Below, piece after piece: positions 1 through 64,000 of a stretch of DNA of 64,000 nt (positions within the stretch are counted from its first letter, which is position 1; each line of letters opens with the position of its first letter). This stretch comes from Ameyamaea chiangmaiensis. Its GTDB lineage: Bacteria; Pseudomonadota; Alphaproteobacteria; Acetobacterales; Acetobacteraceae. The stretch covers positions 1-64,000 of the forward strand of contig NZ_JABXXR010000002.1 of NCBI RefSeq assembly GCF_013376175.1, in the 5' to 3' direction. A program made the position numbers and the translations under genes. The notes beneath the pieces are model-generated. The model had not been told where the DNA came from, did no database searches, and saw only the letters and a program-made list of their open reading frames with translations.

Positions 1-215
1 CATTCCGTCACGCGGGCCTCGATCTCCGCCGACGGCACGACGCGCAACGGCGGGGCGGGAGGCGTATCGGGCGCGCGCAATGCGGTGGGCAGCGGAGTCG
101 CGGCCGTCTGGCCGGGCGTGCCCCCAGCGCAGGAACTGAGCAGAAGCACGAGCGGCGCCAGCCGGGACAGGACGGTGTGGCGGCGTGGTGGGCGGTGGTG
201 ATGTGTGCGGAGCAT
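1..215 (-). CDS. Putative lipoprotein, N-terminal part only
   Basis: The gene runs leftwards off the window, so only its first 71 codons are visible. The ATG at 215 opens a frame with a basic N-terminus (His- and Arg-rich), a hydrophobic stretch around residues 19-28 and a lipobox ending LLSSC with the Cys at residue 29, followed by a Gly/Thr/Pro/Ala-rich linker. This is the pattern of an exported lipoprotein anchored by an acylated Cys. The remaining domain lies outside the window, so no function can be given. The upstream neighbour on the same strand is a TerC-family gene 114 bp away. Confidence 0.6.
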   Translation of the reverse strand, partial: MLRTHHHRPPRRHTVLSRLAPLVLLLSSCAGGTPGQTAATPLPTALRAPDTPPAPPLRVVPSAEIEARVTE

Positions 216-329
216 GGACGTCTTTTATGAAGATCGGACGATCGTGGCGTGGGCAGCCGATACGATCCAGCGTTGCGCGTCCGGCGGCAAGAGAGCAACC
301 GGCAGATCGCCCCCGCGTCGGGCGGCGGG

Positions 330-929
330 TCAGGTCACGCTGTGCCACACCTCGCCGCCACCGCGCACGATAAGCTCGATGGCCACACCCAGCACGATGA
401 GCAGACCGATCCACCCGATCCAGCGGAAGCGTTCCAGCAGGCGCGCGATCAGTTCGGCGGCCAGACCCATCAGCACGACCGACAGCGCCAGTCCCGTGAC
501 CAGAACCCAGGGATGGCCGATTGCGGCCCCTGCGACGGCCAGCACGTTGTCCAGGCTCATGGACAGGTCGGCCACGATGATGCGGATGATGGCCGAGCGC
601 AGGTCGGGCGGCGGCGCGCCGACGGCGGACGCGTCATGGCTTGCGCGCATCTCCCGGAACATCCGGTAGCACACCCACAGCAGCAGAAGGCCGCCGGCCA
701 GCGTCAGGCCGATGACGGCCAGAAGGCGCGTCGCCACCAGCGCGAGCAGCACGCGGATCAGGGCCGCGCCGATCACGCCGGCCAGAATAGCGATGCGGCG
801 CGGGCGCGCCGGCAGACCCCGAACAGCCAGCCCCACGACGATCGCATTGTCGCCGGCCAGAGTGATGTCGATGGCCACGACCTTCAGAAGGGCCAGAATG
901 GCGGCGGTGTCGAACGGCAACAGGGGCAT
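330..929 (-). CDS. TerC-family integral membrane protein (YjbE type)
   Basis: A 199-residue, very hydrophobic protein with about six to seven membrane segments. It carries the two acidic motifs typical of the TerC family inside membrane helices: LAGDNAIVVG near residue 25 and DLSMSLDNVLAVAG near residue 120. TerC relatives are linked to tellurite resistance and metal (often Mn) efflux or metalation of exported proteins. Which role applies here cannot be read from the sequence. The ATG at 929 is the only sensible start. It is divergent from purB, about 160 bp away. Confidence 0.85.
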   Translation of the reverse strand: MPLLPFDTAAILALLKVVAIDITLAGDNAIVVGLAVRGLPARPRRIAILAGVIGAALIRVLLALVATRLLAVIGLTLAGGLLLLWVCYRMFREMRASHDASAVGAPPPDLRSAIIRIIVADLSMSLDNVLAVAGAAIGHPWVLVTGLALSVVLMGLAAELIARLLERFRWIGWIGLLIVLGVAIELIVRGGGEVWHSVT

Positions 930-1087
930 ACTTTCGTGTCAGGTGCGCCAAACTAGGGCGAGGACCCCTCGTGCCGCAATATCCGGCGCGACGCGGGCTG
1001 AGAAATGGGCTAGAGGGGGCCCGACGCCGGCGCCTGCCCGCAGTGCCGGTCCGCCTCGACCGAACAGCACAGGAAGCGAACACGCCC

Positions 1088-2437
1088 ATGGTCCCGCGCT
1101 ACACCCGACCCGTCATGGCCGCCATCTGGGCGCCCGAGAACCGTTACCGTATCTGGTTCGAGATCGAGGCCCTGGCCTGCGAGGCGATGGCCGACTACGG
1201 CGCGATCCCCAAGGAGGCCGCCCGGACGATCCGCACGAACGGCGACGCCGCCATGGCCGCGTTTTCCGACGCCGATATCGCCCGCATCGACGAGATCGAG
1301 GCGACGACCCGCCACGACGTCATCGCCTTCCTGACCTGGCTGGCCGAGAAGGTCGGACCCGACAGCCGCTTCGTGCATCTGGGGATGACGTCGTCGGATG
1401 TGCTCGACACCTGTTTCTCGGTGCAGTTGAAGCAAGCGGCCGATCTTTTGCTCGAAGATCTGGACATGCTGCTCGCGGCGCTGCGGGCACGTGCGTTCGA
1501 ACACAAGTACACGCTGACCATCGGCCGCAGCCACGCGATCCATGCCGAGCCGACCTCGTTCGGGCTCAAGCTCGCCGGGCACTACGCCGAGTTCGCGCGC
1601 AACCGCGAGCGCCTTGTGGCCGCACGCGCCGAAATCGCGACCTGCGCGATCTCCGGCGCGGTCGGTACCTTCGCCCATGTCGATCCGCGCGTGGAGACCT
1701 TCGTGGCCGAACGCCTCGGGCTGGCCGCCGAGCCGGTGTCGACGCAGGTGATCCCCCGCGACCGCCATGCGGCGTTCTTCTGCACCCTGGCGGTCATCGC
1801 CAGCGGCATCGAACGTCTGGCCACCGAGGTCCGTCATCTCCAGCGTTCGGAAGTGCGCGAGGCGGAAGAGTTCTTCCATCCTGGGCAGAAGGGCTCGTCG
1901 GCCATGCCGCACAAGCGCAACCCGGTACTGTCGGAAAACCTGACCGGGCTTGCGCGTCTGGTGCGCTCTCACGCGATTCCGGCGCTGGAGAACGTCGCGC
2001 TGTGGCATGAGCGCGACATCAGCCATTCCTCGGTGGAGCGCAACATCGGACCGGATGCAACGATCGGGCTTGATTTCGCCCTCGCGCGTCTGTCGGGGAT
2101 GATGGAAAAGCTGGTCGTCTATCCCGAGCAGATGCTGGCGAACATGGAGAGCCTCGGCGGGGTCGTTCATTCGGGCGAGGTTCTGCTGGCACTGGCGCGT
2201 TCGGGCATCTCGCGCGAGGACGCCTATCGGATCGTGCAGCACAACGCGATGGCGACGTGGACCAATCTGGGTAAACCCGGCGGCCGCACCTTCCGCGAGA
2301 ACCTGGACGCTGACCCGGACGTCGCGGGCCGGGTGCCGGCCGATGTTCTGGACGCGGCGTTCGACGCGCGCATGCATCTCGGGGCGCTCGACCACGTGTT
2401 CACCCGCGTGTTCGGCGAGGCGGGACCCGCCGCCTAA
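1088..2437 (+). CDS. purB: Adenylosuccinate lyase
   Basis: A 449-residue cytosolic lyase that acts twice in purine synthesis: SAICAR to AICAR plus fumarate, and adenylosuccinate to AMP plus fumarate. The start at 1088 gives MVPRYTRPVMAAIW, which matches the N-terminus of Bacillus-type PurB; the frame is open further upstream, but without family similarity. The fumarase/aspartase superfamily signature GSSAMPHKRNP is present near residue 275, and the TSSDVLDT segment near residue 100 is part of the active site. The weak ribosome binding site AGGAAG lies about 10 bases upstream. It is followed 93 bp later by purC and the rest of the purine genes. Confidence 0.95.
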   Translation: MVPRYTRPVMAAIWAPENRYRIWFEIEALACEAMADYGAIPKEAARTIRTNGDAAMAAFSDADIARIDEIEATTRHDVIAFLTWLAEKVGPDSRFVHLGMTSSDVLDTCFSVQLKQAADLLLEDLDMLLAALRARAFEHKYTLTIGRSHAIHAEPTSFGLKLAGHYAEFARNRERLVAARAEIATCAISGAVGTFAHVDPRVETFVAERLGLAAEPVSTQVIPRDRHAAFFCTLAVIASGIERLATEVRHLQRSEVREAEEFFHPGQKGSSAMPHKRNPVLSENLTGLARLVRSHAIPALENVALWHERDISHSSVERNIGPDATIGLDFALARLSGMMEKLVVYPEQMLANMESLGGVVHSGEVLLALARSGISREDAYRIVQHNAMATWTNLGKPGGRTFRENLDADPDVAGRVPADVLDAAFDARMHLGALDHVFTRVFGEAGPAA

Positions 2438-2446
2438 CTTCTATCC

Positions 2447-2480
2447 TCGCGGGGCAAAGGCTGCTATGACCGCCCCGCGA
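2447..2480 (+). terminator. Hairpin between purB and purC
   Basis: Arms 2447-2455 and 2472-2480 are a perfect 9-bp inverted repeat (TCGCGGGGC / GCCCCGCGA) with a 16-base loop. No T-run follows, so it is not a classical intrinsic terminator. It could weaken read-through from purB or be a purC leader structure. Confidence 0.3.
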
Positions 2481-2530
2481 ACTTCGGGCCGTTTCGGTCG
2501 ATCACGTTGAGACGACAGGTAAGGATGAGA

Positions 2531-3295
2531 ATGGCACGCCGCCGCCAGCTGTACGAGGGTAAAGCGAAGATCCTGTTCGAAGGACCGGAGCCCGGCACGA
2601 TCGTACAATACTTCAAGGACGATGCCACGGCCGGGAATGGCGCGAAGAAAGGCATCATCACCGGCAAGGGCGTGCTGAACAATCGCATCAGCGAACACCT
2701 GATGCTGCGCCTGCACGATATCGGGATCCCGACCCATTTCATCCGTCGCCTGAACATGCGCGAGCAGCTGGTGCGTGAGGTGGAGATCATCCCGCTGGAG
2801 GTCGTGGTGCGCAACATCGCCGCGGGTTCGCTGGCCAAGCGGCTGGGCATCCCCGAGGGGACGCGCCTGCCGCGCTCGATCATCGAGTATTATTACAAGA
2901 ACGACAGCCTCAACGACCCGATGGTGTCCGAAGAGCACATCACCGCGTTCGGCTGGGCCAACGTTCAGGATCTGGACGACATGGCGGCACTCGCCCTGCG
3001 CACGAACGATTTCCTGATGGGCGTGTTCATCGGAGTCGGTATCCAGCTTGTGGACTTCAAGCTGGAATTCGGGCGCCAGTGGGAAAACGAGGACATGCGC
3101 ATCGTCCTGGCCGACGAGATTTCGCCCGACAACTGCCGCCTGTGGGACGCCAAGACGAGCGAGAAGCTCGACAAGGACCGGTTCCGCCGCGATCTCGGCA
3201 AGGTCGAGGAAGCCTATCAGGAAGTGGCGCGACGACTGGGCATTCTGCCCGAGGCCGGGAACGGCGACATGAAGGGACCGGAGGTCATGCAATGA
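2531..3295 (+). CDS. purC: Phosphoribosylaminoimidazole-succinocarboxamide synthase (SAICAR synthetase)
   Basis: A 254-residue ATP-dependent ligase joining CAIR and aspartate to form SAICAR, the step just before PurB. The N-terminal [15 protein letters not shown] and the central [17 protein letters not shown] are diagnostic SAICAR synthetase motifs. Three in-frame starts exist (TTG 2507, ATG 2525, ATG 2531). The ATG at 2531 is preferred because the AGG-rich ribosome binding region ends about six bases before it and the protein then begins [10 protein letters not shown] like relatives. Its stop overlaps the purS start by four bases (ATGA), which suggests translational coupling. Confidence 0.94.
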
Positions 3296-3534
3296 AGGTT
3301 CGGGTGACGGTCATGCTCAAGGACGGCGTCCTCGACCCGCAGGGCAAAGCCATTGCACATGCGTTGCATGTTCTCGACTTCGGTTCGGTCGGCGAGGTAC
3401 GTGCCGGTCGCGTGATCGAACTGGAGATCGCCGAGACCGATGCCGACAAGGCCCGCGCGCAGGGTGACGCCATGGCCCGCGCGCTGCTGGCCAATCTGGT
3501 GATCGAGGATTTCACGGTCGAGGTGGTGGCATGA
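3292..3534 (+). CDS. purS: Phosphoribosylformylglycinamidine synthase, PurS subunit
   Basis: An 80-residue small subunit of the three-part FGAM synthase (PurS, PurQ, PurL), where it bridges the glutaminase and synthetase subunits. The sequence [18 protein letters not shown], then a conserved G-V-G-E-V-R-like stretch ([15 protein letters not shown]), is typical PurS. It starts within the purC stop (ATGA, 3292-3295) and its own stop overlaps the next gene by four bases. Length and position before purQ and purL fit the small-subunit type of the enzyme. Confidence 0.93.
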
Positions 3535-3899
3535 AACGAATTGTCCTCGCCCTCGCGCTGACGGCCTGTGCCGCCACGCCCGCTCTGGCGCAACGCGTCT
3601 CGCCGCTGACCGCGGGAAAGTTCGTGCAGATCTGCTCGCGTCAGGCCGGCGCCCAGATTTGCGACGCGTATATCTCGGGCATTGCCGACGCCGGTGCTCT
3701 GTCGAAGGTGAGCGCCAAAAACGAGGGCGACGCAGGCGCCATCGCCGGTTTCTGCATCCCCAACGCGACCACGGGTGCGGAAATGCGCGCCAAGGTCGTG
3801 ACGTGGCTACGGGGGCATGACTCCGTGCTCGGCGCGCCGGTCGGCGAGGGGGTCTTCGCGGCCCTTCACGATGCGTGGCCCTGCGGCGCTGCCAAATGA
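3531..3899 (+). CDS. Secreted Rap1a/Tai-like small protein within the purine operon
   Basis: A 122-residue protein with a clear Sec signal peptide (KR, a hydrophobic stretch, then ATPALAQ; likely cleavage near residue 21). The mature part has conserved-looking Cys residues in [21 protein letters not shown] and later Cys in AGFCIPN and AWPCGAAK. This resembles the Rap1a/Tai domain, first described for immunity proteins of type VI effectors but also found in many unlinked periplasmic proteins. It overlaps purS by ATGA at its start and purQ by ATGA at its end, so it is translated as part of the purine operon although it is exported. No effector gene is nearby. The family call is from motif memory only. 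Confidence 0.75.
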
Positions 3900-4597
3900 A
3901 GGCCGGGATCGTCGTCTTCCCCGGGACCAACCGGGAACGGGACATGGCCATCGCCCTGAAAAGGGTGACGGGGCAGGCGCCGGCGATGCTCTGGCATCGT
4001 GATACGACGCTGCCGAAACTCGATCTGATCGTGTTGCCCGGCGGCTTCAGCCACGGCGACTACCTGCGGTGCGGCGCCATGGCGGCGCACGCGCCCCTGA
4101 TGGCCGAAGTGCGGGCGTTCGCGGCGGCTGGCGGCCATATCCTGGGCGTCTGCAACGGGTTCCAGATCCTGACCGAAGCCCAGATTCTGCCGGGTGCTTT
4201 GCTGCGCAACGCGAACCTGCGTTTCCTGTCGCAGGACTGCCACTTGCGGGTCGAGCGCGCGGACACCGCGTTTACGCGGCTGTGGGCCAAGGGGGACGTG
4301 TTCCGCACCCCGATGGCGCATGGCGACGGCAACTACGTGGCCGACCCGGCGACGATCGAGCGCCTCGAAGGCGAAGGGCGGGTGGCGTTTCGCTATGCTC
4401 GCCCCGATGGCACGGTCGCCGCGGACGATCAGGCGCACAATCCGAACGGCAGCCTGAACGCCATCGCGGGTGTGTTCAGCGAGAATTTGCGTATCTGCGG
4501 CATGATGCCCCATCCGGAGGATCTGGTCGATCCGCTGATGGGGGGCGAGGACGGAAAACCGCTGTTCGCGGGACTTGTGGAGGCTCTTGGCCGGTGA
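3896..4597 (+). CDS. purQ: Phosphoribosylformylglycinamidine synthase, glutaminase subunit PurQ
   Basis: A 233-residue class I glutamine amidotransferase that releases ammonia from glutamine and passes it to PurL for making FGAM. The nucleophile is Cys86 in GVCNGFQ, and the catalytic His/Glu pair lies in MMPHPED near the C-terminus. The N-terminal [11 protein letters not shown] and [15 protein letters not shown] are PurQ signatures. The start ATG (3896) overlaps the stop of the upstream secreted-protein gene, and the stop overlaps the GTG start of purL. All of these spacings indicate one coupled translational unit. Confidence 0.95.
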
Positions 4598-6804
4598 GCA
4601 ACGCTGGACAGAAAACCGTCGACGAAGCACTGGCCCGCGAATTCGGGCTGACCGCCGACGAATATGGTAACGTCCTGTCGATCATGGGCCGTACGCCAAG
4701 CCTGACCGAACTGGGCATCTTCTCGGTCATGTGGTCGGAGCACTGCTCCTACAAATCGTCACGCGTGTGGCTCAAGACACTGCCGACGACGGCGCCGTGG
4801 GTCATTCACGGACCGGGCGAGAACGCGGGTGTCGTTGATATCGGACAGGGACTGGCAGCCATCTTCAAGATGGAGAGCCACAATCACCCGTCCTTCATCG
4901 AGCCCTATCAGGGTGCGGCAACCGGCGTCGGCGGCATCCTGCGCGACGTGTTCACCATGGGCGCGCGTCCAGTCGCAAATCTTAACGCGCTGCGTTTTGG
5001 CGATCCGGCCAATCCGCAGACGCGCCGCATCGTCGATGGCGTGGTGCGGGGTGTTGGCGGCTACGGCAACTGCGTCGGCGTGCCCACCGTGGGTGGTGAG
5101 GTCAATTTCCATCCGTCCTACGATGGCAATCCGCTGGTCAATGCCATGACGGTCGGGGTCGCGCGTCAGGACCGGATTTTCCTCTCTGCCGCGGCGGGGC
5201 TCGGCAATCCGGTGATCTATGTCGGCTCCAGCACGGGGCGCGACGGTATTCACGGTGCCACCATGTCGTCGTCGGAGTTTGACGAGGACGCGTTGGCCAA
5301 GCGCCCGACCGTTCAGGTCGGCGACCCGTTCGTCGAAAAACTGCTGATCGAGGCGTGTCTGGAACTGATGGCGACCGATGCGATCGTCGCCATTCAGGAT
5401 ATGGGTGCTGCGGGTCTCACGTCGTCGTCGGTCGAAATGGCCGGCAAGGGCGGGGTGGGCATCGATCTCGACCTGGATGCGGTGCCGCAGCGCGAGCGCG
5501 GCATGTCGGCCTACGAGATGATGCTGTCGGAAAGTCAGGAGCGCATGCTGATGGTGCTGCGCCCGGACCGCACGGACGTCGCACGCACCATTTTCGAAAA
5601 GTGGGAACTCGAGTTCGCGGTCATCGGTCATCTGACCGACACCGGCCGCATCGTCGTACGCCACAAGGGCGCGGTCGAGGCCGACATTCCGCTGGCGCCG
5701 CTGGCTGATCAGGCGCCACTGTATCACCGCCCCACCGCGCCCAGCCCGGCGCCGGCACCGCTGGGTCCGGTCACGGATCCGGTCGGCACCGAGCGCGCGT
5801 TGATGCATCTCATCGGCAGTCCCGACATCGCGTCGCGCGCCTGGGTCTACAACCAGTATGACAGCACGGTGGGTGGCCAGACAGTGCGTCGTCCGGGCTC
5901 CGCCGATGCCGCCATCGTCAAGATCGACGACACGTCGATCGGTCTGGCGCTGACCACGGATTGTACGCCCCGCTATTGCCGGGCGGACGCCCGTACGGGC
6001 GGGGCGCAGGCGGTGGCGGAGGCGTGGCGCAACATCACCGCGACCGGAGCACGGCCGCTTGCCGTGACGGACAACCTGAACTTCGGCAATCCGGAGAAAC
6101 CCGAGGTCATGGGGCAGTTTGCCGCCGCGATCGAGGGTATGGGCGACGCCTGCCGCGCGCTCGACTTCCCGGTCGTCAGCGGGAACGTGTCGCTCTACAA
6201 CGAGACCCGGACGCCCGACGGCACCACCACCGCGATCCTGCCGACGCCCGCCATTGGTGGTCTGGGTGTTCTGGAGGACGTTAGCCAGGCCATCGGCTAC
6301 GGAATGCAGGATGACTGCGACCTGATCCTGGTGGGTGAAACGCGGGGTGAACTGGGTCAGTCGCTGTGGCTGCGCGAGATCCATGGCCGCGAGGATGGGG
6401 CGCCGCCCGTGGTCGATCTGGCCGCCGAGCGAGCCAACGGCGACTTCGTACGGGCGCACATTCTCGGTGGCGACATCGTGGCGTGTCACGACGTCTCCGA
6501 TGGTGGCGTGTTGGTCGGATTGGCGGAAATGGTGATGGCGGGCGGCGTCGGCTGCACGCTGGTCGCACCGCAGTCGGGCATGCGGCCCGAAGCCTTCTGG
6601 TTCGGCGAAGACCAGGCCCGTTACATCGTCGCGGTCCGGAAGGGTGAGACATTCCTTTCCGCTGCCCAGGCCGCCGGGATTGCCGCACGCCCGCTTGGCG
6701 AAAGTGGGGGTGACGGTTTGACATTGCCGCAGGGCGGCACAATATCGATCGCACGCTTGCGTTCAGCGCACGAGGCGTTTTTCCCCGCCCTGATGGACCG
6801 CTGA
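4594..6804 (+). CDS. purL: Phosphoribosylformylglycinamidine synthase, PurL subunit
   Basis: A 736-residue ATP-dependent synthetase subunit converting FGAR plus ammonia to FGAM, of the short form that needs PurS and PurQ. The start is GTG at 4594 inside the purQ stop (GTGA), giving [20 protein letters not shown]. Conserved motifs include [12 protein letters not shown] near residue 50, KMESHNHPS near residue 92, and [16 protein letters not shown], the phosphate- and nucleotide-binding part of PurM-like domains. The second half repeats the fold ([19 protein letters not shown]). It is the last of the overlapping purine genes; bolA follows after 25 bp. Confidence 0.96.
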
Positions 6805-6829
6805 GCGCAGGACGCAGGAGAACCGAACC

Positions 6830-7060
6830 ATGCCCATGAGCGCCGCCGAAATTGAAGGTTTTATTCGCACCGCGCTGCCCGATGCGGAGGTCACGGTGGA
6901 GGATCTCGCCGGAGATGGCGACCACTACGCGTGCAAGGTCGTCAGCGAGGCATTTCGCGGCGTATCGCGGGTCAAGCAACACCAGATGGTCTATGACGCG
7001 TTGCAAGGTCGCATGGGCGGCGCGCTTCATGCTCTTGCAGTCCAGACCTCGACGCCCTGA
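6830..7060 (+). CDS. bolA: BolA-family protein
   Basis: A 76-residue BolA/IbaG-type protein. BolA proteins pair with monothiol glutaredoxins to handle [2Fe-2S] clusters. The core GDHYACKVVSEAFRGVSRVKQHQ carries the family pattern, with the invariant His of the RVKQHQMVY helix. A ribosome binding site (AGGAG) lies 10 bases before the ATG; a second ATG two codons later could also serve. It sits directly upstream of the monothiol glutaredoxin gene, an arrangement common in alphaproteobacteria that matches the known physical partnership. Confidence 0.9.
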   Translation: MPMSAAEIEGFIRTALPDAEVTVEDLAGDGDHYACKVVSEAFRGVSRVKQHQMVYDALQGRMGGALHALAVQTSTP

Positions 7061-7096
7061 GCGGCGTCTTTCGAATTTGTGACAGGAACCCGTCTC

Positions 7097-7432
7097 ATGG
7101 CAGACACCATTCAGCAGCGTATCCAGAACCAGATCGACGCCAACCCCGTCATGCTGTTCATGAAGGGCGACGCGATGTTCCCACAGTGCGGTTTCTCCGC
7201 GCGCGTGGTGCAGATCCTCAACCATTCCGGCGTGCCGTTCACCACCGCCAATGTGCTGGAAGACCCCGAACTGCGCGACGGGATCAAGAGCTTCTCGAAC
7301 TGGCCCACCATTCCGCAGCTATACGTCAAGGGGGAGTTCGTCGGCGGCTGCGACATCGTGACCGAGATGTTCCAGAGTGGTGAACTCGAGACTCTGCTGG
7401 CCGACAAGGGCATCGCCACCAAGGCGGCCTGA
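7097..7432 (+). CDS. grxD: Monothiol glutaredoxin (Grx4 family)
   Basis: A 111-residue monothiol glutaredoxin. The active site appears as CGFS within [15 protein letters not shown], with one redox Cys, and the glutathione-binding elements [19 protein letters not shown] follow. Such proteins bind a glutathione-ligated [2Fe-2S] cluster and deliver it to acceptors, often together with BolA, which is encoded just upstream. The ATG at 7097 is chosen over an in-frame GTG at 7079 because the resulting N-terminus, [13 protein letters not shown], fits the family. A strong intrinsic terminator follows 26 bp after the stop. Confidence 0.93.
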
Positions 7433-7457
7433 CTGCTGGCCGCGCGCCTGAGGAAAG

Positions 7458-7489
7458 ATGCCGCCCCCGCTCGGGGCGGCATTTTTTTT
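7458..7489 (+). terminator. Intrinsic terminator after grxD
   Basis: A perfect 10-bp GC-rich stem (7458-7467 with 7473-7482) has a 5-base loop and is followed by a run of T residues to 7489. This is a textbook rho-independent terminator closing the pur-bolA-grxD transcription unit. Confidence 0.93.
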
Positions 7490-7509
7490 GCGCCCTTCGC
7501 GCGAAGTGC

Positions 7510-7538
7510 TTGCTCTGCGGCCCAAGTTGTTTCTAAAT
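7510..7538 (+). promoter_or_regulatory. Possible sigma-70 promoter for the small exported protein
   Basis: TTGCTC (7510-7515) and CTAAAT (7533-7538) are separated by 17 bases and lie 33 bp before the ATG at 7571. The -10 match is only partial. The position after a terminator and before an isolated gene makes a promoter here likely. Confidence 0.35.
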
Positions 7539-7570
7539 CGCAGCACTTTCAGAGCGGATCGGGAAAAAAC

Positions 7571-7900
7571 ATGGCGCGACGTACGATGCGTAAGGCCACG
7601 CTTCTTGTGGCCGGCTTCGGATTTGCCGGAATGGCCTGCAGTTCACACGCGGCGCATGCCCAGCGCTCTCCCATCACGGATATGGAAGCGAGCCGTCTGA
7701 CGCTGGATGCTCTGACCGCTGTCCCGGTCGAACATCACGTCGCCTATCGTCGCGTGGCCGCACATACGTCGTCGCGCAACGCGGCAACGGTACGCGCGCA
7801 TGCTATCGCGACGCATGGCCGCGCGGAGGTGAGAGAGGTCGTCTATCATCCACACACCGCATCCCACGCGATCAAGCGGAAGACGCGTCATCGCACCTGA
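7571..7900 (+). CDS. Small basic exported protein of unknown function
   Basis: A 109-residue protein not recognised as any family. The N-terminus (MARRTMRKA, hydrophobic stretch, SSHAAHAQ) is a convincing signal peptide with likely cleavage near residue 31. The mature part is short, strongly basic and rich in Arg, His, Ala and Thr, ending in a KRKTRHRT-like tail, with no Cys. It is an isolated transcription unit between the grxD terminator and the convergent yraN gene. It may bind the cell surface or nucleic acid, but that is a guess from charge alone. Confidence 0.6.
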   Translation: MARRTMRKATLLVAGFGFAGMACSSHAAHAQRSPITDMEASRLTLDALTAVPVEHHVAYRRVAAHTSSRNAATVRAHAIATHGRAEVREVVYHPHTASHAIKRKTRHRT

Positions 7901-7919
7901 CGGGTCAACGAACCGTCAG
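7897..7919. terminator. Short hairpin between convergent genes
   Basis: Arms 7897-7903 (CTGACGG) and 7913-7919 (CCGTCAG) form a 7-bp perfect stem that overlaps the stop codons of both convergent genes. No T-run is present, so its termination activity is uncertain. Confidence 0.3.
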
Positions 7920-8302
7920 ATTTCCCGAAAGGCGTCTGCGATTCGTCGCATGGCGCCTTTTTTGTCGACCGTCACCACATCGAAGCGCACGCTTCCGATG
8001 GTCTCGACCTCGTGTTGTGCAAGCCAGTGACGCGCCGCTTCGACCAGGCGCGCCTGTTGCGCGGGACCAAGGGCGAACGCGGCCTCCTCAGCGCTTTGAC
8101 GCGCCTTGACCTCGATGAAGGCCAGCGTCGTGCCATACGTGGCGATGATGTCGATCTCGCCGCCCGCCATACGGACGCGGCGGTCCAGGATCGTCCACCC
8201 CTCCCTTGCCAGGGCGTTGGCCACACGCTCTTCGGCGCGGGCGCCACGACGATAGGCGAGAGCCCCTCGCGCCGGGCGATCGAGACGTGTGAAGCGGGAC
8301 AC
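7916..8302 (-). CDS. yraN: YraN/UPF0102 family endonuclease-like protein
   Basis: A 128-residue protein of the UPF0102 family, which has a restriction-endonuclease-like fold. The family pattern is clear: RGARAEERVANALAREGW, then AGGEIDIIA with the acidic residues of the fold, and TLAFIEVKARQS, the E-x-K element. The physiological role is not well defined; the fold resembles Holliday-junction resolvases and related nucleases. It is usually found beside rsmI, but here it stands alone, divergent from cardiolipin synthase and convergent with the small exported protein gene. Confidence 0.88.
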   Translation of the reverse strand: MSRFTRLDRPARGALAYRRGARAEERVANALAREGWTILDRRVRMAGGEIDIIATYGTTLAFIEVKARQSAEEAAFALGPAQQARLVEAARHWLAQHEVETIGSVRFDVVTVDKKGAMRRIADAFREI

Positions 8303-8406
8303 GGAGCCTTTCCCCCATCTTGTGCTGGCGAACGAGTTTGTATCTCTTGAAGGTTAATGCGGCGTGGACAGTCCCGTCCGCGTGGCTTTCCGCCGAGCAC
8401 CCGATC

Positions 8407-9819
8407 ATGATTTTCCACCATGCACTCGACTATCTCATGCTGGCGGGACGGATCGCGCTTGCCGTGGCCGTGACGCTGCATGTGCTGCGGACCAAGCGCG
8501 ACACGTCGGCCTCTATCGGATGGATCGGCATCGCCTGGATGATGCCGATCCTTGGCAGTGGCCTGTACGTGATGTTCGGCGTCAACCGCGTTCGACGTCT
8601 GGCCCGTAAGCTGGTGCGGCATCATCACTGGAACGCCGCCGCCACACCGGGCGAGCACAAATTCAAGGTGGAGGGTTCACTGGCGCCGCTGGCCCTGATG
8701 GTCGGCAAGCTGACCGAACGGCCGATCCTGCGCGGCAATCTGGTGCGTATGCTGCACGATGGTGATGAGGCCTATCCCCAGATGCTGGCCGCCATCGGAG
8801 AGGCACGGACATCGGTCCTGTTGTGTTCCTATATTTTTCGTGGCGACGCGATCGGGCAACAGTTCGTCGATGCGTTGATCGCGGCGCACCGGCGTGGGGT
8901 CATGGTGCGCGTTCTGGTCGACGGGATCGGGTCTGGGTATCTGCGCTGTCCCGTCGCGCGCGCGCTGGGCGCGGGTGGGGTGCCCTGCGGGCGGTTCATG
9001 CATTCCGTGTGGCCATGGCGCATGCCCTTCATCAACCTGCGTAATCACCGGAAAATTCTGGTGGTCGACGGGATGCTGGGTTTCATGGGCGGCCTGAATA
9101 TCGGCCAGGAGAATGTTCTGCGTCTAAAAACGCATGAACCGGTCGCCGACACCCATTTCAGGCTCGAAGGGCCCGTCGTCCGGCAATTGACCGAGGCTTT
9201 CGTTCGCGACTGGTCTTTTACGAAGGCCGAAGACCTCAGCGGGGAGGCGATCTATCCCGCCCTGACCCCGCGCGGTGAAGCGCCTGCTCGTATCGTGACT
9301 GCCGGGCCCGATGCCGATCTGGAAAAAATCGAATACGCGATGCTGCAGGCGATCTCCCTGTCGCGGCGTTCGGTGCGCCTGATGACGCCGTATTTCCTGC
9401 CTGATGATCGTTTCACGACAGAACTGGCACTGGCGTCGATGCGTGGGGTGGAGGTCGATATCGTCGTCCCCGCGCGCAGCAACCACGTCGTCATCGACTG
9501 GGCCCGCGATGCCGGGTTCAAGCCACTGCTGGATGCCGGGTGCCGCGTGTGGCTCGCGCGGGCGCCGTTCAACCATTCGAAACTGATGTGCGTCGATCGC
9601 GAGTGGAGTTTTGTCGGTAGCTCAAACCTGGACATTCGCAGCCTGCGCCTGAATTTCGAGATCAATCTCGAAGTGTACGACGAGGCGCAGACCCAGCGGA
9701 TCGACGGGTTCATTTGCGAGCATCGGCACAAGCGCCTGACGCACCACGACCTCGACAATCGTTCGACCCTGGTCAAGCTCCGCGACGCGAGCGCGCGCCT
9801 TATGCAGCCCTATTTGTGA
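8407..9819 (+). CDS. cls: Cardiolipin synthase
   Basis: A 470-residue membrane enzyme of the phospholipase D superfamily that joins two phosphatidylglycerol molecules to give cardiolipin and glycerol. Two N-terminal membrane helices (about residues 5-22 and 32-52) precede two PLD domains. Each has an HxKxxxxD motif: NHRKILVVDG with GGLNIG, and FNHSKLMCVDR with GSSNLD. The ATG at 8407 is chosen because the first helix begins right after it; upstream in-frame codons look non-coding. Its 3' end overlaps the convergent EEP-family gene by 10 bp. Confidence 0.92.
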   Translation: MIFHHALDYLMLAGRIALAVAVTLHVLRTKRDTSASIGWIGIAWMMPILGSGLYVMFGVNRVRRLARKLVRHHHWNAAATPGEHKFKVEGSLAPLALMVGKLTERPILRGNLVRMLHDGDEAYPQMLAAIGEARTSVLLCSYIFRGDAIGQQFVDALIAAHRRGVMVRVLVDGIGSGYLRCPVARALGAGGVPCGRFMHSVWPWRMPFINLRNHRKILVVDGMLGFMGGLNIGQENVLRLKTHEPVADTHFRLEGPVVRQLTEAFVRDWSFTKAEDLSGEAIYPALTPRGEAPARIVTAGPDADLEKIEYAMLQAISLSRRSVRLMTPYFLPDDRFTTELALASMRGVEVDIVVPARSNHVVIDWARDAGFKPLLDAGCRVWLARAPFNHSKLMCVDREWSFVGSSNLDIRSLRLNFEINLEVYDEAQTQRIDGFICEHRHKRLTHHDLDNRSTLVKLRDASARLMQPYL

Positions 9820-10472
9820 AGGCGCAGGATAACGGAAATCGGGAGATGATCGGAGGCGAAACGCTGCAGCACGTGCCGCTCGACGCAATCCAGACCGCGC
9901 GTCAGGCAACGATCGAGCCGGATCGGTACGACGTCCGCCATGCGATGTGTGGGCGAGCGCGGGCCTGAGTCGCGAAAGCCCGGGACCAGTGCCGGGCCGA
10001 CCAGGTTGAAATCGCCCAGGACCGCGGCATTGACCGGCAGGAGCTGAGCGATCCAGCGCAGTTGTCGCCGATTCAGGACCTGACCATGCGACAGATGGAC
10101 GTTGGCGACGGCAAAGCGCCCGCAATCGACGATCTGCGCGACCCGCCGGACGATCGTCCCGGAGGGCAGGGCGCAGGTGACGGGTGGTCGGACGAAGGGC
10201 TCGGGGCTCCAGCAGGCGACACCATGGATACGACCGGGCAGAGGGCTGCGCGCGTAATGGCCGCCGACCAGATCCTGGAGGCGGTCGATGTCGGTCGTTG
10301 CCTCCTGCATCAGCAACAGGTCCGGACGTTCGTCGGTGATCAGGCTGGCGACGTCGTGGGCCGTGGCGCCCGTCCGCCGCAGCAGGTTCCAACTGATGAT
10401 GTGAAATCCCGTCTGGCGATTGACCGTACGGCCCGGAGAGCGCGGGCGAAGGCCGCTGGACAGAGGATTCAT
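9810..10472 (-). CDS. Endonuclease/exonuclease/phosphatase (EEP) family protein
   Basis: A 220-residue member of the EEP superfamily (DNase I, exonuclease III and phosphodiesterase fold). The metal and catalytic motifs are in order: SWNLL near residue 28, LLLMQEA near residue 54, the GDFN motif near residue 155 and SDHLPI near the C-terminus. The substrate may be nucleic acid or a phospholipid headgroup; the sequence cannot decide. It lies downstream of the AI-2E-family transporter gene on the same strand, separated by 58 bp, and its end overlaps that of cls, read from the other strand. Confidence 0.85.
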   Translation of the reverse strand: MNPLSSGLRPRSPGRTVNRQTGFHIISWNLLRRTGATAHDVASLITDERPDLLLMQEATTDIDRLQDLVGGHYARSPLPGRIHGVACWSPEPFVRPPVTCALPSGTIVRRVAQIVDCGRFAVANVHLSHGQVLNRRQLRWIAQLLPVNAAVLGDFNLVGPALVPGFRDSGPRSPTHRMADVVPIRLDRCLTRGLDCVERHVLQRFASDHLPISVILRLHK

Positions 10473-10530
10473 GAGAGGGATTGCATGGTCTGGACAGCGG
10501 TTGTGTCAAGACCTTCGCCGGCATGGCTGG

Positions 10531-11577
10531 TCATCGGCGTGCCCCCACGGCGGTACGATGGGCCGCGAACTCGCTGATCAGCGTATAACCGAGCCCTAGC
10601 AGGACCGGACCGAGAAAGATCCCAAGTCCGCCGAATGCGACGACACCGCCCAGCACGCCCAACACGGTCAGCAGATACGGAAGCTGGGCGCCGCGTGCGA
10701 TGAACATCGGCCGGATAATATGATCGGCGCCGGAGATGGCGACGACACCGAACAGGGCCAGAAGGATACCCTTGACCAGGTGGTGCGTGGCGACCAGCCA
10801 GATCGCTGCGGGGGCCCAGACGATTGGCGCGCCGATCGGCAGGACCGACAGGAACGCCGCCAACGCGCCGAGCAACACGGCGCCGGGAAAGCCAGCCAGC
10901 GCCAGAGCGAGGCCTGTCAACAGTCCCTGGACGATCGCGGTGCCCAGAATACCGTAGACCGTGCCTTTGACCGTGCTGCTGATCAGGCGGAGCAGCCGGT
11001 CGCCGTAGGGGCCCGCGATACGGCGGATCACGGCAGCCGACGTCGCGCCGAGCCCGTCACCGCTCAGCCAGAAGAAGAACGCGATAAACAGCGCCATGAC
11101 GAGGTGCAGAGCACCGTTGGCCACCTGCATGAGAATGACGAGGCCCGAACGCGCGATCCGGCCGGCGTAGGGCTCCATCGTCTGCCCCAGGGCCCCGAGA
11201 TCATTGCCCCAGCGTGTCCAGTGCGTTTCGATCGCATGGCCCAGAAGCGGCATATGGGCAATTCGGTCGGGCAGGGGCGGCAGACGAAGGTCCTGGCTGA
11301 ACAGGGCCGACACGGTCTCGATCGTGTCGGGTGCGTCGGCGATGGCCGCCGACGTGATCAGCACCAGCGGCAGCACGATTCCCAAGGCACAGATCACCGT
11401 CAGGATCAGCGCGGCGACGACGGGGCGGACGCGTTTGCGCAGGGCGGTGAAGACCGGCCAGGTGACGAAGCTCAGGATCGCCGCCCACAGGATGGCGGAC
11501 ACGAAGGGACTGAGAACCAGAAAACACCCGTAGGCGACAGCGCCGATCAGGATGCCCATCATGATGCGTTCGATCAT
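10531..11577 (-). CDS. AI-2E transporter family (PerM-like) membrane protein
   Basis: A 348-residue integral membrane protein with about eight hydrophobic segments: an N-terminal pair, a long loop, and a C-terminal block containing PIGAPIVWAPAAIWL and the conserved ISGADHIIRPMFI segment. Family members are annotated as autoinducer-2 exporters but include Na/H antiporters and permeases of unknown cargo, so substrate assignment would be a guess. The ATG at 11577 gives MIERIMMGILIG, where the first helix begins; the frame is also open upstream. It is likely co-transcribed with the EEP gene. Confidence 0.85.
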   Translation of the reverse strand: MIERIMMGILIGAVAYGCFLVLSPFVSAILWAAILSFVTWPVFTALRKRVRPVVAALILTVICALGIVLPLVLITSAAIADAPDTIETVSALFSQDLRLPPLPDRIAHMPLLGHAIETHWTRWGNDLGALGQTMEPYAGRIARSGLVILMQVANGALHLVMALFIAFFFWLSGDGLGATSAAVIRRIAGPYGDRLLRLISSTVKGTVYGILGTAIVQGLLTGLALALAGFPGAVLLGALAAFLSVLPIGAPIVWAPAAIWLVATHHLVKGILLALFGVVAISGADHIIRPMFIARGAQLPYLLTVLGVLGGVVAFGGLGIFLGPVLLGLGYTLISEFAAHRTAVGARR

Positions 11578-11760
11578 GATACGAAGACGGCCATGGGGTC
11601 TGACGGGGTGGGGACGTCGATCATGGTGACACCCTGCCACGCGGAACGACTTTGCGCGACCGCGCCGTGGGGGCGGCCCGACGTGCCCCGATCGCTCTGG
11701 CGCGTGACCGGATAGGGTGCGATGCTCGGCGCCCCACGGTGAACAGCAAGACAGTATGCG

Positions 11761-12615
11761 ATGATGAACGCCCCCCTGATATCAGCCGAGTCCCTGAAAC
11801 GCTGCCTCGCCGAGTCCGATCTCGTCGTCGTGGATGCCACGACGCTTTTGCCCGGCGAGAGTTTCGACCCTGCCGCCGCGTTCGAGGCCGCGCATATCCC
11901 CGGGGCCCGGCGCTTCGAGGTCGACGGGTTTTCCGATCCGGACACGGCGCTGCCTCATATGGTGCCCTCGCAAGGCCGCTTTGCGCGCGCGTTCGCGGCC
12001 CTCGGCGTCACGAACGCGAGCCGGGTCGTGGTGTACGACCAGACGGGTGTTGCCTCCGCCAGCCGTGCCTGGTGGTTGATGCGTCTGTTCGGTCACGATG
12101 CGGTTCAGGTGCTCGACGGCGGATTTCCGGCATGGCAGACCGCTGGGGGGGAGACCGAGAGTGGCCCGCCGCCCACGGCGACGAAGGGTCACTACGTTGC
12201 CGCGCCGCGTTTCCACCGGCTGGCCGGTATGGGCGATATGCTCGGTTATGTCCGCGATGGGTCGGCAACGATTCTGGATGCTCGGGGGCTGGCGCGTTTC
12301 ACCGCCGACGTGGCCGAGCCGCGTCCGGGCGTGCGCGGCGGCCATATGCCGGGCGCGCGTTGTGTCCCCTATCAGACCGTTCTGGATGCGCATCAGTGTT
12401 TCCGGAGCCCGGACGAGTTGCGCGCCCTGTTTGGCGAAAAGGGCGTTCGTGAGGATCGACCGGTGGTCACGACCTGCGGTTCGGGCCTAACGGCCTCTGT
12501 TCTGGCGCTGGCCCTCGAGCTTGCAGGCTTCGATCATGCCGCACTGTATGACGGGTCGTGGGCGGAGTGGGGCAGCGCCACGGACACGCCGGTCGAGACG
12601 GGAGGCGCGGCATGA
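11761..12615 (+). CDS. sseA: 3-mercaptopyruvate sulfurtransferase
   Basis: A 284-residue two-domain rhodanese-type enzyme that transfers sulfur from 3-mercaptopyruvate to thiol acceptors or cyanide. The N-terminal rhodanese domain (about 1-130) is non-catalytic, and the C-terminal domain has the persulfide Cys239 in CGSGLTA, the loop typical of SseA rather than thiosulfate sulfurtransferase. It overlaps metC by four bases (ATGA at 12612-12615), which ties it to sulfur amino-acid metabolism. Two adjacent ATG codons (11761 and 11764) could both serve as start. Confidence 0.93.
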   Translation: MMNAPLISAESLKRCLAESDLVVVDATTLLPGESFDPAAAFEAAHIPGARRFEVDGFSDPDTALPHMVPSQGRFARAFAALGVTNASRVVVYDQTGVASASRAWWLMRLFGHDAVQVLDGGFPAWQTAGGETESGPPPTATKGHYVAAPRFHRLAGMGDMLGYVRDGSATILDARGLARFTADVAEPRPGVRGGHMPGARCVPYQTVLDAHQCFRSPDELRALFGEKGVREDRPVVTTCGSGLTASVLALALELAGFDHAALYDGSWAEWGSATDTPVETGGAA

Positions 12616-13847
12616 GCGCGGCGGACGATCCGGACGCGCGGGCCGTCTCGTCCGGCTGGTCCGCCCTGGCCACGCGTCTGGTTCAGGCCGGTCGCCCGGA
12701 AACGCTGGATGAGGCCGGCAGTCTGGTCAATGCGCCGGTCAGCCGGGGATCGACCATCCTGTTTCCATCCATCGACGCCATGCAGTCGACCGGCCGACGG
12801 AAATACGATCACGTGCCGATCTATGGGGCGATGGGGTCGGACAGCCAGCATCGTCTCGAAGACGCGATTGCGGCGGTCGAGGGTGGCACGCACGCGCAGG
12901 TCGTCTCGTCCGGTCTGGCGGCCTGCACTACGGCGCTGCTGACGTTTCTTTCAGCGGGCGATCACTGCCTGATCCCGGACAGTGTCTACGGCCCGACCCG
13001 CCGTTTCGCGTCCACGATGCTGCGTCGCCTTGGGATCGAGACGAGCTACTACCCCCCGCTTGCCACCGGCGAGGAGATACGGTTGCTGCTGCGTCCCAAC
13101 ACGACGGTCGTCTTTGCCGAAAGCCCCGGCAGCCACACGTTCGAGGTGCAGGACGTGCCGATGCTCGCCAATCTTGCGCATGAGCATAGGGCCTTGCTGC
13201 TGCTGGACAATACGTGGGGCATCGGGGCGTTCCAGCCGTTCGCCCATGGCGTCGACGTCTCGATCCAGGCATTGACCAAGTATCCCGCGGGTCACTCCGA
13301 CGCCATCATCGGCGCGATTACGGTTGCGCAGGAACCTCTGTGGCACCGGCTGCGCGACAGCGCCATCCAGTTGGGCCAGCTGGCCGGCCCAGACGAGTGC
13401 TGGCTGACGCTGCGTGGTCTGCGGACCATGGGCGTGCGCCTGGAGCGTCAGTCGCGCAGCGCCTTGACCGTCGCGCGGTGGCTGACGACGCGACCCGAAG
13501 TCGCGCGCGTGCTGCATCCGGCCCTGCCGGACTGTCCAGGGCACGCGATATGGCAACGTGATTTTACAGCCGCGAGCGCGCTGTTCGGTGTCGTGCTGCG
13601 CCCGGACTACGGCGCGCGTGCGATGGGGGACATGATCGACGCCCTGGCAATGTTCGGCCTGGGGGCTTCGTGGGGCGGCTATGAAAGTCTCGTGCTGCCG
13701 ACCACGGACGGCATCGTGCGCTCGACCGCGGGCTCCGGGCTCGAGGGGCCCGCGTTTCGCCTCCATATTGGACTGGAGGATCCGGCCGACCTGATCGACG
13801 ATCTCAAAGGTGGATTCGCGGTCCTGCAGGAATCCAGTCTGGGCTGA
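12612..13847 (+). CDS. metC: Cystathionine beta-lyase
   Basis: A 411-residue PLP enzyme of the Cys/Met metabolism class. It cleaves cystathionine to homocysteine, pyruvate and ammonia in methionine synthesis. The PLP lysine is in QALTKYPAGHSDAIIG, and VVSSGLAACTTALLTFL and LLLDNTWGIGAFQPFAHGVD are the cofactor-binding neighbourhoods typical of MetC. The C-terminal GLGASWGGYESLVLP also fits cystathionine beta-lyase better than gamma-synthase. It starts within the sseA stop codon, and its end is only 5 bp from the convergent comM gene. Confidence 0.92.
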   Translation: MSAADDPDARAVSSGWSALATRLVQAGRPETLDEAGSLVNAPVSRGSTILFPSIDAMQSTGRRKYDHVPIYGAMGSDSQHRLEDAIAAVEGGTHAQVVSSGLAACTTALLTFLSAGDHCLIPDSVYGPTRRFASTMLRRLGIETSYYPPLATGEEIRLLLRPNTTVVFAESPGSHTFEVQDVPMLANLAHEHRALLLLDNTWGIGAFQPFAHGVDVSIQALTKYPAGHSDAIIGAITVAQEPLWHRLRDSAIQLGQLAGPDECWLTLRGLRTMGVRLERQSRSALTVARWLTTRPEVARVLHPALPDCPGHAIWQRDFTAASALFGVVLRPDYGARAMGDMIDALAMFGLGASWGGYESLVLPTTDGIVRSTAGSGLEGPAFRLHIGLEDPADLIDDLKGGFAVLQESSLG

Positions 13848-13852
13848 TACCC

Positions 13853-15352
13853 TTACGCGGAGCGGGTCGAGGCCCGGTGGCGGAAGCTCAGCGCTTCGGC
13901 CAGATGGTCGGGGCGCACCTCCTGACAGGCGGCCAGATCGGCGATCGTGCGCGCGACCCGGAACAGCCGCGTAAAGCCACGGGCCGAGAGACCGAATCGG
14001 CCTCCAGCGTCCTCGGCCAGTGTTCGGGCGGCCGCCGTCATCTCGAAGGAATCGGGCGACGCGTGTGCGTTGCACAGATCGGGGTGCCGGGCATATTGCC
14101 GCGCGCGGGCCGCCTCGACGCGAGCACGCACGAGGGCGCTCGTCTCACCGGGCGGGCTGCGCAGGAACTCGGCCGGTGTGGCGGCCGTGACTGGCACGAC
14201 GAGATCGAGCCTGTCCATGAGGGGGCCGGAGATACGCGCCTGATAGTCCGTGCCGCACCGGGTGATCCGGCTGCACTGCCGCTCCGGATCACCCAGATAC
14301 CCGCAGCGACAGGGGTTCATGGCCGCCACGAGCTGGAAGCGGGCGGGATAGGTGACGTGCGCTCGGGCGCGCGCGATCGTCATGCGCCCCGTTTCCAGCG
14401 GTTGGCGCAACGACTCAAGACAGGCGCGCGAGAACTCCGGCAGTTCATCGAGAAACAGGACGCCGTGATGGGCGAGGCTGACGTCCCCGGGTCTTGCCCT
14501 GGCACCCCCGCCCACCAGCGCCGGAAGCGATGCCGAGTGATGCGGATCACGAAAGCTCGGGCGACGGATCGGGTAGCCATCCGGAAGCGCATTGGCGGCG
14601 CTGTGGATGCGCGTGACCTCGAGCACCTGTGCCGCTGTCAGGTCCGGCAGTATGCCCGGCAGCCGTGCGGCCAGCATGGACTTGCCGGCACCCGGCGGTC
14701 CCGACAGCAGCAACGAGTGGCCACCCGCGGCTGCAATCTCCAGAGCTCGGCGTGCGACCGCCATGCCGCGCACGTCGCTGAGATCGGGCTGTGGCGGCAC
14801 GGGCCTGAGGGCTGGCAGTTCCACGGGCGCCAGCACCTGCGTGCCCCGAAAGTGATTGATCAGCGCCTGAAGATCAGGGGGCGCCAGCACGTCGATGTGC
14901 TCGCCCGCCCATCGTGCCTCGCTGCCCTGTGGCCCGGGACAGATAAGTCCCAGACCGTCCTCGGCCGCGCCGATCGCCGCGGACAGGACGCCGGACACCG
15001 GATTGAGCGTGCCGTCCAGAGACAGTTCGCCGACCGCGGCAAAGCGGCTGCACTGTTCGTGCGACACGACGCCCATGCCGGCAAGCAGAGCCAGCGCGAT
15101 CGGCAGATCGAAATGCGACCCCTCCTTCAACAGATCGGCGGGGACGAGATTGATCAGGATGCGTTTGGGTGGAAGCGCCAGACCCATGGCAGTGAGGGCG
15201 GCGCGCACGCGTTCGCGTGCCTCGCCCACCGCCTTGTCCGCCAGGCCGACGATCAGAAACGCGGGCAGGCCATTGGCGATCTGCACCTCGACACCGACCG
15301 GAACGGCGTCGATGCCCGCGAACGCGAAGCTCTGGACCCGCGTGATGCTCAT
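13853..15352 (-). CDS. comM: ComM/YifB family Mg-chelatase-like AAA+ ATPase
   Basis: A 499-residue AAA+ protein of the YifB/ComM family. ComM is a hexameric helicase that promotes branch migration during natural transformation; the role in other bacteria is less clear. The start at 15352 gives MSITRVQSFAFAGIDAVPV, the canonical family N-terminus. An N-terminal Lon-protease-like domain (about 1-180) precedes the Walker A motif GPPGAGKSM, Walker B VLFLDELPEF and the Cys-containing NPCRCGYLGDPERQC segment. The open frame extends upstream across an inverted repeat, but that part is unlikely to be translated. Confidence 0.92.
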   Translation of the reverse strand: MSITRVQSFAFAGIDAVPVGVEVQIANGLPAFLIVGLADKAVGEARERVRAALTAMGLALPPKRILINLVPADLLKEGSHFDLPIALALLAGMGVVSHEQCSRFAAVGELSLDGTLNPVSGVLSAAIGAAEDGLGLICPGPQGSEARWAGEHIDVLAPPDLQALINHFRGTQVLAPVELPALRPVPPQPDLSDVRGMAVARRALEIAAAGGHSLLLSGPPGAGKSMLAARLPGILPDLTAAQVLEVTRIHSAANALPDGYPIRRPSFRDPHHSASLPALVGGGARARPGDVSLAHHGVLFLDELPEFSRACLESLRQPLETGRMTIARARAHVTYPARFQLVAAMNPCRCGYLGDPERQCSRITRCGTDYQARISGPLMDRLDLVVPVTAATPAEFLRSPPGETSALVRARVEAARARQYARHPDLCNAHASPDSFEMTAAARTLAEDAGGRFGLSARGFTRLFRVARTIADLAACQEVRPDHLAEALSFRHRASTRSA

Positions 15353-15377
15353 GCCGAAAATCGGGTGGTGAGGTGGC

Positions 15378-15419
15378 ACAGCATGATCGTCCTTTCGTCT
15401 GTCAGGACGATCATGCTGT
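15378..15419. repeat. Perfect 16-bp inverted repeat upstream of comM
   Basis: Arms 15378-15393 and 15404-15419 are perfect reverse complements with a 10-base loop. No T-run follows on either strand, so it is not an intrinsic terminator. It lies 26 bp before the comM start and 59 bp after the serA stop, as read on the minus strand. Confidence 0.85.
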
Positions 15420-15421
15420 AA

Positions 15422-15435
15422 GTTCATTGATGAAC
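15422..15435. repeat. Short perfect palindrome GTTCAT-TG-ATGAAC
   Basis: Six-base arms (15422-15427 and 15430-15435) around a TG centre, next to the larger repeat. The size fits a dimeric regulator half-site pair, but no protein can be named. Confidence 0.5.
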
Positions 15436-15436
15436 G

Positions 15437-15469
15437 GTTAACATCGACGATCTGTCCGTCAACGTTAAC
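15437..15469. repeat. Imperfect inverted repeat bounded by GTTAAC
   Basis: Arms 15437-15449 and 15457-15469 pair with two mismatches and both end in GTTAAC. It is the third palindrome in a row in the serA-comM gap and ends 10 bp before the serA stop codon. Confidence 0.5.
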
Positions 15470-15478
15470 GGCCCCGCG

Positions 15479-16735
15479 TCAGACCTGCTGGTAGAGCAAC
15501 CGGGCCCGGATGGTGCACTCCAGCGCGCGCAGACGATCGAGGATACGATCCTCCCGACCACGGTCGCGACCGGTATCCGCCTCGACCACGACATACCCGA
15601 GCTCGCCCTGCGTTTGCAGATATTGCGCGGTCACGTTGCAGTCTTCCGACGAGAAGATCTCATTGATCTGGCGCATGATGCCGGGAACGTTGCGATGGAC
15701 GTGCATGAAGCGCGTTCCACGCGGGCTCTCGGGCAACTGGACCGGCGGGAAGTTCACGGCACCGAGGGTGGAGCCGATATCGGAGTATTCGACCAGCTTG
15801 CGCGCGACCTCAACGCCGATCCGCTCTTGCGCTTCGGCTGTCGAGCCGCCGATGTGCGGTGACAGGATGACGTTGTCGAGCCCCTGCAGTGGAGACGTGA
15901 ACCGCTCGGACGCGCCTTTCGGCTCGACCGGAAAGACGTCGACCGCCGCGCCCAGAAGGTGGCCGCTTTTCAGTGCGTCGGCCAGAGCGTCCAGATCGAC
16001 GACGGTCCCGCGCGCATTGTTCAATAGGAACGAGCCCGGCTTCATCGCCGCGATCTGCTCCGCGCCGATCAGATTCCGAGTGCCGTCCGTCTGCGGCACG
16101 TGCAGCGTCACCACGTCGCTCTGGCCGAGCAGTTCGTTCAGCGATGCGACGGGCGTCGCGTTCCCATGGGGCAGCTTGTCGATCAGGTCGTAGTAGATCA
16201 CGCGCATACCGAAGGCCTCGGCCAGTACCGACAACTGCGACCCGATCGAGCCATAGCCCACGATACCCAGCGTCTTGCCGCGCACTTCCCAGCTGTTCGT
16301 GGCGGACTTGTCCCACCCGCCCTGGTGGCAGGCGGCGGACTTCGGAACGATACGGCGCATCAGCATCACGACCTCGCCCATCACCAACTCGGCGACGGAA
16401 CGTGTGTTGCTGAACGGCGCGTTGAAGACGGGAATGCCTTCGTTGCGCGCATGTTCAAGGTCGACCTGGTTCGTGCCGATGCAAAAGCACCCGACCGCCA
16501 TGAGACGATCGGCCGCGCGCAGCATCTCTGCGGTCAGTTGCGTCCGTGACCGGATGCCGACGATGTGCGTGCCCTCAAGGGCCTCGCGCAGGGCATCGCC
16601 CTCGAGTGCCTTCGGCAGGCGGACGACGTTCTCGTAACCGTTGGCACGGAGGAACGCGACCGCACTGTCGTGGATGCCCTCCAGAAGCAGGATACGGATC
16701 TTGTCCTTGGGCAGCGACAGTTGGGCAGTCATCAT
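15479..16735 (-). CDS. serA: D-3-phosphoglycerate dehydrogenase
   Basis: A 418-residue NAD-dependent enzyme making 3-phosphohydroxypyruvate, the first step of serine synthesis. The sequence follows E. coli SerA closely: GCFCIGTNQVDL, NAPFSNTRSVAELV, the NAD-binding GIVGYGSIGSQ, the catalytic Arg/Glu/His region (NARGTVVD, SPHIGGSTAEAQ) and a C-terminal ACT domain (about 345-418) for serine feedback. A GGAG ribosome binding site precedes the start at 16735. hisN lies upstream on the same strand with a 93-bp gap. Confidence 0.96.
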   Translation of the reverse strand: MMTAQLSLPKDKIRILLLEGIHDSAVAFLRANGYENVVRLPKALEGDALREALEGTHIVGIRSRTQLTAEMLRAADRLMAVGCFCIGTNQVDLEHARNEGIPVFNAPFSNTRSVAELVMGEVVMLMRRIVPKSAACHQGGWDKSATNSWEVRGKTLGIVGYGSIGSQLSVLAEAFGMRVIYYDLIDKLPHGNATPVASLNELLGQSDVVTLHVPQTDGTRNLIGAEQIAAMKPGSFLLNNARGTVVDLDALADALKSGHLLGAAVDVFPVEPKGASERFTSPLQGLDNVILSPHIGGSTAEAQERIGVEVARKLVEYSDIGSTLGAVNFPPVQLPESPRGTRFMHVHRNVPGIMRQINEIFSSEDCNVTAQYLQTQGELGYVVVEADTGRDRGREDRILDRLRALECTIRARLLYQQV

Positions 16736-16828
16736 CTCGGCTCCGGTGTCGATCGGGAAGCGATGCCCTATCCGATCGGCGCGGAAATTTCCAGACCTGC
16801 CGTATACACCCGTGCCGGTCGCCGCCCC

Positions 16829-17623
16829 TCAGCCGCGCGACAGCAGAGCCGTCGCCGGGGCAAGCAGCGCCGGATCTCCGACCGCCAGGACGGACCCGTC
16901 GCCCTGTGCGGACAGGGGCGCGCCGCTCCAGTCCGTGATGCGGCCGCCAGCGCCCTCCACCACTGGCACAAGCGCCGCCCAGTCCCATATCTTCATCCCG
17001 CATTCCGCGACGACGTCCACATGCCCAAGCGCAAGCAGCCCGTAGGTGTAGCAATCCCCCCCCCATGTGGTGCGGCGTGTGGCGCCCTGAAGCGAGGGCC
17101 AGTGCGCCGACGGTGCGGCGGCCAGCATTTCCGGCGACGTGCACGACAGTTCCGCGGCGTCGAGGTGCGGGCACGGACGGGTCTGGGCGCGCTCATCCCC
17201 CCACGGCCCGCGATAGCGCGTGGCAGCACCCGAGACACCGATCCAGCGTTCGCCTGTCATCGGCTGATCGATCACCCCGAGGACCGGGCGCCCCTCGTGC
17301 AACAAGGCGATCAGCGTGCCGAAGCTCGGCCGGCCGGTGACAAAGGCGCGCGTGCCGTCGATCGGGTCCAGAACCCAGCACCAGGAGGCCTCGGGGCGCT
17401 CATGGCCGAATTCTTCGCCCAGAATCCCGTGGTCGGGCAGACGCTCGGCAATGACGGCGCGAAGGGCACGTTCGGCGGTGCGGTCGGCAATCGTGACCGG
17501 GCTGTCGTCGGACTTGTCGTCGACGGCGAGGCGCGACCGAAACAGGGGCCGGATGACAGCACCCGCCACGTCCGCCGCGGCTTCCGCGACCTTGAGAAAA
17601 CGCTCGGAATCGAAAGTCGTCAT
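16829..17623 (-). CDS. hisN: Histidinol-phosphatase, inositol monophosphatase type
   Basis: A 264-residue Mg-dependent phosphatase of the inositol monophosphatase fold, most like the HisN class that hydrolyses histidinol phosphate in histidine synthesis. Metal-binding motifs are ILGEEFGHE near residue 70, WVLDPIDGTRAF near residue 84 and WDWAALVPVVEGAGG near residue 214. Close relatives acting on other phosphomonoesters (IMPase, CysQ) share these motifs, so the substrate is inferred. Its ATG overlaps the stop of the upstream diheme cytochrome gene (ATGA), so the two are translated together. Confidence 0.85.
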   Translation of the reverse strand: MTTFDSERFLKVAEAAADVAGAVIRPLFRSRLAVDDKSDDSPVTIADRTAERALRAVIAERLPDHGILGEEFGHERPEASWCWVLDPIDGTRAFVTGRPSFGTLIALLHEGRPVLGVIDQPMTGERWIGVSGAATRYRGPWGDERAQTRPCPHLDAAELSCTSPEMLAAAPSAHWPSLQGATRRTTWGGDCYTYGLLALGHVDVVAECGMKIWDWAALVPVVEGAGGRITDWSGAPLSAQGDGSVLAVGDPALLAPATALLSRG

Positions 17624-18513
17624 GGCGCGGCCCTGTCATGCAGCGTGGCGAGAAAAGCAACGATGTTGGCGCGGTCGGCCGCCGACGGGACGCCGGGAAA
17701 CGCCATGCGTGTCTCCGCCACCATTGCGCGCGGATCGGTAATCCAGTGATCGAGACGGTCCGCGCTCCAGACACCGCCGATCGTCTTGATCCCGTCGGAA
17801 TACGCAAACCCGGCGACACTGGCCGGGGCTCGGCCCACGACGCCGTACAGGGGCGGCCCCATCATCACCGGGCCGTCCTTGTCGAAGCTGTGGCACATGG
17901 CGCACATCTGCTGCGCGGTCGCCTTTCCGGCCGCCGCGTCGCCCGCCACGACATGTTCGGCGGCGAGGGGGGAAGGCGATGGCGGCACAGGTGACGCCGG
18001 CGCGGCGGGGGCGTCCTTCAGTGTGTCGAGAAACGCGATCAGGTCGGCGCGGTCGGAGTCCGAATCGATCCCCCCGAAACCCATCCGCGTCCCGGGCGCG
18101 TAGTCCGACGGGGATTTGAGCCACGTCGACAGGGTCTGGTCGTCGAACACCTCGTTCCTGTGGGCGGTCAGGGCGGCCGAGAACGTGTAACCGGGCACGT
18201 CGGCGACGTGGGTGCCTGCGACCCCCCACAGCGCCGGGCCAACCATCGAGGCGCCCCCGCGCTCGAGAGTGTGGCAGGCGGAACACAGGGCGTCGGCCAG
18301 CTGTTCGCCGTGGGCGCGATCGGCGTGCGCAGCCCGCACGGGGACATCAGGCGCCTTGGTCGCGCTAGGGGCGGTATCCGACGGCAGCGGGAAGGCGGGC
18401 TTGCCCGGACGGCTGTCCGGAAACATCAGATTGGCCGCGACGCCCGACAGGATGAAAGCCCCGCCGGCGACAACGACGGCTGCGGCGAAGCGATTGAGAA
18501 ACCTGATGGTCAT
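17620..18513 (-). CDS. Diheme c-type cytochrome, membrane-anchored
   Basis: A 297-residue periplasmic electron carrier with two cytochrome c domains of about 100 residues. Heme-binding CxxCH motifs are CSACH (77-81) and CAMCH (205-209); each is followed by a Met-containing loop (TRMGFGG and TRMAFPG) that probably gives the sixth iron ligand. The N-terminus has an uncleaved-looking hydrophobic helix (residues 9-28), and a Pro/Ala-rich linker separates the domains. The domains resemble each other, so an internal duplication is likely. The gene leads hisN on the same strand; the functional link between them is not obvious. Confidence 0.9.
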   Translation of the reverse strand: MTIRFLNRFAAAVVVAGGAFILSGVAANLMFPDSRPGKPAFPLPSDTAPSATKAPDVPVRAAHADRAHGEQLADALCSACHTLERGGASMVGPALWGVAGTHVADVPGYTFSAALTAHRNEVFDDQTLSTWLKSPSDYAPGTRMGFGGIDSDSDRADLIAFLDTLKDAPAAPASPVPPSPSPLAAEHVVAGDAAAGKATAQQMCAMCHSFDKDGPVMMGPPLYGVVGRAPASVAGFAYSDGIKTIGGVWSADRLDHWITDPRAMVAETRMAFPGVPSAADRANIVAFLATLHDRAAP

Positions 18514-18653
18514 CGGAGCGGGGTGGTTCCTGTCGTGAGTTGCATGACGGTACCACCTTATCTAGACTGGTGCGGAATTCGTGTGAAGCGCGTCCGGTCT
18601 CGCTTTCGCCATATGTTCCGACCCATCGAGTAACCGACCAGACACGCGCCGCG

Positions 18654-19400
18654 ATGCCCCCCCTGATCATCATTCCCGCCCGGATGGCGTCCACGCGCCT
18701 GCCAGGCAAGCCTCTAGCCGATATCGCCGGTCGCCCCATGATCGTTCATGTTGCCGATCGCGCGCGCGCCGCGGCCCTTGGGGAGGTCGTCGTCGCGGCG
18801 GCCGAGCCGGAGATCGCGGCCGCCGTTGAAGCCGCCGGCGTGCGCGTCGTGCTGACCGATCCCGCTCTTCCATCCGGTTCGGACCGCGTGCATGCGGCTG
18901 CTGAGGCGGTCGATCCGCACGGGCGGCACACCGTGATCATCAACCTCCAGGGCGACCTGCCGGTGTTCGACCCGTCCGATCTGCGCCAGGCCCTCGTGGC
19001 GCTTGACGGCAGCGACGCCGATGTGGGCACGATCGCCGCCCCGATCCGGGACGCGGACGAGGCCGCAAGCCCTTCGGTGGTCAAGATCGCCTGCGCGTTG
19101 CAGCCCGAGGATATCGGCACGGACCGGGCCGTTCGTGCGCTGTATTTCTCGCGTTCGTCCATACCCGCCAATACCGGCCCTCTCTGGCACCATGTCGGCG
19201 TGTACGCCTGGCGCCGGTCTGCCTTGCGCCGTTTCGTGACCCTGCCGCCCAGCACACTGGAACGGCGCGAAAGTCTGGAACAGCTGCGCGCGCTTGAAGA
19301 CGGGATGAGCGTCGGCTGCGCGGCGATCGCGAACGCGCCGTTTGGCGTCGATACGCCCGCCGATCTTGAGCGCGCGCGACGCGCCCTGGCGGCGTCATGA
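18654..19400 (+). CDS. kdsB: 3-deoxy-manno-octulosonate cytidylyltransferase (CMP-Kdo synthetase)
   Basis: A 248-residue cytosolic enzyme that activates Kdo with CTP for attachment to lipid A. The nucleotide-binding IPARMASTRLPGKPLADI at the N-terminus, INLQGDLPVFDP (normally QGDEP) and HVGVYAWRRSALRRF are KdsB signatures. The ATG at 18654 is the correct start; in-frame codons upstream show no family match. The stop overlaps pheA by four bases. The change from the usual QGDEP to QGDLP in the metal-binding loop deserves note. Confidence 0.92.
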   Translation: MPPLIIIPARMASTRLPGKPLADIAGRPMIVHVADRARAAALGEVVVAAAEPEIAAAVEAAGVRVVLTDPALPSGSDRVHAAAEAVDPHGRHTVIINLQGDLPVFDPSDLRQALVALDGSDADVGTIAAPIRDADEAASPSVVKIACALQPEDIGTDRAVRALYFSRSSIPANTGPLWHHVGVYAWRRSALRRFVTLPPSTLERRESLEQLRALEDGMSVGCAAIANAPFGVDTPADLERARRALAAS

Positions 19401-20269
19401 CCGACGACGCGAGCATTCCGGGCGACGCACCCATCATCGCGTTTCAGGGTCTTCCGGGCGCGTATTCCGAGATGGCGTGCCGGGGGGCGCGTCCTCGGTG
19501 GCGCACGCTGCCCTGCGCCACGTTCGCGCAGGCGATCGACGCGGTGCATGAAGGTCGTGCGGATCAGGCGATGCTGGCTTGTGAAAACACTCTGGCGGGA
19601 CGCGTGCCCGATATCCATGCGCTTCTGCCTCAGGCGGGTCTGCATATCGTGGGCGAGCATTTCCAGCGGGTGGAGCATTGCCTGCTGGGCGTTCCGGGCG
19701 CGCGGATCGGCGACATACGGCGCATTCTGACCCATCCGGTGGCCATGGCGCAGGTGCGCGATGTGGTGCGGGAACTCGGGGCCGAGCCGGTGACGGTCTT
19801 CGATACGGCCGGTGCGGCCGAGATGGTCGCGCACGCCGCCGACCCCCGCGACGCTGCCGTCGCGTCCGAACTCGCGGCCGAGTTGTATGGCCTTGATATC
19901 CTGCGTCGGAATATCGAAGACGCATCGCACAACACCACGCGGTTCTATATCGCCTCGCGCGAACCCGTGCGGCCACCGGTCGGTCCCGACGTCATGACGA
20001 CGGTCCTGTTCCGGGTGAGCAACACGCCCGGCGCGCTCTACAAGGTTCTCGGCGGTTTCGCCACCAACGGTATCAACATGACGCGCCTCGAGAGCTACAT
20101 GACCGAGGGCTCTTTCGCGGCCACTCAGTTCATGCTCGACGTCGAAGGTCATCCCGACGAGCCCGCTCTCGCGCGCGCCCTGAGTGAACTGACCTTCTTC
20201 GCCCGCGACTATCTTCTGCTGGGCGTCTATCCGGCGTCCCCGTTCCGAAAACGTGGCACGGCCGTCTGA
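19397..20269 (+). CDS. pheA: Prephenate dehydratase
   Basis: A 290-residue stand-alone prephenate dehydratase making phenylpyruvate for phenylalanine synthesis, without a fused chorismate mutase. The catalytic domain (about 10-190) includes AFQGLPGAYSEMAC, ACENTLAGRV and the NTTRFYIASRE motif with the essential Thr/Arg/Phe. The C-terminal ACT domain starts around residue 203 (VLFRVSNTPGALYKVL) and has LESYM where enteric enzymes have the phenylalanine-binding ESRP. The ATG overlaps the kdsB stop (19397-19400). Confidence 0.94.
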   Translation: MTDDASIPGDAPIIAFQGLPGAYSEMACRGARPRWRTLPCATFAQAIDAVHEGRADQAMLACENTLAGRVPDIHALLPQAGLHIVGEHFQRVEHCLLGVPGARIGDIRRILTHPVAMAQVRDVVRELGAEPVTVFDTAGAAEMVAHAADPRDAAVASELAAELYGLDILRRNIEDASHNTTRFYIASREPVRPPVGPDVMTTVLFRVSNTPGALYKVLGGFATNGINMTRLESYMTEGSFAATQFMLDVEGHPDEPALARALSELTFFARDYLLLGVYPASPFRKRGTAV

Positions 20270-20412
20270 GACGGGCCGGAAAAGATTTCGTCCTTTATGG
20301 CGACCATGGGTCGCCCTATGAACGCAGAAGACGCGCCACGTCCGGGTATGAAGACACCGGTGGAGGCAGCAGGAAGGCCGCGTCGCAAAAGCGGTCTACG
20401 GGAGAAAAAGCA

Positions 20413-21303
20413 GTGGACGAGGTTATGTTCACAGGGTCGCTGACGGCCCTTGTCACACCAATGAACCGGGATTCGTCCCTGGACATGGAGTCGTTCGGCC
20501 GTCTGATCGACTTCCAGATCGACAACGGGACGTCGACCCTGGTGCCGGCCGGCACGACGGGCGAGAGCCCGACCTTGTCGCATGAGGAACATCGTCGGGT
20601 CGTGCGTTTCGCGGTCGAGCGGGCGGCGGGGCGCGTGCCGGTTCTGGCCGGGGCCGGCTCCAACAGCACGCACGAAGCGATCTCGCTGGCCCGCGATGCG
20701 CGCGAGGCCGGTGCCGACGCAGCTCTGGTCGTCGTGCCCTACTACAACAAGCCAACGCAGGAAGGGCTGTATCGCCACTTCATGGCGATCGTGGAGCAAG
20801 CGCAGATACCGGTTGTCATCTACAATATTCCCGGCCGCTCCGTCATCGACATGTCGGTGGACACGATGGCGCGTCTGGCACGTCATCCGCTGATCGTGGG
20901 CGTCAAGGATTCGACAGCCAACCTGATGCGACCACTGGAAACGCGGGCCGCGATCGACAAGCGTTTCAACCAGTTGTCGGGCGAGGACGGGACCGTGGTG
21001 TCCTTTCTGGCGGCTGGTGGCGACGGGTGCATCAGCGTGACGTCCAATGTGGCGCCGCGCCTGTGTGCCGATCTTCACGCGCACTGGCAGGCGGGGGATG
21101 CGCGTGCTGCGATGGCGGTTCAGGACCGGCTGCTTCCGCTGCATGGCGCCCTGTTCTGTGAGAGTAACCCGGGGCCGGTAAAGTATGCGGCATCCCTTCT
21201 CGGGCTGGCTGGTGAGACGTGCCGTTTGCCGTTGGCCCCGCTTTCCAACGAGTCCAGGGCCAAGGTGCGTGATGCCCTGACCCGCGTCGGCCTGTTGGGC
21301 TGA
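20413..21303 (+). CDS. dapA: 4-hydroxy-tetrahydrodipicolinate synthase
   Basis: A 296-residue class I aldolase that condenses pyruvate and aspartate semialdehyde at the start of the lysine/diaminopimelate branch. Motifs are GTTGESPTLSHEEH, VVPYYNKPTQEG, IYNIPGRSV (catalytic Tyr neighbourhood) and the Schiff-base lysine in VGVKDST. The GTG at 20413 is preferred because a GGAG site sits eight bases before it; the ATG at 20425 (MFTGSLTAL) is an equally family-like alternative. smpB begins three bases after the stop. Confidence 0.94.
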   Translation: MDEVMFTGSLTALVTPMNRDSSLDMESFGRLIDFQIDNGTSTLVPAGTTGESPTLSHEEHRRVVRFAVERAAGRVPVLAGAGSNSTHEAISLARDAREAGADAALVVVPYYNKPTQEGLYRHFMAIVEQAQIPVVIYNIPGRSVIDMSVDTMARLARHPLIVGVKDSTANLMRPLETRAAIDKRFNQLSGEDGTVVSFLAAGGDGCISVTSNVAPRLCADLHAHWQAGDARAAMAVQDRLLPLHGALFCESNPGPVKYAASLLGLAGETCRLPLAPLSNESRAKVRDALTRVGLLG

Positions 21304-21306
21304 CCC

Positions 21307-21798
21307 ATGGCAGCAAAGAGTAAAAGTGGTCTGATCGCGCACGGTATCGCGGCGCAGAATCGGAAAGGGCGCTTCAACTACAGCATCGACGAAACCGTCG
21401 AGGCGGGCATCGTACTGAAGGGGCCGGAGGTGAAAAGTCTCCGGCTGGGTCGTGCGATGATCACCGAGGCTTTTGCAGGCGAACGCGACGGCGAACTATG
21501 GCTGTTCAACGCCTATATCCCCGAATACCAGAGTGGCGTGCTGTCCCGCTTTGACACGCGGGCGCCGCGCAAGCTGCTGCTGCACAAGAAGCAGGTCGCT
21601 CATTTTCTGGGGGCCGTGACACGGGACGGCGCCTCGCTGGTGCCGCTCGACATCCATTTCAACCAGCGTGGTGTCGCCAAGCTGACTCTCGGCCTGGGTC
21701 GAGGGCGCAAGAAAGAAGACAAACGGCATGCGATCGCGGAGCGCGACTGGCAGCGCGACAAGGCGCGGCTGATGCGGAACAAGGGTCGCGACGACTGA
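21307..21798 (+). CDS. smpB: SsrA-binding protein SmpB
   Basis: A 163-residue RNA-binding partner of tmRNA in rescuing stalled ribosomes. The N-terminal core (AAQNRKGRFNYSIDETVEAG, LKGPEVKSLRLG) and NAYIPEYQSGV are SmpB motifs, and the basic C-terminal tail (KKEDKRHAIAERDWQRDKARL) is the part that enters the decoding centre. The gene follows dapA with a 3-bp gap, a conserved alphaproteobacterial neighbourhood. The tmRNA gene ssrA is not in this window. A bidirectional terminator follows. Confidence 0.95.
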   Translation: MAAKSKSGLIAHGIAAQNRKGRFNYSIDETVEAGIVLKGPEVKSLRLGRAMITEAFAGERDGELWLFNAYIPEYQSGVLSRFDTRAPRKLLLHKKQVAHFLGAVTRDGASLVPLDIHFNQRGVAKLTLGLGRGRKKEDKRHAIAERDWQRDKARLMRNKGRDD

Positions 21799-21838
21799 TC
21801 GGTCCTTCAGTCGGACGTCTGAACGTCTTGATGGACAT

Positions 21839-21876
21839 AAAAAAAACCCTCCGAGCTCGCGCCCGGAGGGTTTCTT
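21839..21876. terminator. Bidirectional intrinsic terminator between smpB and the cold-shock gene
   Basis: A perfect 10-bp stem (21844-21853 with 21864-21873) is flanked by eight A residues on the left and a T-rich stretch on the right. It can therefore terminate both the plus-strand dapA-smpB unit and the minus-strand cold-shock gene. Confidence 0.92.
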
Positions 21877-21897
21877 GTTACAGCGCGAAGGCGCTGA

Positions 21898-22584
21898 TCA
21901 GGCGAGGCTGACCGAAGCGGCCTCGGGGCCTTTCTGACCCTGAACCACCTGAACGTTCGCTGCCTGTCCCTCGTTGAGCGAGGTCAGACCGGAGCGCACC
22001 AGAGCGGACGCGTGGACGAAAATGTCCTTGCCACCGCTGTCAGGCGTGATGAAGCCGAAGCCCTTGGTGGCGTTGTACCACTTCACGATACCGCGCATTT
22101 CCTCGGCGTGAGCAGTGTCGGGGGCAGGGCGCGAGAAGCGCGTGCCGAATTCACCGCGGGGGCCACCGAAACCGGGGGCGGGGCTGCGGGGGCGCTCGGG
22201 CTGTTCCGTGCTCTGGTCGACGGAGAGAACCTCGGCGACCTGACGGCCCTTCGGACCCTGGCCGATGCGCACGACCAGGGTTGCGCCCGGCCCGACGCTT
22301 TCGTGGCCGCTGCGCGACAGCGCGTTGGCGTGCAGGAACACGTCGCCCGTGCCATCGGCGAGCTCGACGAAGCCGAAGCCCTTCTCGCCGTTAAACCACT
22401 TCACGGTCGCGTTGATCTCGGGGCCCGATGCGATGACCTGCGGGCCGCCACCACCACCGGGACCCGGACGCCGGGGCGCCGACGGTCCGCGATCACCAAA
22501 GGATGGCGAAGGCGCCATGAAATCATCGTCAAACCCGCCGCGGCGCGGGAAACGGGAGCTGCGGTCGGTCCTGTTACTTCTCAA
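21898..22584 (-). CDS. Double cold-shock-domain protein
   Basis: A 228-residue protein with two cold-shock domains, about residues 57-122 and 162-228. Each has the RNP1-like core: [15 protein letters not shown] with VFLHANAL, and [15 protein letters not shown] with IFVHASAL. Such proteins bind single-stranded RNA or DNA and act as RNA chaperones. The N-terminus and linker are Gly/Pro/Arg-rich and probably disordered. No ATG is available near the beginning; TTG at 22584 is used here, with ATG at 22518 as the alternative, so the start is uncertain. The gene stands alone with a long upstream gap. Confidence 0.88.
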
Positions 22585-22916
22585 CGGTCTAATCCCGAAG
22601 GCTAAAAGGGCAGTGGTGCGCGTTGCGCCACCCCAGAATGAAAAATTCCCTGTTGTCGGGAAAGACCCGGCGGCCTTGTCTGCTGCGGTCCCGGTCCCGA
22701 TTTGGGGGTGCGGAGGCGTTTAATGCTTCCGCTGCGCAGCAAAGCATGAAAAGCCCCCGTAACGCTACGATCAAATCGCGTTTTCGCCGTGAACGTGAAC
22801 AGAAAGTTCCCGCGCGCGGCAGCGTGCGCAGAGACGGGGGTTTCGCCCACGTGGCAAATCACCTATCAGAAAAACACATCGGCGGGGGACGCCGCGTCCA
22901 TAACGGTGAGAAACGG
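22585..22916. other. 332-bp divergent gap between the cold-shock gene and the lpxR-like gene
   Basis: No convincing gene is visible. The part next to the cold-shock gene (about 22585-22800) may be a long 5' leader, as is usual for cold-shock mRNAs; it contains G/C-rich stretches able to fold. The right-hand part is richer in A (for example 22862-22877) and should hold the promoter of the lpxR-like gene. I saw no strong consensus boxes. Confidence 0.4.
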
Positions 22917-23939
22917 ATGAAAAACGGTCGAATTTCGGGCTCGCTCGCATGGATGGGTGCCCTCGGCGCAGTGGCCACGGTCAGCTGTTCGATACCTGCG
23001 CGCGCCACACCTCTCCAGGATCCGTATGGCACTTGGACGCTGCAGGGGGAAAACGACGCGGTCTCGACCCTGAAGGGCACGTCGGACCAGTATTACACCA
23101 GCGGCCTGCGCGCGAACTGGACGTCCGGTACGGACAATCTTCCCGCACCGATCGCAACCGTCAACCGGGCGATCCTGGGGCAGGGGGTCCAGCGGATCAG
23201 CATCGGCGTTCAGCAGCTGATTTTCACGCCGCACGATACCCAGTCGCCCGTGCCGGTCGCCGGCGATCGGCCGTATTCAAGCCTTCTTCTGGGCACGATC
23301 AACCTGATCAACGACACGGACCTGTCACGCAGCGTGTTCGGCATCCAGTTCGGCGTGATGGGACCAGCCGGTCTCGGGCGGCAACTGCAGAACGGTTTTC
23401 ATGGCGCTATCGGGGACACCAAGAATCTCGGCTGGCACCACCAGCTCCAGAACCAGCCGATCTTTCAGGTTCAGGGCGGCCGCACCTGGCGCCTGCCTCT
23501 CGTCACCGCGTTCGGTATCTCCATGGATATGCTGCCGTCCGTATCGGGCGCCGTCGGCGACTATCGCATTTATGGCGACGTGGCCGACACCGTCCGTATC
23601 GGCCAGGGTCTGAACAGCGATTTCGGCACGCCGACGATCGGCCCGGGCACCGACGGCACGGACGCCTATGTTCTGTCGCGGCCCATCGCGTGGTACGCGT
23701 TCGGTGGCGTCGAAGGACAGGCCGTGGCCTACGACGCGTCCCTGCAAGGCAATACCGCTCGGTCCAACTCCCTGCACGTCGACAAGAAGTGGGACGTGGG
23801 TGAGTTCCACGCGGGCGTGGCGGTGATGTGGCACGGCATGCGCCTGTCCTACAGCCAGGTCTGGCAGACGCAGCAGTTCGAGACCGCGCGTTCGGGACTG
23901 TTTAACTACGGCTCTCTGGCCCTGTCCGTGAAGTTCTGA
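22917..23939 (+). CDS. LpxR-like outer-membrane lipid A deacylase (DUF2219 family)
   Basis: A 340-residue protein resembling LpxR, an outer-membrane beta-barrel that removes the 3'-acyloxyacyl chain of lipid A. The signal peptide (MKNGRISGSLAWMGALG to ARA, cleavage near residue 30) leads into WTLQGENDAVS with the family Asn-Asp pair at 46-47. Later markers are SDQYYTSGLRANW, FTPHDT with DRPYSSLL, FGVMGPAGLGRQLQN with His162, GWHHQLQNQP and a C-terminal beta-strand ending in Phe. Family enzymes usually have a Glu at the position of the second Gln in LQNQP, so activity is not certain. The next gene begins 5 bp later. Confidence 0.82.
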   Translation: MKNGRISGSLAWMGALGAVATVSCSIPARATPLQDPYGTWTLQGENDAVSTLKGTSDQYYTSGLRANWTSGTDNLPAPIATVNRAILGQGVQRISIGVQQLIFTPHDTQSPVPVAGDRPYSSLLLGTINLINDTDLSRSVFGIQFGVMGPAGLGRQLQNGFHGAIGDTKNLGWHHQLQNQPIFQVQGGRTWRLPLVTAFGISMDMLPSVSGAVGDYRIYGDVADTVRIGQGLNSDFGTPTIGPGTDGTDAYVLSRPIAWYAFGGVEGQAVAYDASLQGNTARSNSLHVDKKWDVGEFHAGVAVMWHGMRLSYSQVWQTQQFETARSGLFNYGSLALSVKF

Positions 23940-23943
23940 CGTC

Positions 23944-24927
23944 GTGCTGCGCGTCGGACTGGTAGGGGCAGGCCACTTCGGCCGTTTCCATGCCCTGAAA
24001 ATCGCTGCCAACCCGCGCGAGCATCTGGTCGCCGTCCTCGATCCCGATCCCGAGCGCGCGGCGGCGGTGGTCGCGCAGGCTGGTGGTGCCGTGGTGCACA
24101 GCCTCGACGATCTCCTCGCGCAGTGCGAGGCGGTCGTGATCGCTGCCCCCGCCGAGCATCACTTTTCCCTGGCCGGGCGGGCGCTGGAGGCCGGTCGGCA
24201 TGTGCTGGTCGAAAAGCCGATCGCGGCGACACTCGAGCAGGCCTCTGCCCTGACCGCACTGGCGCGGGCCAAAGGGCGCGTCCTTCAGGTCGGGCACCTC
24301 CTGCGGTATTCGGCCGAGCACGCGGCCATCACCCGGCGGATCCATCGTCCATTATACATCGAGGCCACCCGCATCGCGCCGTTCAAGCCGCGCGGGACGG
24401 ATGTGTCGGTCATCCTGGACCTCATGATCCATGATCTCGATCTCGTACTCGCGATCGTTGACTCGCCGATTGAGTCCGTCGACGCGATTGGGGCGGCCGT
24501 CAGTTCGGCGCACGAGGATATCGCCAACGCGCGTGTCCGCTTCACAAACGGCTGCGTCGCGGCCATCACCGCCAGCCGCATCTCGCTGAAGACCGAGCGA
24601 CGGATGAGGCTGTTTTCGGAAGAGGGTTATCTCTCGGCCGACTTCGTCAAACGCGAACTGAGTATGATCGGCCGAGATCGCGGCGTCCCATTGCCCGGCA
24701 CGGGCGGTTTTCGCCGCGAAGCCGTCACGTGGCGTGACCATGACAATCTCGCCGCCGAGCATGACGCTTTCGTGGCAAGCTGTCTCGACGGGGCACCGGT
24801 GAAAGTCGATGGCGAGGCCGGACGCCGGGCTCTCGAGGCTGCCCTTGCCGTTACCACGAGTATTACGGAGTCGCGCAACCGCTGGACGGCCGCCGGCCTT
24901 ATCGGAGATCCCACCTCGGAACTCTGA
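23944..24927 (+). CDS. Gfo/Idh/MocA family oxidoreductase, GnnA-like
   Basis: A 327-residue NAD(P)-dependent sugar dehydrogenase. The Rossmann motif GLVGAGHFGRFHA is at the N-terminus, followed by LVEKPIA near residue 93, with the conserved Lys, and MIHDLDLVLAIV near residue 162, with the catalytic-type Asp/His. The overall pattern is like GnnA, the UDP-GlcNAc 3-dehydrogenase that starts synthesis of 2,3-diaminoglucose lipid A, but many sugars are possible for this family. The start is GTG at 23944, only 4 bp after the LpxR-like gene, so the two are almost certainly one operon. The GnnA role is inference from this context. Confidence 0.8.
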   Translation: MLRVGLVGAGHFGRFHALKIAANPREHLVAVLDPDPERAAAVVAQAGGAVVHSLDDLLAQCEAVVIAAPAEHHFSLAGRALEAGRHVLVEKPIAATLEQASALTALARAKGRVLQVGHLLRYSAEHAAITRRIHRPLYIEATRIAPFKPRGTDVSVILDLMIHDLDLVLAIVDSPIESVDAIGAAVSSAHEDIANARVRFTNGCVAAITASRISLKTERRMRLFSEEGYLSADFVKRELSMIGRDRGVPLPGTGGFRREAVTWRDHDNLAAEHDAFVASCLDGAPVKVDGEAGRRALEAALAVTTSITESRNRWTAAGLIGDPTSEL

Positions 24928-24955
24928 GGTAGGGATCAGATTTTAAAACAAACAG

Positions 24956-26767
24956 CTACCTTTCCAAGGCCTCACGTTTTGTCTCCAGCTGCAGCCAGAG
25001 TTCCTCGGCGGCCGTCAGGCGATGCTGCGTATCCTCCAGCGTGGCGGTCAGGCGCGCGAAAGCGTTCGGGTCACGACTGTAGAGGCCCGCGTCAGAGAGA
25101 CGTTCGCGCAAGGAGATGATCTCCTGCTCCAGCGTCTCGATCTGTCCCGGGAGCTGTTCGAGGGCGTGTTTATCCTTGAAAGACAGCTTGTTCGCCGACT
25201 TTTTTCCACCTTTGCCCGAGCTTCCTGCTGCCTTTGCCGGCCTGGTGTCTTCGGCGGTGGCTTCGCGTCCGGACGGTGCGGTCAGGCCGTTCTGGGCCAG
25301 CATGTCGCTATATCCACCGGCATATTCGACCCAACGCCCATCGCCCTCGGCGGCGAGAATGGAGGTCGAAACCCGATCGAGGAAGTCGCGGTCATGGCTG
25401 ACCAGAACGACAGTGCCCGCATACGACGCCAGCATGTCCTGCAACAGGTCCAGCGTCTCCAGATCGAGATCGTTGGTGGGTTCGTCCAGCACCAGAACGT
25501 TGGAAGGCCGCGCCAGAGCGCAGGCGAGCAGCAGTCGGCCGCGTTCGCCTCCTGACAGGGCCCCGACGGGTGTCCGGGCCTGCTCGGGACGGAACAGGAA
25601 GTCCTTCATGTATCCGATGACGTGTCGCTTGTCGTCGCCGACCTGAACCATGTCGCCGCCGCCGCCGGTCAGCGTATCGGCAAGCGTGCGATCGGGGGAG
25701 AGAGTGGCGCGTTGCTGATCGAGGGTCTGAACCTGCAACGCAGTGCCGATCCGCACCTCGCCGTCATCGGGCTGGTCGATACCGGTCAGAAGGCGGAGCA
25801 GCGTCGTCTTGCCCGCACCGTTCGCGCCGACGATCCCAAGCCGATCGCCCCGCAGGACGCGCAGATCGAGATCGCGGATGATCGTTCGCTCCCCGTAGCG
25901 GCGCGTGGCGTTCTCGGCGACCACGACCAGCTTGCCCGACGTTGCCGCCGTCTGGGCGTCCAGTTTCACGCTGCCCTGTGCCCGCACGGTGTCGCGGCGC
26001 GTCTGCCTCAGGGCCGCCAGCTCGGCGACGCGGCGGACGTTTCGCTTGCGGCGTGCCGTCACGCCATAACGCATCCAGTCTTCTTCGCGGGCAATCTGCC
26101 GATCGAGCTTGTGGGCGTCGCGCTCTTCCTGCTCCAGAACCTCCTCGCGCCATGTCTCGAAACGGCCGAACCCCTGATCGAGCCTGCGCGTGATGCCCCG
26201 GTCCAGCCACACGACACTGCGCGACAATGTTTCCAGAAAGCGGCGGTCATGGCTGATCACCACCAGAGCGGACCGAAGCGAGAGCAACTCGCGCTCCAAC
26301 CACGCGATCGTCGGCATGTCGAGATGATTGGTCGGCTCATCAAGAAGGAGCAGGTCCGGTTCGGCCGCCAGCGCCTGCGCAAGAGCGCAGCGGCGCGCCT
26401 CGCCGCCCGAGAGGTTACCGATCAGTTCGTCGCCGGTCAGCCCGAGTTCGGCCAGGAACGACCGGGCGCGGTAGTCTTCGTCGTCCGCCAGACCGTCGCT
26501 GGCCGCCTCGAATGTCGTTGCAAACGCGCTGAGATCGGGTTCCTGCCGGACGTAACGCACAGTCGTGCCCGGCTGCAGGAACCGGGTGCCGGAGTCCATC
26601 TTGATGTCGCCCGCCGCGATGCGAAGCAGCGTCGATTTGCCGCTGCCGTTGCGTCCGACGAGGCAGAGTTTTTCACCCGGAGAGACGCCAAACCCCGCGC
26701 CATCGAGAAGCGGCTTGCCGCCGAGCGTGAGGGTGATGTCCTGGAGGAGCAGAAGCGGAGGTGCCAT
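24956..26767 (-). CDS. uup: ABC-F family ATPase Uup
   Basis: A 603-residue soluble protein with two ABC ATPase cassettes and no membrane segments, which places it in ABC-F. Cassette one has GRNGSGKST near residue 39, LSGGEARR and LLLLDEPTNHLD; cassette two has GANGAGKTT near residue 318, LSGGERGR and LVLDEPTNDLD. A C-terminal basic linker and coiled coil (about 510-603) bind DNA in E. coli Uup; family members act on ribosomes or DNA structure. It lies 46 bp downstream of otsA on the same strand and converges with the dehydrogenase gene. Confidence 0.92.
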   Translation of the reverse strand: MAPPLLLLQDITLTLGGKPLLDGAGFGVSPGEKLCLVGRNGSGKSTLLRIAAGDIKMDSGTRFLQPGTTVRYVRQEPDLSAFATTFEAASDGLADDEDYRARSFLAELGLTGDELIGNLSGGEARRCALAQALAAEPDLLLLDEPTNHLDMPTIAWLERELLSLRSALVVISHDRRFLETLSRSVVWLDRGITRRLDQGFGRFETWREEVLEQEERDAHKLDRQIAREEDWMRYGVTARRKRNVRRVAELAALRQTRRDTVRAQGSVKLDAQTAATSGKLVVVAENATRRYGERTIIRDLDLRVLRGDRLGIVGANGAGKTTLLRLLTGIDQPDDGEVRIGTALQVQTLDQQRATLSPDRTLADTLTGGGGDMVQVGDDKRHVIGYMKDFLFRPEQARTPVGALSGGERGRLLLACALARPSNVLVLDEPTNDLDLETLDLLQDMLASYAGTVVLVSHDRDFLDRVSTSILAAEGDGRWVEYAGGYSDMLAQNGLTAPSGREATAEDTRPAKAAGSSGKGGKKSANKLSFKDKHALEQLPGQIETLEQEIISLRERLSDAGLYSRDPNAFARLTATLEDTQHRLTAAEELWLQLETKREALER

Positions 26768-26813
26768 GGCGGCGTTCTCGCCCGTTCCGCGCCCCGGCGC
26801 AAGTCAGCCCTTC

Positions 26814-28205
26814 TCAGGCGGCGCCCGACCCGCGCGCCTGCAACAAGGCGTCGAGAAAGGACTCTCCCCACATCAGCGGCGTGCGTGAGGAGATGACGTG
26901 CCAGTTCGCCTCCCAGCGGCGACGGCGCTCTTCCCTTGCCATCGACAGGGCACGATGGATGGCATCGGCCACTTCGTCGCCGTCGAACGCGTTAACCAGC
27001 AGGGCGTCCTTCAACTGTGCCGCGGCGCCCGCGTAACGCGACAGCACCAGAACGCCAGGATCGTCCCCGTCCTGCGCCGCCACATATTCCTTGGCGACAA
27101 GATTCATGCCATCGCGCAACGGGGTTACCAACCCGACACGCGCCGTGCGCATGATTCCGGCCAGATGGGCACGTGCGACGGGACGGGTCACAAAGCGCAG
27201 GGGCGTCCAGGCCGGCATCGCCAGCTCCGCGTTCAGGGCACCCGACAGGCGCTCGAGCTCTTCCCGCAGGGACTTGTAGATCTCCACGTCCTGGCGGCTC
27301 GACGCGGCGACTTGCAGGAAGGTGACGCGTTCCTGCCATTCGGGATGCTTGTCGAGAAAAGAGCGGTAGCCGTTGATCCGCCGCCGGATTCCTTTCGTGG
27401 GATCCATTCGGTCGGCGCCGATCATCAGGGTCGAGCCCAGGAGCGATTCCGAAAAGCGTCGTATGGCCGTGGTGTCACTCTCCTCGGCGGCGGTTCTGGC
27501 AAATCCGGGCGCGTCGATCTCGACGGGGAATGCGCCGACATGCACCGTCCGGCCGCCGCATGTGACGACATTGTTGCCGGCCGTTTCGCCACCCGCCAGG
27601 CGCTCGACACAGGCGACGAAATTCTGCGCGTCATGGCTGGTCTGAAACCCGACCAGATCGGCCTGCATGAGCTGGCGCAGAAACGTCGCGGCCTCCGGGA
27701 TGGTCGAGAGGATATCGGGCGAGGGGAAAGGCGTATGAAGAAAGAAACCGATTGGCACCTGCACGCCGCGTGTCCGTAGCGCGGCGGCCAGAGGCACGAG
27801 GTGATAGTCGTGGATCCACACCACGTCTCCGGGCCGGATCATGTCCTTCAGCGTGGTGGCGAAGCGCGCGTTCACGGTGCGATAGACATGCAGGCTGTGA
27901 CGGTCGAAACTGATCTGTTCGGGCAGGGAATGGATCAGCGGCCAGAGCGTCGCGTTGGAGAAGTTGGCGTAATAACCCTGATATTCGTCGGGGGTGAGGT
28001 TGATGGTGGCGTACTGGACGCCGCCCTCCTCCACGATGGCGGGGGCAGTGTCGTGTTCGGCATTGTCCGCGATGTCGCCGCTCCAGCCAAACCAGAGTCC
28101 GCCGCGACGGGCCAGAAGATCGTGAAGCACGACAGCGAGACCGCCGGCTTTTTCTCCCGCCGTTGGTACGGGTACTCGGTTCGACACAACGATCAAGCGA
28201 CTCAT
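26814..28205 (-). CDS. otsA: Trehalose-6-phosphate synthase
   Basis: A 463-residue GT20 glycosyltransferase making trehalose 6-phosphate from UDP-glucose and glucose 6-phosphate, a step in stress-protectant trehalose synthesis. Motifs are LIVVSNRVPVP, GGLAVVLHDLLARRGGLWFGWSG, WIHDYHLVPLA, DRMDPTKGIRRRING with the Arg/Lys phosphate binders, and LRDGMNLVAKEYVAAQ. No otsB phosphatase gene is adjacent. The gene lies downstream of phyR, and a site resembling the EcfG-sigma promoter lies 49-74 bp upstream of the start, which would put otsA under the general stress response. Confidence 0.95.
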   Translation of the reverse strand: MSRLIVVSNRVPVPTAGEKAGGLAVVLHDLLARRGGLWFGWSGDIADNAEHDTAPAIVEEGGVQYATINLTPDEYQGYYANFSNATLWPLIHSLPEQISFDRHSLHVYRTVNARFATTLKDMIRPGDVVWIHDYHLVPLAAALRTRGVQVPIGFFLHTPFPSPDILSTIPEAATFLRQLMQADLVGFQTSHDAQNFVACVERLAGGETAGNNVVTCGGRTVHVGAFPVEIDAPGFARTAAEESDTTAIRRFSESLLGSTLMIGADRMDPTKGIRRRINGYRSFLDKHPEWQERVTFLQVAASSRQDVEIYKSLREELERLSGALNAELAMPAWTPLRFVTRPVARAHLAGIMRTARVGLVTPLRDGMNLVAKEYVAAQDGDDPGVLVLSRYAGAAAQLKDALLVNAFDGDEVADAIHRALSMAREERRRRWEANWHVISSRTPLMWGESFLDALLQARGSGAA

Positions 28206-28253
28206 GCGGCGTCTCCGTCTTGTTTCCGCCGTGGGGCGGCAAGGCCCGGAACG

Positions 28254-28279
28254 AACGTCCGAACCCGGGCAAACGTTTC
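28254..28279 (-). promoter_or_regulatory. Candidate EcfG-type general stress promoter for otsA
   Basis: On the minus strand GAAAC (28279-28275) is followed after exactly 17 bases by CGTT (28257-28254). The alphaproteobacterial EcfG consensus is GGAAC-N16/17-CGTT, so there is one mismatch. The distance to the otsA ATG leaves a leader of about 40 bases. Confidence 0.5.
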
Positions 28280-28319
28280 GCCGCTGATGCCGGACCTGGG
28301 GCTTCCGGGGGCGCGTGCC

Positions 28320-29048
28320 TTAGGGCATCCGCACCCCGCCGGTCACCGCCTGATAGGTGGCGATGGCCAGCGTGACCGGATCGAACGGCTTGGTGATGAC
28401 GAACGCGGGTTCGACACGTTCGCCCGTCAGCAACCGTTCCGGATAGGCCGTCACAAACACGACCGGCACCCTGTGATCCTGCATGATCCGCGTGACCGCA
28501 CTGATGCCGTCGCCGCCGCCACCGAGGTTGATGTCGGCAAGGATCAGGCCCGGACGCCGGAGCAGCGCCAGTTCGACGGCGTCCTTTTCGGTGTGCGCGA
28601 CACCGGCGACGCGGTGGCCGCACTGGGCGACCAATTCCTCGATGTCCATGGCGATGATCGGCTCGTCCTCAATGATCAGGACGTCCGTGCGCGCGCTCTC
28701 GCCGAGGGCGGCGCGCGCATCAACCAGCGTGGCGCGCGCGTCGTCCAGCGACAGTCCGACGATGGTGGAGGCGTCGTCCAGCGGCACCTCCTCCAGCATC
28801 GTCAGCAGGAGAAGCATTCGCCCTGCGGCACTCAGGCCGCCCGGAGGGTCGTCGCCGCCGGCGCGCAGGCCGATCTCGCGGTAGAGCGCGTTACGCGGGG
28901 TCAGTTCGGTCTGATCTCTGACCATGAGATCACGAAGGCTCTCGGCGACGGCCAGATCACCTCGGGCCTGACTTCCTGTCAGCGCGCGCGCATAGCGCCG
29001 CGCGTAGGGAAGGGCGCGGACAAAATCGTGTCTCCGCGATTCGACCAT
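28320..29048 (-). CDS. phyR: General stress response regulator PhyR
   Basis: A 242-residue anti-anti-sigma response regulator. The N-terminal sigma-like domain (about 1-118) mimics an ECF sigma factor, and the C-terminal receiver domain (about 122-242) begins DVLIIEDEPIIAMDIEEL, with the phosphoacceptor Asp in LILADINLGGGGDG and conserved Thr/Lys in FVTAYPE and VITKPF. When phosphorylated, PhyR binds NepR and frees EcfG. The ATG at 29048 is preferred; a TTG lies two codons upstream. It is divergent from the first sigma gene and sits beside nepR, ecfG and the kinase, the usual cluster. Confidence 0.95.
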   Translation of the reverse strand: MVESRRHDFVRALPYARRYARALTGSQARGDLAVAESLRDLMVRDQTELTPRNALYREIGLRAGGDDPPGGLSAAGRMLLLLTMLEEVPLDDASTIVGLSLDDARATLVDARAALGESARTDVLIIEDEPIIAMDIEELVAQCGHRVAGVAHTEKDAVELALLRRPGLILADINLGGGGDGISAVTRIMQDHRVPVVFVTAYPERLLTGERVEPAFVITKPFDPVTLAIATYQAVTGGVRMP

Positions 29049-29165
29049 AAGCAATGTGTCTCCGTTTCGCGCCAGATACGGCCGGCCCGTGCGGCGATTA
29101 CAGCGGACGTTGGGAGAGAACGCAAATCTCTGTTAAGCGAGGGTTTCGCAACGGCACCCGGCGGC

Positions 29166-29699
29166 ATGCAGTCCTTCCGAAAATCCCTTCTCGACACTCT
29201 TCCCGCACTTCGGGCGTTTGCACGCTTTTTGACCCGCAACGCGTCACAGGCCGACGACCTTGTGCAGGAGACGGTCATGCGCGCGCTGACCGCACACGAC
29301 CAGTTTATCGAAGGCACCAGCATCAAGGCGTGGCTGTTCACCATTGCCCGCAACCTGTTCTACGAGACCAGGCGCCGCCATCGCCGCGAAAGCGAGGTGA
29401 TGGAGGATTTCAGCGCGCAGGCCGCGCTGAACGGCGACGACGGACAGGCGCCACTGACCGACACCCGCGCGCGCGTCCATGAGCTTGAGCGCGAGATCTG
29501 GAAGCTGCCGCCTCCCTTGCGCGAGGCGCTGATTCTCGTTGGCGCGCAGGAAATGACGTACGAGGAGGCCGCGGCCGTCTGCGGCGTCCCCGTCGGTACG
29601 GTCAAGGCGCGCGTGTCGCGCGCACGAAGCCATCTCGGGCGCCAATTGTCGTCGGACGAGGCGGCGGACGCGGGCACCGACGGGGGTGGAGAGGCGTGA
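29166..29699 (+). CDS. ECF sigma factor, EcfG-like (first of two)
   Basis: A 177-residue sigma-70-family factor with region 2 (ALRAFARFLTRNASQADDLVQETVMRAL, about residues 14-41) and region 4 (LREALILVGAQEMTYEEAAAVCGVPVGTVKARVSRAR, about 119-155). The region 4 helix-turn-helix and the absence of extra domains fit the EcfG (ECF15) group that drives the alphaproteobacterial general stress response. It starts at ATG 29166, after a 117-bp divergent gap from phyR. A second sigma gene follows 93 bp downstream. Which of the two is the main stress sigma factor cannot be told from sequence alone. Confidence 0.88.
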   Translation: MQSFRKSLLDTLPALRAFARFLTRNASQADDLVQETVMRALTAHDQFIEGTSIKAWLFTIARNLFYETRRRHRRESEVMEDFSAQAALNGDDGQAPLTDTRARVHELEREIWKLPPPLREALILVGAQEMTYEEAAAVCGVPVGTVKARVSRARSHLGRQLSSDEAADAGTDGGGEA

Positions 29700-29792
29700 G
29701 GCAATGATCTCACGTTTATGTCATTGAAAGGCGTGCAACGGTTTTGCTCGGGCGTTCATTGATCCCTCGAAAAGCAACGAAGGACGAAAACG

Positions 29793-30371
29793 ATGGCCCA
29801 GACGTTCCATGATCAGGTGATCGCCATTCTCCCCAAGCTGCGTGTCCAGGCGCTGTCGCTGACGCGCAATCGCGCCGCCGCCGAAGATCTGGTGCAGGAC
29901 GCCGTCTGCAATGCCCTTGCGGCGCAGGAAAGCTTCATTCCGGGTACGAACTTCCCCGCCTGGATGCACCGCATCCTGCGCAACCGTTTCATCTCCGACC
30001 TGCGCCGTCGTCGCGACACGACCGATATCGATGACCTGCCGCCCGGCATGTTCGCCACCGAGGCATCGCACGAGGATCGGTTGGTGCTGAAGGATCTGGC
30101 CCTCGCCCTGTCGCGCCTCCCTGAAGAGCAGCGCACGGCGCTGGTGCTCGTGGTCATGCAGGGGATGAGCTACGAGGATCTGGCCGAGGCCACCAATTGC
30201 GCCGTCGGAACCGCTAAAAGCCGTGTCTTCCGCGCCCGCCGTCAGCTTGAGGCGTGGATGAACGGCGATCTGCCCGCCTCCAACAAGCTGGGCCAGCGCG
30301 TTGCCGCCCTGCGCGCCGTGCTGGACACCCGGCTGGGGTCGACGGACAACGCCAAACGGATCGACGTTTAA
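29793..30371 (+). CDS. ecfG: ECF sigma factor, EcfG-like (second of two, next to nepR)
   Basis: A 192-residue ECF sigma factor with region 2 (LRVQALSLTRNRAAAEDLVQDAVCNAL, about residues 14-40) and region 4 (EEQRTALVLVVMQGMSYEDLAEATNCAVGTAKSRVFRAR, about 110-148). A good AAGGA ribosome site precedes the ATG. Its place directly upstream of nepR is the typical ecfG position, but the first sigma gene matches the EcfG region 4 at least as well. The C-terminal extension after residue 150 (NKLGQRVAALRAVLDTRL) is absent from its neighbour. Confidence 0.85.
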   Translation: MAQTFHDQVIAILPKLRVQALSLTRNRAAAEDLVQDAVCNALAAQESFIPGTNFPAWMHRILRNRFISDLRRRRDTTDIDDLPPGMFATEASHEDRLVLKDLALALSRLPEEQRTALVLVVMQGMSYEDLAEATNCAVGTAKSRVFRARRQLEAWMNGDLPASNKLGQRVAALRAVLDTRLGSTDNAKRIDV

Positions 30372-30395
30372 AAAAGAAGCGGCAAAAGCACGCCG

Positions 30396-30433
30396 GTCAT
30401 GCGCGACGATCTTTTCAGGTCGTCGTGCATGAC
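30396..30433. repeat. 14-bp hairpin between ecfG and nepR
   Basis: Arms 30396-30409 and 30420-30433 pair over 14 positions with a single G-U wobble and a 10-base loop. No T-run follows, so it is more likely a processing or attenuation structure than an intrinsic terminator. It lies 25 bp after the second sigma gene and 75 bp before nepR. Confidence 0.7.
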
Positions 30434-30508
30434 GTAACGACATCAGGACGTGATACCGGCACCAATGGTGTCATCGCTCAGGATGCACGAAGGGGTGAGA
30501 GAGCCGTA

Positions 30509-30709
30509 ATGGCGAAATCTGAACGTAGCGGAGGTCGCGGCGTTCCGGAGAAGGGGACCACTGAACGGGAGCAGGAGAAAGGCGATGAGGCAGACGGGGC
30601 ATTTGACCTGTGGCTGAAGCGCGGTCTCCATCAGCTCTTCGATTCAGTCGCAAACGAGCCGATTCCCGACGAGCTTCTTCGTCTCATCGAGGAGGACCGC
30701 GAGAGTTAG
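30509..30709 (+). CDS. nepR: Anti-sigma factor NepR
   Basis: A 66-residue protein with a charged, disordered-looking N-terminal half and the NepR core, here LHQLFDSVANEPIPDELLRL near the C-terminus. NepR holds EcfG inactive until phosphorylated PhyR captures it. The start at ATG 30509 follows an AGAGAG-like ribosome site; the open frame continues upstream without similarity. It lies between the second sigma gene and the sensor kinase and completes the partner-switch set in this cluster. Confidence 0.9.
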   Translation: MAKSERSGGRGVPEKGTTEREQEKGDEADGAFDLWLKRGLHQLFDSVANEPIPDELLRLIEEDRES

Positions 30710-30725
30710 CCGACGGTATCCACGC

Positions 30726-32624
30726 GTGAACTCCAGGCGGAACACGTTCTCCGGCACTCCCGATCGTCTGGTCAGACGCGTCCGGCGCGCGCTCGCCGGA
30801 CGCGCGTCCACGAACGCGGTCCCGCTGCTGGGGCCGCTGTTGCGCATCCTGAAGCTCTTCGACACGGTCAACGCGCGCGTCGGTGGTCTTCTCCTGCTGG
30901 CTGTGGCCCCGTTTGCCGTGGGGCTCTCGCTTCTGGCGTGGGAGGGTTATCAGGAAATGGAGGACGTGGTGCGGGCGCGGGCTGATGAGGTCGCCCGTCA
31001 GGCATCCGCGCTTGTCTCCTACGAACTTGATGTCGCGACCCAGACGCTGCGTATCCTTGCCGCATCCGCCGACGATCGTGCGCTGGGCGCGCTTCGCCTA
31101 TCGCCGTGGGCGGCGCTGTCGCCGCCGCGCGTGGCTGCTGTGGTCGAGCGTGGGGCTGATGGCGCGATACGTACTCGTATTGATAACCCAACGTTCCGCT
31201 GCTCCGCCGGATTTTCCCACGGCTCGGATTTCATCGTCCCGATGGGCATGGAGCGCACCCTCTCGCTTCGTTACCCTCCACCGCAGGCTCTGGACGAAGC
31301 CCCGTGTGTCGAGATTACGATGCGCCGCATCGATCATGACGCCGGGGTGCAACCGCGTTACCTCTCGGCGCTTGTGTCGCTCGAGGTATCGGCGGCATCC
31401 ATTCGCTACCGGCTGAAGAACCGGAACGAATGGCCACGGATATGGGTGCTGGCGCCGGACCGTCGGCTTCTAACTCTTGAACCAACACACTCAGCCGCTG
31501 GCGAAGCACCTGTCGATGCAGCGGCTTTGGAAGACGAGCTTTTGGCGCGCAACGGCCGCGGCGATAACGGGTCTGTTGCTCTCAACCAGCGCCATCGTGC
31601 CTCAGTGCTGACAACCCTTCCGGTCGGACTTCGACTTCTGGTCGTCGCCACCCGGAGCCGGGACGAGGGTCACGCGCGCAACAGCTTCATCACGACCGTG
31701 TTCCTTACCGTCGCCGTGCTGATCCTGCTTCTGACCGCCGTCGGCACTCTGGCCGATGCGGTTCTGGTGAGGCCGATCAATCAACTGATGGACGCTCTGA
31801 GCGAATGGCGGCAAGGGGGTGCGTTCGACACGCGCATCGCGCGGAGCATGCCGATGGAACTTCGGGCGCTTGGATTTTCGTTCAAGCGGGCAACACGGCG
31901 TCTGGCCCGGCATGAAGCGCGTCTGTCCCGTGCGCTGGAGCATCAACGGTTGCTGATCCACGAGATCCATCATCGGGTAAAGAACAATCTGCAGATTGTC
32001 GCGTCGCTCCTGAACCTTCAGGCGAATCGCATCCGGCAACCGGAAGCGCAGAACGAGTTTCGACAGGCGCGCGATCGGGTGCGCACGCTCGCCACGCTTC
32101 ATCGTCACCTCTATCCCGAAACGGGTTCAACGGCGATGCGCATGCCGTTGTTTCTAAAAGAACTATGCAGCCAGATCGCAGCAGCGCACGGCGAGGATGG
32201 CTCCGATCGTATATCGGTTGTGGTCGAGGCCGAGGATTTCGAGATGTCGGTGGATCAGGCGGTTCCGCTTGCGCTGGTAACCACGGAAATTGTCAGCAAC
32301 GCCATTCGGTATGCGTTTCCGGACGACCGTCCGGGGACGGTACGGCTGACATTGCGTCAGGAACGAGCAGGAGAGGCGGTCATGGTCATCGAGGATGATG
32401 GCATCGGCCTTGCCGTCGGGGAGCGATCCCATGACAGGAGCCAGCGTACCGGGCTTGGCCTGCAACTGATCCGCGGGTTCGTGCGGCAACTCGGCGGCGT
32501 CATGCGCTGCACATCCGATCCGGAAGCCGACGCGTCTGTCCCGCCGCTGGCGGGCACGCGCTACGTGATCACCTTTCCCCTCACACCTCCACGCGGGGAA
32601 CTCCGGGGCCATGTCGTGTCCTGA
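30726..32624 (+). CDS. HisKA_2-type membrane sensor histidine kinase, likely PhyR kinase
   Basis: A 632-residue sensor kinase. One membrane helix lies at about 53-72 and a second at about 320-343; they flank a periplasmic domain of about 245 residues, and a HAMP-like segment follows. The dimerisation domain has IHEIHHRVKNNLQIVASLL with the phosphorylatable His near 416, the HisKA_2 pattern, and the ATPase domain has TEIVSNAIRYAFP (N box), IEDDGIGL and GLGLQLIRGFV. Kinases of this family phosphorylate PhyR. The start is GTG at 30726, only 16 bp after nepR, so its role as the local PhyR kinase is strongly suggested but inferred. Confidence 0.9.
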   Translation: MNSRRNTFSGTPDRLVRRVRRALAGRASTNAVPLLGPLLRILKLFDTVNARVGGLLLLAVAPFAVGLSLLAWEGYQEMEDVVRARADEVARQASALVSYELDVATQTLRILAASADDRALGALRLSPWAALSPPRVAAVVERGADGAIRTRIDNPTFRCSAGFSHGSDFIVPMGMERTLSLRYPPPQALDEAPCVEITMRRIDHDAGVQPRYLSALVSLEVSAASIRYRLKNRNEWPRIWVLAPDRRLLTLEPTHSAAGEAPVDAAALEDELLARNGRGDNGSVALNQRHRASVLTTLPVGLRLLVVATRSRDEGHARNSFITTVFLTVAVLILLLTAVGTLADAVLVRPINQLMDALSEWRQGGAFDTRIARSMPMELRALGFSFKRATRRLARHEARLSRALEHQRLLIHEIHHRVKNNLQIVASLLNLQANRIRQPEAQNEFRQARDRVRTLATLHRHLYPETGSTAMRMPLFLKELCSQIAAAHGEDGSDRISVVVEAEDFEMSVDQAVPLALVTTEIVSNAIRYAFPDDRPGTVRLTLRQERAGEAVMVIEDDGIGLAVGERSHDRSQRTGLGLQLIRGFVRQLGGVMRCTSDPEADASVPPLAGTRYVITFPLTPPRGELRGHVVS

Positions 32625-32743
32625 GCGGGGTCAATGCCAGCATGCGAGCATCGCCGTGACGGAATGACAGGGTTCGGGTTAACGATTGGCAAGAAGTCGT
32701 CGTAAATCTGTCCTTAACGAACATGGTGTCCTATAAGGCCGCG

Positions 32744-34477
32744 ATGAGCCGAGATAAACAAATCGTGCGCGCGTGGACCCGGGCGCAGGCCCGTCTGGGC
32801 CGAAGGAACGCGCGTCCGGTCATTGCCGCCGGCCTCGTCGGCACTCTGATCGCGTGTGCGCAGGCGGCGTGCATCGCAGCGCTACTGGGCCCTGTACTGG
32901 CCGGTCATGCGGCTGCGATGCAGATCGTGTGGCCCCTGGCGGGTTTTGGATGTCTCGCGATCGTGCGTGCCATGGTCCTCGCCCTGGGTGACATCGCCGC
33001 CGGCCGGGCCGGTGCCCGCGCGCGGCGGCGGCTTCGACAGGATATCGTCCAGACCATGCTTTCGGCCGGCCCCGTTCTGCTGCGCCGCGCGCACAGCGGC
33101 GCGCTGGCCGCGCTGGCGTTCGACCGGGTCGAAGCTCTGGACGGCTTTTTCGCCCGTTGGATTCCGGCCTCCATCCTGTGGGTGGCGCAGCCTGTTCTGG
33201 TGGTCTGCGTGGTCGCGTTCGTGGCCCCGCACGCCGCACTGGTCATGGCGCTGTGCGGCCTGTTCGTCCCCTTCGCGCAGGCGGCGTTTGGCATCGGCGC
33301 CGCGGTCGCGTCCCGACGCCAGTTTCTGGCGATGACCCGCCTCCAGGCCCGGTTCCTCGACCGCATCCGTGGCATCGCCACGATCGTACTTGCCGGCCGG
33401 GCGGACGACGAGGCCGAGCGTCTCGCCGCAGCGGCCGCTGAACTGCGCAAACGCACGATGACGGTGCTGCGCGTCGCGTTCCTGTCGTCGGCCGCGATCG
33501 ATCTCGCCATGGTGGTGGCGCTCGTGCTGATCACGTTGGGCGAGGGGCATGGCCTCGTGGCGCAGCGGGCCGCCGGGACGCTCGATCCCGCGTCGGTAGG
33601 CCGGGCTCTCTTCGCACTGGTTCTGGTGCCGGAGTTTTTTGCGCCGTTACGCGCCCTCGCACTGGCCTATCAGGATCGGGCGCAGGCGTCGGGCGCTGCG
33701 GAATCGATCCATGATCTGTTTGGCGCCGAGACGGTCTCTATCGATGCGGACGAGGGCCGTCAGTCGCACGACGTTCCGTGCACCCCGGGCGAAGCACGCC
33801 CGTCCTCGGTGTCCGTTCGCTTCGAGCGCGTTAGTTTTTCGTGGGACGCGGACCGGGGCGCGAGCCTGAGCGACGTGAGCTTCCGAATGGACGCGCGCCA
33901 GACGCTTTTACTGTGCGGGGCCTCGGGAGCAGGCAAGTCAACGATAATGGAACTGCTGCTGGGTTTCGTTTCGCCGATGAGCGGGCGGATCCTGTTCAAC
34001 GAATGCGATGTGGCGGAGATGTCCAGCGCCCAGCGTGCGCGATACGTCGCCTGGATCGGCCAGAGGCCGGTTCTGTTCGCGGGCACCATCGCGGACAATC
34101 TGCGGCTGGCGCGACCCGAGGCGAGCGATGAGGCGCTGGAGCATGCGCTTGCTATGGCGTCGGCCGACTTCGTGTCGGCACTGCCGCAAGGCATTCACAC
34201 GGTGATCGGGGACGGCGGCTTCGGGCTGTCGGGTGGTCAGGCACAGCGGATCGCAATCGCGCGCGCATTCCTGAAGAATGCGCCCCTTCTGTTGCTTGAT
34301 GAGCCGACAGCGCATCTCGATCCTGCGACCGAACGCGCTATTTTCGACACGCTCGCGCGGCTGGCGGAGGGACGCACCGTGATTCTGGCCAGCCATTCTC
34401 ACGCCATCAGCCGCTTTGGCGCACAGAGGCTCGACCTTGTGCACGGACGTGTGCTGGAAAGTAGGGTCGTGGCATGA
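32744..34477 (+). CDS. cydD: Thiol reductant ABC exporter subunit CydD
   Basis: A 577-residue half-transporter with about six membrane helices (about 20-300) and an ATPase domain with Walker A GASGAGKST, signature LSGGQAQRIAIARAF and Walker B LLLLDEPTAHLD. CydDC exports glutathione/cysteine or handles heme and is needed to assemble cytochrome bd oxidase. ATG at 32744 is preferred because AAGG lies five bases before it; an earlier ATG at 32723 is also in frame. It overlaps cydC by four bases. The cydAB oxidase genes are not in this window. Confidence 0.9.
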   Translation: MSRDKQIVRAWTRAQARLGRRNARPVIAAGLVGTLIACAQAACIAALLGPVLAGHAAAMQIVWPLAGFGCLAIVRAMVLALGDIAAGRAGARARRRLRQDIVQTMLSAGPVLLRRAHSGALAALAFDRVEALDGFFARWIPASILWVAQPVLVVCVVAFVAPHAALVMALCGLFVPFAQAAFGIGAAVASRRQFLAMTRLQARFLDRIRGIATIVLAGRADDEAERLAAAAAELRKRTMTVLRVAFLSSAAIDLAMVVALVLITLGEGHGLVAQRAAGTLDPASVGRALFALVLVPEFFAPLRALALAYQDRAQASGAAESIHDLFGAETVSIDADEGRQSHDVPCTPGEARPSSVSVRFERVSFSWDADRGASLSDVSFRMDARQTLLLCGASGAGKSTIMELLLGFVSPMSGRILFNECDVAEMSSAQRARYVAWIGQRPVLFAGTIADNLRLARPEASDEALEHALAMASADFVSALPQGIHTVIGDGGFGLSGGQAQRIAIARAFLKNAPLLLLDEPTAHLDPATERAIFDTLARLAEGRTVILASHSHAISRFGAQRLDLVHGRVLESRVVA

Positions 34478-36150
34478 GCAGGGTTCAACACACTCCGCTG
34501 GTGGACCAGCGGACCGCTTTCGCACAGATTTTCGGCGTCTGGCGCCCGTGCATGCCACGACTGGCGATCGGCATCGTCCTTTCGCTTCTGGCACTGTTGG
34601 CCGGACTCGAACTGATGTGGACGGCAGGTCTGCGGCTGGCGGGCATGGCCATCGGTCTGTGGGCCGTGGCCTCCATCGTGCTGCGACTGCTTGGTGCGGG
34701 CCGCGTGGCGGGGCGGTATATCGAGCGCCTGTTCACGCACGACGCCATGTTCCGGGCACTGGCGGACCTGCGCGTCTGGTTTTTTCGTCGTCTTGCCGCC
34801 GGTTCGGCCGCGGGCCTCGGGTTCCGTCGGTCCGGCGATCTGCTGTCGCGGCTGGTGTCGGATGTCGAGACGCTCGACGGGCTGTATCTGCGCGTGGTGG
34901 TGCCATTGTGCGGAGCGGCGGTTGCACTGGCTCTTCTGCTGCGGGCAGCCCTTCCGCTCGCGCCCGGACTGGCGGTCGTGCTGGCGGTTCTGCTGTTGAT
35001 GGCCGCGATAGCGCTACCGCTTGTGGCACTTCGGATCGGTCGTCACGAAGGGGGTTCGATCGCGGTCGCACAGGCGGCGCTGCGCAACGGTCTGATCGAC
35101 CTTACCGCCGGATTGCGCGAAATCCGGGCCTTTGAGGCCGAAGCCGGGGTCGCGTCGCGGATCGACGTTCTGGACGAGTCCCTGAGCCGCGCGCAGGGAC
35201 AACTGGCGCGCAAACTCGCCCTCGCCGGCGCGGTGTCGTTTCTGACCGGACAGGCGGCGATCGTCGCTGTGCTTGCGGCCCTCGTCGGGGTGGGCATGAC
35301 GCCTCTTCATCCGGCGGCCGGGTGTGGTTTGCTGTTTCTGACCATCGCGGCGTTCGAGGCATCGTCCGGCCTGACGCGTGCCGGTGTCCTCGCCGGCACC
35401 ATGGGCATGGCCGCCCGCCGCGTTGTCGAGAGCGCCGATCAGCCGGCGACGCTGGATCGGGGGACGCGTCCGGCGCCAAGCGGGACCGATATCGCCCTGC
35501 GGAACGTGTCGTTCCGGTGGTCGCCGGATCGGCCGATGGTGCTGCGCAACGTGACCCTCGATATACCGTCGGGGTCACGCGTGGCCATTCTGGGCCCGTC
35601 CGGCGCGGGAAAATCGAGCCTCGCCGCCCTTCTTCTGAAGGTCGCAGTGCCCGAGGAGGGCGATATCCTTCTGGGATCGGAACCCCTGTCGACCCTGCGT
35701 GACGACGCCGTGCGCAGCCGGATTGCATGGCTGTCGCAGGCGACGCATCTGTTTGACGACACGTTGCGCGCCAACCTGACCCTCGGGCGTCGTGACGTCA
35801 CCGACGACATGTTGTGGCGTGCACTGGACCAGGCCGCGATCGGGGATCTGGTGCGCGGATTGCCCGACGGGCTCGAGACATGGATCGGGGAGGGCGGCAC
35901 GCGTCTCTCCGGCGGGCAGGGGCGGCGTGTCGCCCTGGCGCGCACTCTTCTGGCCGACGCGCCGATCCTTCTGCTCGATGAACCCACGACCGGTCTGGAT
36001 GCCCAGACGGCGGCCGATTTCTTCAGCACCCTTAACGATGTGGCTGGCGACCGCACCGTGATCATGATCGCGCATCGATTGACAGGCGTAGAGCGGATCG
36101 ACCGGGTGTGGCGCGTGGCGGACGGACAGGTCATGCCCGCGATGGCATGA
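34474..36150 (+). CDS. cydC: Thiol reductant ABC exporter subunit CydC
   Basis: A 558-residue partner of CydD with about six membrane helices and a C-terminal ATPase domain. Motifs are GPSGAGKSS (Walker A), LSGGQGRRVALARTLL and ILLLDEPTTGLDAQT (Walker B), followed by the switch His in IMIAHRLTGVE. Early residues YIERLFTHDAMFRALADLRVW are typical of CydC. The ATG overlaps the cydD stop codon (ATGA), so the two subunits should be made in balance. Confidence 0.9.
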   Translation: MSRVQHTPLVDQRTAFAQIFGVWRPCMPRLAIGIVLSLLALLAGLELMWTAGLRLAGMAIGLWAVASIVLRLLGAGRVAGRYIERLFTHDAMFRALADLRVWFFRRLAAGSAAGLGFRRSGDLLSRLVSDVETLDGLYLRVVVPLCGAAVALALLLRAALPLAPGLAVVLAVLLLMAAIALPLVALRIGRHEGGSIAVAQAALRNGLIDLTAGLREIRAFEAEAGVASRIDVLDESLSRAQGQLARKLALAGAVSFLTGQAAIVAVLAALVGVGMTPLHPAAGCGLLFLTIAAFEASSGLTRAGVLAGTMGMAARRVVESADQPATLDRGTRPAPSGTDIALRNVSFRWSPDRPMVLRNVTLDIPSGSRVAILGPSGAGKSSLAALLLKVAVPEEGDILLGSEPLSTLRDDAVRSRIAWLSQATHLFDDTLRANLTLGRRDVTDDMLWRALDQAAIGDLVRGLPDGLETWIGEGGTRLSGGQGRRVALARTLLADAPILLLDEPTTGLDAQTAADFFSTLNDVAGDRTVIMIAHRLTGVERIDRVWRVADGQVMPAMA

Positions 36151-36294
36151 ACTGGTCGCGACTCGCGCGGAGATGACGGAAACCATTGACGGACTCGCAG
36201 GCGCGGAGGCACCTAGAGGCCTGACACCGGTCCTTGCCGCCGGACTGTTAAGATAAACCGGCGATCTGCGCTCGCCTATCGGAGATACCACCTC

Positions 36295-36672
36295 ATGCTG
36301 CGTCGCCTGTCGCTTGTCCTTGGTCTGTGCGTGCTGGCGGGTTGTTCCACCGGATCGTCGCGTAAATACGTTGTGTTCTTCACGCATGGCTCGGCCGCGC
36401 TGGACGAAACGGCGCAGACCATAGTCTCGCATGCCGCCGCAACCGCCTTGGCCAAGGGGCGAGCGAACGTGATCGTCGAAGGTTACGCCGCGGCGCATGG
36501 CGATCTGTCGGCCGACGAGCTTCTGGCCATGGACCGCGCGCGCATCGTTGCCGACCAGCTGGCGCGCGATGGCGTGGCCCCGTCGGCGATCCGCCAGGCG
36601 CCGCGCGCGCCGTCGAACGAGAACGTCTCGGTTGCCGCGCGCCGCGTCGAGATCGAAATCGTCGCGCAGTAA
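36295..36672 (+). CDS. OmpA-like lipoprotein
   Basis: A 125-residue lipoprotein. The signal peptide ends in LAGC, with the acylated Cys at residue 16. The rest resembles a short OmpA C-terminal peptidoglycan-binding domain: VVFFTHGSAALDETAQTIVSHAA, then VIVEGYAAAHGDLSADELLAMDRARIVADQL and a C-terminal VAARRVEIEIV. It lacks the canonical TD..G...N motif in exact form, so peptidoglycan binding is only likely. It stands alone, with recQ beginning 18 bp after its stop. Confidence 0.75.
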   Translation: MLRRLSLVLGLCVLAGCSTGSSRKYVVFFTHGSAALDETAQTIVSHAAATALAKGRANVIVEGYAAAHGDLSADELLAMDRARIVADQLARDGVAPSAIRQAPRAPSNENVSVAARRVEIEIVAQ

Positions 36673-36690
36673 GGCCTGTCGCGGCACTCG

Positions 36691-38571
36691 ATGGCCGATG
36701 ACGCTGCCTTTCCCGCCGCCGTTGCGTCGGGGCTCGTAACACGCGGAACCGCTATGGACCGGGCGCACGCGGTTCTGCGCGAGACGTTCGGTTTTTCCGC
36801 TTTTCGTGGATTGCAGGAAGCCGCCGTCGCTCGTGTGATGGACGGTCAGGACACGCTGGTGCTGATGCCGACGGGCGGCGGCAAAAGCGTGTGTTATCAG
36901 GTTCCGGGCCTTGCGCGCACCGGTCTCGCGCTGGTCATTTCGCCGCTGATCGCGCTGATGCAGGACCAGGTGGCCGCGTTGCGGCAACTGGGTGTCAACG
37001 CCGCCGCCCTGCATTCGGAGCTGGACCCGGATGATGCGTCCCAGGTGTGGACCGAGATCAACGCCGGGCGCCTGAAATTTCTCTACGTCTCCCCCGAGCG
37101 CCTTTTGTCGCCCGGCATGATCGATCGTCTGGCGCGGCAGGAACTCGCCCTGATCGCGATCGACGAGGCGCACTGTGTCTCCGCCTGGGGGCATGATTTC
37201 CGGCCGGAGTATCGCGCGCTTGCGTCCTTGCCGGCCCATTTTCCCGGCGTGCCGCGTATTGCCCTGACCGCAACGGCCGACGAACGCACGCGCGAAGATA
37301 TTCTGGGCGCGCTCGGCATGCCCGATGCCGAGCGTCTGGTGGCGAGTTTCCACCGGCCCAACCTGCACGTCGCCGCCACGCCGAAAGCCTCGGAACTGCG
37401 GCAGCTGACATCGATGCTCGATGCCCATCGCACCGGAGCGAGCATCGTCTACTGTGGCAGTCGCGCGAAGACGGAACGGGTTGCCGCGACGTTGGCGGGG
37501 CAGGGATGGCCGGCGATCGCGTTCCATGCCGGCCTGTCGCCCATGGAAAAACGCGCGGCGCTGATGCGTTTTCGCTCCGGCGAACGGATCGTGGTGGTCG
37601 CGACGATCGCGTTCGGGATGGGGATCGATCGCCCGGACGTGCGCTGCGTCGTCCATCTCGACATGCCCGCCTCGCCGGAAGGTTATTATCAGCAGATCGG
37701 TCGTGCCGGACGCGACGGTGAGCCGGCGCATACGCTGCTGCTGTATGGTGGCGAGGACATGGCGCGGGCGCGCCACTGGCTCGACCAGTCTCAGGCCCCC
37801 GAGAGCGAGCGTCGCGTCATGAGCGCCCGGCTGGAGGCGATGATCGCCCTGACCGAGACCACGGGATGCCGCACGCAGGCGCTGCTGGCCTGTTTCGGTG
37901 AAGTGTTGCCAGCGGCGTGCGGCCATTGCGACAATTGCGCGCATCCGGTTGCGTCGTTCGATGGCACCGACGCCGCACGAAAGGTTCTGTCGGCGATCTA
38001 TCGCACGGGACAGAGGTTCGGTGCCGTGCATGTCGCGTCGGTCCTGCGCGGTAAAAGCACCGACATGACCCGGCGGCATCAGCACGAGGGATTGTCCGTC
38101 TTCGGGATCGGCAAGGATCGGTCCGAACAGTTCTGGCGCGGCGTGATCCGGCAGCTGATCGCCCGAGGGGCAGTGATGACCGTCGGTGATTACAACGGTC
38201 TGGCCCTTGACGAACGGGTGGCCCGGCCGATCCTGCGCGGCGAAGTGCCCGTCCTTCTGCGCGAGGACACCGAGGGCGCGTTGAAGCGGGCAGCCTTGCC
38301 TGACCGCGCGCCACGCTATGGCGACGATGAGGATCACGGCCTCGATGCCGAGGGCGAGCGCGTGTTCACCGCACTGCGCGACTGGCGCCGGACCGAGGCA
38401 CGCGAACAGGAAATTCCGCCCTATGTCATTTTCCATGACGCCGTCCTGCGCGATATCGCCCGCGAGCGCCCCGACGACCTGGACCTGCTTGGACGCATCA
38501 AGGGTGTGGGTGCGTCGAAGCTGGCGCGTTATGGCGATGCGGTTCTGGAAGCAATCGCCGAGGCGACATAA
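36691..38571 (+). CDS. recQ: ATP-dependent DNA helicase RecQ
   Basis: A 626-residue 3'-5' DNA helicase for recombination and fork repair. Motifs are FRGLQEAAVARVM (motif 0), MPTGGGKSVCYQVP (Walker A), AIDEAHCVSAWGHDFRPEY (DEAH and aromatic loop), TIAFGMGIDRPDVR and QQIGRAGRDG (motifs V and VI). A zinc site (CR...C...CGHCDNC, about 395-420) and winged helix follow, and an HRDC domain ends the protein (about 545-626). A second ATG at 36754 is a possible later start. The glycerol regulator begins 6 bp after the stop. Confidence 0.95.
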   Translation: MADDAAFPAAVASGLVTRGTAMDRAHAVLRETFGFSAFRGLQEAAVARVMDGQDTLVLMPTGGGKSVCYQVPGLARTGLALVISPLIALMQDQVAALRQLGVNAAALHSELDPDDASQVWTEINAGRLKFLYVSPERLLSPGMIDRLARQELALIAIDEAHCVSAWGHDFRPEYRALASLPAHFPGVPRIALTATADERTREDILGALGMPDAERLVASFHRPNLHVAATPKASELRQLTSMLDAHRTGASIVYCGSRAKTERVAATLAGQGWPAIAFHAGLSPMEKRAALMRFRSGERIVVVATIAFGMGIDRPDVRCVVHLDMPASPEGYYQQIGRAGRDGEPAHTLLLYGGEDMARARHWLDQSQAPESERRVMSARLEAMIALTETTGCRTQALLACFGEVLPAACGHCDNCAHPVASFDGTDAARKVLSAIYRTGQRFGAVHVASVLRGKSTDMTRRHQHEGLSVFGIGKDRSEQFWRGVIRQLIARGAVMTVGDYNGLALDERVARPILRGEVPVLLREDTEGALKRAALPDRAPRYGDDEDHGLDAEGERVFTALRDWRRTEAREQEIPPYVIFHDAVLRDIARERPDDLDLLGRIKGVGASKLARYGDAVLEAIAEAT

Positions 38572-38577
38572 CCGGCC

Positions 38578-39369
38578 ATGACGTCCGAGATTCCCGGCGG
38601 CGCCACGCCCGCCCAGCGGCGACTGGCGGCGATCGTCGCCTTGGTCCGCAACCGTGGCTATGTGTCGAACGAGGATCTCGCGCGCCAGTGCGAGGTCACG
38701 GTTCAGACGATCCGCCGCGACGTCAACCATCTCGCCGACCAAGGCCTGCTGGCCCGACATCACGGGGGGGCGGGACTGCCCTCATCGGTCGAGAACATTG
38801 CCTATACGGAGCGGCAGATTCTCAATCGCCGCGAAAAGGAAGCCATCGGGCGTCGTGCCGCGCGCCTGATCCCCGACAATGCCTCGCTGTTCATCAATAT
38901 CGGGACGACGACGGAAGCTTTCGCGCAGGCGCTTGGCGGCCATCAGGCGTTGCAGGTAATCACCAACAACCTGCACGTCGCCGCGATGCTGGCACCCCGG
39001 TCCGATTTCAAGGTCGTCGTGGCGGGTGGCCGGGTGCGCAGCCACGATGGCGGAATCGTGGGGCCGGCCGCGGCGGAGGCCCTGGGGAACTATCGTGTGG
39101 ATATCGGCGTCATCGGTATTTCCGGCATCGAGGACGATGGTTCCCTGATGGATTTCGATGTCGAGGAGATCGAGTGCGCGCGCGCAATCATGCGCAATGC
39201 GCGTCGCGTCGTCCTTCTGGCCGACCATACGAAGTTCACGCGCCATCCGCTGGGCCGGGTCGGCCCCGTGACAGCAGTCCATGATTTCGTGACCGACCGC
39301 GTACCGCCAGCGCGCCTGCGCGAAATCCTGGAGCGGGCCGGCACACGGCTGCATATCGCTGAGCTCTGA
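38578..39369 (+). CDS. glpR: DeoR-family transcriptional regulator, glycerol repressor GlpR
   Basis: A 263-residue DeoR-type regulator. The N-terminal helix-turn-helix (GYVSNEDLARQCEVTVQTIRRDVNHL, about 27-52) is followed by a sugar-phosphate sensing domain with NIGTTTEAFAQAL, VITNNLHVA and LLADHTKF. The gene is directly upstream of glpD, glpF and glpK, so it should be the glycerol 3-phosphate responsive repressor of that regulon. Two operator-like palindromes lie between it and glpD, one starting 21 bp after its stop. It is 6 bp downstream of recQ and so may be co-transcribed with it. Confidence 0.9.
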   Translation: MTSEIPGGATPAQRRLAAIVALVRNRGYVSNEDLARQCEVTVQTIRRDVNHLADQGLLARHHGGAGLPSSVENIAYTERQILNRREKEAIGRRAARLIPDNASLFINIGTTTEAFAQALGGHQALQVITNNLHVAAMLAPRSDFKVVVAGGRVRSHDGGIVGPAAAEALGNYRVDIGVIGISGIEDDGSLMDFDVEEIECARAIMRNARRVVLLADHTKFTRHPLGRVGPVTAVHDFVTDRVPPARLREILERAGTRLHIAEL

Positions 39370-39389
39370 GAGCTTCGCCCGCGTGGGCA

Positions 39390-39407
39390 ATCTTCGTTTC
39401 CGAACAT
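39390..39407. promoter_or_regulatory. GlpR-type operator 1
   Basis: ATCTTCG-TTTC-CGAACAT is an 18-bp palindrome with one mismatch and a 4-base centre. It matches the TTCG-N4-CGAA core of known GlpR sites and lies 133 bp from a second site of the same form. Confidence 0.65.
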
Positions 39408-39522
39408 TCGCGCGACTCTCGAGGCTGGCATGAGCGATGCTTGGCGGATTCTCACCGGATCGCGCGGCACTATCACATAAAAGAGAACGTCGAGCGGCGA
39501 AAACGAATTGCGGATGAGCATT

Positions 39523-39540
39523 ATGTTCGGATACGAACAT
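39523..39540. promoter_or_regulatory. GlpR-type operator 2, just upstream of glpD
   Basis: ATGTTCG-GATA-CGAACAT is a perfect 7+7 palindrome with a 4-base centre, flanked by T and T. It closely fits the E. coli GlpR consensus and sits 17 bp before the glpD ATG, where bound repressor would block transcription. Confidence 0.85.
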
Positions 39541-39557
39541 TCGGAAAGGAATTTTCC

Positions 39558-41132
39558 ATGCTCGCTTCGAATCCGCAGACTGTCCCACCTGATGCGCGTG
39601 TCGATCTTCTGATCGTGGGCGGCGGCGTCAACGGCACCGGCATAGCGCGTGATGCCGTCGGACGCGGTGCGTCGGTGATGCTGGTGGAGAAGGACGATCT
39701 TGCCGGGCATACGTCGTCGGCCAGCACGAAGCTGATCCATGGTGGCCTGCGCTACCTCGAATATTACGAGTTCCGGCTGGTCCGCGAAGCGCTGATCGAG
39801 CGGGAGCGGCTGCTGAAGATCGCGCCGCACATCATTTGGCCGATCCGGTTCGTCCTGCCGCATTCAAAGCTGGTGCGACCCGCGTGGCTGCTGCGGCTCG
39901 GCCTGTTCCTGTACGACCATCTGTGCCCGCGCATGACGCTGCCCAAGACGGAGTCGGTTCGCTTCGACCGCCACATCAGCGGCCGGGCGATCCGCGACGA
40001 CTACGCGCGCGGCTTCATCTATTCGGATGCCCGGGTGCTCGACAGTCGGCTTGTCGTGCTCAACGCGATGGACGCCCGGGACCGGGGAGCGGACATTCGC
40101 ACGCATACGCGTCTGGTCGGCGCAACGCGCCATGCCGACCATTGGGAGGCGGTGATCGAGGACGCCGACGGCGCGCGGCAGACTGTTCACGCCCGCATTC
40201 TGGTCAACGCGGCCGGGCCGTGGGTCGCCGACATGCTGCACAACACACTCAAGCTGCAAACGTCGAAAAACGTGCGGCTGGTGAAAGGCAGCCATATCGT
40301 CGTGCCCCGGCTGTATGATGGCGATCACGCCTACATCCTGCAAAATCCGGACAAGCGGATCGTGTTCGCCATTCCGTACGAGCAGGATTTCACCATGATC
40401 GGCACGACGGATATTCCATTCGAATCCGATCCGAACCGTGTCGAGATTGACGCTGACGAAACGCGCTATCTGTGCGACAGCGTCAGCCGGTATTTCCGCA
40501 CGCCGGTGAAGCCAGACGACGTCGTGTGGGCATGGTCGGGCGTGCGCCCGTTGTATGACGATGCGGCGAAGGACGCGTCTGCCGTGACGCGTGACTATGT
40601 CCTTGATGTCGACACCAGTGGCGGGGCGGCGATCCTGTCGATCTTCGGCGGCAAGATCACGACGTTCCGCAAACTTGCCGAGCACGCGATCGAGAAACTG
40701 GCGCCGCTGATGCCGGTTCTGGGAAAGCCGTCCTGGACCGGCACCCAGCCTCTGCCCGGCGGCGATCTCGGTGCTGGCGGCTTCGACGGTGCGGTGGCGC
40801 GTCTGCGGACGCAGGCCGGGTTTCTCGATCAGGCCACGGCGGAGCGGCTGGTGCGATCCTACGGCTCCTGCGCCTATCTGATCGTGGGCGATGCCGCCAC
40901 GCGGGAGACAATGGGCGAGGATTTCGGCGCCGGGCTGACGGCGCGCGAAATCGACTATCTCATGGCGCAGGAATGGGTGCGGTGCGCGGACGATCTGCTG
41001 TGGCGCCGCTCGAAACTGGGGCTGCATATCGCCCCGGAACAGGCGGCGCGGGTGGAGGCCTACATCGCACAGCGGCGTCAGAGCGGCGTGCCCGCGCAGC
41101 CCGCCTCAACGGGTACGCTCTCGGCGGCCTAG
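39558..41132 (+). CDS. glpD: Aerobic glycerol-3-phosphate dehydrogenase
   Basis: A 524-residue FAD-dependent membrane-associated enzyme oxidising glycerol 3-phosphate to dihydroxyacetone phosphate and passing electrons to quinone. The FAD-binding motif is LLIVGGGVNGTGIARDAVGRGA at about residues 16-37, followed by SSASTKLIHGGLRYLE, and the C-terminal domain has WAWSGVRPLYDD and FGGKITTFRKLAEHA. An AAAGGA ribosome site seven bases before the ATG at 39558 fixes the start. The upstream region carries two GlpR-type operators, so it should be induced by glycerol 3-phosphate. Confidence 0.96.
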   Translation: MLASNPQTVPPDARVDLLIVGGGVNGTGIARDAVGRGASVMLVEKDDLAGHTSSASTKLIHGGLRYLEYYEFRLVREALIERERLLKIAPHIIWPIRFVLPHSKLVRPAWLLRLGLFLYDHLCPRMTLPKTESVRFDRHISGRAIRDDYARGFIYSDARVLDSRLVVLNAMDARDRGADIRTHTRLVGATRHADHWEAVIEDADGARQTVHARILVNAAGPWVADMLHNTLKLQTSKNVRLVKGSHIVVPRLYDGDHAYILQNPDKRIVFAIPYEQDFTMIGTTDIPFESDPNRVEIDADETRYLCDSVSRYFRTPVKPDDVVWAWSGVRPLYDDAAKDASAVTRDYVLDVDTSGGAAILSIFGGKITTFRKLAEHAIEKLAPLMPVLGKPSWTGTQPLPGGDLGAGGFDGAVARLRTQAGFLDQATAERLVRSYGSCAYLIVGDAATRETMGEDFGAGLTAREIDYLMAQEWVRCADDLLWRRSKLGLHIAPEQAARVEAYIAQRRQSGVPAQPASTGTLSAA

Positions 41133-41189
41133 AGAGTTTTATCTCCAACGGGTCTGGAACCCCAACAAGAACAATCATCGGTGAACGCA

Positions 41190-42062
41190 ATGAAAATTGA
41201 TAAGAAGCTTCTGGGCGAGCTCATCGCCGAAATGGTCGCCGTTTTCATCATCATCCTGTTCGGCGATTCGGTGGCGGCGATGTACACGCTGTATGACCCG
41301 AGCCCATATAAAACTGCCTATTGGGGTGTGTGCATCGTCTGGGGACTGGGCGTCACCATTGCGATCTATGTGACCGGAGCCGTGTCGGGCACGCACGCAA
41401 ACCCGGCGGTCACCATCGCTCTGGCCACGTTCCGTGGGTTCTCGTGGAAGAAAACGCCGCTTTATATCGTGGCCCAGGTCCTGGGCGGCTTCCTCGGCGC
41501 GGCGGCGGTGTATGCCCTGTTCTCGCCCGTGATCGATCACTTTAATGAAGTGCATCACTTCACGCGGGCACTGGACGGCGGTGCGGCGGGCGTGTTCTTC
41601 ACCCATCCGGGCGAGGCGGTGACGCCGATGCATTCGCTGCTGGTGCAGACGATCCTGACGGGGATGCTGGTGTTCGGCATCTTCGCCATTACCTGCGAAT
41701 ACAACACCATGGCGCCGCAGGCGAACTCCGGCGCACTGATCATCGGTCTTCTGGTGGCGACGATCGGTGCCTCCGCCGGCTATCTCGACGCATGGGCGAT
41801 CAACCCGGCGCGCGACTTCGGGCCCCGGCTTTTCTGCTACTTTGCCGGGTGGGGTCCGCAGGCGCTGCCGGCGCCGCAGAACTACTGGTGGGTGCCGGTA
41901 CTGGGTCCGACGTTGGGCGGTCTGGTCGGTGGGGGAGCGTATTACGTGCTGATCCGGCCGTTCATGCCGGAGCGCCTTGTCGAACCGATGGCGCCCACGC
42001 CTGTCGTGCTGACCGAGACAGCGCTGCCGGCCGAGCGGTTCGGCGCCCACAGCCACTCCTGA
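41190..42062 (+). CDS. glpF: Glycerol uptake facilitator (aquaglyceroporin)
   Basis: A 290-residue MIP-family channel for glycerol entry. The two half-helix motifs are THANPAVTIAL (NPA at 71-73) and AINPARDFGPR (NPA at 205-207), with Asp209 after the second motif as in glycerol-conducting members. Six membrane helices are evident. The ATG at 41190 is used; a GTG three codons upstream is in frame. The gene follows glpD by 57 bp and precedes glpK, so glycerol enters and is then phosphorylated. Confidence 0.94.
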   Translation: MKIDKKLLGELIAEMVAVFIIILFGDSVAAMYTLYDPSPYKTAYWGVCIVWGLGVTIAIYVTGAVSGTHANPAVTIALATFRGFSWKKTPLYIVAQVLGGFLGAAAVYALFSPVIDHFNEVHHFTRALDGGAAGVFFTHPGEAVTPMHSLLVQTILTGMLVFGIFAITCEYNTMAPQANSGALIIGLLVATIGASAGYLDAWAINPARDFGPRLFCYFAGWGPQALPAPQNYWWVPVLGPTLGGLVGGGAYYVLIRPFMPERLVEPMAPTPVVLTETALPAERFGAHSHS

Positions 42063-42121
42063 AACAGTCGGCGTAATGAACAAGGGCCGGACGACACCGG
42101 CCGCATGGGAAGGACATCTCC

Positions 42122-43615
42122 ATGACTGAAAAGAACCTTATCCTGGCGATCGATCAGGGCACGACCTCGACCCGCAGCATCGTTTTCGGCGCCGATACCG
42201 AGGCTCTGAGCACCTCACGCACTGAGTTCGGCCAGTTCTACCCCGACCAGGGCTGGGTGGAGCATGACGCCGAGGAGATCTGGCGCGACGTGGTCCGCAC
42301 CGCGCGCGAGGCTCTCGAGGGTGTGGGTGGCAACGAGCGAATCTCGGCTATCGGCATCACCAACCAGCGCGAGACGATCGTGGTCTGGGACCGCGAGACG
42401 GGTCGTCCAATCCATCATGCGATCGTCTGGCAGGACCGGCGCACTGCATCGCTGTGCCAGACCCTGCGTCAGGACGGCGCGGAGACACTGGTGCGCGAGC
42501 GGACCGGCCTGCTGCTCGATCCATATTTCTCCGCAACGAAAATCGCCTGGATCCTCGACAACGTGTCGGGCGCGCGCGCGCAGGCCGAAGCGGGGAAACT
42601 GGCGTTCGGCACGATCGACAGTTTCCTTCTGTGGAACCTGACCGGTGGACGCGTGCATGCGACGGACATCACCAATGCCTGTCGCACCCTGCTGTTCGAC
42701 ATCCATCGACAGTGCTGGGACAAGGATCTGCTGAAGCTGTTCCGCGTTCCTGAAGCCCTGCTTCCCGAAGTGCGCGACAACAGCGGCATCTTCGGCGAGA
42801 CCGACCCCGCCCTGTTCGGCCGTGCGATCCCGATCGGCGGTATGGCGGGTGATCAGCAGTCGGCGGTGATCGGACAGGCCTGCTTCCAGCCCGGCATGGC
42901 CAAGTCGACCTATGGCACAGGCTGCTTCATGTTGCTCAACACCGGCGACAAGCCCGTGGAATCACGCAACCGCATGCTGACGACCATCGGCTACCGGATC
43001 GGCGGCAAGACCACCTATGCGCTCGAGGGCGCGATTTTCGTCGCCGGAGCCGCGATCAAGTGGCTGCGCGACGGGCTTCATCTCATCACGCATGCCTCGC
43101 AGACCGACGACATGGCGACGCGTATCCCGCACAGCCACGGTGTTTACATGGTGCCCGGGTTCGTCGGGCTCGGGGCGCCGCACTGGGACCCCGAGGCGCG
43201 TGGTCTGATCTGCGGCCTGACGCTGGACGCGACAGCGGCGCACATTGCCCGCGCGGCTCTGGAGTCGGTTGCGTTCCAGACGCTCGATCTCGCGGCAGCC
43301 ATGCGCGAAGATGGCGGCGGCACGGCGAGTACGCTGCGGGTAGACGGTGGTATGGCCGCCAATGACTGGTTCTGCCAGTTTCTGGCCGACATGTTGCAGG
43401 CGAAGGTGGAACGGCCGAAAAACCTTGAAACGACGGCGCTGGGCGCGGCCTTCCTCGCGGGTCTGTCGACTGGCGTCTGGTCGAGCCTGGATGAAGTCGC
43501 GGGCACGTGGTCGCGCAGCTCCATGTTCGAGCCGCAGATGGAGGGTGCGCAGCGCAAGCGCATGATCGACGGCTGGCATCAGGCGGTGCGCCGCACCCTG
43601 TCACAGGCCGCCTGA
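42122..43615 (+). CDS. glpK: Glycerol kinase
   Basis: A 497-residue FGGY-family kinase making glycerol 3-phosphate, which also traps glycerol inside the cell and serves as the GlpR signal. Motifs are ILAIDQGTTSTRSIVF at the N-terminus, TNQRETIVVWDRETGRPIHHAIVWQDRR, KSTYGTGCFMLLNTG and GLGAPHWDPEARG. A good GGAAGGA ribosome site precedes the ATG, and a small hairpin (42085-42102) lies in the glpF-glpK gap. The order glpF-glpK follows glpD, all on one strand. Confidence 0.96.
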   Translation: MTEKNLILAIDQGTTSTRSIVFGADTEALSTSRTEFGQFYPDQGWVEHDAEEIWRDVVRTAREALEGVGGNERISAIGITNQRETIVVWDRETGRPIHHAIVWQDRRTASLCQTLRQDGAETLVRERTGLLLDPYFSATKIAWILDNVSGARAQAEAGKLAFGTIDSFLLWNLTGGRVHATDITNACRTLLFDIHRQCWDKDLLKLFRVPEALLPEVRDNSGIFGETDPALFGRAIPIGGMAGDQQSAVIGQACFQPGMAKSTYGTGCFMLLNTGDKPVESRNRMLTTIGYRIGGKTTYALEGAIFVAGAAIKWLRDGLHLITHASQTDDMATRIPHSHGVYMVPGFVGLGAPHWDPEARGLICGLTLDATAAHIARAALESVAFQTLDLAAAMREDGGGTASTLRVDGGMAANDWFCQFLADMLQAKVERPKNLETTALGAAFLAGLSTGVWSSLDEVAGTWSRSSMFEPQMEGAQRKRMIDGWHQAVRRTLSQAA

Positions 43616-43627
43616 CACGGTCCGTCG

Positions 43628-43658
43628 CCGTGCCCCCGAGTGTGGTTCGGGGGCACGG
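43628..43658. terminator. Terminator-like hairpin after glpK
   Basis: Arms 43628-43639 and 43647-43658 form a perfect 12-bp GC-rich stem with a 7-base loop, between the convergent glpK and PCuAC-like genes. Neither side has a clear T-run, but strength and position suggest termination. Confidence 0.6.
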
Positions 43659-43681
43659 TGGACTTCCCTGTCGAGGGGATA

Positions 43682-44194
43682 TCAGGCCTTGGCGATGGGA
43701 AAGACGACTGTCGACGAACTGCCGCCGCGATAGTGGAACACGACGGTCACCTCAGACGGAGTCGGCGCGTCTGCCGTTGTCGGGGTCGTGTCGTTCCGAC
43801 CGCCCAGACCGTGGCACACCAGATGAAAACCGCTGCTGGGGAAGACGAGGGTCGTGTTGGCGGGCAGCGCCAGATGGGTGAACAGGGCCTCTTCGGTCTC
43901 ACCCGGTTCCTGCGGGCCGCTTGACGCGGCTAAATCCGAACAGTCATGCGACGATACGCCGTCGATCAGATGGACCGTCCCGCCGTGGTTGGTGATCGTC
44001 ATGAACAATGCGGCGATGGACTTGTTCTCGCCGACCAGGATCGCCGACGGATGTGTGATGCGAATATCGTCCGGGGCTGTCTGGGGCGCGGACTCTCCGG
44101 CGACCGGCGAAACATCATGCGCGCGGGCGACGTTCAGTCCGCCGGTCATCAGGGTGCCCGCCACAGCTACGCGGAAACACATCCCGAACGGCAT
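43682..44194 (-). CDS. PCuAC-like periplasmic copper chaperone family protein
   Basis: A 170-residue exported protein with signal peptide (MPFGMCFRVAVAGTLMTGG to ARA). The fold pattern is that of the PCuAC/DUF461 family: IRITHPSAIL, AALFMTITNHGG, LALPANTTLVFPSSGFHLVCHGLGG. In proven copper carriers the metal site contains HxM and spaced Met residues, whereas here the second part reads HLVCH and the first has SSHDCS, so Met ligands are replaced by His and Cys. Metal choice is therefore uncertain. ATG at 44194 is chosen; a TTG at 44254 would add 20 residues. The gene is divergent from nrdR. Confidence 0.72.
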   Translation of the reverse strand: MPFGMCFRVAVAGTLMTGGLNVARAHDVSPVAGESAPQTAPDDIRITHPSAILVGENKSIAALFMTITNHGGTVHLIDGVSSHDCSDLAASSGPQEPGETEEALFTHLALPANTTLVFPSSGFHLVCHGLGGRNDTTPTTADAPTPSEVTVVFHYRGGSSSTVVFPIAKA

Positions 44195-44374
44195 GGCCTT
44201 AAATCGGGGTCGGGTCTGGAAGTTGCGCGCCACGTGTCTTTCGCTCCTGATCAAGGCGGCCCGGCAACGCCGCCGCGTGTTTCCTCAATATCCCATATAC
44301 GCTAGAAAATCGCGACATTCCTCGGGAGATCGGGCAGCCCTCATCGAGGTTCGGGACGGGAGTGATGTGACGTT

Positions 44375-44869
44375 ATGCGATGTCCTTTTTGCGGCCACGA
44401 CGACACGCAGGTCAAAGACAGTCGCCCCAATGAGGACGGCGTCGCGATCCGGCGCCGGCGGTTTTGCAGTTCGTGCGGGCAGCGGTTCACGACGATCGAG
44501 CGCGTACAGCTGCGCGAGTTGACGGTGGTGAAGACCGACGGACGCAAAGTGCCGTTCGACCGCGAGAAACTGACCCGGTCGATCCGGATCGCGCTGCGCA
44601 AGCGGCCCGTCGAGAGCGAACGGATCGAGCGGATCGTCACAGGTCTGGTTACGCGCCTCGAATCGTCGGGAGACACCGATATTCCCTCGGCCCGTATCGG
44701 TGAACTGGCGATGGATACGCTGCGGGAAGTGGACGGCGTCGCCTATGTGCGCTTTGCCAGCGTTTATCGTGATTTCCGCGAGGAACAGGATTTCTCGTCC
44801 ATCCTGACGTCGATGCGTGAAGGTACCGCGCCCGGCAGCGATCCTTCCGTCGCGCCATCGGACGATTAG
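44375..44869 (+). CDS. nrdR: Transcriptional repressor NrdR
   Basis: A 164-residue regulator of ribonucleotide reductase genes. It has the zinc ribbon ([16 protein letters not shown] with CSSCGQRF) in the first 40 residues and an ATP-cone domain (about 47-137; [16 protein letters not shown]) that senses dATP/ATP. The start is ATG at 44375. It leads nusB and thiL on the same strand; nrdR-ribDE-nusB is a common order, but the riboflavin genes are missing here. Confidence 0.95.
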
Positions 44870-44941
44870 ACTGGACCTGACGCGTCGAACGCGCGAAGAA
44901 GCGGCCCCGCCCGTCCATCCGGGCCTTGAGTTGAGGACACG

Positions 44942-45433
44942 ATGACCACGACCGATCCACACCCCGGCGCGCCCCGCTCGCGCACGATCGCCCGTGTTGC
45001 CGCCGTGCAGGCACTGTTCCAGCAGGAGCAGGGGGGTGGCGAGGCCGCCGAGTCCATCATCGTGCAGTTCGAGCGCCACCGTCTCGAAGGTGGCGAAGAC
45101 TCCTCATTCGACGACGGACAGGCCCCGCAGGCCGACCGCGGGCTTTTTGTGACGATCGTCCGTGATGCCGACCGCAACCGCGAGAGTATCCTGCGGCGGC
45201 TCGAACCGGTGCTGCCCTCCGGCTGGCCGCTGGGGCGCCTCGACCCGGTGCTGCGCGCCCTTCTGACCGCCGCCGTTGCCGAATTGATGGCCGCGCAGGC
45301 CCCCGCGGGCGTGATCATCAACGAGTATCTGGACGTGGCGCACGGGTTCTTCTCCGGCGACGAGCCGAAGATGGTCAACGCGATCCTCGATCGTCTGGCG
45401 CGCGAACAGGCGCCGAACGGGCAGGACGCATGA
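44942..45433 (+). CDS. nusB: Transcription antitermination factor NusB
   Basis: A 163-residue all-helical protein that binds boxA with NusE (S10) in rRNA antitermination. The N-terminal RSRTIARVAAVQALFQQEQ and the C-terminal VIINEYLDVAHGFFSGDEPKMVNAILDRL are NusB signatures. The linker (about 45-65) is longer and more acidic than in E. coli. It sits between nrdR and thiL; the gap to thiL is 22 bp. Confidence 0.93.
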   Translation: MTTTDPHPGAPRSRTIARVAAVQALFQQEQGGGEAAESIIVQFERHRLEGGEDSSFDDGQAPQADRGLFVTIVRDADRNRESILRRLEPVLPSGWPLGRLDPVLRALLTAAVAELMAAQAPAGVIINEYLDVAHGFFSGDEPKMVNAILDRLAREQAPNGQDA

Positions 45434-45455
45434 TGACGGCGGTCAGAGGCGCAGA

Positions 45456-46406
45456 ATGACGCTTCCGGCCGAGTTTTCCTTCATCGGGCGGCATTTCCGC
45501 CCTCTTTCAGGGCCCGGGGCCCTTGATCTGACCGACGACGCGGCGGTGCTGACCCCGCCTGCGGGACGATCGCTCGTCGTCGCAGTCGATGCGATGGTCG
45601 AGGGTCTCCACTTCCTGCCTGACGATCCCGCGCGGACCATCGGCCGCAAGCTGCTGCGGTGCAACCTGTCAGATCTGGCGGCCATGGGGGCCGCGCCCCT
45701 GGGTTATCTTCTAACCGTCAGTCGACCGCCGGGCGGTGACGACGCATGGTTCGCGGCCTTCGCGGCCGGGCTGGCCGACGACCAGGCAACGTTCGGGCTT
45801 ACCCTTCTGGGCGGCGACACCACCTCCACGACGGGGCCGCTTGTTCTGTCGCTGACGATTCTGGGACATGTGGCACCGGGGCAGGCGCTGTTGCGCGGCG
45901 GCGCACGGCCGGGCGACGATGTCTGGGTGACCGGGACGATTGGCGACGGGGCGATCGGGTTGCGCGTCCTGCGCGATGGGTGGCCGGACAGGGACGGTTT
46001 CTTTGCCGATCGCTACCGCGTGCCGCGACCACGCCTGGGTCTCGCGTTGGCGGGCATTGCCACGGCGGCGATGGATATTTCCGACGGTCTGGTGCAGGAC
46101 GCCGGCCATATTGCCCGCGCAAGCGGGGTGGGTATCGATATCGACGCGGACCGCGTGCCGCGCACCGATCGCGCACCCGAGCATCTGGAGCTGTGCCTGA
46201 CCGGCGGCGACGACTACGAACTGCTTCTGACGGCGCCCCGCACGCAGGCCGAGGCACTCCGGGCGGCCTGCCACGCGTGCGACGTGCCCGTGACGCGGAT
46301 CGGGCAGTGTGTCGCCGGACGATCCGATGTGCGGGTATGGGACAAGGCGGGTCGGCCGCTGCTCTTCGCCCGGCCGGGCTGGACGCATCTGCCGGACGAC
46401 GTCTGA
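45456..46406 (+). CDS. thiL: Thiamine-monophosphate kinase
   Basis: A 316-residue ATP-dependent kinase converting thiamine monophosphate to the diphosphate cofactor. The Asp-rich metal sites are DLTDDAAVL near residue 27 and GLTLLGGDTTSTTG near residue 118, and MDISDGLVQD near residue 206 with LTGGDDYELL further on are ThiL/PurM-fold signatures. The nusB-thiL order is widely conserved. The gene converges with the GNAT-like gene after 19 bp. Confidence 0.94.
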   Translation: MTLPAEFSFIGRHFRPLSGPGALDLTDDAAVLTPPAGRSLVVAVDAMVEGLHFLPDDPARTIGRKLLRCNLSDLAAMGAAPLGYLLTVSRPPGGDDAWFAAFAAGLADDQATFGLTLLGGDTTSTTGPLVLSLTILGHVAPGQALLRGGARPGDDVWVTGTIGDGAIGLRVLRDGWPDRDGFFADRYRVPRPRLGLALAGIATAAMDISDGLVQDAGHIARASGVGIDIDADRVPRTDRAPEHLELCLTGGDDYELLLTAPRTQAEALRAACHACDVPVTRIGQCVAGRSDVRVWDKAGRPLLFARPGWTHLPDDV

Positions 46407-46425
46407 GCGCCCGCCCGGCACGCGG

Positions 46426-47601
46426 TCAGCGACCGCTCAGCGCCTTTTCATAGACGCGGTAGCGTTTGCACGGCTCGGGCGCGACGCGTTCGATCAGGCG
46501 CCGCATCGGCATGTTCGTCTCGAGAATCCAGCCGAGTTCGACCATGCGATAGGGAAGGGCACGCCCGCGCTTCATCAGCTCGCCGATCACCAGAGCGGGC
46601 AGGAGCGCGCCGAGGGGGGTGTTGCGCAGTTCGGCACTGACGCCCAGCAGGATCACGCGCGCGGACGTAAAGCTGTGGCGCAGGATGCGGGTACCTAGCT
46701 TCACCCAGCCCAGAGGCGACGGCGCTCCCCCGAGATCACCCGCGATATCGTAAAGGTTGGGAACGACCAGCGCGAAGCCCGCCGGGCGCCCCTCGATCTC
46801 CACCAGCACGTAATGTTCGGGACGCAGCATGGGTTTGAGCTGCCGCATCAGGCTCACGACCTCATGCGATTGAAGGGGCGCCGATCCCCAGCTATCGGCC
46901 CAGGCGTCGTTATAGAGCTGGCGCAGGATTTCGGCGTCGCGCGCCAGATTGCGGCGGTCCAGCCCACGGGTCGTGACGGTGCCGAGCCGACCTTGCCCCA
47001 TCTTCAGGCTGTCAGGCAGAAGATGGGCGCGCTCCGCGTCCGGGCCGACCGGCATCTGGTAGGCCAGCAGGTCGCGGGCGGCCGAGAATCCGGCAGCTTC
47101 GACCAGATCGCCCAGTCCGGGCGGATGCCACGGCATGCCGATCATCGGGTATTCGCCTTGCCCTTCGATCATGATGCCGAATTCGCCGGTCGGATTGATC
47201 GTGTAGGGCCCCTGCGCCAAATCCATGCCCTGCGCGGTCAGCCAGTCGCAGGCGGCGTCGAGCAACGCCGCGACGACCTCGGGATCGCGTTCGGCATCCA
47301 GCGCGCCGAACATGCCGACCTTGCGTCCCCAATGCGCGATGGACACCGGATCGATCTGGGCGGAAATGCGTCCCACCAGCCGGGCGCCGCGATGGGCTAG
47401 AAAATATTGCGCGCGCCCATGCTTGAAAAATGCGCCGTGATCGGGATGTAAAAGATCGCGCTGTTCCATGTCCAGCGCGGCGACGTGGCCCGCAAGGCCA
47501 CGATAGAGCAGGCGAGGGGCACGGATGAACGTCTTCAGTGCGCGTGCGTCCCCAACGGGGGTGACGATCACTGGGGCCTGCTCGTTCATTGCGCTCTTCA
47601 T
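46426..47601 (-). CDS. GNAT-like acyltransferase-fold protein of unknown role
   Basis: A protein of about 391 residues, not assigned to a characterised enzyme. It has two stretches reminiscent of GNAT domains: an N-terminal block (FIRAPRLLYRG, FFKHGRAQYFLAHRGARLVGRI) and a C-terminal one (YVLVEIEGRPAGFALVVPN and LLPALVIGELMKRGRALPYRMVELGWILETN). Central residues YTINPTGEFGIMIEGQ look conserved. Similar proteins are found widely in bacteria and carry mixed annotations. The start may be ATG 47601 or 47589. It is divergent from an SDR gene. Confidence 0.7.
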   Translation of the reverse strand: MKSAMNEQAPVIVTPVGDARALKTFIRAPRLLYRGLAGHVAALDMEQRDLLHPDHGAFFKHGRAQYFLAHRGARLVGRISAQIDPVSIAHWGRKVGMFGALDAERDPEVVAALLDAACDWLTAQGMDLAQGPYTINPTGEFGIMIEGQGEYPMIGMPWHPPGLGDLVEAAGFSAARDLLAYQMPVGPDAERAHLLPDSLKMGQGRLGTVTTRGLDRRNLARDAEILRQLYNDAWADSWGSAPLQSHEVVSLMRQLKPMLRPEHYVLVEIEGRPAGFALVVPNLYDIAGDLGGAPSPLGWVKLGTRILRHSFTSARVILLGVSAELRNTPLGALLPALVIGELMKRGRALPYRMVELGWILETNMPMRRLIERVAPEPCKRYRVYEKALSGR

Positions 47602-47716
47602 ACCTTTCCGCTTCGTAAAGCCGTCGTCCAGACCCGCTGGACCTGCCGTCACGAAGTTCCACCACGCTGCGCCGCCTTCCCAGGCCGGACGGCCCTGACG
47701 ATCGAAGGACCTGTTC

Positions 47717-48538
47717 ATGCCGCGACCCGTTACATCAGGCAAGCTAGACCCGCGCTTTGGGCGCATTCTCATAACGGGTGCGTCAGGGGGGATCGGCTCG
47801 GCGCTGGCCGTGGCGATGGCGCAGCCGGGTCGAACGCTCGTGCTGTGGGGGCGTGATATGGCCCGACTCGCGCAGGCGGCGGCCGAATGCCGTGCGCGCG
47901 GCGCGACCGTCGTGACCCGGGCGCTGGACTTGAGAGATGGGCCGGCGGCGCTGGAGGCAGTCCGAGGTGACGACGCGGGCCCCGCGGAAGGCGGCGGAAT
48001 TGATCTCGCGGTGCTCGGTGCCGGCGTCAGCGATATCCGTAATCCGGAGGAGGTAATCGAGTCGCCGCAGACCGTATTCGACACGGCCGTGGTCAACTTC
48101 GCCACTCCGGCCGCTCTGGCGACCGAACTCGCCGGACGCATGGCGGGGCGCGGTGGCGGCCACATTGTATTGATCGGCTCGGTCGCCGGATTTCACGACC
48201 TGCCGTTCGCGACGGCCTATAGCGGTTCCAAAGCCGGGTTGGCCCGCTTTGCCCATGCGCTGCGGCTGTCGATCGCGTCGCGCGGTGTGGGCGTGACACT
48301 CGTGGCGCCAGGCTTTGTTGACACGGCCATGAGCCGCCGCCTGATCGGGCCGCGCCCGTTTCTCGTGACCTCCGCTAAGGCGGCCCGTCTGATCATGCGC
48401 GCCGTTGGCGACAATCGCGCGGAGGTTGTTTTTCCCCCCGTCTTTCGCATCCTGAATGTCATCGGGACGTTCCTGCCACGAGGGGCGCGCGATACCATCA
48501 TGCGTCGACTGAAAAGCCGGCAGACGCGTCTGCCGTAA
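47717..48538 (+). CDS. Short-chain dehydrogenase/reductase
   Basis: A 273-residue classical SDR. The NAD(P)-binding motif ILITGASGGIGSALA is at about 17-31, LAVLGAGVSD matches the NNAG position, and the catalytic Ser/Tyr/Lys lie in VLIGSVAGF and AYSGSKAGL near residue 174. The C-terminal region is basic (MRRLKSRQTRLP). The substrate cannot be predicted. An AAGGA site lies seven bases before the ATG. It is divergent from the GNAT-like gene and upstream of glk. Confidence 0.88.
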   Translation: MPRPVTSGKLDPRFGRILITGASGGIGSALAVAMAQPGRTLVLWGRDMARLAQAAAECRARGATVVTRALDLRDGPAALEAVRGDDAGPAEGGGIDLAVLGAGVSDIRNPEEVIESPQTVFDTAVVNFATPAALATELAGRMAGRGGGHIVLIGSVAGFHDLPFATAYSGSKAGLARFAHALRLSIASRGVGVTLVAPGFVDTAMSRRLIGPRPFLVTSAKAARLIMRAVGDNRAEVVFPPVFRILNVIGTFLPRGARDTIMRRLKSRQTRLP

Positions 48539-48643
48539 CGAATCAAGCGCCTTGACGTCCTACCGGATGGCTGCGAACGGTAAAAAAAACGGGCTGATCT
48601 GCTCTGGTGTGGGGCAGGATCACAAGAACAAGGATGTCCGCCC

Positions 48644-49612
48644 ATGCGGGAAATCGTCGCCGTCGATATTGGTGGGACTCATGCGCGTTTCGCAATCGCA
48701 ACCGTGGCAGACGGCCGTGTGGCGGAACTGGGGGAGGCAACGACCCTGAAGTGCGCGGAGCACGCCAGTCTTGCCCTGGCGTGGGAGGCGTTCGCGCACA
48801 ACTCGGGCCGCTCGCTGCCGGATGCGGCGGCGATCGCGGTCGCCTGCCCGATCCAGGGCGACATCCTTAAGCTCACGAACAATCCGTGGGTTATCCAGCG
48901 CTCCAATCTGAACGAGCGGCTCGGGATTTCACACTCCGTGCTGGTGAACGATTTCGGTGCCGTCGGCCATGCCGTGGCACAGGTCGAGGACCGTTACCTT
49001 CGCCATCTCTGCGGACCCAACGTCCCCCTTCCGACCAGCGGCGTCACGACGATCGTCGGGCCCGGCACCGGCCTTGGCGCGGCGTGCCTGATGCGGCGCG
49101 ACGAGCGGTATTTCGTCATGGAGACCGAGGGCGGCCATATCGATTTCGCGCCGGTCGACGGGCTTGAGGACCTGATTCTCGCCCGCCTTCGGATGCGGTA
49201 TCGCCGTGTGTCGGTGGAACGTGTTGTGTCCGGGCCTGGGCTTGTCAACCTGTATGAGGCGATCGCGGAAATCGAGAACGCCACCGTCAAGACGCGCGAT
49301 GACAAGGCACTGTGGAGCATGGCGCTGGACGGCGGTGACGTCATGGCGGCCGCAGCACTTGAGCGATTCTGCCTCGGGCTCGGTTCGTTCGCCGGCGATC
49401 TGGCGCTGGCCCATGGTGCGAACAGCGTGGTCATCGCGGGCGGTCTGGGCCTTCGGCTGGCCGATCATCTGCCCCGCTCGGGCTTTCAGGAGCGATTCGT
49501 GGCCAAGGGGCGATTCGAATCGATCATGGCGCGCACGCCGGTCAAGCTGATCACCCATCCGCAGCCGGGTCTGTTCGGCGCGGCCGCCGCGTTCGCTGCC
49601 CAACACACCTGA
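48644..49612 (+). CDS. glk: Glucokinase
   Basis: A 322-residue ATP-dependent hexokinase of the Glk (COG0837) type making glucose 6-phosphate. The ATP-binding AVDIGGTHARFAIA is at the N-terminus, VNDFGAVGHAV contains the catalytic Asp, IVGPGTGLGAACLM is the phosphate loop, and METEGGHIDFAP is a glucose-binding motif. It starts at ATG 48644. It follows the SDR gene by 105 bp and converges with the DUF2721 gene. Confidence 0.94.
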   Translation: MREIVAVDIGGTHARFAIATVADGRVAELGEATTLKCAEHASLALAWEAFAHNSGRSLPDAAAIAVACPIQGDILKLTNNPWVIQRSNLNERLGISHSVLVNDFGAVGHAVAQVEDRYLRHLCGPNVPLPTSGVTTIVGPGTGLGAACLMRRDERYFVMETEGGHIDFAPVDGLEDLILARLRMRYRRVSVERVVSGPGLVNLYEAIAEIENATVKTRDDKALWSMALDGGDVMAAAALERFCLGLGSFAGDLALAHGANSVVIAGGLGLRLADHLPRSGFQERFVAKGRFESIMARTPVKLITHPQPGLFGAAAAFAAQHT

Positions 49613-49621
49613 GGCCCCGCG

Positions 49622-50116
49622 TCAGTCGCTGTCGACGCCCTCTTTGGTGCGTCGCAGCGGCCCTTCGGTGTGAAGAAAGTGCCAGCCCAACAGGCTGTCG
49701 CCAAGAAAAAAAGCTAGGGCGAGCACGGTGAACAGAAGGGCGGCCCCGAACATGGCGACAAGCCATGACCCGTGCGCGCTGTCGCGGACGCTGCCCATGA
49801 ACAGGACCAGCGCCGCGCCGCACGTCGCCGCCCCGCCACAGCCGCCGAACAGGATCGACGCATCGAGCATGACGACGCGTCGGCGCAACCGGACCAATCG
49901 CCGAAGCAGGTGAAGGATATCGGCGTCCGCATCCGCCGCTGTGATCTGATCGTCGATCTTTTCCATATGGTCCGACACCCGCGCGAGGCGGGTGTTGAAA
50001 AGATTGAGCAGCGTCCCGATGCCCGACAGCATGAAGACCGGTGTCAACGCGGTCTGGATTAAATGGGCGAGATCGCCGACCGAATCGGTCGCAAGTGTGG
50101 AGAAGGGGAAGTTCAT
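49622..50116 (-). CDS. DUF2721 family membrane protein
   Basis: A 164-residue membrane protein of the DUF2721 family, whose function is unknown. The N-terminal segment LIQTALTPVFMLSGIGTLLNLFNTRLARVSDH is the family hallmark, followed by a charged cytosolic-type helix (about 50-80) and two or more membrane helices (about 82-108 and 118-142). The C-terminus is charged. It lies between glk (convergent) and tRNA-Cys on the same strand. Confidence 0.82.
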   Translation of the reverse strand: MNFPFSTLATDSVGDLAHLIQTALTPVFMLSGIGTLLNLFNTRLARVSDHMEKIDDQITAADADADILHLLRRLVRLRRRVVMLDASILFGGCGGAATCGAALVLFMGSVRDSAHGSWLVAMFGAALLFTVLALAFFLGDSLLGWHFLHTEGPLRRTKEGVDSD

Positions 50117-50205
50117 CGGGTGGTGTTGTGCTGTGTTCCGGCCAGCGGGCCGGAGGCGCGCGCCCGTGGCTGTATCTTATTGAATGCGGTAATTTCACCG
50201 GGCGG

Positions 50206-50279
50206 TGGAGGTCCGAGCGGGAATCGAACCCACATACGCGGATTTGCAGTCCGCTGCATCACCATTCTGCCATCGGACC
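50206..50279 (-). tRNA. tRNA-Cys (GCA)
   Basis: On the minus strand a full cloverleaf can be drawn: acceptor GGTCCGA with TCGGACC, a D arm, an anticodon stem with loop CTGCAAA (anticodon GCA), and a T arm with GGTTCGATTCC. The discriminator base is U, as in tRNA-Cys, and the CCA tail is encoded. Length is 74 nt including CCA. No integrase or other insertion lies next to it. Confidence 0.97.
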
Positions 50280-50477
50280 GGCCCGGCGAAGGCCGCTGTA
50301 TCCACCTTTCTCTGTCTGCGGTCAAGCGCTTGCCTCAGCTTCCGTCGCGGCGAGGTTTCCTCCATGGTCGAACCCGACGTGCGTGTAGGGACTGGCGGCG
50401 TGGCGCGCGCGCGCCTAACATGTCGTCAAGAACCGCGCGCGCGGCACGAGGATCCGTCACATTTCAGGGGAAAACAC

Positions 50478-51167
50478 TTGAGCCAGTCACTTGCCGACCG
50501 GTCGGTCCAGCGAGCACATGAGTTCGATGCGGCACGGCAGCGCATGGTCGATGCCCAGATACGACCGGCCCAGATCAACGATCCCCGGATCATCGCCCTG
50601 ATGCGCGTGCTACCCCGCGAAGAGTGCGTTGCGCCGTCGCTGCGCGATTTCGCGTACGCCGACCAGAGCCTGCCACTGGGTGGTGGCCGGTTCCTGACCG
50701 AGCCGCGCGTGGTGGCACGCCTTGTGCAGAACTGCGACATACAAGCTGGCGACCGGGTCCTGGTGGTGGGCGCCTCGGGTGGTTACTCGGCGGCCCTTAT
50801 CTCGGGGCTCGGGGCGGAGGTGACGGCTCTGGAATCCGACGCAGAACGGGCGGCGCTGGGTCGATCGTTCACGGCGCGTCACGCCCCCGGCGTTACGTGG
50901 GCCGACGGTGCGCTGTCCGACGGATGCCCGGCCCTGGCGCCCTATGACCTGATTTTCATCGACGGTGGCGTGGCCCAGGTTCCCGAGCCGCTCGTGACAC
51001 AACTGGTGGCGGATGGCTGTCTGGCCGGTGTGCTCGCTTCTCCCGGACGTGTGCCGTCGGCGTTCATCGCCACCCGGTTGCAGGCTGCGCTGACGGTGAC
51101 ACCGCTGTTCGACGCGGCGGTGCCGGTTCTGCCGGCGTTCGCGCTCGCGCCCGTCTTTTCGTTCTGA
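50478..51167 (+). CDS. Protein-L-isoaspartate O-methyltransferase-like protein
   Basis: A 229-residue class I methyltransferase of the PIMT family. The N-terminal part (RQRMVDAQIRPAQINDPRI, VLPREECVAPSLRDFAYADQSLPLG) is clear PIMT, and the SAM-binding region is VLVVGASGGYSAALISGLGA. Active PIMT usually has VGTGSGY and a VTCG/VTNGA element; here there is FIDGGV, so true isoaspartate repair is doubtful. The start is probably TTG at 50478 with AGGGG seven to ten bases before it. It sits just upstream of tolC, a frequent pairing in alphaproteobacteria. Confidence 0.82.
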   Translation: MSQSLADRSVQRAHEFDAARQRMVDAQIRPAQINDPRIIALMRVLPREECVAPSLRDFAYADQSLPLGGGRFLTEPRVVARLVQNCDIQAGDRVLVVGASGGYSAALISGLGAEVTALESDAERAALGRSFTARHAPGVTWADGALSDGCPALAPYDLIFIDGGVAQVPEPLVTQLVADGCLAGVLASPGRVPSAFIATRLQAALTVTPLFDAAVPVLPAFALAPVFSF

Positions 51168-51175
51168 CACCCTGA

Positions 51176-51198
51176 GACCCCGCCGATAAGGCGGGGTC
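51176..51198 (+). terminator. Hairpin between the PIMT-like gene and tolC
   Basis: A perfect 9-bp stem (51176-51184 with 51190-51198, GACCCCGCC / GGCGGGGTC) and a 5-base loop just after the PIMT-like stop. Only two T residues follow closely, so termination may be partial. Confidence 0.5.
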
Positions 51199-51213
51199 AT
51201 TGTAGATGCGTGC

Positions 51214-51219
51214 AGGAGG
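51214..51219 (+). promoter_or_regulatory. Strong ribosome binding site fixing the tolC start
   Basis: AGGAGG lies exactly five bases before TTG at 51225, which gives MKALRGLGWGLTAVL, a good signal peptide. This argues against the in-frame GTG at 51210, which overlaps the site itself. Confidence 0.7.
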
Positions 51220-51224
51220 CCTGT

Positions 51225-52658
51225 TTGAAAGCTCTTCGTGGTCTCGGGTGGGGACTGACAGCGGTTCTGACCAGTACCTCCGCACTGGCGCAAAAATACG
51301 ACGGCACCGGGTCCCCCACTTTTGTGCCGCACACGCTCCAGCAGGCGCTCGCGACCGCCTATCTCGGCAATCCCAGCCTGCGAGAGGAGCGCGCGATGCT
51401 GCGGTCCACGGACGAGCAGGTACCTACGGCGCTGGCGGGGTGGCGCCCTACGCTGACGGGCCAGATGGCCCTGACGTATTACGAGGGCGTTAACAACTAC
51501 ACTGGTCAGGCCGACGTGCCGGGCTATTACCGGACGTATGCATCACCTGGTTACATGGCCACGGCGACCGTCACCCAGCCGCTCTATTCCGGCGGCAAGA
51601 CGACAGCATCTACGCATCAGGCCGTCAACAAGGTGATGGCCGAACGGGCCAAGCTGATCGCGACTGAACAGCAGGTATTCGCGCAGGTCGTCAGCGCCTA
51701 TGTCGCCGTCGTGCAGGACGAGCAGACCCTTCAGCTCAACATCAACAATGAAAAGGTCCTGCAATCCCAGTTGCGTGCGACGCAGCGCCGGTTCCAGGAG
51801 GGCGAGCTGACCCGGACCGACGTGGCTCAGGCCGGCGCGGCACTGGCATCGGCGACGGCGACACGGCAGCAGTCCGAGGGCACTTTGCAGACGGCGCAGG
51901 CCACCTATCTGCAGATCGTCGGGGTTGCCCCGCCGCCCAATCTGGAGCCCCCACAGCCGCTGATCCTTCCCGTCGGGTCGGAAAAGGACGCGGTTCAGCA
52001 GTCTTTGGACAATAATCCGAACATAATTAACGCTTTGTTCACCGAAGCATCGCAAAAAGACGCTGTGGCGGTCGCAATCGCCGCCATCATGCCGAAAGTC
52101 TCGGCAGAACTCGCGTATATGCGCGGCGTCAATCAGGGGTTGGGGCACCAGTTCAACGAAAACAAATACGGCGAAATCATTTTTCAGGTGCCGGTGTACC
52201 AGGGCGGTTCCGAGTATGCGGCGGTTCGGCAGGCCAGACAGCAGGCGCAGGCCGCCCATGACGAGGTGATGGTCCAGCGACGGTCGGCGCAACAGCTTGC
52301 GTCATCGAACTGGCAGCAACTGATGTCCTACAGAGCGGCTCTCGTCAGCAACCGCGCCGCTGTGTCGTCCAACGTCGTGGCGCTGGACGGGGTGGAGCGC
52401 CAGGCCATCGTGGGGACGAGCACCACGCTCGAAGTGCTGCAGCAGCAGGAGACCCTGCTGCAGTCGCAGATCGCGCTGGTGCAGAGCCTCGGCAATCTGG
52501 TGAACGCGTCTTATCAGGTGGCGGCCGCGATTGGTCGACTGACGGCGGTGGACCTGAAGCTCGACGTGCCGCTCTACGACGAAAAAGCGTACTACAAGGC
52601 GGTCAAGGACCGTCTGTGGGGTATCAACGACTATGCGGTGGGTCAGTCGGGTCGCTGA
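51225..52658 (+). CDS. tolC: TolC-family outer-membrane efflux protein
   Basis: A 477-residue outer-membrane channel protein of the TolC family, the exit duct for efflux pumps and type I secretion. The signal peptide (KALRGLGWGL to SALAQ) is followed by TLQQALATAYLGNPSLREERA, the first outer-membrane factor repeat, and long Ala/Gln-rich helices typical of the periplasmic tunnel. LQVEF-like beta segments and two duplicated halves are visible. It starts at TTG 51225 with a strong ribosome site. It lies between the PIMT-like gene and popZ, a conserved alphaproteobacterial neighbourhood. Confidence 0.92.
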   Translation: MKALRGLGWGLTAVLTSTSALAQKYDGTGSPTFVPHTLQQALATAYLGNPSLREERAMLRSTDEQVPTALAGWRPTLTGQMALTYYEGVNNYTGQADVPGYYRTYASPGYMATATVTQPLYSGGKTTASTHQAVNKVMAERAKLIATEQQVFAQVVSAYVAVVQDEQTLQLNINNEKVLQSQLRATQRRFQEGELTRTDVAQAGAALASATATRQQSEGTLQTAQATYLQIVGVAPPPNLEPPQPLILPVGSEKDAVQQSLDNNPNIINALFTEASQKDAVAVAIAAIMPKVSAELAYMRGVNQGLGHQFNENKYGEIIFQVPVYQGGSEYAAVRQARQQAQAAHDEVMVQRRSAQQLASSNWQQLMSYRAALVSNRAAVSSNVVALDGVERQAIVGTSTTLEVLQQQETLLQSQIALVQSLGNLVNASYQVAAAIGRLTAVDLKLDVPLYDEKAYYKAVKDRLWGINDYAVGQSGR

Positions 52659-52686
52659 TTCACCCTGTCCGGGGAAGGATCAGACC

Positions 52687-53244
52687 ATGACTGACAGCAC
52701 TGTCCACGCGCACGAACACGACGATCCGGCGATCGACACGATTCTCTCGTCCATACGCCGTGTCCTGAACGAGGACCCGGGCGCCGTTCCCGGTCGGGAC
52801 GCGCCCCTGACGCTCGACCGGTCGATGCGCGTCTCGTCACCCCCGGCCGACGTGCCGCCAGCGGCCGTCCCGTCGTCCGATGTGGAGGAGCAGCCTCTGG
52901 TTGCCGCTTCCGATATCCAGGCGACCGTGCCGTCACCCAAAGCGCTGCCCGCGTCGGGGGACACGGTTCCGGCACCCTCTCCCCGGCCGATTGCCGACGA
53001 AGCGCTGCTTGATCACACCACACAGGAGTTGACGGCCCGTTCGTTCGAGACCCTGCACAGCGCGATCCAGGACATCGGTGCTATTCCCGTCCTCAGCGAA
53101 CCCGCACCGGAAGCCGTGACCCTGGAGGGTCTTGTCCGCCAGGAGGTGCGTTCACTGGTCAAACGATGGCTCGACAGCCATCTACCCGAACTGGTCGAGC
53201 ACATGGTCCGGGCCGAGATCGCCAAGATGCAGAAGACACGCTGA
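52687..53244 (+). CDS. popZ: PopZ-like polar organising protein (DUF2497)
   Basis: A 185-residue acidic, Pro/Ala-rich protein. The N-terminal helix AIDTILSSIRRVLNED (about 15-30), a disordered Pro-rich middle (about 30-115) and the C-terminal helices TLEGLVRQEVRSLVKRWLDSHLPELVEHMVRAEI (about 143-179) match DUF2497/PopZ. In Caulobacter, PopZ forms a network at the pole that anchors the centromere. The role is expected but unproven here. It is upstream of valS, the usual order in alphaproteobacteria. Confidence 0.88.
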   Translation: MTDSTVHAHEHDDPAIDTILSSIRRVLNEDPGAVPGRDAPLTLDRSMRVSSPPADVPPAAVPSSDVEEQPLVAASDIQATVPSPKALPASGDTVPAPSPRPIADEALLDHTTQELTARSFETLHSAIQDIGAIPVLSEPAPEAVTLEGLVRQEVRSLVKRWLDSHLPELVEHMVRAEIAKMQKTR

Positions 53245-53303
53245 ACGCCTCGTTACCGTTTGGGCTGGTGTTTTCAGACCTTTTGCCTGAGAAGGAAGCC
53301 TGC

Positions 53304-53326
53304 TCCGCGCGTATCCGGCGCGCGGA
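53304..53326. repeat. GC-rich hairpin in the popZ-valS gap
   Basis: Arms 53304-53311 (TCCGCGCG) and 53319-53326 (CGCGCGGA) form an 8-bp perfect stem with a 7-base loop, in the 112-bp gap before valS. No T-run follows. It may be a weak terminator of popZ or part of the valS leader. Confidence 0.4.
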
Positions 53327-53359
53327 CCCGGTCTGTGTCCAGCTGTTGGTTTTCGAGTG

Positions 53360-56053
53360 ATGTTGAACAAATCCTTCTCGCCCTCCGATCGTGAATCCGC
53401 GCTGTATCGCCGGTGGGAGGACAGCGGTCGTTTCGCGGCGGGTGCTGCGGGGCAGGGTGCGCCGTTCACCATCATGATCCCGCCTCCCAACGTCACAGGC
53501 ACGCTTCACATGGGGCATGCCCTGACGATGACGTTGCAGGACACCCTGATTCGCTGGCGACGGATGCAGGGCCGCGACACCCTTTGGCAGCCGGGTACGG
53601 ATCACGCCGGAATCGCGACGCAGCTTGTGGTCGAGAGGGCGTTGGCGGCGGAGGGTGGTCCGACCCGTCAGGATCTCGGACGGGACGGCTTTGTCGAACG
53701 CGTCTGGCATTGGAAGGGTGAATCCGGCGGTGCCATCACCCAGCAATTGCGTCGTATCGGCGCATCCCTCGACTGGGAGCGTGAGCGCTTCACGATGGAC
53801 GACGGCCTGTCGCAGGCCGTTCGGGAAGTGTTCGTCACGTTGTTTCGCGAAGGCCTGATTTACCGCGATACGCGCCTGGTGAACTGGGACCCGGTTTTTC
53901 GGTCAGCGCTGTCCGACCTTGAAGTCGAGAATAAGGAAGTCAACGGCTCTCTCTGGTACATCCGCTACCCGGTCGAGGGCGAAACGGATGTCACGATCAC
54001 CGTTGCGACGACACGCCCCGAGACGATGCTGGGGGATGTCGCGGTGGCGGTGCACCCGGAGGATGCACGCTATACGGCGCTGATTGGACGTAACCTGATC
54101 CTGCCGCTGACCGGGCGCCGCATTCCCATTGTCGCGGATGAACATTCCGATCCGGAGAAGGGGTCCGGCGCGGTCAAGATCACGCCGGCGCATGACTTCA
54201 ACGATTATGAGGTCGGGCGTCGGCACGCGTTGGCGATGCCGTCCGTGCTTGATGAAGGGGCGCGCATAACGCTTGCCGACATCGTGGACGATCTCGTGTC
54301 GATCGAGGGCCTCGCGGATGTTGCGTTCGTGCGCGCGCTGGAGGGTGCCTCGCGGGAAGACGCCCGCAAGCGGATCGTAGGCGAACTCGACCGCCTCGGA
54401 TGGCTGGAGAAAATCGAGCCGCACCGCAATCAGGTCCCCCATGCCGAGCGCGGGGGAGCGGTCGTCGAGCCCCGTCTGACGACGCAGTGGTACTGCGATG
54501 CCGCAACGCTCGCGGCTCCGGCGATCGAAGCCGTCGAAAAAGGGGACGTGACGTTTGTTCCGCGTCAGTGGGAAAATACCTTTTTCGCGTGGATGCGCGA
54601 TATCCAGCCATGGTGCATCAGCCGGCAGTTGTGGTGGGGGCATCGCATTCCCGCGTGGTACGGGCCGGACGGTAAGGTTTTCGTGGCCCATTCGGAGGCG
54701 GACGCATGCGCGCAGGCCCGTCAGCATTACGGGGACGACACGCCCGTGGTGCAGGACGAGGACGTGCTCGACACCTGGTTCTCGTCCGCGCTCTGGCCGT
54801 TTTCGACCCTTGGCTGGCCGGACAGCACCGAGGCGCTCGCCTGCTATTACCCGACGGATGTTCTCGTCACAGGGTTCGACATCATCTTTTTCTGGGTCGC
54901 CCGGATGATGATGATGGGCCTTCATTTCATGAAGGACGTCCCGTTCCGACAGGTTCTGATTCATGGCCTCGTGCGCGACGAGAAGGGCCAGAAGATGTCG
55001 AAGAGCAAGGGGAACGGCATCGATCCCCTGGAGCTGATCGACGACTATGGCGCCGATGCCATGCGCTTTACCATCTGCGCGCTGACGGGACAGGGCCGTG
55101 ACGTCAAGCTTGGGCGCAAGCGGGTCGAGGAATATCGCTCGTTCGTCACCAAACTCTGGAACGCGGCACGCTTTTGCGAAATGAACGGGGTGGCGCCGGT
55201 TTCGGACTTCGATCCCGCCACCGCGCAAGGCGTCCTGGCTCGCTGGATCCTGGCTGAGCTTTCGCACGCCGTGGAACAGGTGACTTCCGCCCTGGAGGCG
55301 TTTCGCTTCGATGAGTATGCCGCCGCGTGTTATCGCTTCGTCTGGAACCGATTCTGCGACTGGTTTCTGGAATTTGCAAAGCCGGTGTTCTCATCGGGGG
55401 ATACGCCCGAAGCCGTTGAGCTTCGTGCGGTGGCGGCACACGTTCTGGGCACCGTCCTGAAAATGCTTCACCCCGGCATGCCCTATGTGACCGAAGAGCT
55501 GTGGCACGCGTTTGGCTTCGGGCCCGAAGGCAGCCTGATGACGAGCTCCTGGCCCGTCGCCAACGTGCCTGAAGGCAGCGAGGACGCGCAGCAGGAGCTG
55601 GACTGGGTCATACGTTTCATCACGGAAATCCGGACCGTGCGTGCTGAGATGAACGTTCCGCCGTCGCGTCTGTCGCCGGTGCTTCTGCGCGATGCGGCGC
55701 CGGGCACGCTGGCGCGCGCGCGCGCATGGGAAGAGACGATCGGACGCATGGCCCGCGTCTCCGAAATCGGAGAGGTCGGGGAGGTGATGCCGGCCGGGTC
55801 GGCTCAGGCCGTTCTGGGGGAAGCAACGCTGGTGCTTCCACTCGCCGGGCTGATCAACCTTGAGGTCGAACGGGCGCGTCTTGGAAAGGAACTGTCCAAG
55901 GCGATCGATGAAATCGGCAAGGTCGAGCGCAAGCTGAACAATGCCGACTTCGTTGCCCGAGCCAAGCCCGACGTCGTTGAGGAAAACCGCGACCGTCTGG
56001 CGAGTTTTGAGGCCGACAAGGCGCGGCTGGAGGCAGCACTCTCACGCATCTGA
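53360..56053 (+). CDS. valS: Valine-tRNA ligase
   Basis: An 897-residue class I aminoacyl-tRNA synthetase charging tRNA-Val. The HIGH-type motif is PPPNVTGTLHMGHAL near residue 45, and the KMSKS loop is KGQKMSKSKGNGIDP near residue 550. The editing domain lies between them, an anticodon-binding domain follows (about 610-790), and a C-terminal coiled coil (EVERARLGKELSKAIDEIGKVERKL, about 835-897) is typical of ValS. ATG at 53360 follows an in-frame GTG directly. The gene converges with ilvD. Confidence 0.96.
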   Translation: MLNKSFSPSDRESALYRRWEDSGRFAAGAAGQGAPFTIMIPPPNVTGTLHMGHALTMTLQDTLIRWRRMQGRDTLWQPGTDHAGIATQLVVERALAAEGGPTRQDLGRDGFVERVWHWKGESGGAITQQLRRIGASLDWERERFTMDDGLSQAVREVFVTLFREGLIYRDTRLVNWDPVFRSALSDLEVENKEVNGSLWYIRYPVEGETDVTITVATTRPETMLGDVAVAVHPEDARYTALIGRNLILPLTGRRIPIVADEHSDPEKGSGAVKITPAHDFNDYEVGRRHALAMPSVLDEGARITLADIVDDLVSIEGLADVAFVRALEGASREDARKRIVGELDRLGWLEKIEPHRNQVPHAERGGAVVEPRLTTQWYCDAATLAAPAIEAVEKGDVTFVPRQWENTFFAWMRDIQPWCISRQLWWGHRIPAWYGPDGKVFVAHSEADACAQARQHYGDDTPVVQDEDVLDTWFSSALWPFSTLGWPDSTEALACYYPTDVLVTGFDIIFFWVARMMMMGLHFMKDVPFRQVLIHGLVRDEKGQKMSKSKGNGIDPLELIDDYGADAMRFTICALTGQGRDVKLGRKRVEEYRSFVTKLWNAARFCEMNGVAPVSDFDPATAQGVLARWILAELSHAVEQVTSALEAFRFDEYAAACYRFVWNRFCDWFLEFAKPVFSSGDTPEAVELRAVAAHVLGTVLKMLHPGMPYVTEELWHAFGFGPEGSLMTSSWPVANVPEGSEDAQQELDWVIRFITEIRTVRAEMNVPPSRLSPVLLRDAAPGTLARARAWEETIGRMARVSEIGEVGEVMPAGSAQAVLGEATLVLPLAGLINLEVERARLGKELSKAIDEIGKVERKLNNADFVARAKPDVVEENRDRLASFEADKARLEAALSRI

Positions 56054-56060
56054 TCGTCGT

Positions 56061-56090
56061 CGGGGTGCGGTGATCCAGACCGTAACCCCG
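56061..56090. terminator. Hairpin between convergent valS and ilvD
   Basis: CGGGGT (56061-56066) pairs with ACCCCG (56085-56090), and an inner CGGT (56068-56071) pairs with ACCG (56079-56082). There is no T-run. The remaining 136 bp of the gap show no gene or clear motif. Confidence 0.35.
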
Positions 56091-56226
56091 TTACGTGGCG
56101 CGCGCGGCCCGGAGCTGCGCGCTTTGCCCGTCCCGCACAATCCATGGCGAATGCGTTGCTTTCCCGGTGGTGTGCGCGGTGTCGGTCGGCTGCCGGGGCG
56201 CCAGAAAGCGCTCCGACAGGAATAAA

Positions 56227-58089
56227 TCAGCGCGAGCGGCGCATTACCTGCGACACGTCGCGCACGGCACCGCGTGAGGCGCTTGTGGTCATCAGTGCGT
56301 AAGCGCGCAGCGCCTGTGACACCACACGGTCGCGCTCTGGCGTCCAGGCCGTATCGCCTCTCTGCTCCATACGATCGCGGCGCGCGGCGAGGTCGGCGTC
56401 GGCAAGATCGACCCGCAGGACCCGGTTGGGAATATCGATGACGATGATGTCACCATCTTCCAGCAAGCCGATCGCCCCCCCCTCGGCGGCCTCGGGCGAC
56501 ATATGGCCGATCGACAGACCGGCACTTCCGCCCGAGAAACGCCCATCGGTGATAAGGGCGCATTTTTCCGCGAGCCCCTTCGATTTCAGGTAGCTCGTCG
56601 GATATAGCATTTCCTGCATGCCCGGGCCGCCCTTCGGCCCTTCATAACGGATGACGACCACGTCCCCGGCGACGATACGGTTGTTCAGGATCGCGTGCAC
56701 GGCGCTGTCCTGGCTTTCAAAAATGCGCGCCGGGCCCGAGAAAGAGAGCAGGCTGGGGGCGACGCCCGCCGTCTTAACGATTGCGCCGTCCTCGGCCAGA
56801 TTGCCGAACAGGACCGCCAGACCGCCATCCTTGCTGAAGGCGTGGGCAACGTCACGCACGGCACCCGCGCTGCGGTCGAGATCAAGCTCGGCATAACGGC
56901 TGGCCTGGGAGAAGGCCTGCGTGGTGCGAACCCCGCCGGGGGCAGCCTTGAAGAACGTCGCGGCGGCCGCATTCTCCGCACCCGCGCCCCGCACGTCCCA
57001 TGTGTCCAGAGCAAGGGCGAGCGTCGGCGCATGCACGCACGGCACGTCGCGGTGCAGCAGACCCGCGCGATCCAGTTCGCCGAGGATACCGGGAATGCCA
57101 CCGGCCCGATGCACGTCTTCCATATGGATGTCAGAACGCGACGGCGACACCTTGCACAGGTTGGGCACGCGACGCGACAGACGGTCGATATCGGCCATCG
57201 AGAACGAAACCTCACCCTCATGAGCGGCGGCCAGGAGGTGAAGAACCGTGTTGGTCGAACCGCCCATCGCGATGTCGAGGGTCATCGCGTTCTCGAACGC
57301 TTCGCGCGTGGCGATGGAGCGCGGCAGGGCGGAGGCGTCGTCCTGTTCGTAATAGCGACGGGCGAGGGAGACAATTTCGCGCCCGGCCCGCAGAAACAAC
57401 TCGCGGCGGTCGGCATGGGTGGCGACCAGACTACCGTTGCCCGGCAGTGCGAGGCCCAGCGCCTCCGTCAGGCAGTTCATCGAATTGGCGGTGAACATGC
57501 CCGAGCACGAGCCGCATGTCGGACAGGCCGAGCGCTCGATCTGTTCGGAGTCCTCGTCCGATACGTCGGGATTGGCGGCCGAGACCATGGACGTCACGAG
57601 GTCCGCACGCAGGATCACCCCGTCCTTGACGATCTTGCCGGCTTCCATCGGGCCGCCCGAGACGAAGATCGTCGGGATGTTCAGGCGCATGGCGGCCATC
57701 AGCATGCCAGGCGTGATCTTGTCGCAGTTGCTGATGCAGACCAGCGCGTCGGCACAATGGGCGTTGACCATATATTCGACGGCGTCGGCGATCAGTTCGC
57801 GCGACGGCAGGCTGTAAAGCATGCCGCCGTGGCCCATCGCGATCCCGTCATCGACGGCAATCGTGTTGAATTCCTTCGCAACGCCGCCGTTTGCCTCGAT
57901 TTCGGCGGCCACGAGCTGGCCCAGATCTTTCAGATGCACATGACCCGGTACGAACTGCGTGAACGAGTTGGCGACCGCGATAATGGGCTTGCCGAAGTCG
58001 CCATCCTTCATGCCCGTGGCGCGCCACAGGCTGCGGGCTCCGGCCATGTTGCGGCCATGGGTCGTGGTGCGAGAGCGATATGCGGGCAT
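56227..58089 (-). CDS. ilvD: Dihydroxy-acid dehydratase
   Basis: A 620-residue iron-sulfur enzyme that dehydrates dihydroxy acids to 2-keto acids in valine, leucine and isoleucine synthesis. The start at 58089 gives [19 protein letters not shown], as in E. coli. Cluster cysteines are in [12 protein letters not shown] near residue 122 and [18 protein letters not shown] near residue 195; [20 protein letters not shown] and [19 protein letters not shown] are further signatures. The frame stays open upstream to 58209, but that part is probably leader. Neighbouring valS and ilvD link valine charging and synthesis by position only. Confidence 0.96.
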
Positions 58090-58293
58090 GGCGACGACTT
58101 CGATTTCCAGTGGGCGGGGTATGGATACGCTGCGACATATAGGAGGTTTCAGCGGCAATCCACCCTCTTTCCAGCTGAGACGTAATTTTATGTCCGAAAA
58201 GACACGCATTTTATAACTTTATTGATCGCCAACCTGCCTTGCCGCGCAATCCCGATCATGGCCTAAACTCCGGTAACACCTGCGGAGATCACT
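58090..58293. promoter_or_regulatory. Divergent promoter region of ilvD and the ester hydrolase
   Basis: This 204-bp gap is unusually AT-rich around 58185-58225. On the minus strand TATAAAAT (58215-58208) is a good -10 candidate for ilvD, without a clear -35. On the plus strand TTGCCG (58239-58244) and CCTAAA (58262-58267) are 17 bases apart and could serve the hydrolase gene. No leader peptide with a run of branched-chain codons was recognised. Confidence 0.35.
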
Positions 58294-60243
58294 GTGACCA
58301 AGCTATCTTTCCGCCACGCGCTGCTGGCCCTCTCGATCGGCGTATCGACCCCGCTGCTGACCCTGGCAAACGCGCGCGCGCAGGCCGGGCAGCCCGACCC
58401 GCTGTCGGTCCAGACCGGCAGCGACATTCCCGCCAACCCGAAGCTGCCGATCGACGCGCGCGACTATATCAAGCGCGATGTAATGATCCCGATGCGCGAC
58501 GGCGTGAAACTGCACACCGTTATCGTGATCCCAAAGGGTGCGCACGGCAACGCGCCGATCCTGCTGACGCGCACGCCCTACCATGCGTCCGAACGGCTGA
58601 ACCGCACGCCCGGTGCGCTGACCATGCGCGAAATCCTGCCGCAGGGTGACGACGTGTTCGTGGCGGGCGGTTACATCCGGGTGTTTCAGGACATTCGTGG
58701 CAAGTATGGCTCGGAGGGTGATTATGTCATGACGCGGCCGCCGATCGGGCCGCTCAACCCGACCAGCACGGATGAGACGACCGACGCTTATGACACGATC
58801 GACTGGCTGGTGAAAAACCTGCCCGAGTCCAATGGCCGGGTCGGCATGACGGGTTCGTCGTATGAGGGCTTTACCGTGGTGATGGCGCTGCTGCATCCGC
58901 ATCCGGCGCTGAAAGTCGCGGCCCCGGAAAGCCCGATGGTCGATGGCTGGATGGGGGACGACTGGTTCCACTACGGCGCGTTCCGCCAGGGCGGCTTCGA
59001 CTACTTCACCGAGCAGATGACGGTGCGCGGCGAAGGTGACACGATCCCGCGCGTCGATCATGACGATTACACCAATTTCCTGCGGGCCGGGTCGGCCGGT
59101 GCCTTCGCGCGCGCCGCCGGGCTGGAGCAGTTCCCGTGGTGGCAGCGCGTGCACGCCCACCCGGCCTATGACGCGTTCTGGCAGCAACAGGCTCTGGACA
59201 AGCTGCTGGCCGCGCACCCCCTGTCGGTGCCCACGATCTGGGAACAGGGCCTGTGGGATCAGGAAGACATGTGGGGCGCGATCCACTCCTGGCAGGCCCT
59301 GCAGCAGAAGCCGCAGACCGTGCCGAACATCCTGGTGATGGGGCCATGGCGGCACAGCGGCGTGAACTATAACGGCTCGGCGCTGGGCGATCTGCATTTC
59401 GAAGGCGACACGGCCGAACAGTATCGTCGCGACGTGATGCGCCCGTTCTTCGATCGCTACCTCAAGCCCGGCGCGCCGGAGGCGATGTTCCCGGAGGCGA
59501 TCATCTACAACACGGGCGAAAATCGCTGGGATCATTTCCAGTCATGGCCGTCGTCGTGCGCCAAGGGTTGCGGCAGTGTCGCCAAGCCGATCTATCTGCA
59601 CCAGGGCGGCACGCTCGGCTTTGACATGCCGGGTGAGGGGTCGGACAGCTACGTCTCCGACCCGGCCCATCCGGTGCCGTTCCTCCATCGTCCGTATGCG
59701 TTCAGCGACGCCGTGCGCTGGAAGCCGTGGCTGACCACGGACCAGCGCGAGGCCGAGGCGCGACCTGACGTGCTGACGTTCGAGACCGGGGTGCTGACGG
59801 CGCCCGTGCGGGTCAGCGGCGTGCCGGAAGCCAATCTGTTCGCCGCCACGACAGGGACGGACGCGGACTGGGTGGTCAAGGTGATCGACGTCTACCCCGC
59901 CCAGACTCCGGACGAGCCTTCGATGGGTGGTTATGAGTTGCCGATCTCGATGGATATCTTCCGTGGACGCTATCGCAATGATTTCGCCAAACCCGAGGCG
60001 ATCCCGGCGGGGCAGGTGGAGCGGTATCACTTCACCCTGCCGGCGGTGAACCACGTCTTCCAGCCGGGTCATCGGATCATGGTCCAGATCCAGTCGTCGT
60101 GGTTCCCCCTTTATGATCGCAACCCGCAGACCTATGTCTCCAACATCTTCGATGCGAAGCCCGGCGACTACGTCAAGGCGACGCAGACGATCCACGAAGG
60201 CGCAAGCCAGGCCAGCAGCGTGATTCTGCCGGTCGTTCAGTAA
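58294..60243 (+). CDS. Alpha-amino acid ester hydrolase
   Basis: A 649-residue exported alpha/beta hydrolase (X-Pro dipeptidyl-peptidase/CocE family), with signal peptide up to ARAQ (about residue 30). The GxSYxG motif places the nucleophile at Ser189 in GSSYEG; Asp322 (WDQED) and His354 (PWRHSG) complete the triad, and Asp223, Glu324 and Asp325 supply the carboxylate cluster that binds the alpha-amino group. The spacing between these residues equals that recalled for the Acetobacter turbidans enzyme. Family enzymes hydrolyse and synthesise beta-lactams with an alpha-amino side chain; the natural substrate is unknown. The start is GTG, with GGAG six bases upstream. Confidence 0.92.
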   Translation: MTKLSFRHALLALSIGVSTPLLTLANARAQAGQPDPLSVQTGSDIPANPKLPIDARDYIKRDVMIPMRDGVKLHTVIVIPKGAHGNAPILLTRTPYHASERLNRTPGALTMREILPQGDDVFVAGGYIRVFQDIRGKYGSEGDYVMTRPPIGPLNPTSTDETTDAYDTIDWLVKNLPESNGRVGMTGSSYEGFTVVMALLHPHPALKVAAPESPMVDGWMGDDWFHYGAFRQGGFDYFTEQMTVRGEGDTIPRVDHDDYTNFLRAGSAGAFARAAGLEQFPWWQRVHAHPAYDAFWQQQALDKLLAAHPLSVPTIWEQGLWDQEDMWGAIHSWQALQQKPQTVPNILVMGPWRHSGVNYNGSALGDLHFEGDTAEQYRRDVMRPFFDRYLKPGAPEAMFPEAIIYNTGENRWDHFQSWPSSCAKGCGSVAKPIYLHQGGTLGFDMPGEGSDSYVSDPAHPVPFLHRPYAFSDAVRWKPWLTTDQREAEARPDVLTFETGVLTAPVRVSGVPEANLFAATTGTDADWVVKVIDVYPAQTPDEPSMGGYELPISMDIFRGRYRNDFAKPEAIPAGQVERYHFTLPAVNHVFQPGHRIMVQIQSSWFPLYDRNPQTYVSNIFDAKPGDYVKATQTIHEGASQASSVILPVVQ

Positions 60244-60253
60244 GGACACAGCG

Positions 60254-60790
60254 ATGACCCAGAAGGCTTTGTTGGGCGCCGGATGTTTCTGGTGCGTCGA
60301 AGCGGTCTTCAAAGACCTTCGCGGGGTCGAGGCCGTGCTGCCGGGCTATGCCGGCGGCACGCTCGACACCCCAAGCTACGAGGCAGTGTGCACCGGCCGC
60401 ACCGGGCATGCGGAGGTGGTGGAGATCCGTTTCGATCCGCAGCAGATATCCTATGCCGATCTGCTGCGCGTGTTTTTCACGACGCATGACCCGACGACGC
60501 GCGACCGCCAGGGTAACGACGTCGGGACGCAGTATCGCTCCGTGATCTTTGCGCTCGACGACGAACAGCGGCGGACCGCCGAGGCGGTGAGGGCGGAAAT
60601 CGACGCCGAGGCGATCTGGCCGGCGCCGATCGTCACCACGATCGAGGGACCGGCGCATTTCTGGGTCGCCGAAGACAAGCACCATGACTACTTCGCGCTC
60701 AATCCGCTGACGGGATATTGTCAGGCCGTCGTGGCACCCAAGGTGGCCAAGGCGCGCAAGCTGTTTCGCGACAGGCTCAAGACCGCCTGA
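60254..60790 (+). CDS. msrA: Peptide methionine-S-sulfoxide reductase MsrA
   Basis: A 178-residue repair enzyme reducing the S-form of methionine sulfoxide. The active-site motif GAGCFWCVEAVF is at the N-terminus, with the nucleophilic Cys11. The conserved GYAGG segment, GTGHAEVVEI-like region (GRTGHAEVVEIRFD) and GNDVGTQYRSVIF follow, and a C-terminal Cys (GYCQAVV) may be the resolving residue. AAGGA precedes the ATG. It follows the ester hydrolase by 10 bp, so they are probably co-transcribed. Confidence 0.95.
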   Translation: MTQKALLGAGCFWCVEAVFKDLRGVEAVLPGYAGGTLDTPSYEAVCTGRTGHAEVVEIRFDPQQISYADLLRVFFTTHDPTTRDRQGNDVGTQYRSVIFALDDEQRRTAEAVRAEIDAEAIWPAPIVTTIEGPAHFWVAEDKHHDYFALNPLTGYCQAVVAPKVAKARKLFRDRLKTA

Positions 60791-60796
60791 GGACGT

Positions 60797-62161
60797 CTAC
60801 TCGTCCTCGGCGGTCAGCACGAACTGGTCGGCTTCCTCGTCGAAGTCGAACAGTTCGGCATACCGTGCCCAGCCGATGACCGTGGCCAGGGTCTGGCGCG
60901 CATAGTCGGGCGACATGCTCTCCTCCAGCGTTTCACGAAACCGTGCCGCCCCGACGCGGTGGCTTCCGCGCTCGTCGACGGCGGCGCGGATGGCGCGAAA
61001 CAGTGGCACGTTCTGCAGCAGGCTGCGACGCAGCAGCGCCTTGCGTTCGTCATGGTCGGCCTGAACGTAACGTACGCCATCCTCGGTCAGCATGATGTCG
61101 CCGTCTTCCAGTTCGGCGAACTCCAGGAGCTGGAGGGACTCGCCCAGGGGAAAGAGATCGTCAAGCTCGAGCTGAAGCCGGGCGGCGAGCAGTGGCAGAT
61201 CCGCGCGGCCGGCCAGCGGCTCGGCGGCCAGCGTCTCCAGCATTCCGGCCATGGCGCTCACGGACAGACGCGGCAGCGCGGCATACTGCGGCAGCGCCGG
61301 GGGGGCGGAGCCTTGCGGGTCGAGTATCTCCGCTTCCGAGACGATGGCGGCCCGCCGCGTCATCAGGCCGTAGATCCGGTCCACAAGGACACGAAACGCA
61401 TCGTCCTCCCGGTTGCGGGGGTGAGGGAGCGCGACCGCTATCTCGTGGGCGACGCGACCGGGATTGGCCGTGAAGAGCACGATCCGGTCACACAGCAGTA
61501 CCGCTTCCTCGATATTGTGCGTGACCAGCATCACCGAGCGGGCGGGCAGCTTTCTTTCGGCCCACAACTCGATCAGGTCGGTGCGCAGGTTTTCCGCCGT
61601 CAGTACGTCCAGTGTCGAAAAGGGCTCGTCCATCAGCATCAGGTCGGGCCGCGTTGCCAGTGCGCGGGCAATACCGACCCGCTGGCGCATCCCGCCGCCA
61701 AGTTCGCGCGGATAGGCGTTTTCATACCCGCCGAGGCCGACCAGATCGATGGCCTCGCGCACCATGCGCTCGCGCTCCGGCGTGGCGAGCGCGCGGGATT
61801 CGAGGGCAAGCGCGATGTTCTGGGAGACGTCGAGCCACGGGAACAGCGCGAAGGACTGGAACACCATCGCGATCCCTTCGACCGGCCCGCGGACCGGCGC
61901 GCCACGCCATGTGATGGTGCCCTCGGTGGGCGCCAGAAGCCCCGCGATCAGGCGCAGAAGCGTTGACTTCCCCGACCCCGACCGGCCGAGCAGACCCACG
62001 ATCTCGCCGCTGCGGATCGTCAGGTCCACCGCATCGAGCACGACGAGGTCAGAGAGGCTTTCCTTGTGATAGGCCTGCCTGCACGCCGTGACGCGGACCA
62101 GTTCCTCGCCCGGTCTGTGCGACGGCGGGGCAGGCGGCTCGGCGGGAGAGGAGGCGTCCAT
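60797..62161 (-). CDS. ABC transporter ATPase with AAA-associated C-terminal domain (nitrate/taurine type)
   Basis: A 454-residue ATPase. The N-terminal ABC domain (about 20-265) has [51 protein letters not shown] and the switch His in [10 protein letters not shown], of the NitT/TauT type. The C-terminal part (about 300-454) matches the AAA-associated domain found in a subgroup of such ATPases; it is helical and acidic and may regulate activity. The start is ATG 62161, with GTG 62170 as the alternative. It is downstream of the fused permease gene with a 30-bp gap. Confidence 0.88.
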
Positions 62162-62191
62162 TGACAGCACTTTCTCGGCTAGTGGTCCGGG

Positions 62192-63925
62192 TCAGGAATA
62201 CAGGGTGTAGCGTCGTTCGGCGAACGCGCGCGCCGGGTGCCAGACCAGCCGGTTCAGCCCCACGACGTAGGCGGCCATCACCACCATGCCGAGCCCGACA
62301 TGGTTGAACGCGCCCTGACGGGTCGCAACGGCGATATAGGCCCCCAGTCCATGGGCGTGCACGCTGGTGTCGCCCCAGCGCGCGACTTCGGCGGCGATCG
62401 CTGCATTCCACGCCACACCGGACGCCATCAGCGCTCCTCCGAGAACCGAGGGAGCGATCGCAGGCAGCACGATGCGGGTCCACCACCGCAGGCCGCGGAC
62501 GCGATACAGGCGCGCGACCTCCAGCGCCTCGCGCGGGATGCCGGACGTGCCGTCGATCACGCTGAACAGGATGTACCATTGGGCGCCGAGCACGATGAGG
62601 GGGGTCAGCCACAGATCGGGCGTCAGATCGAAGGTGACGATGGCAGCCACGAACAGCGGATAGAACAGGTTGGCGGGAAAAGCGGCTAGAAGCTGGCCAA
62701 TGCGCCGGGCGCGCACGGCCCAGGACGGCCGTAATCCGATCCACACGCCCACCGGAACCCAGACCAGTGTCGCAAGCCCGAGCATGGCCAGCACGCGCAG
62801 CAGTGTGAAGCCGCCCAGCACCAGCACGGCGCCGATATCGGCAAGCGAGAAATGGGTCCGGCCGTAGAGCGTCAGCCGCGCGAGCGCGAGCAGGCCGCCG
62901 GCCGCCAACACAATCATCGCCACGCGTCGCGCGGCCGTGTTCGCCTGTCGTTCGCCGGGGTCGAGTGTGGGGCGTGCACCGATGGGCAGACGCGCAAGGC
63001 GTGTCATCATGCGGCTGTTGGCCGATACGACGCTGCGCACCAGTGGCGCGCGTCTCACCAGGGCCAGGGCCCAGGGTTCGCGACCAACCAGGCCGATGCG
63101 CTGGTCGGTGCGATACCGTTCGGACCACGACAGCAGGGGGCGGAACAGGATCTGGTCGCACGCGACGAGGACAGCGGCCATCACCGCGATCGCGGCCACC
63201 ACGGCACGCAGGTCGCTGCGGGCGATCGCTTCGGCGACGTAGGAGCCGAGGCCGGGCAGAACGACATGGGTTCCGCCCACGGTGATCGTCTCGGCATAGA
63301 CGACCATGAACCATCCACCGGACAGGGCCGACACGGCCGACCATGTCAAGGAGGGAACGCAGTATGGCAGTTCGACACGCCAGAACCGTTGCCAACTGGT
63401 CAGGCGCAGGCCACGCGCCACCTCGCCGAGGTCGGTGGGCAAGGCCGTCAGGGCGCGGTGGAAGCCGAACGCGATGGTCCAAACCTGCGCGGCACAGATC
63501 GCCGCGATCGCCGCCAGTTCGCCGCCAGCCATGGTGCCGGGGAACAGTCCCATGAAGACGACGACGGAAAACGTCAGATAACCAAGGATCGGGACCGACT
63601 GGAGAACATCCAGCGCGGGCACGAGGATCAGCCCCGCCGTTCGGCTTCTTACCGCCAGGACACCGTAAAGCAGGGCCACCGGCAGCGCGAGCGCCAGACC
63701 GGCCAGAAGCCTCGCCGTCGTGCACAGCGCATCATAGGGCAGTGTTGACGGCGCCAGGGTGATCGTGGCGACCGAGGCCTCGCCCGCTGGCGGGGCAAGA
63801 ACGTTGCGGACCACGTCGGCCAGCAGGACGACCAGCCCCAGTGCACACAGGATGGCGACCAGATCGGCGGGGTGTGGCCGTCTGTCCAAGAGACGCGGCG
63901 GCGACGCTGCGGTGCGTCCTGACAC
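62192..63925 (-). CDS. Fused double ABC permease (nitrate/taurine-type importer)
   Basis: A permease of about 577 residues containing two binding-protein-dependent transport domains in one chain. Each half has about six helices and an EAA loop: EVARGLRLTSWQRFWRVELPYCVPSL in the first half and EALEVARLYRVRGLRWWTRIVLPAIAPSV in the second, the contacts for the ATPase. Relatives carry nitrate, sulfonate or similar small anions; no periplasmic binding protein gene is visible, so the substrate is unknown. The start is uncertain: GTG at 63925 has GGAGG upstream at 11-base spacing, and GTG at 63955 is the longer option. Confidence 0.85.
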   Translation of the reverse strand: MSGRTAASPPRLLDRRPHPADLVAILCALGLVVLLADVVRNVLAPPAGEASVATITLAPSTLPYDALCTTARLLAGLALALPVALLYGVLAVRSRTAGLILVPALDVLQSVPILGYLTFSVVVFMGLFPGTMAGGELAAIAAICAAQVWTIAFGFHRALTALPTDLGEVARGLRLTSWQRFWRVELPYCVPSLTWSAVSALSGGWFMVVYAETITVGGTHVVLPGLGSYVAEAIARSDLRAVVAAIAVMAAVLVACDQILFRPLLSWSERYRTDQRIGLVGREPWALALVRRAPLVRSVVSANSRMMTRLARLPIGARPTLDPGERQANTAARRVAMIVLAAGGLLALARLTLYGRTHFSLADIGAVLVLGGFTLLRVLAMLGLATLVWVPVGVWIGLRPSWAVRARRIGQLLAAFPANLFYPLFVAAIVTFDLTPDLWLTPLIVLGAQWYILFSVIDGTSGIPREALEVARLYRVRGLRWWTRIVLPAIAPSVLGGALMASGVAWNAAIAAEVARWGDTSVHAHGLGAYIAVATRQGAFNHVGLGMVVMAAYVVGLNRLVWHPARAFAERRYTLYS

Positions 63926-64000
63926 GCTTCTACCGTCCTCCCTCGCGCATGACACAGGATGCGTCGTGCGGCAGGCCCCATCTTACCGTGTGTGGGGCGC

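Follow-up and report, generated by a model that had tools for sequence, protein, structure and literature searches.

Adjacent lpxR and gnnA genes in Ameyamaea chiangmaiensis: probable neighbours by rearrangement of two conserved gene blocks

In a stretch of 64,000 nucleotides from Ameyamaea chiangmaiensis (the window; positions 1 to 64,000 of contig NZ_JABXXR010000002.1, here contig C2), a gene for an LpxR-family outer-membrane lipid A deacylase is directly followed by a gene for a predicted UDP-GlcNAc 3-dehydrogenase, GnnA. We put the probability at about 85% that these are a genuine GnnA and an LpxR-family deacylase which became neighbours through a lineage-specific reciprocal rearrangement, with no partnership between them needed to explain their position. 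Both genes are new members of known families, united by that rearrangement. The earlier note, made from the DNA letters, had named the two products correctly and had held a coupled lipid A remodelling unit to be plausible; the names were upheld by the analyses given below and the unit was not.

The lpxR and gnnA genes

The lpxR gene (22917-23939, + strand) is intact from its ATG at 22917 to the TGA ending at 23939 and encodes 340 amino acids. Residues 22-340 of the product matched nearly the full Pfam LpxR model (PF09982) with an E value of 2.4e-78, and a PDB sequence search retrieved Salmonella LpxR (3fid) with an E value of 8e-16. The activity of Yersinia LpxR requires N9, D10, Q118 and H122 (PMC3486919); the equivalents of this catalytic core are kept as N46, D47, Q158 and H162 according to the alignments with the family and with 3fid, the first two being set by motif because the latter begins further on. 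The placement of the S/T34 equivalent is uncertain in the alignments. The stretches around N46, D47, Q158 and H162 are conserved across the family, with N-A in place of N-D at the second position in some relatives. The PF09982 domain and the four core residues are thus shared with Salmonella LpxR and with the 3'-O-deacylase LpxR of Yersinia enterocolitica, whereas the region of the basic pair K67/R68, which touches Kdo in simulations (PMC6260217), corresponds to an alignment gap in the Ameyamaea protein. The lipid A also differs, as that of Acetobacteraceae has Ko in place of Kdo, and its distal 3' acyl chain is expected to be amide-linked. LpxR was present in 293 of the 397 family genomes; no report on LpxR in Acetobacteraceae was found among the papers covered. 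A gene with two cold-shock domains (21898-22584) adjoins lpxR divergently, and most of the closer relatives covered keep this pairing.

The gnnA gene (23944-24927, + strand) is likewise intact, running from a GTG at 23944, immediately before the conserved LRVG, to the TGA ending at 24927, and encodes 327 amino acids. A profile search revealed the product to be a Gfo/Idh/MocA protein. Its top PDB sequence match was 7bvj, entitled as GnnA of Acidithiobacillus ferrooxidans, with an E value of 6e-62, the runner-up following at 9e-19. An AlphaFold2 model (mean pLDDT 94.6) was closest to 7bvj and 7bvk, with TMt values of 0.93-0.96 and 40-42% identity, compared with at most 27% identity for the other sugar oxidoreductases listed. 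The structure comparison proposed in the earlier note therefore gave GnnA as the closest fold and not an unrelated sugar oxidoreductase. The NAD-binding motif, the EKP lysine and the DLMIHD histidine are all present; with A. ferrooxidans GnnA the protein shares the fold, the EKP and DLMIHD motifs and the scored invariant residues, and the two are about 40-42% identical along almost the entire chain.

Five Gfo/Idh/MocA genes were found in the genome (one each on contigs C2, C140 and C18, and two on C26), of which only that on C2 is GnnA-like. Its product retains 37 of 37 scored positions marking lpx-linked GnnAs, while the four paralogues retain 15-23. In a tree, it grouped with GnnAs whose genes adjoin lpxA/gnnB or lpxB and apart from these four paralogues, which have very long branches there. 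A gnnA-type gene was present in 382 of the 397 family genomes and in one copy in A. chiangmaiensis; a better GnnA beside lpxA, looked for genome-wide, was not found. The matches of both lpxR and gnnA lie far above chance and both genes are genuine. Judged by sequence and modelled fold, the predicted identity of the dehydrogenase gene as a genuine gnnA is firm.

Gene order and the joint

The two genes lie on the same strand with a gap of 4 bp (cgtc, 23940-23943, without strand), as had been noted earlier, and this gap is the joint between two ancestral blocks, A and B. Mapping the window genes onto relatives separated them into kdsB-pheA-dapA-smpB-cspA-lpxR and gnnA-ABC-F-(otsA)-response regulator. 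In the window, block A, which carries lpxR, comprises kdsB, pheA, dapA and smpB on the + strand and the two-domain cold-shock gene on the − strand (18540-22584), and its order beside lpxR was also found in eight relatives. Block B follows gnnA on the − strand (24956-29054) with an ABC-F ATPase gene (24956-26767), an otsA-like gene (26814-28205) and a response regulator gene (28320-29054), and its order after gnnA recurs in other relatives, six of which serve as examples. In several relatives a convergent recG comes after lpxR, in some with an extra gene between, and gnnA is divergent from secD-secF, the identities of recG, secD and secF being read from sequence.

None of the 56 relatives with both genes has lpxR and gnnA adjacent, and the closest spacing on one contig was 25 kb; 14 of these genomes carry both genes on a single contig and the other 42 on different draft contigs, where adjacency is excluded less strictly. 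LpxR was also absent from the flanks of about 1.5 kb around the 29 gnnA loci closest to that of the window, and no LpxR match was found within about 5 kb of gnnA in 80 fetched loci from elsewhere. A conserved lpxR-gnnA operon was rejected on the synteny of the 56 relatives and the 29 nearest gnnA loci.

The A. chiangmaiensis genome holds recG and secD/secF together on another contig, C47, where recG runs to about 1343 and secD begins near 1508; this is the reciprocal joint. A conserved element of the form GTTGCA...GGCATGTTC upstream of secD has been retained on C47 and may be a promoter or a regulator site. The same succession of GTTGCA and, about a dozen bases on, GGCATGTTC was observed at 1340-1510 of C47 and, likewise upstream of secD, in four relatives.

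Taken together, the neighbours lpxR/recG and secD/gnnA would have been exchanged for lpxR/gnnA and recG/secD by a lineage-specific reciprocal rearrangement. The simplest route would be a single inversion that broke the chromosome at the lpxR-recG and gnnA-secD boundaries; the two new joints are seen in the sequence, and the earlier order that it requires, with gnnA 3' of lpxR on the opposite strand, was found in six family genomes. That lpxR by itself was inserted ahead of gnnA was ruled out by the ancestral neighbours which lpxR retains on its far side, and a simple deletion between the blocks by the survival of the segment ends recG and secD, joined on C47. Excision and reinsertion of the recG-secD segment could formally give the same order but would take more steps than the inversion.

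The remaining pathway genes

In A. chiangmaiensis, lpxA is located on contig C62 with lpxI adjoining and fabZ and lpxD upstream, the latter two being named from sequence. The gnnA gene on C2 is neither beside lpxA nor beside the DegT aminotransferase gene, which is located on C84. This differs from A. ferrooxidans, where gnnA lies in an lpxA-gnnA-gnnB cluster; in Ameyamaea it is set apart from lpxA and the candidate gnnB, directly after lpxR. Among the fetched gnnA loci from elsewhere, a DegT gene was found within about 5 kb in 70 of 80 and an lpxA-like match in 67 of 80, while in the family relatives, where compared, gnnA was on another contig than lpxI or distant from it. Adjacency of gnnA to lpxA/gnnB is common but not required. 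In a record of Legionella adelaidensis plasmid 12 (5992-8092), a GnnA-like gene overlaps lpxB by a few bases.

The GnnB-type aminotransferase, which the earlier note had advised seeking elsewhere in the genome, has a candidate in the sole full-length DegT aminotransferase. Its closest matches were 4qgr and the C3-keto sugar aminotransferase WbpE, and its identity to lpx-linked GnnBs is 36-46%. An orthologue is present in 118 of 120 family genomes, a conservation as wide as that of gnnA. By these sequence comparisons, the C84 DegT is likely to be GnnB; the assignment is less certain than that of GnnA because the gene adjoins a 4,6-dehydratase-like gene. The GnnB-like DegT gene is in conserved tandem with this neighbour, a gene for a WbpM/PglF-like UDP-sugar dehydratase, named from sequence (locus L016, 5374-8495, and relatives L208-L225). 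In this setting, the aminotransferase may serve two sugar pathways, or solely the one other than that of GnnB. Two small genomes of the family, G028 and G115, with sizes of about 1.9-2.1 Mb, retain gnnA and DegT orthologues, far diverged (41% and 47% identity), and LpxR was not found in G028.

The presence of diaminoglucose in Acetobacter lipid A, mentioned in the earlier note, agrees with the literature: diaminoglucose is the distal sugar in Acetobacter pasteurianus lipid A (PMC7956469, a review), and Granulibacter bethesdensis lipid A contains 2,3-diaminoglucose (GlcN3N) as the distal sugar, a putative gnnA (ABI62343.1) and gnnB having been named for it (PMC8036547). The same pathway was thus proposed in that member of the family, in a paper without mention of lpxR; synteny and family-wide conservation are added here. 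The statement that the arrangement had not been described holds for the lpxR-gnnA joint, which is new, and does not hold for GlcN3N and candidate gnnA and gnnB genes, which are already published for Acetobacteraceae.

By homology and the published lipid A of the family, GnnA would oxidise UDP-GlcNAc at C3, and a separate GnnB-type aminotransferase, probably the C84 DegT, would then yield UDP-GlcNAc3N. The lipid A pathway would subsequently place an amide at C3.

Coupled unit or rearrangement joint

That the dehydrogenase is another Gfo/Idh/MocA sugar oxidoreductase and not GnnA is very unlikely. The gene does lie outside the lpx cluster of the genome on C62, and naming it GnnA directly from family models failed, as the sole match, an archaeal NCBIfam equivalog for UDP-GlcNAc 3-dehydrogenase, scored 144 bits, far below the cut-off of 450. 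Against this stand the wide margin by which GnnA is the top match in both PDB sequence and fold, the retention of every scored GnnA position, the clustering with lpx-linked GnnAs, and the known production of GlcN3N lipid A by Acetobacteraceae. Separate locations of the two genes in the real chromosome, with the joint as an assembly error, would fit an order common to no relative and a draft assembly of 374 contigs that is 94.6% complete. Such an error is nonetheless highly improbable, since C2 and C47 carry matching reciprocal joints, both of them flanked by intact gene ends, and a chance misassembly would have been needed twice in the same manner. The genus is represented by one genome among those compared, so that the joint is known from that strain. 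With the reciprocal joint present on a separate contig, the adjacency is very probably real in the chromosome.

A selected lipid A remodelling operon, in which LpxR trims ester chains and GnnA installs amide chains under one control, would agree with the shared strand, the 4-bp gap, and two families which both work on lipid A and are both common in Acetobacteraceae. The pair is, however, absent from the relatives, the far side of each gene retains its ancestral neighbours, and the reciprocal joint on C47 accounts for the adjacency without selection. The chemistry also speaks against it: LpxR hydrolyses the ester that holds the 3'-linked acyl chain, and a distal GlcN3N would turn that bond into an amide. 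Were both to act at the distal sugar, LpxR and GnnA/GnnB would not work in series but would compete for one position, because GnnA/GnnB would convert the 3' ester cleaved by LpxR to an amide. On these grounds we consider the coupled operon very improbable. Equally doubtful is a version in which the rearrangement itself was selected, with gnnA coming under lpxR control so that GlcN3N content follows the deacylase, and with LpxR as a proofreader stripping 3' ester chains. Speculatively, such a proofreader would act on lipid A lacking the amide-forming sugar; the co-occurrence of LpxR, in 293 of 397 genomes, with near-universal GnnA leaves room for this role.

On the favoured reading of a reciprocal rearrangement, secD would have kept the promoter-side region, leaving gnnA without the secD-side regulatory region. 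Transcription now probably reaches gnnA from lpxR, whose stop codon is perhaps followed by translational reinitiation at the gnnA GTG. A simple scan of the + strand between 22500 and 25000, weak evidence in this bacterial group, revealed no sigma-70-like promoter.

The apparent lipid A unit is thus most likely a rearrangement joint, and what is new is solely this lineage-specific joint, which probably places gnnA under lpxR transcription. Acetic acid bacteria have a low-stimulating, diaminoglucose-containing lipid A, for which the literature covered holds no genetically tested pathway; the analysis maps for this group a gnnA that is near-universal, together with a likely gnnB. It further raises the question of what LpxR targets where the distal sugar should bear a 3' amide.
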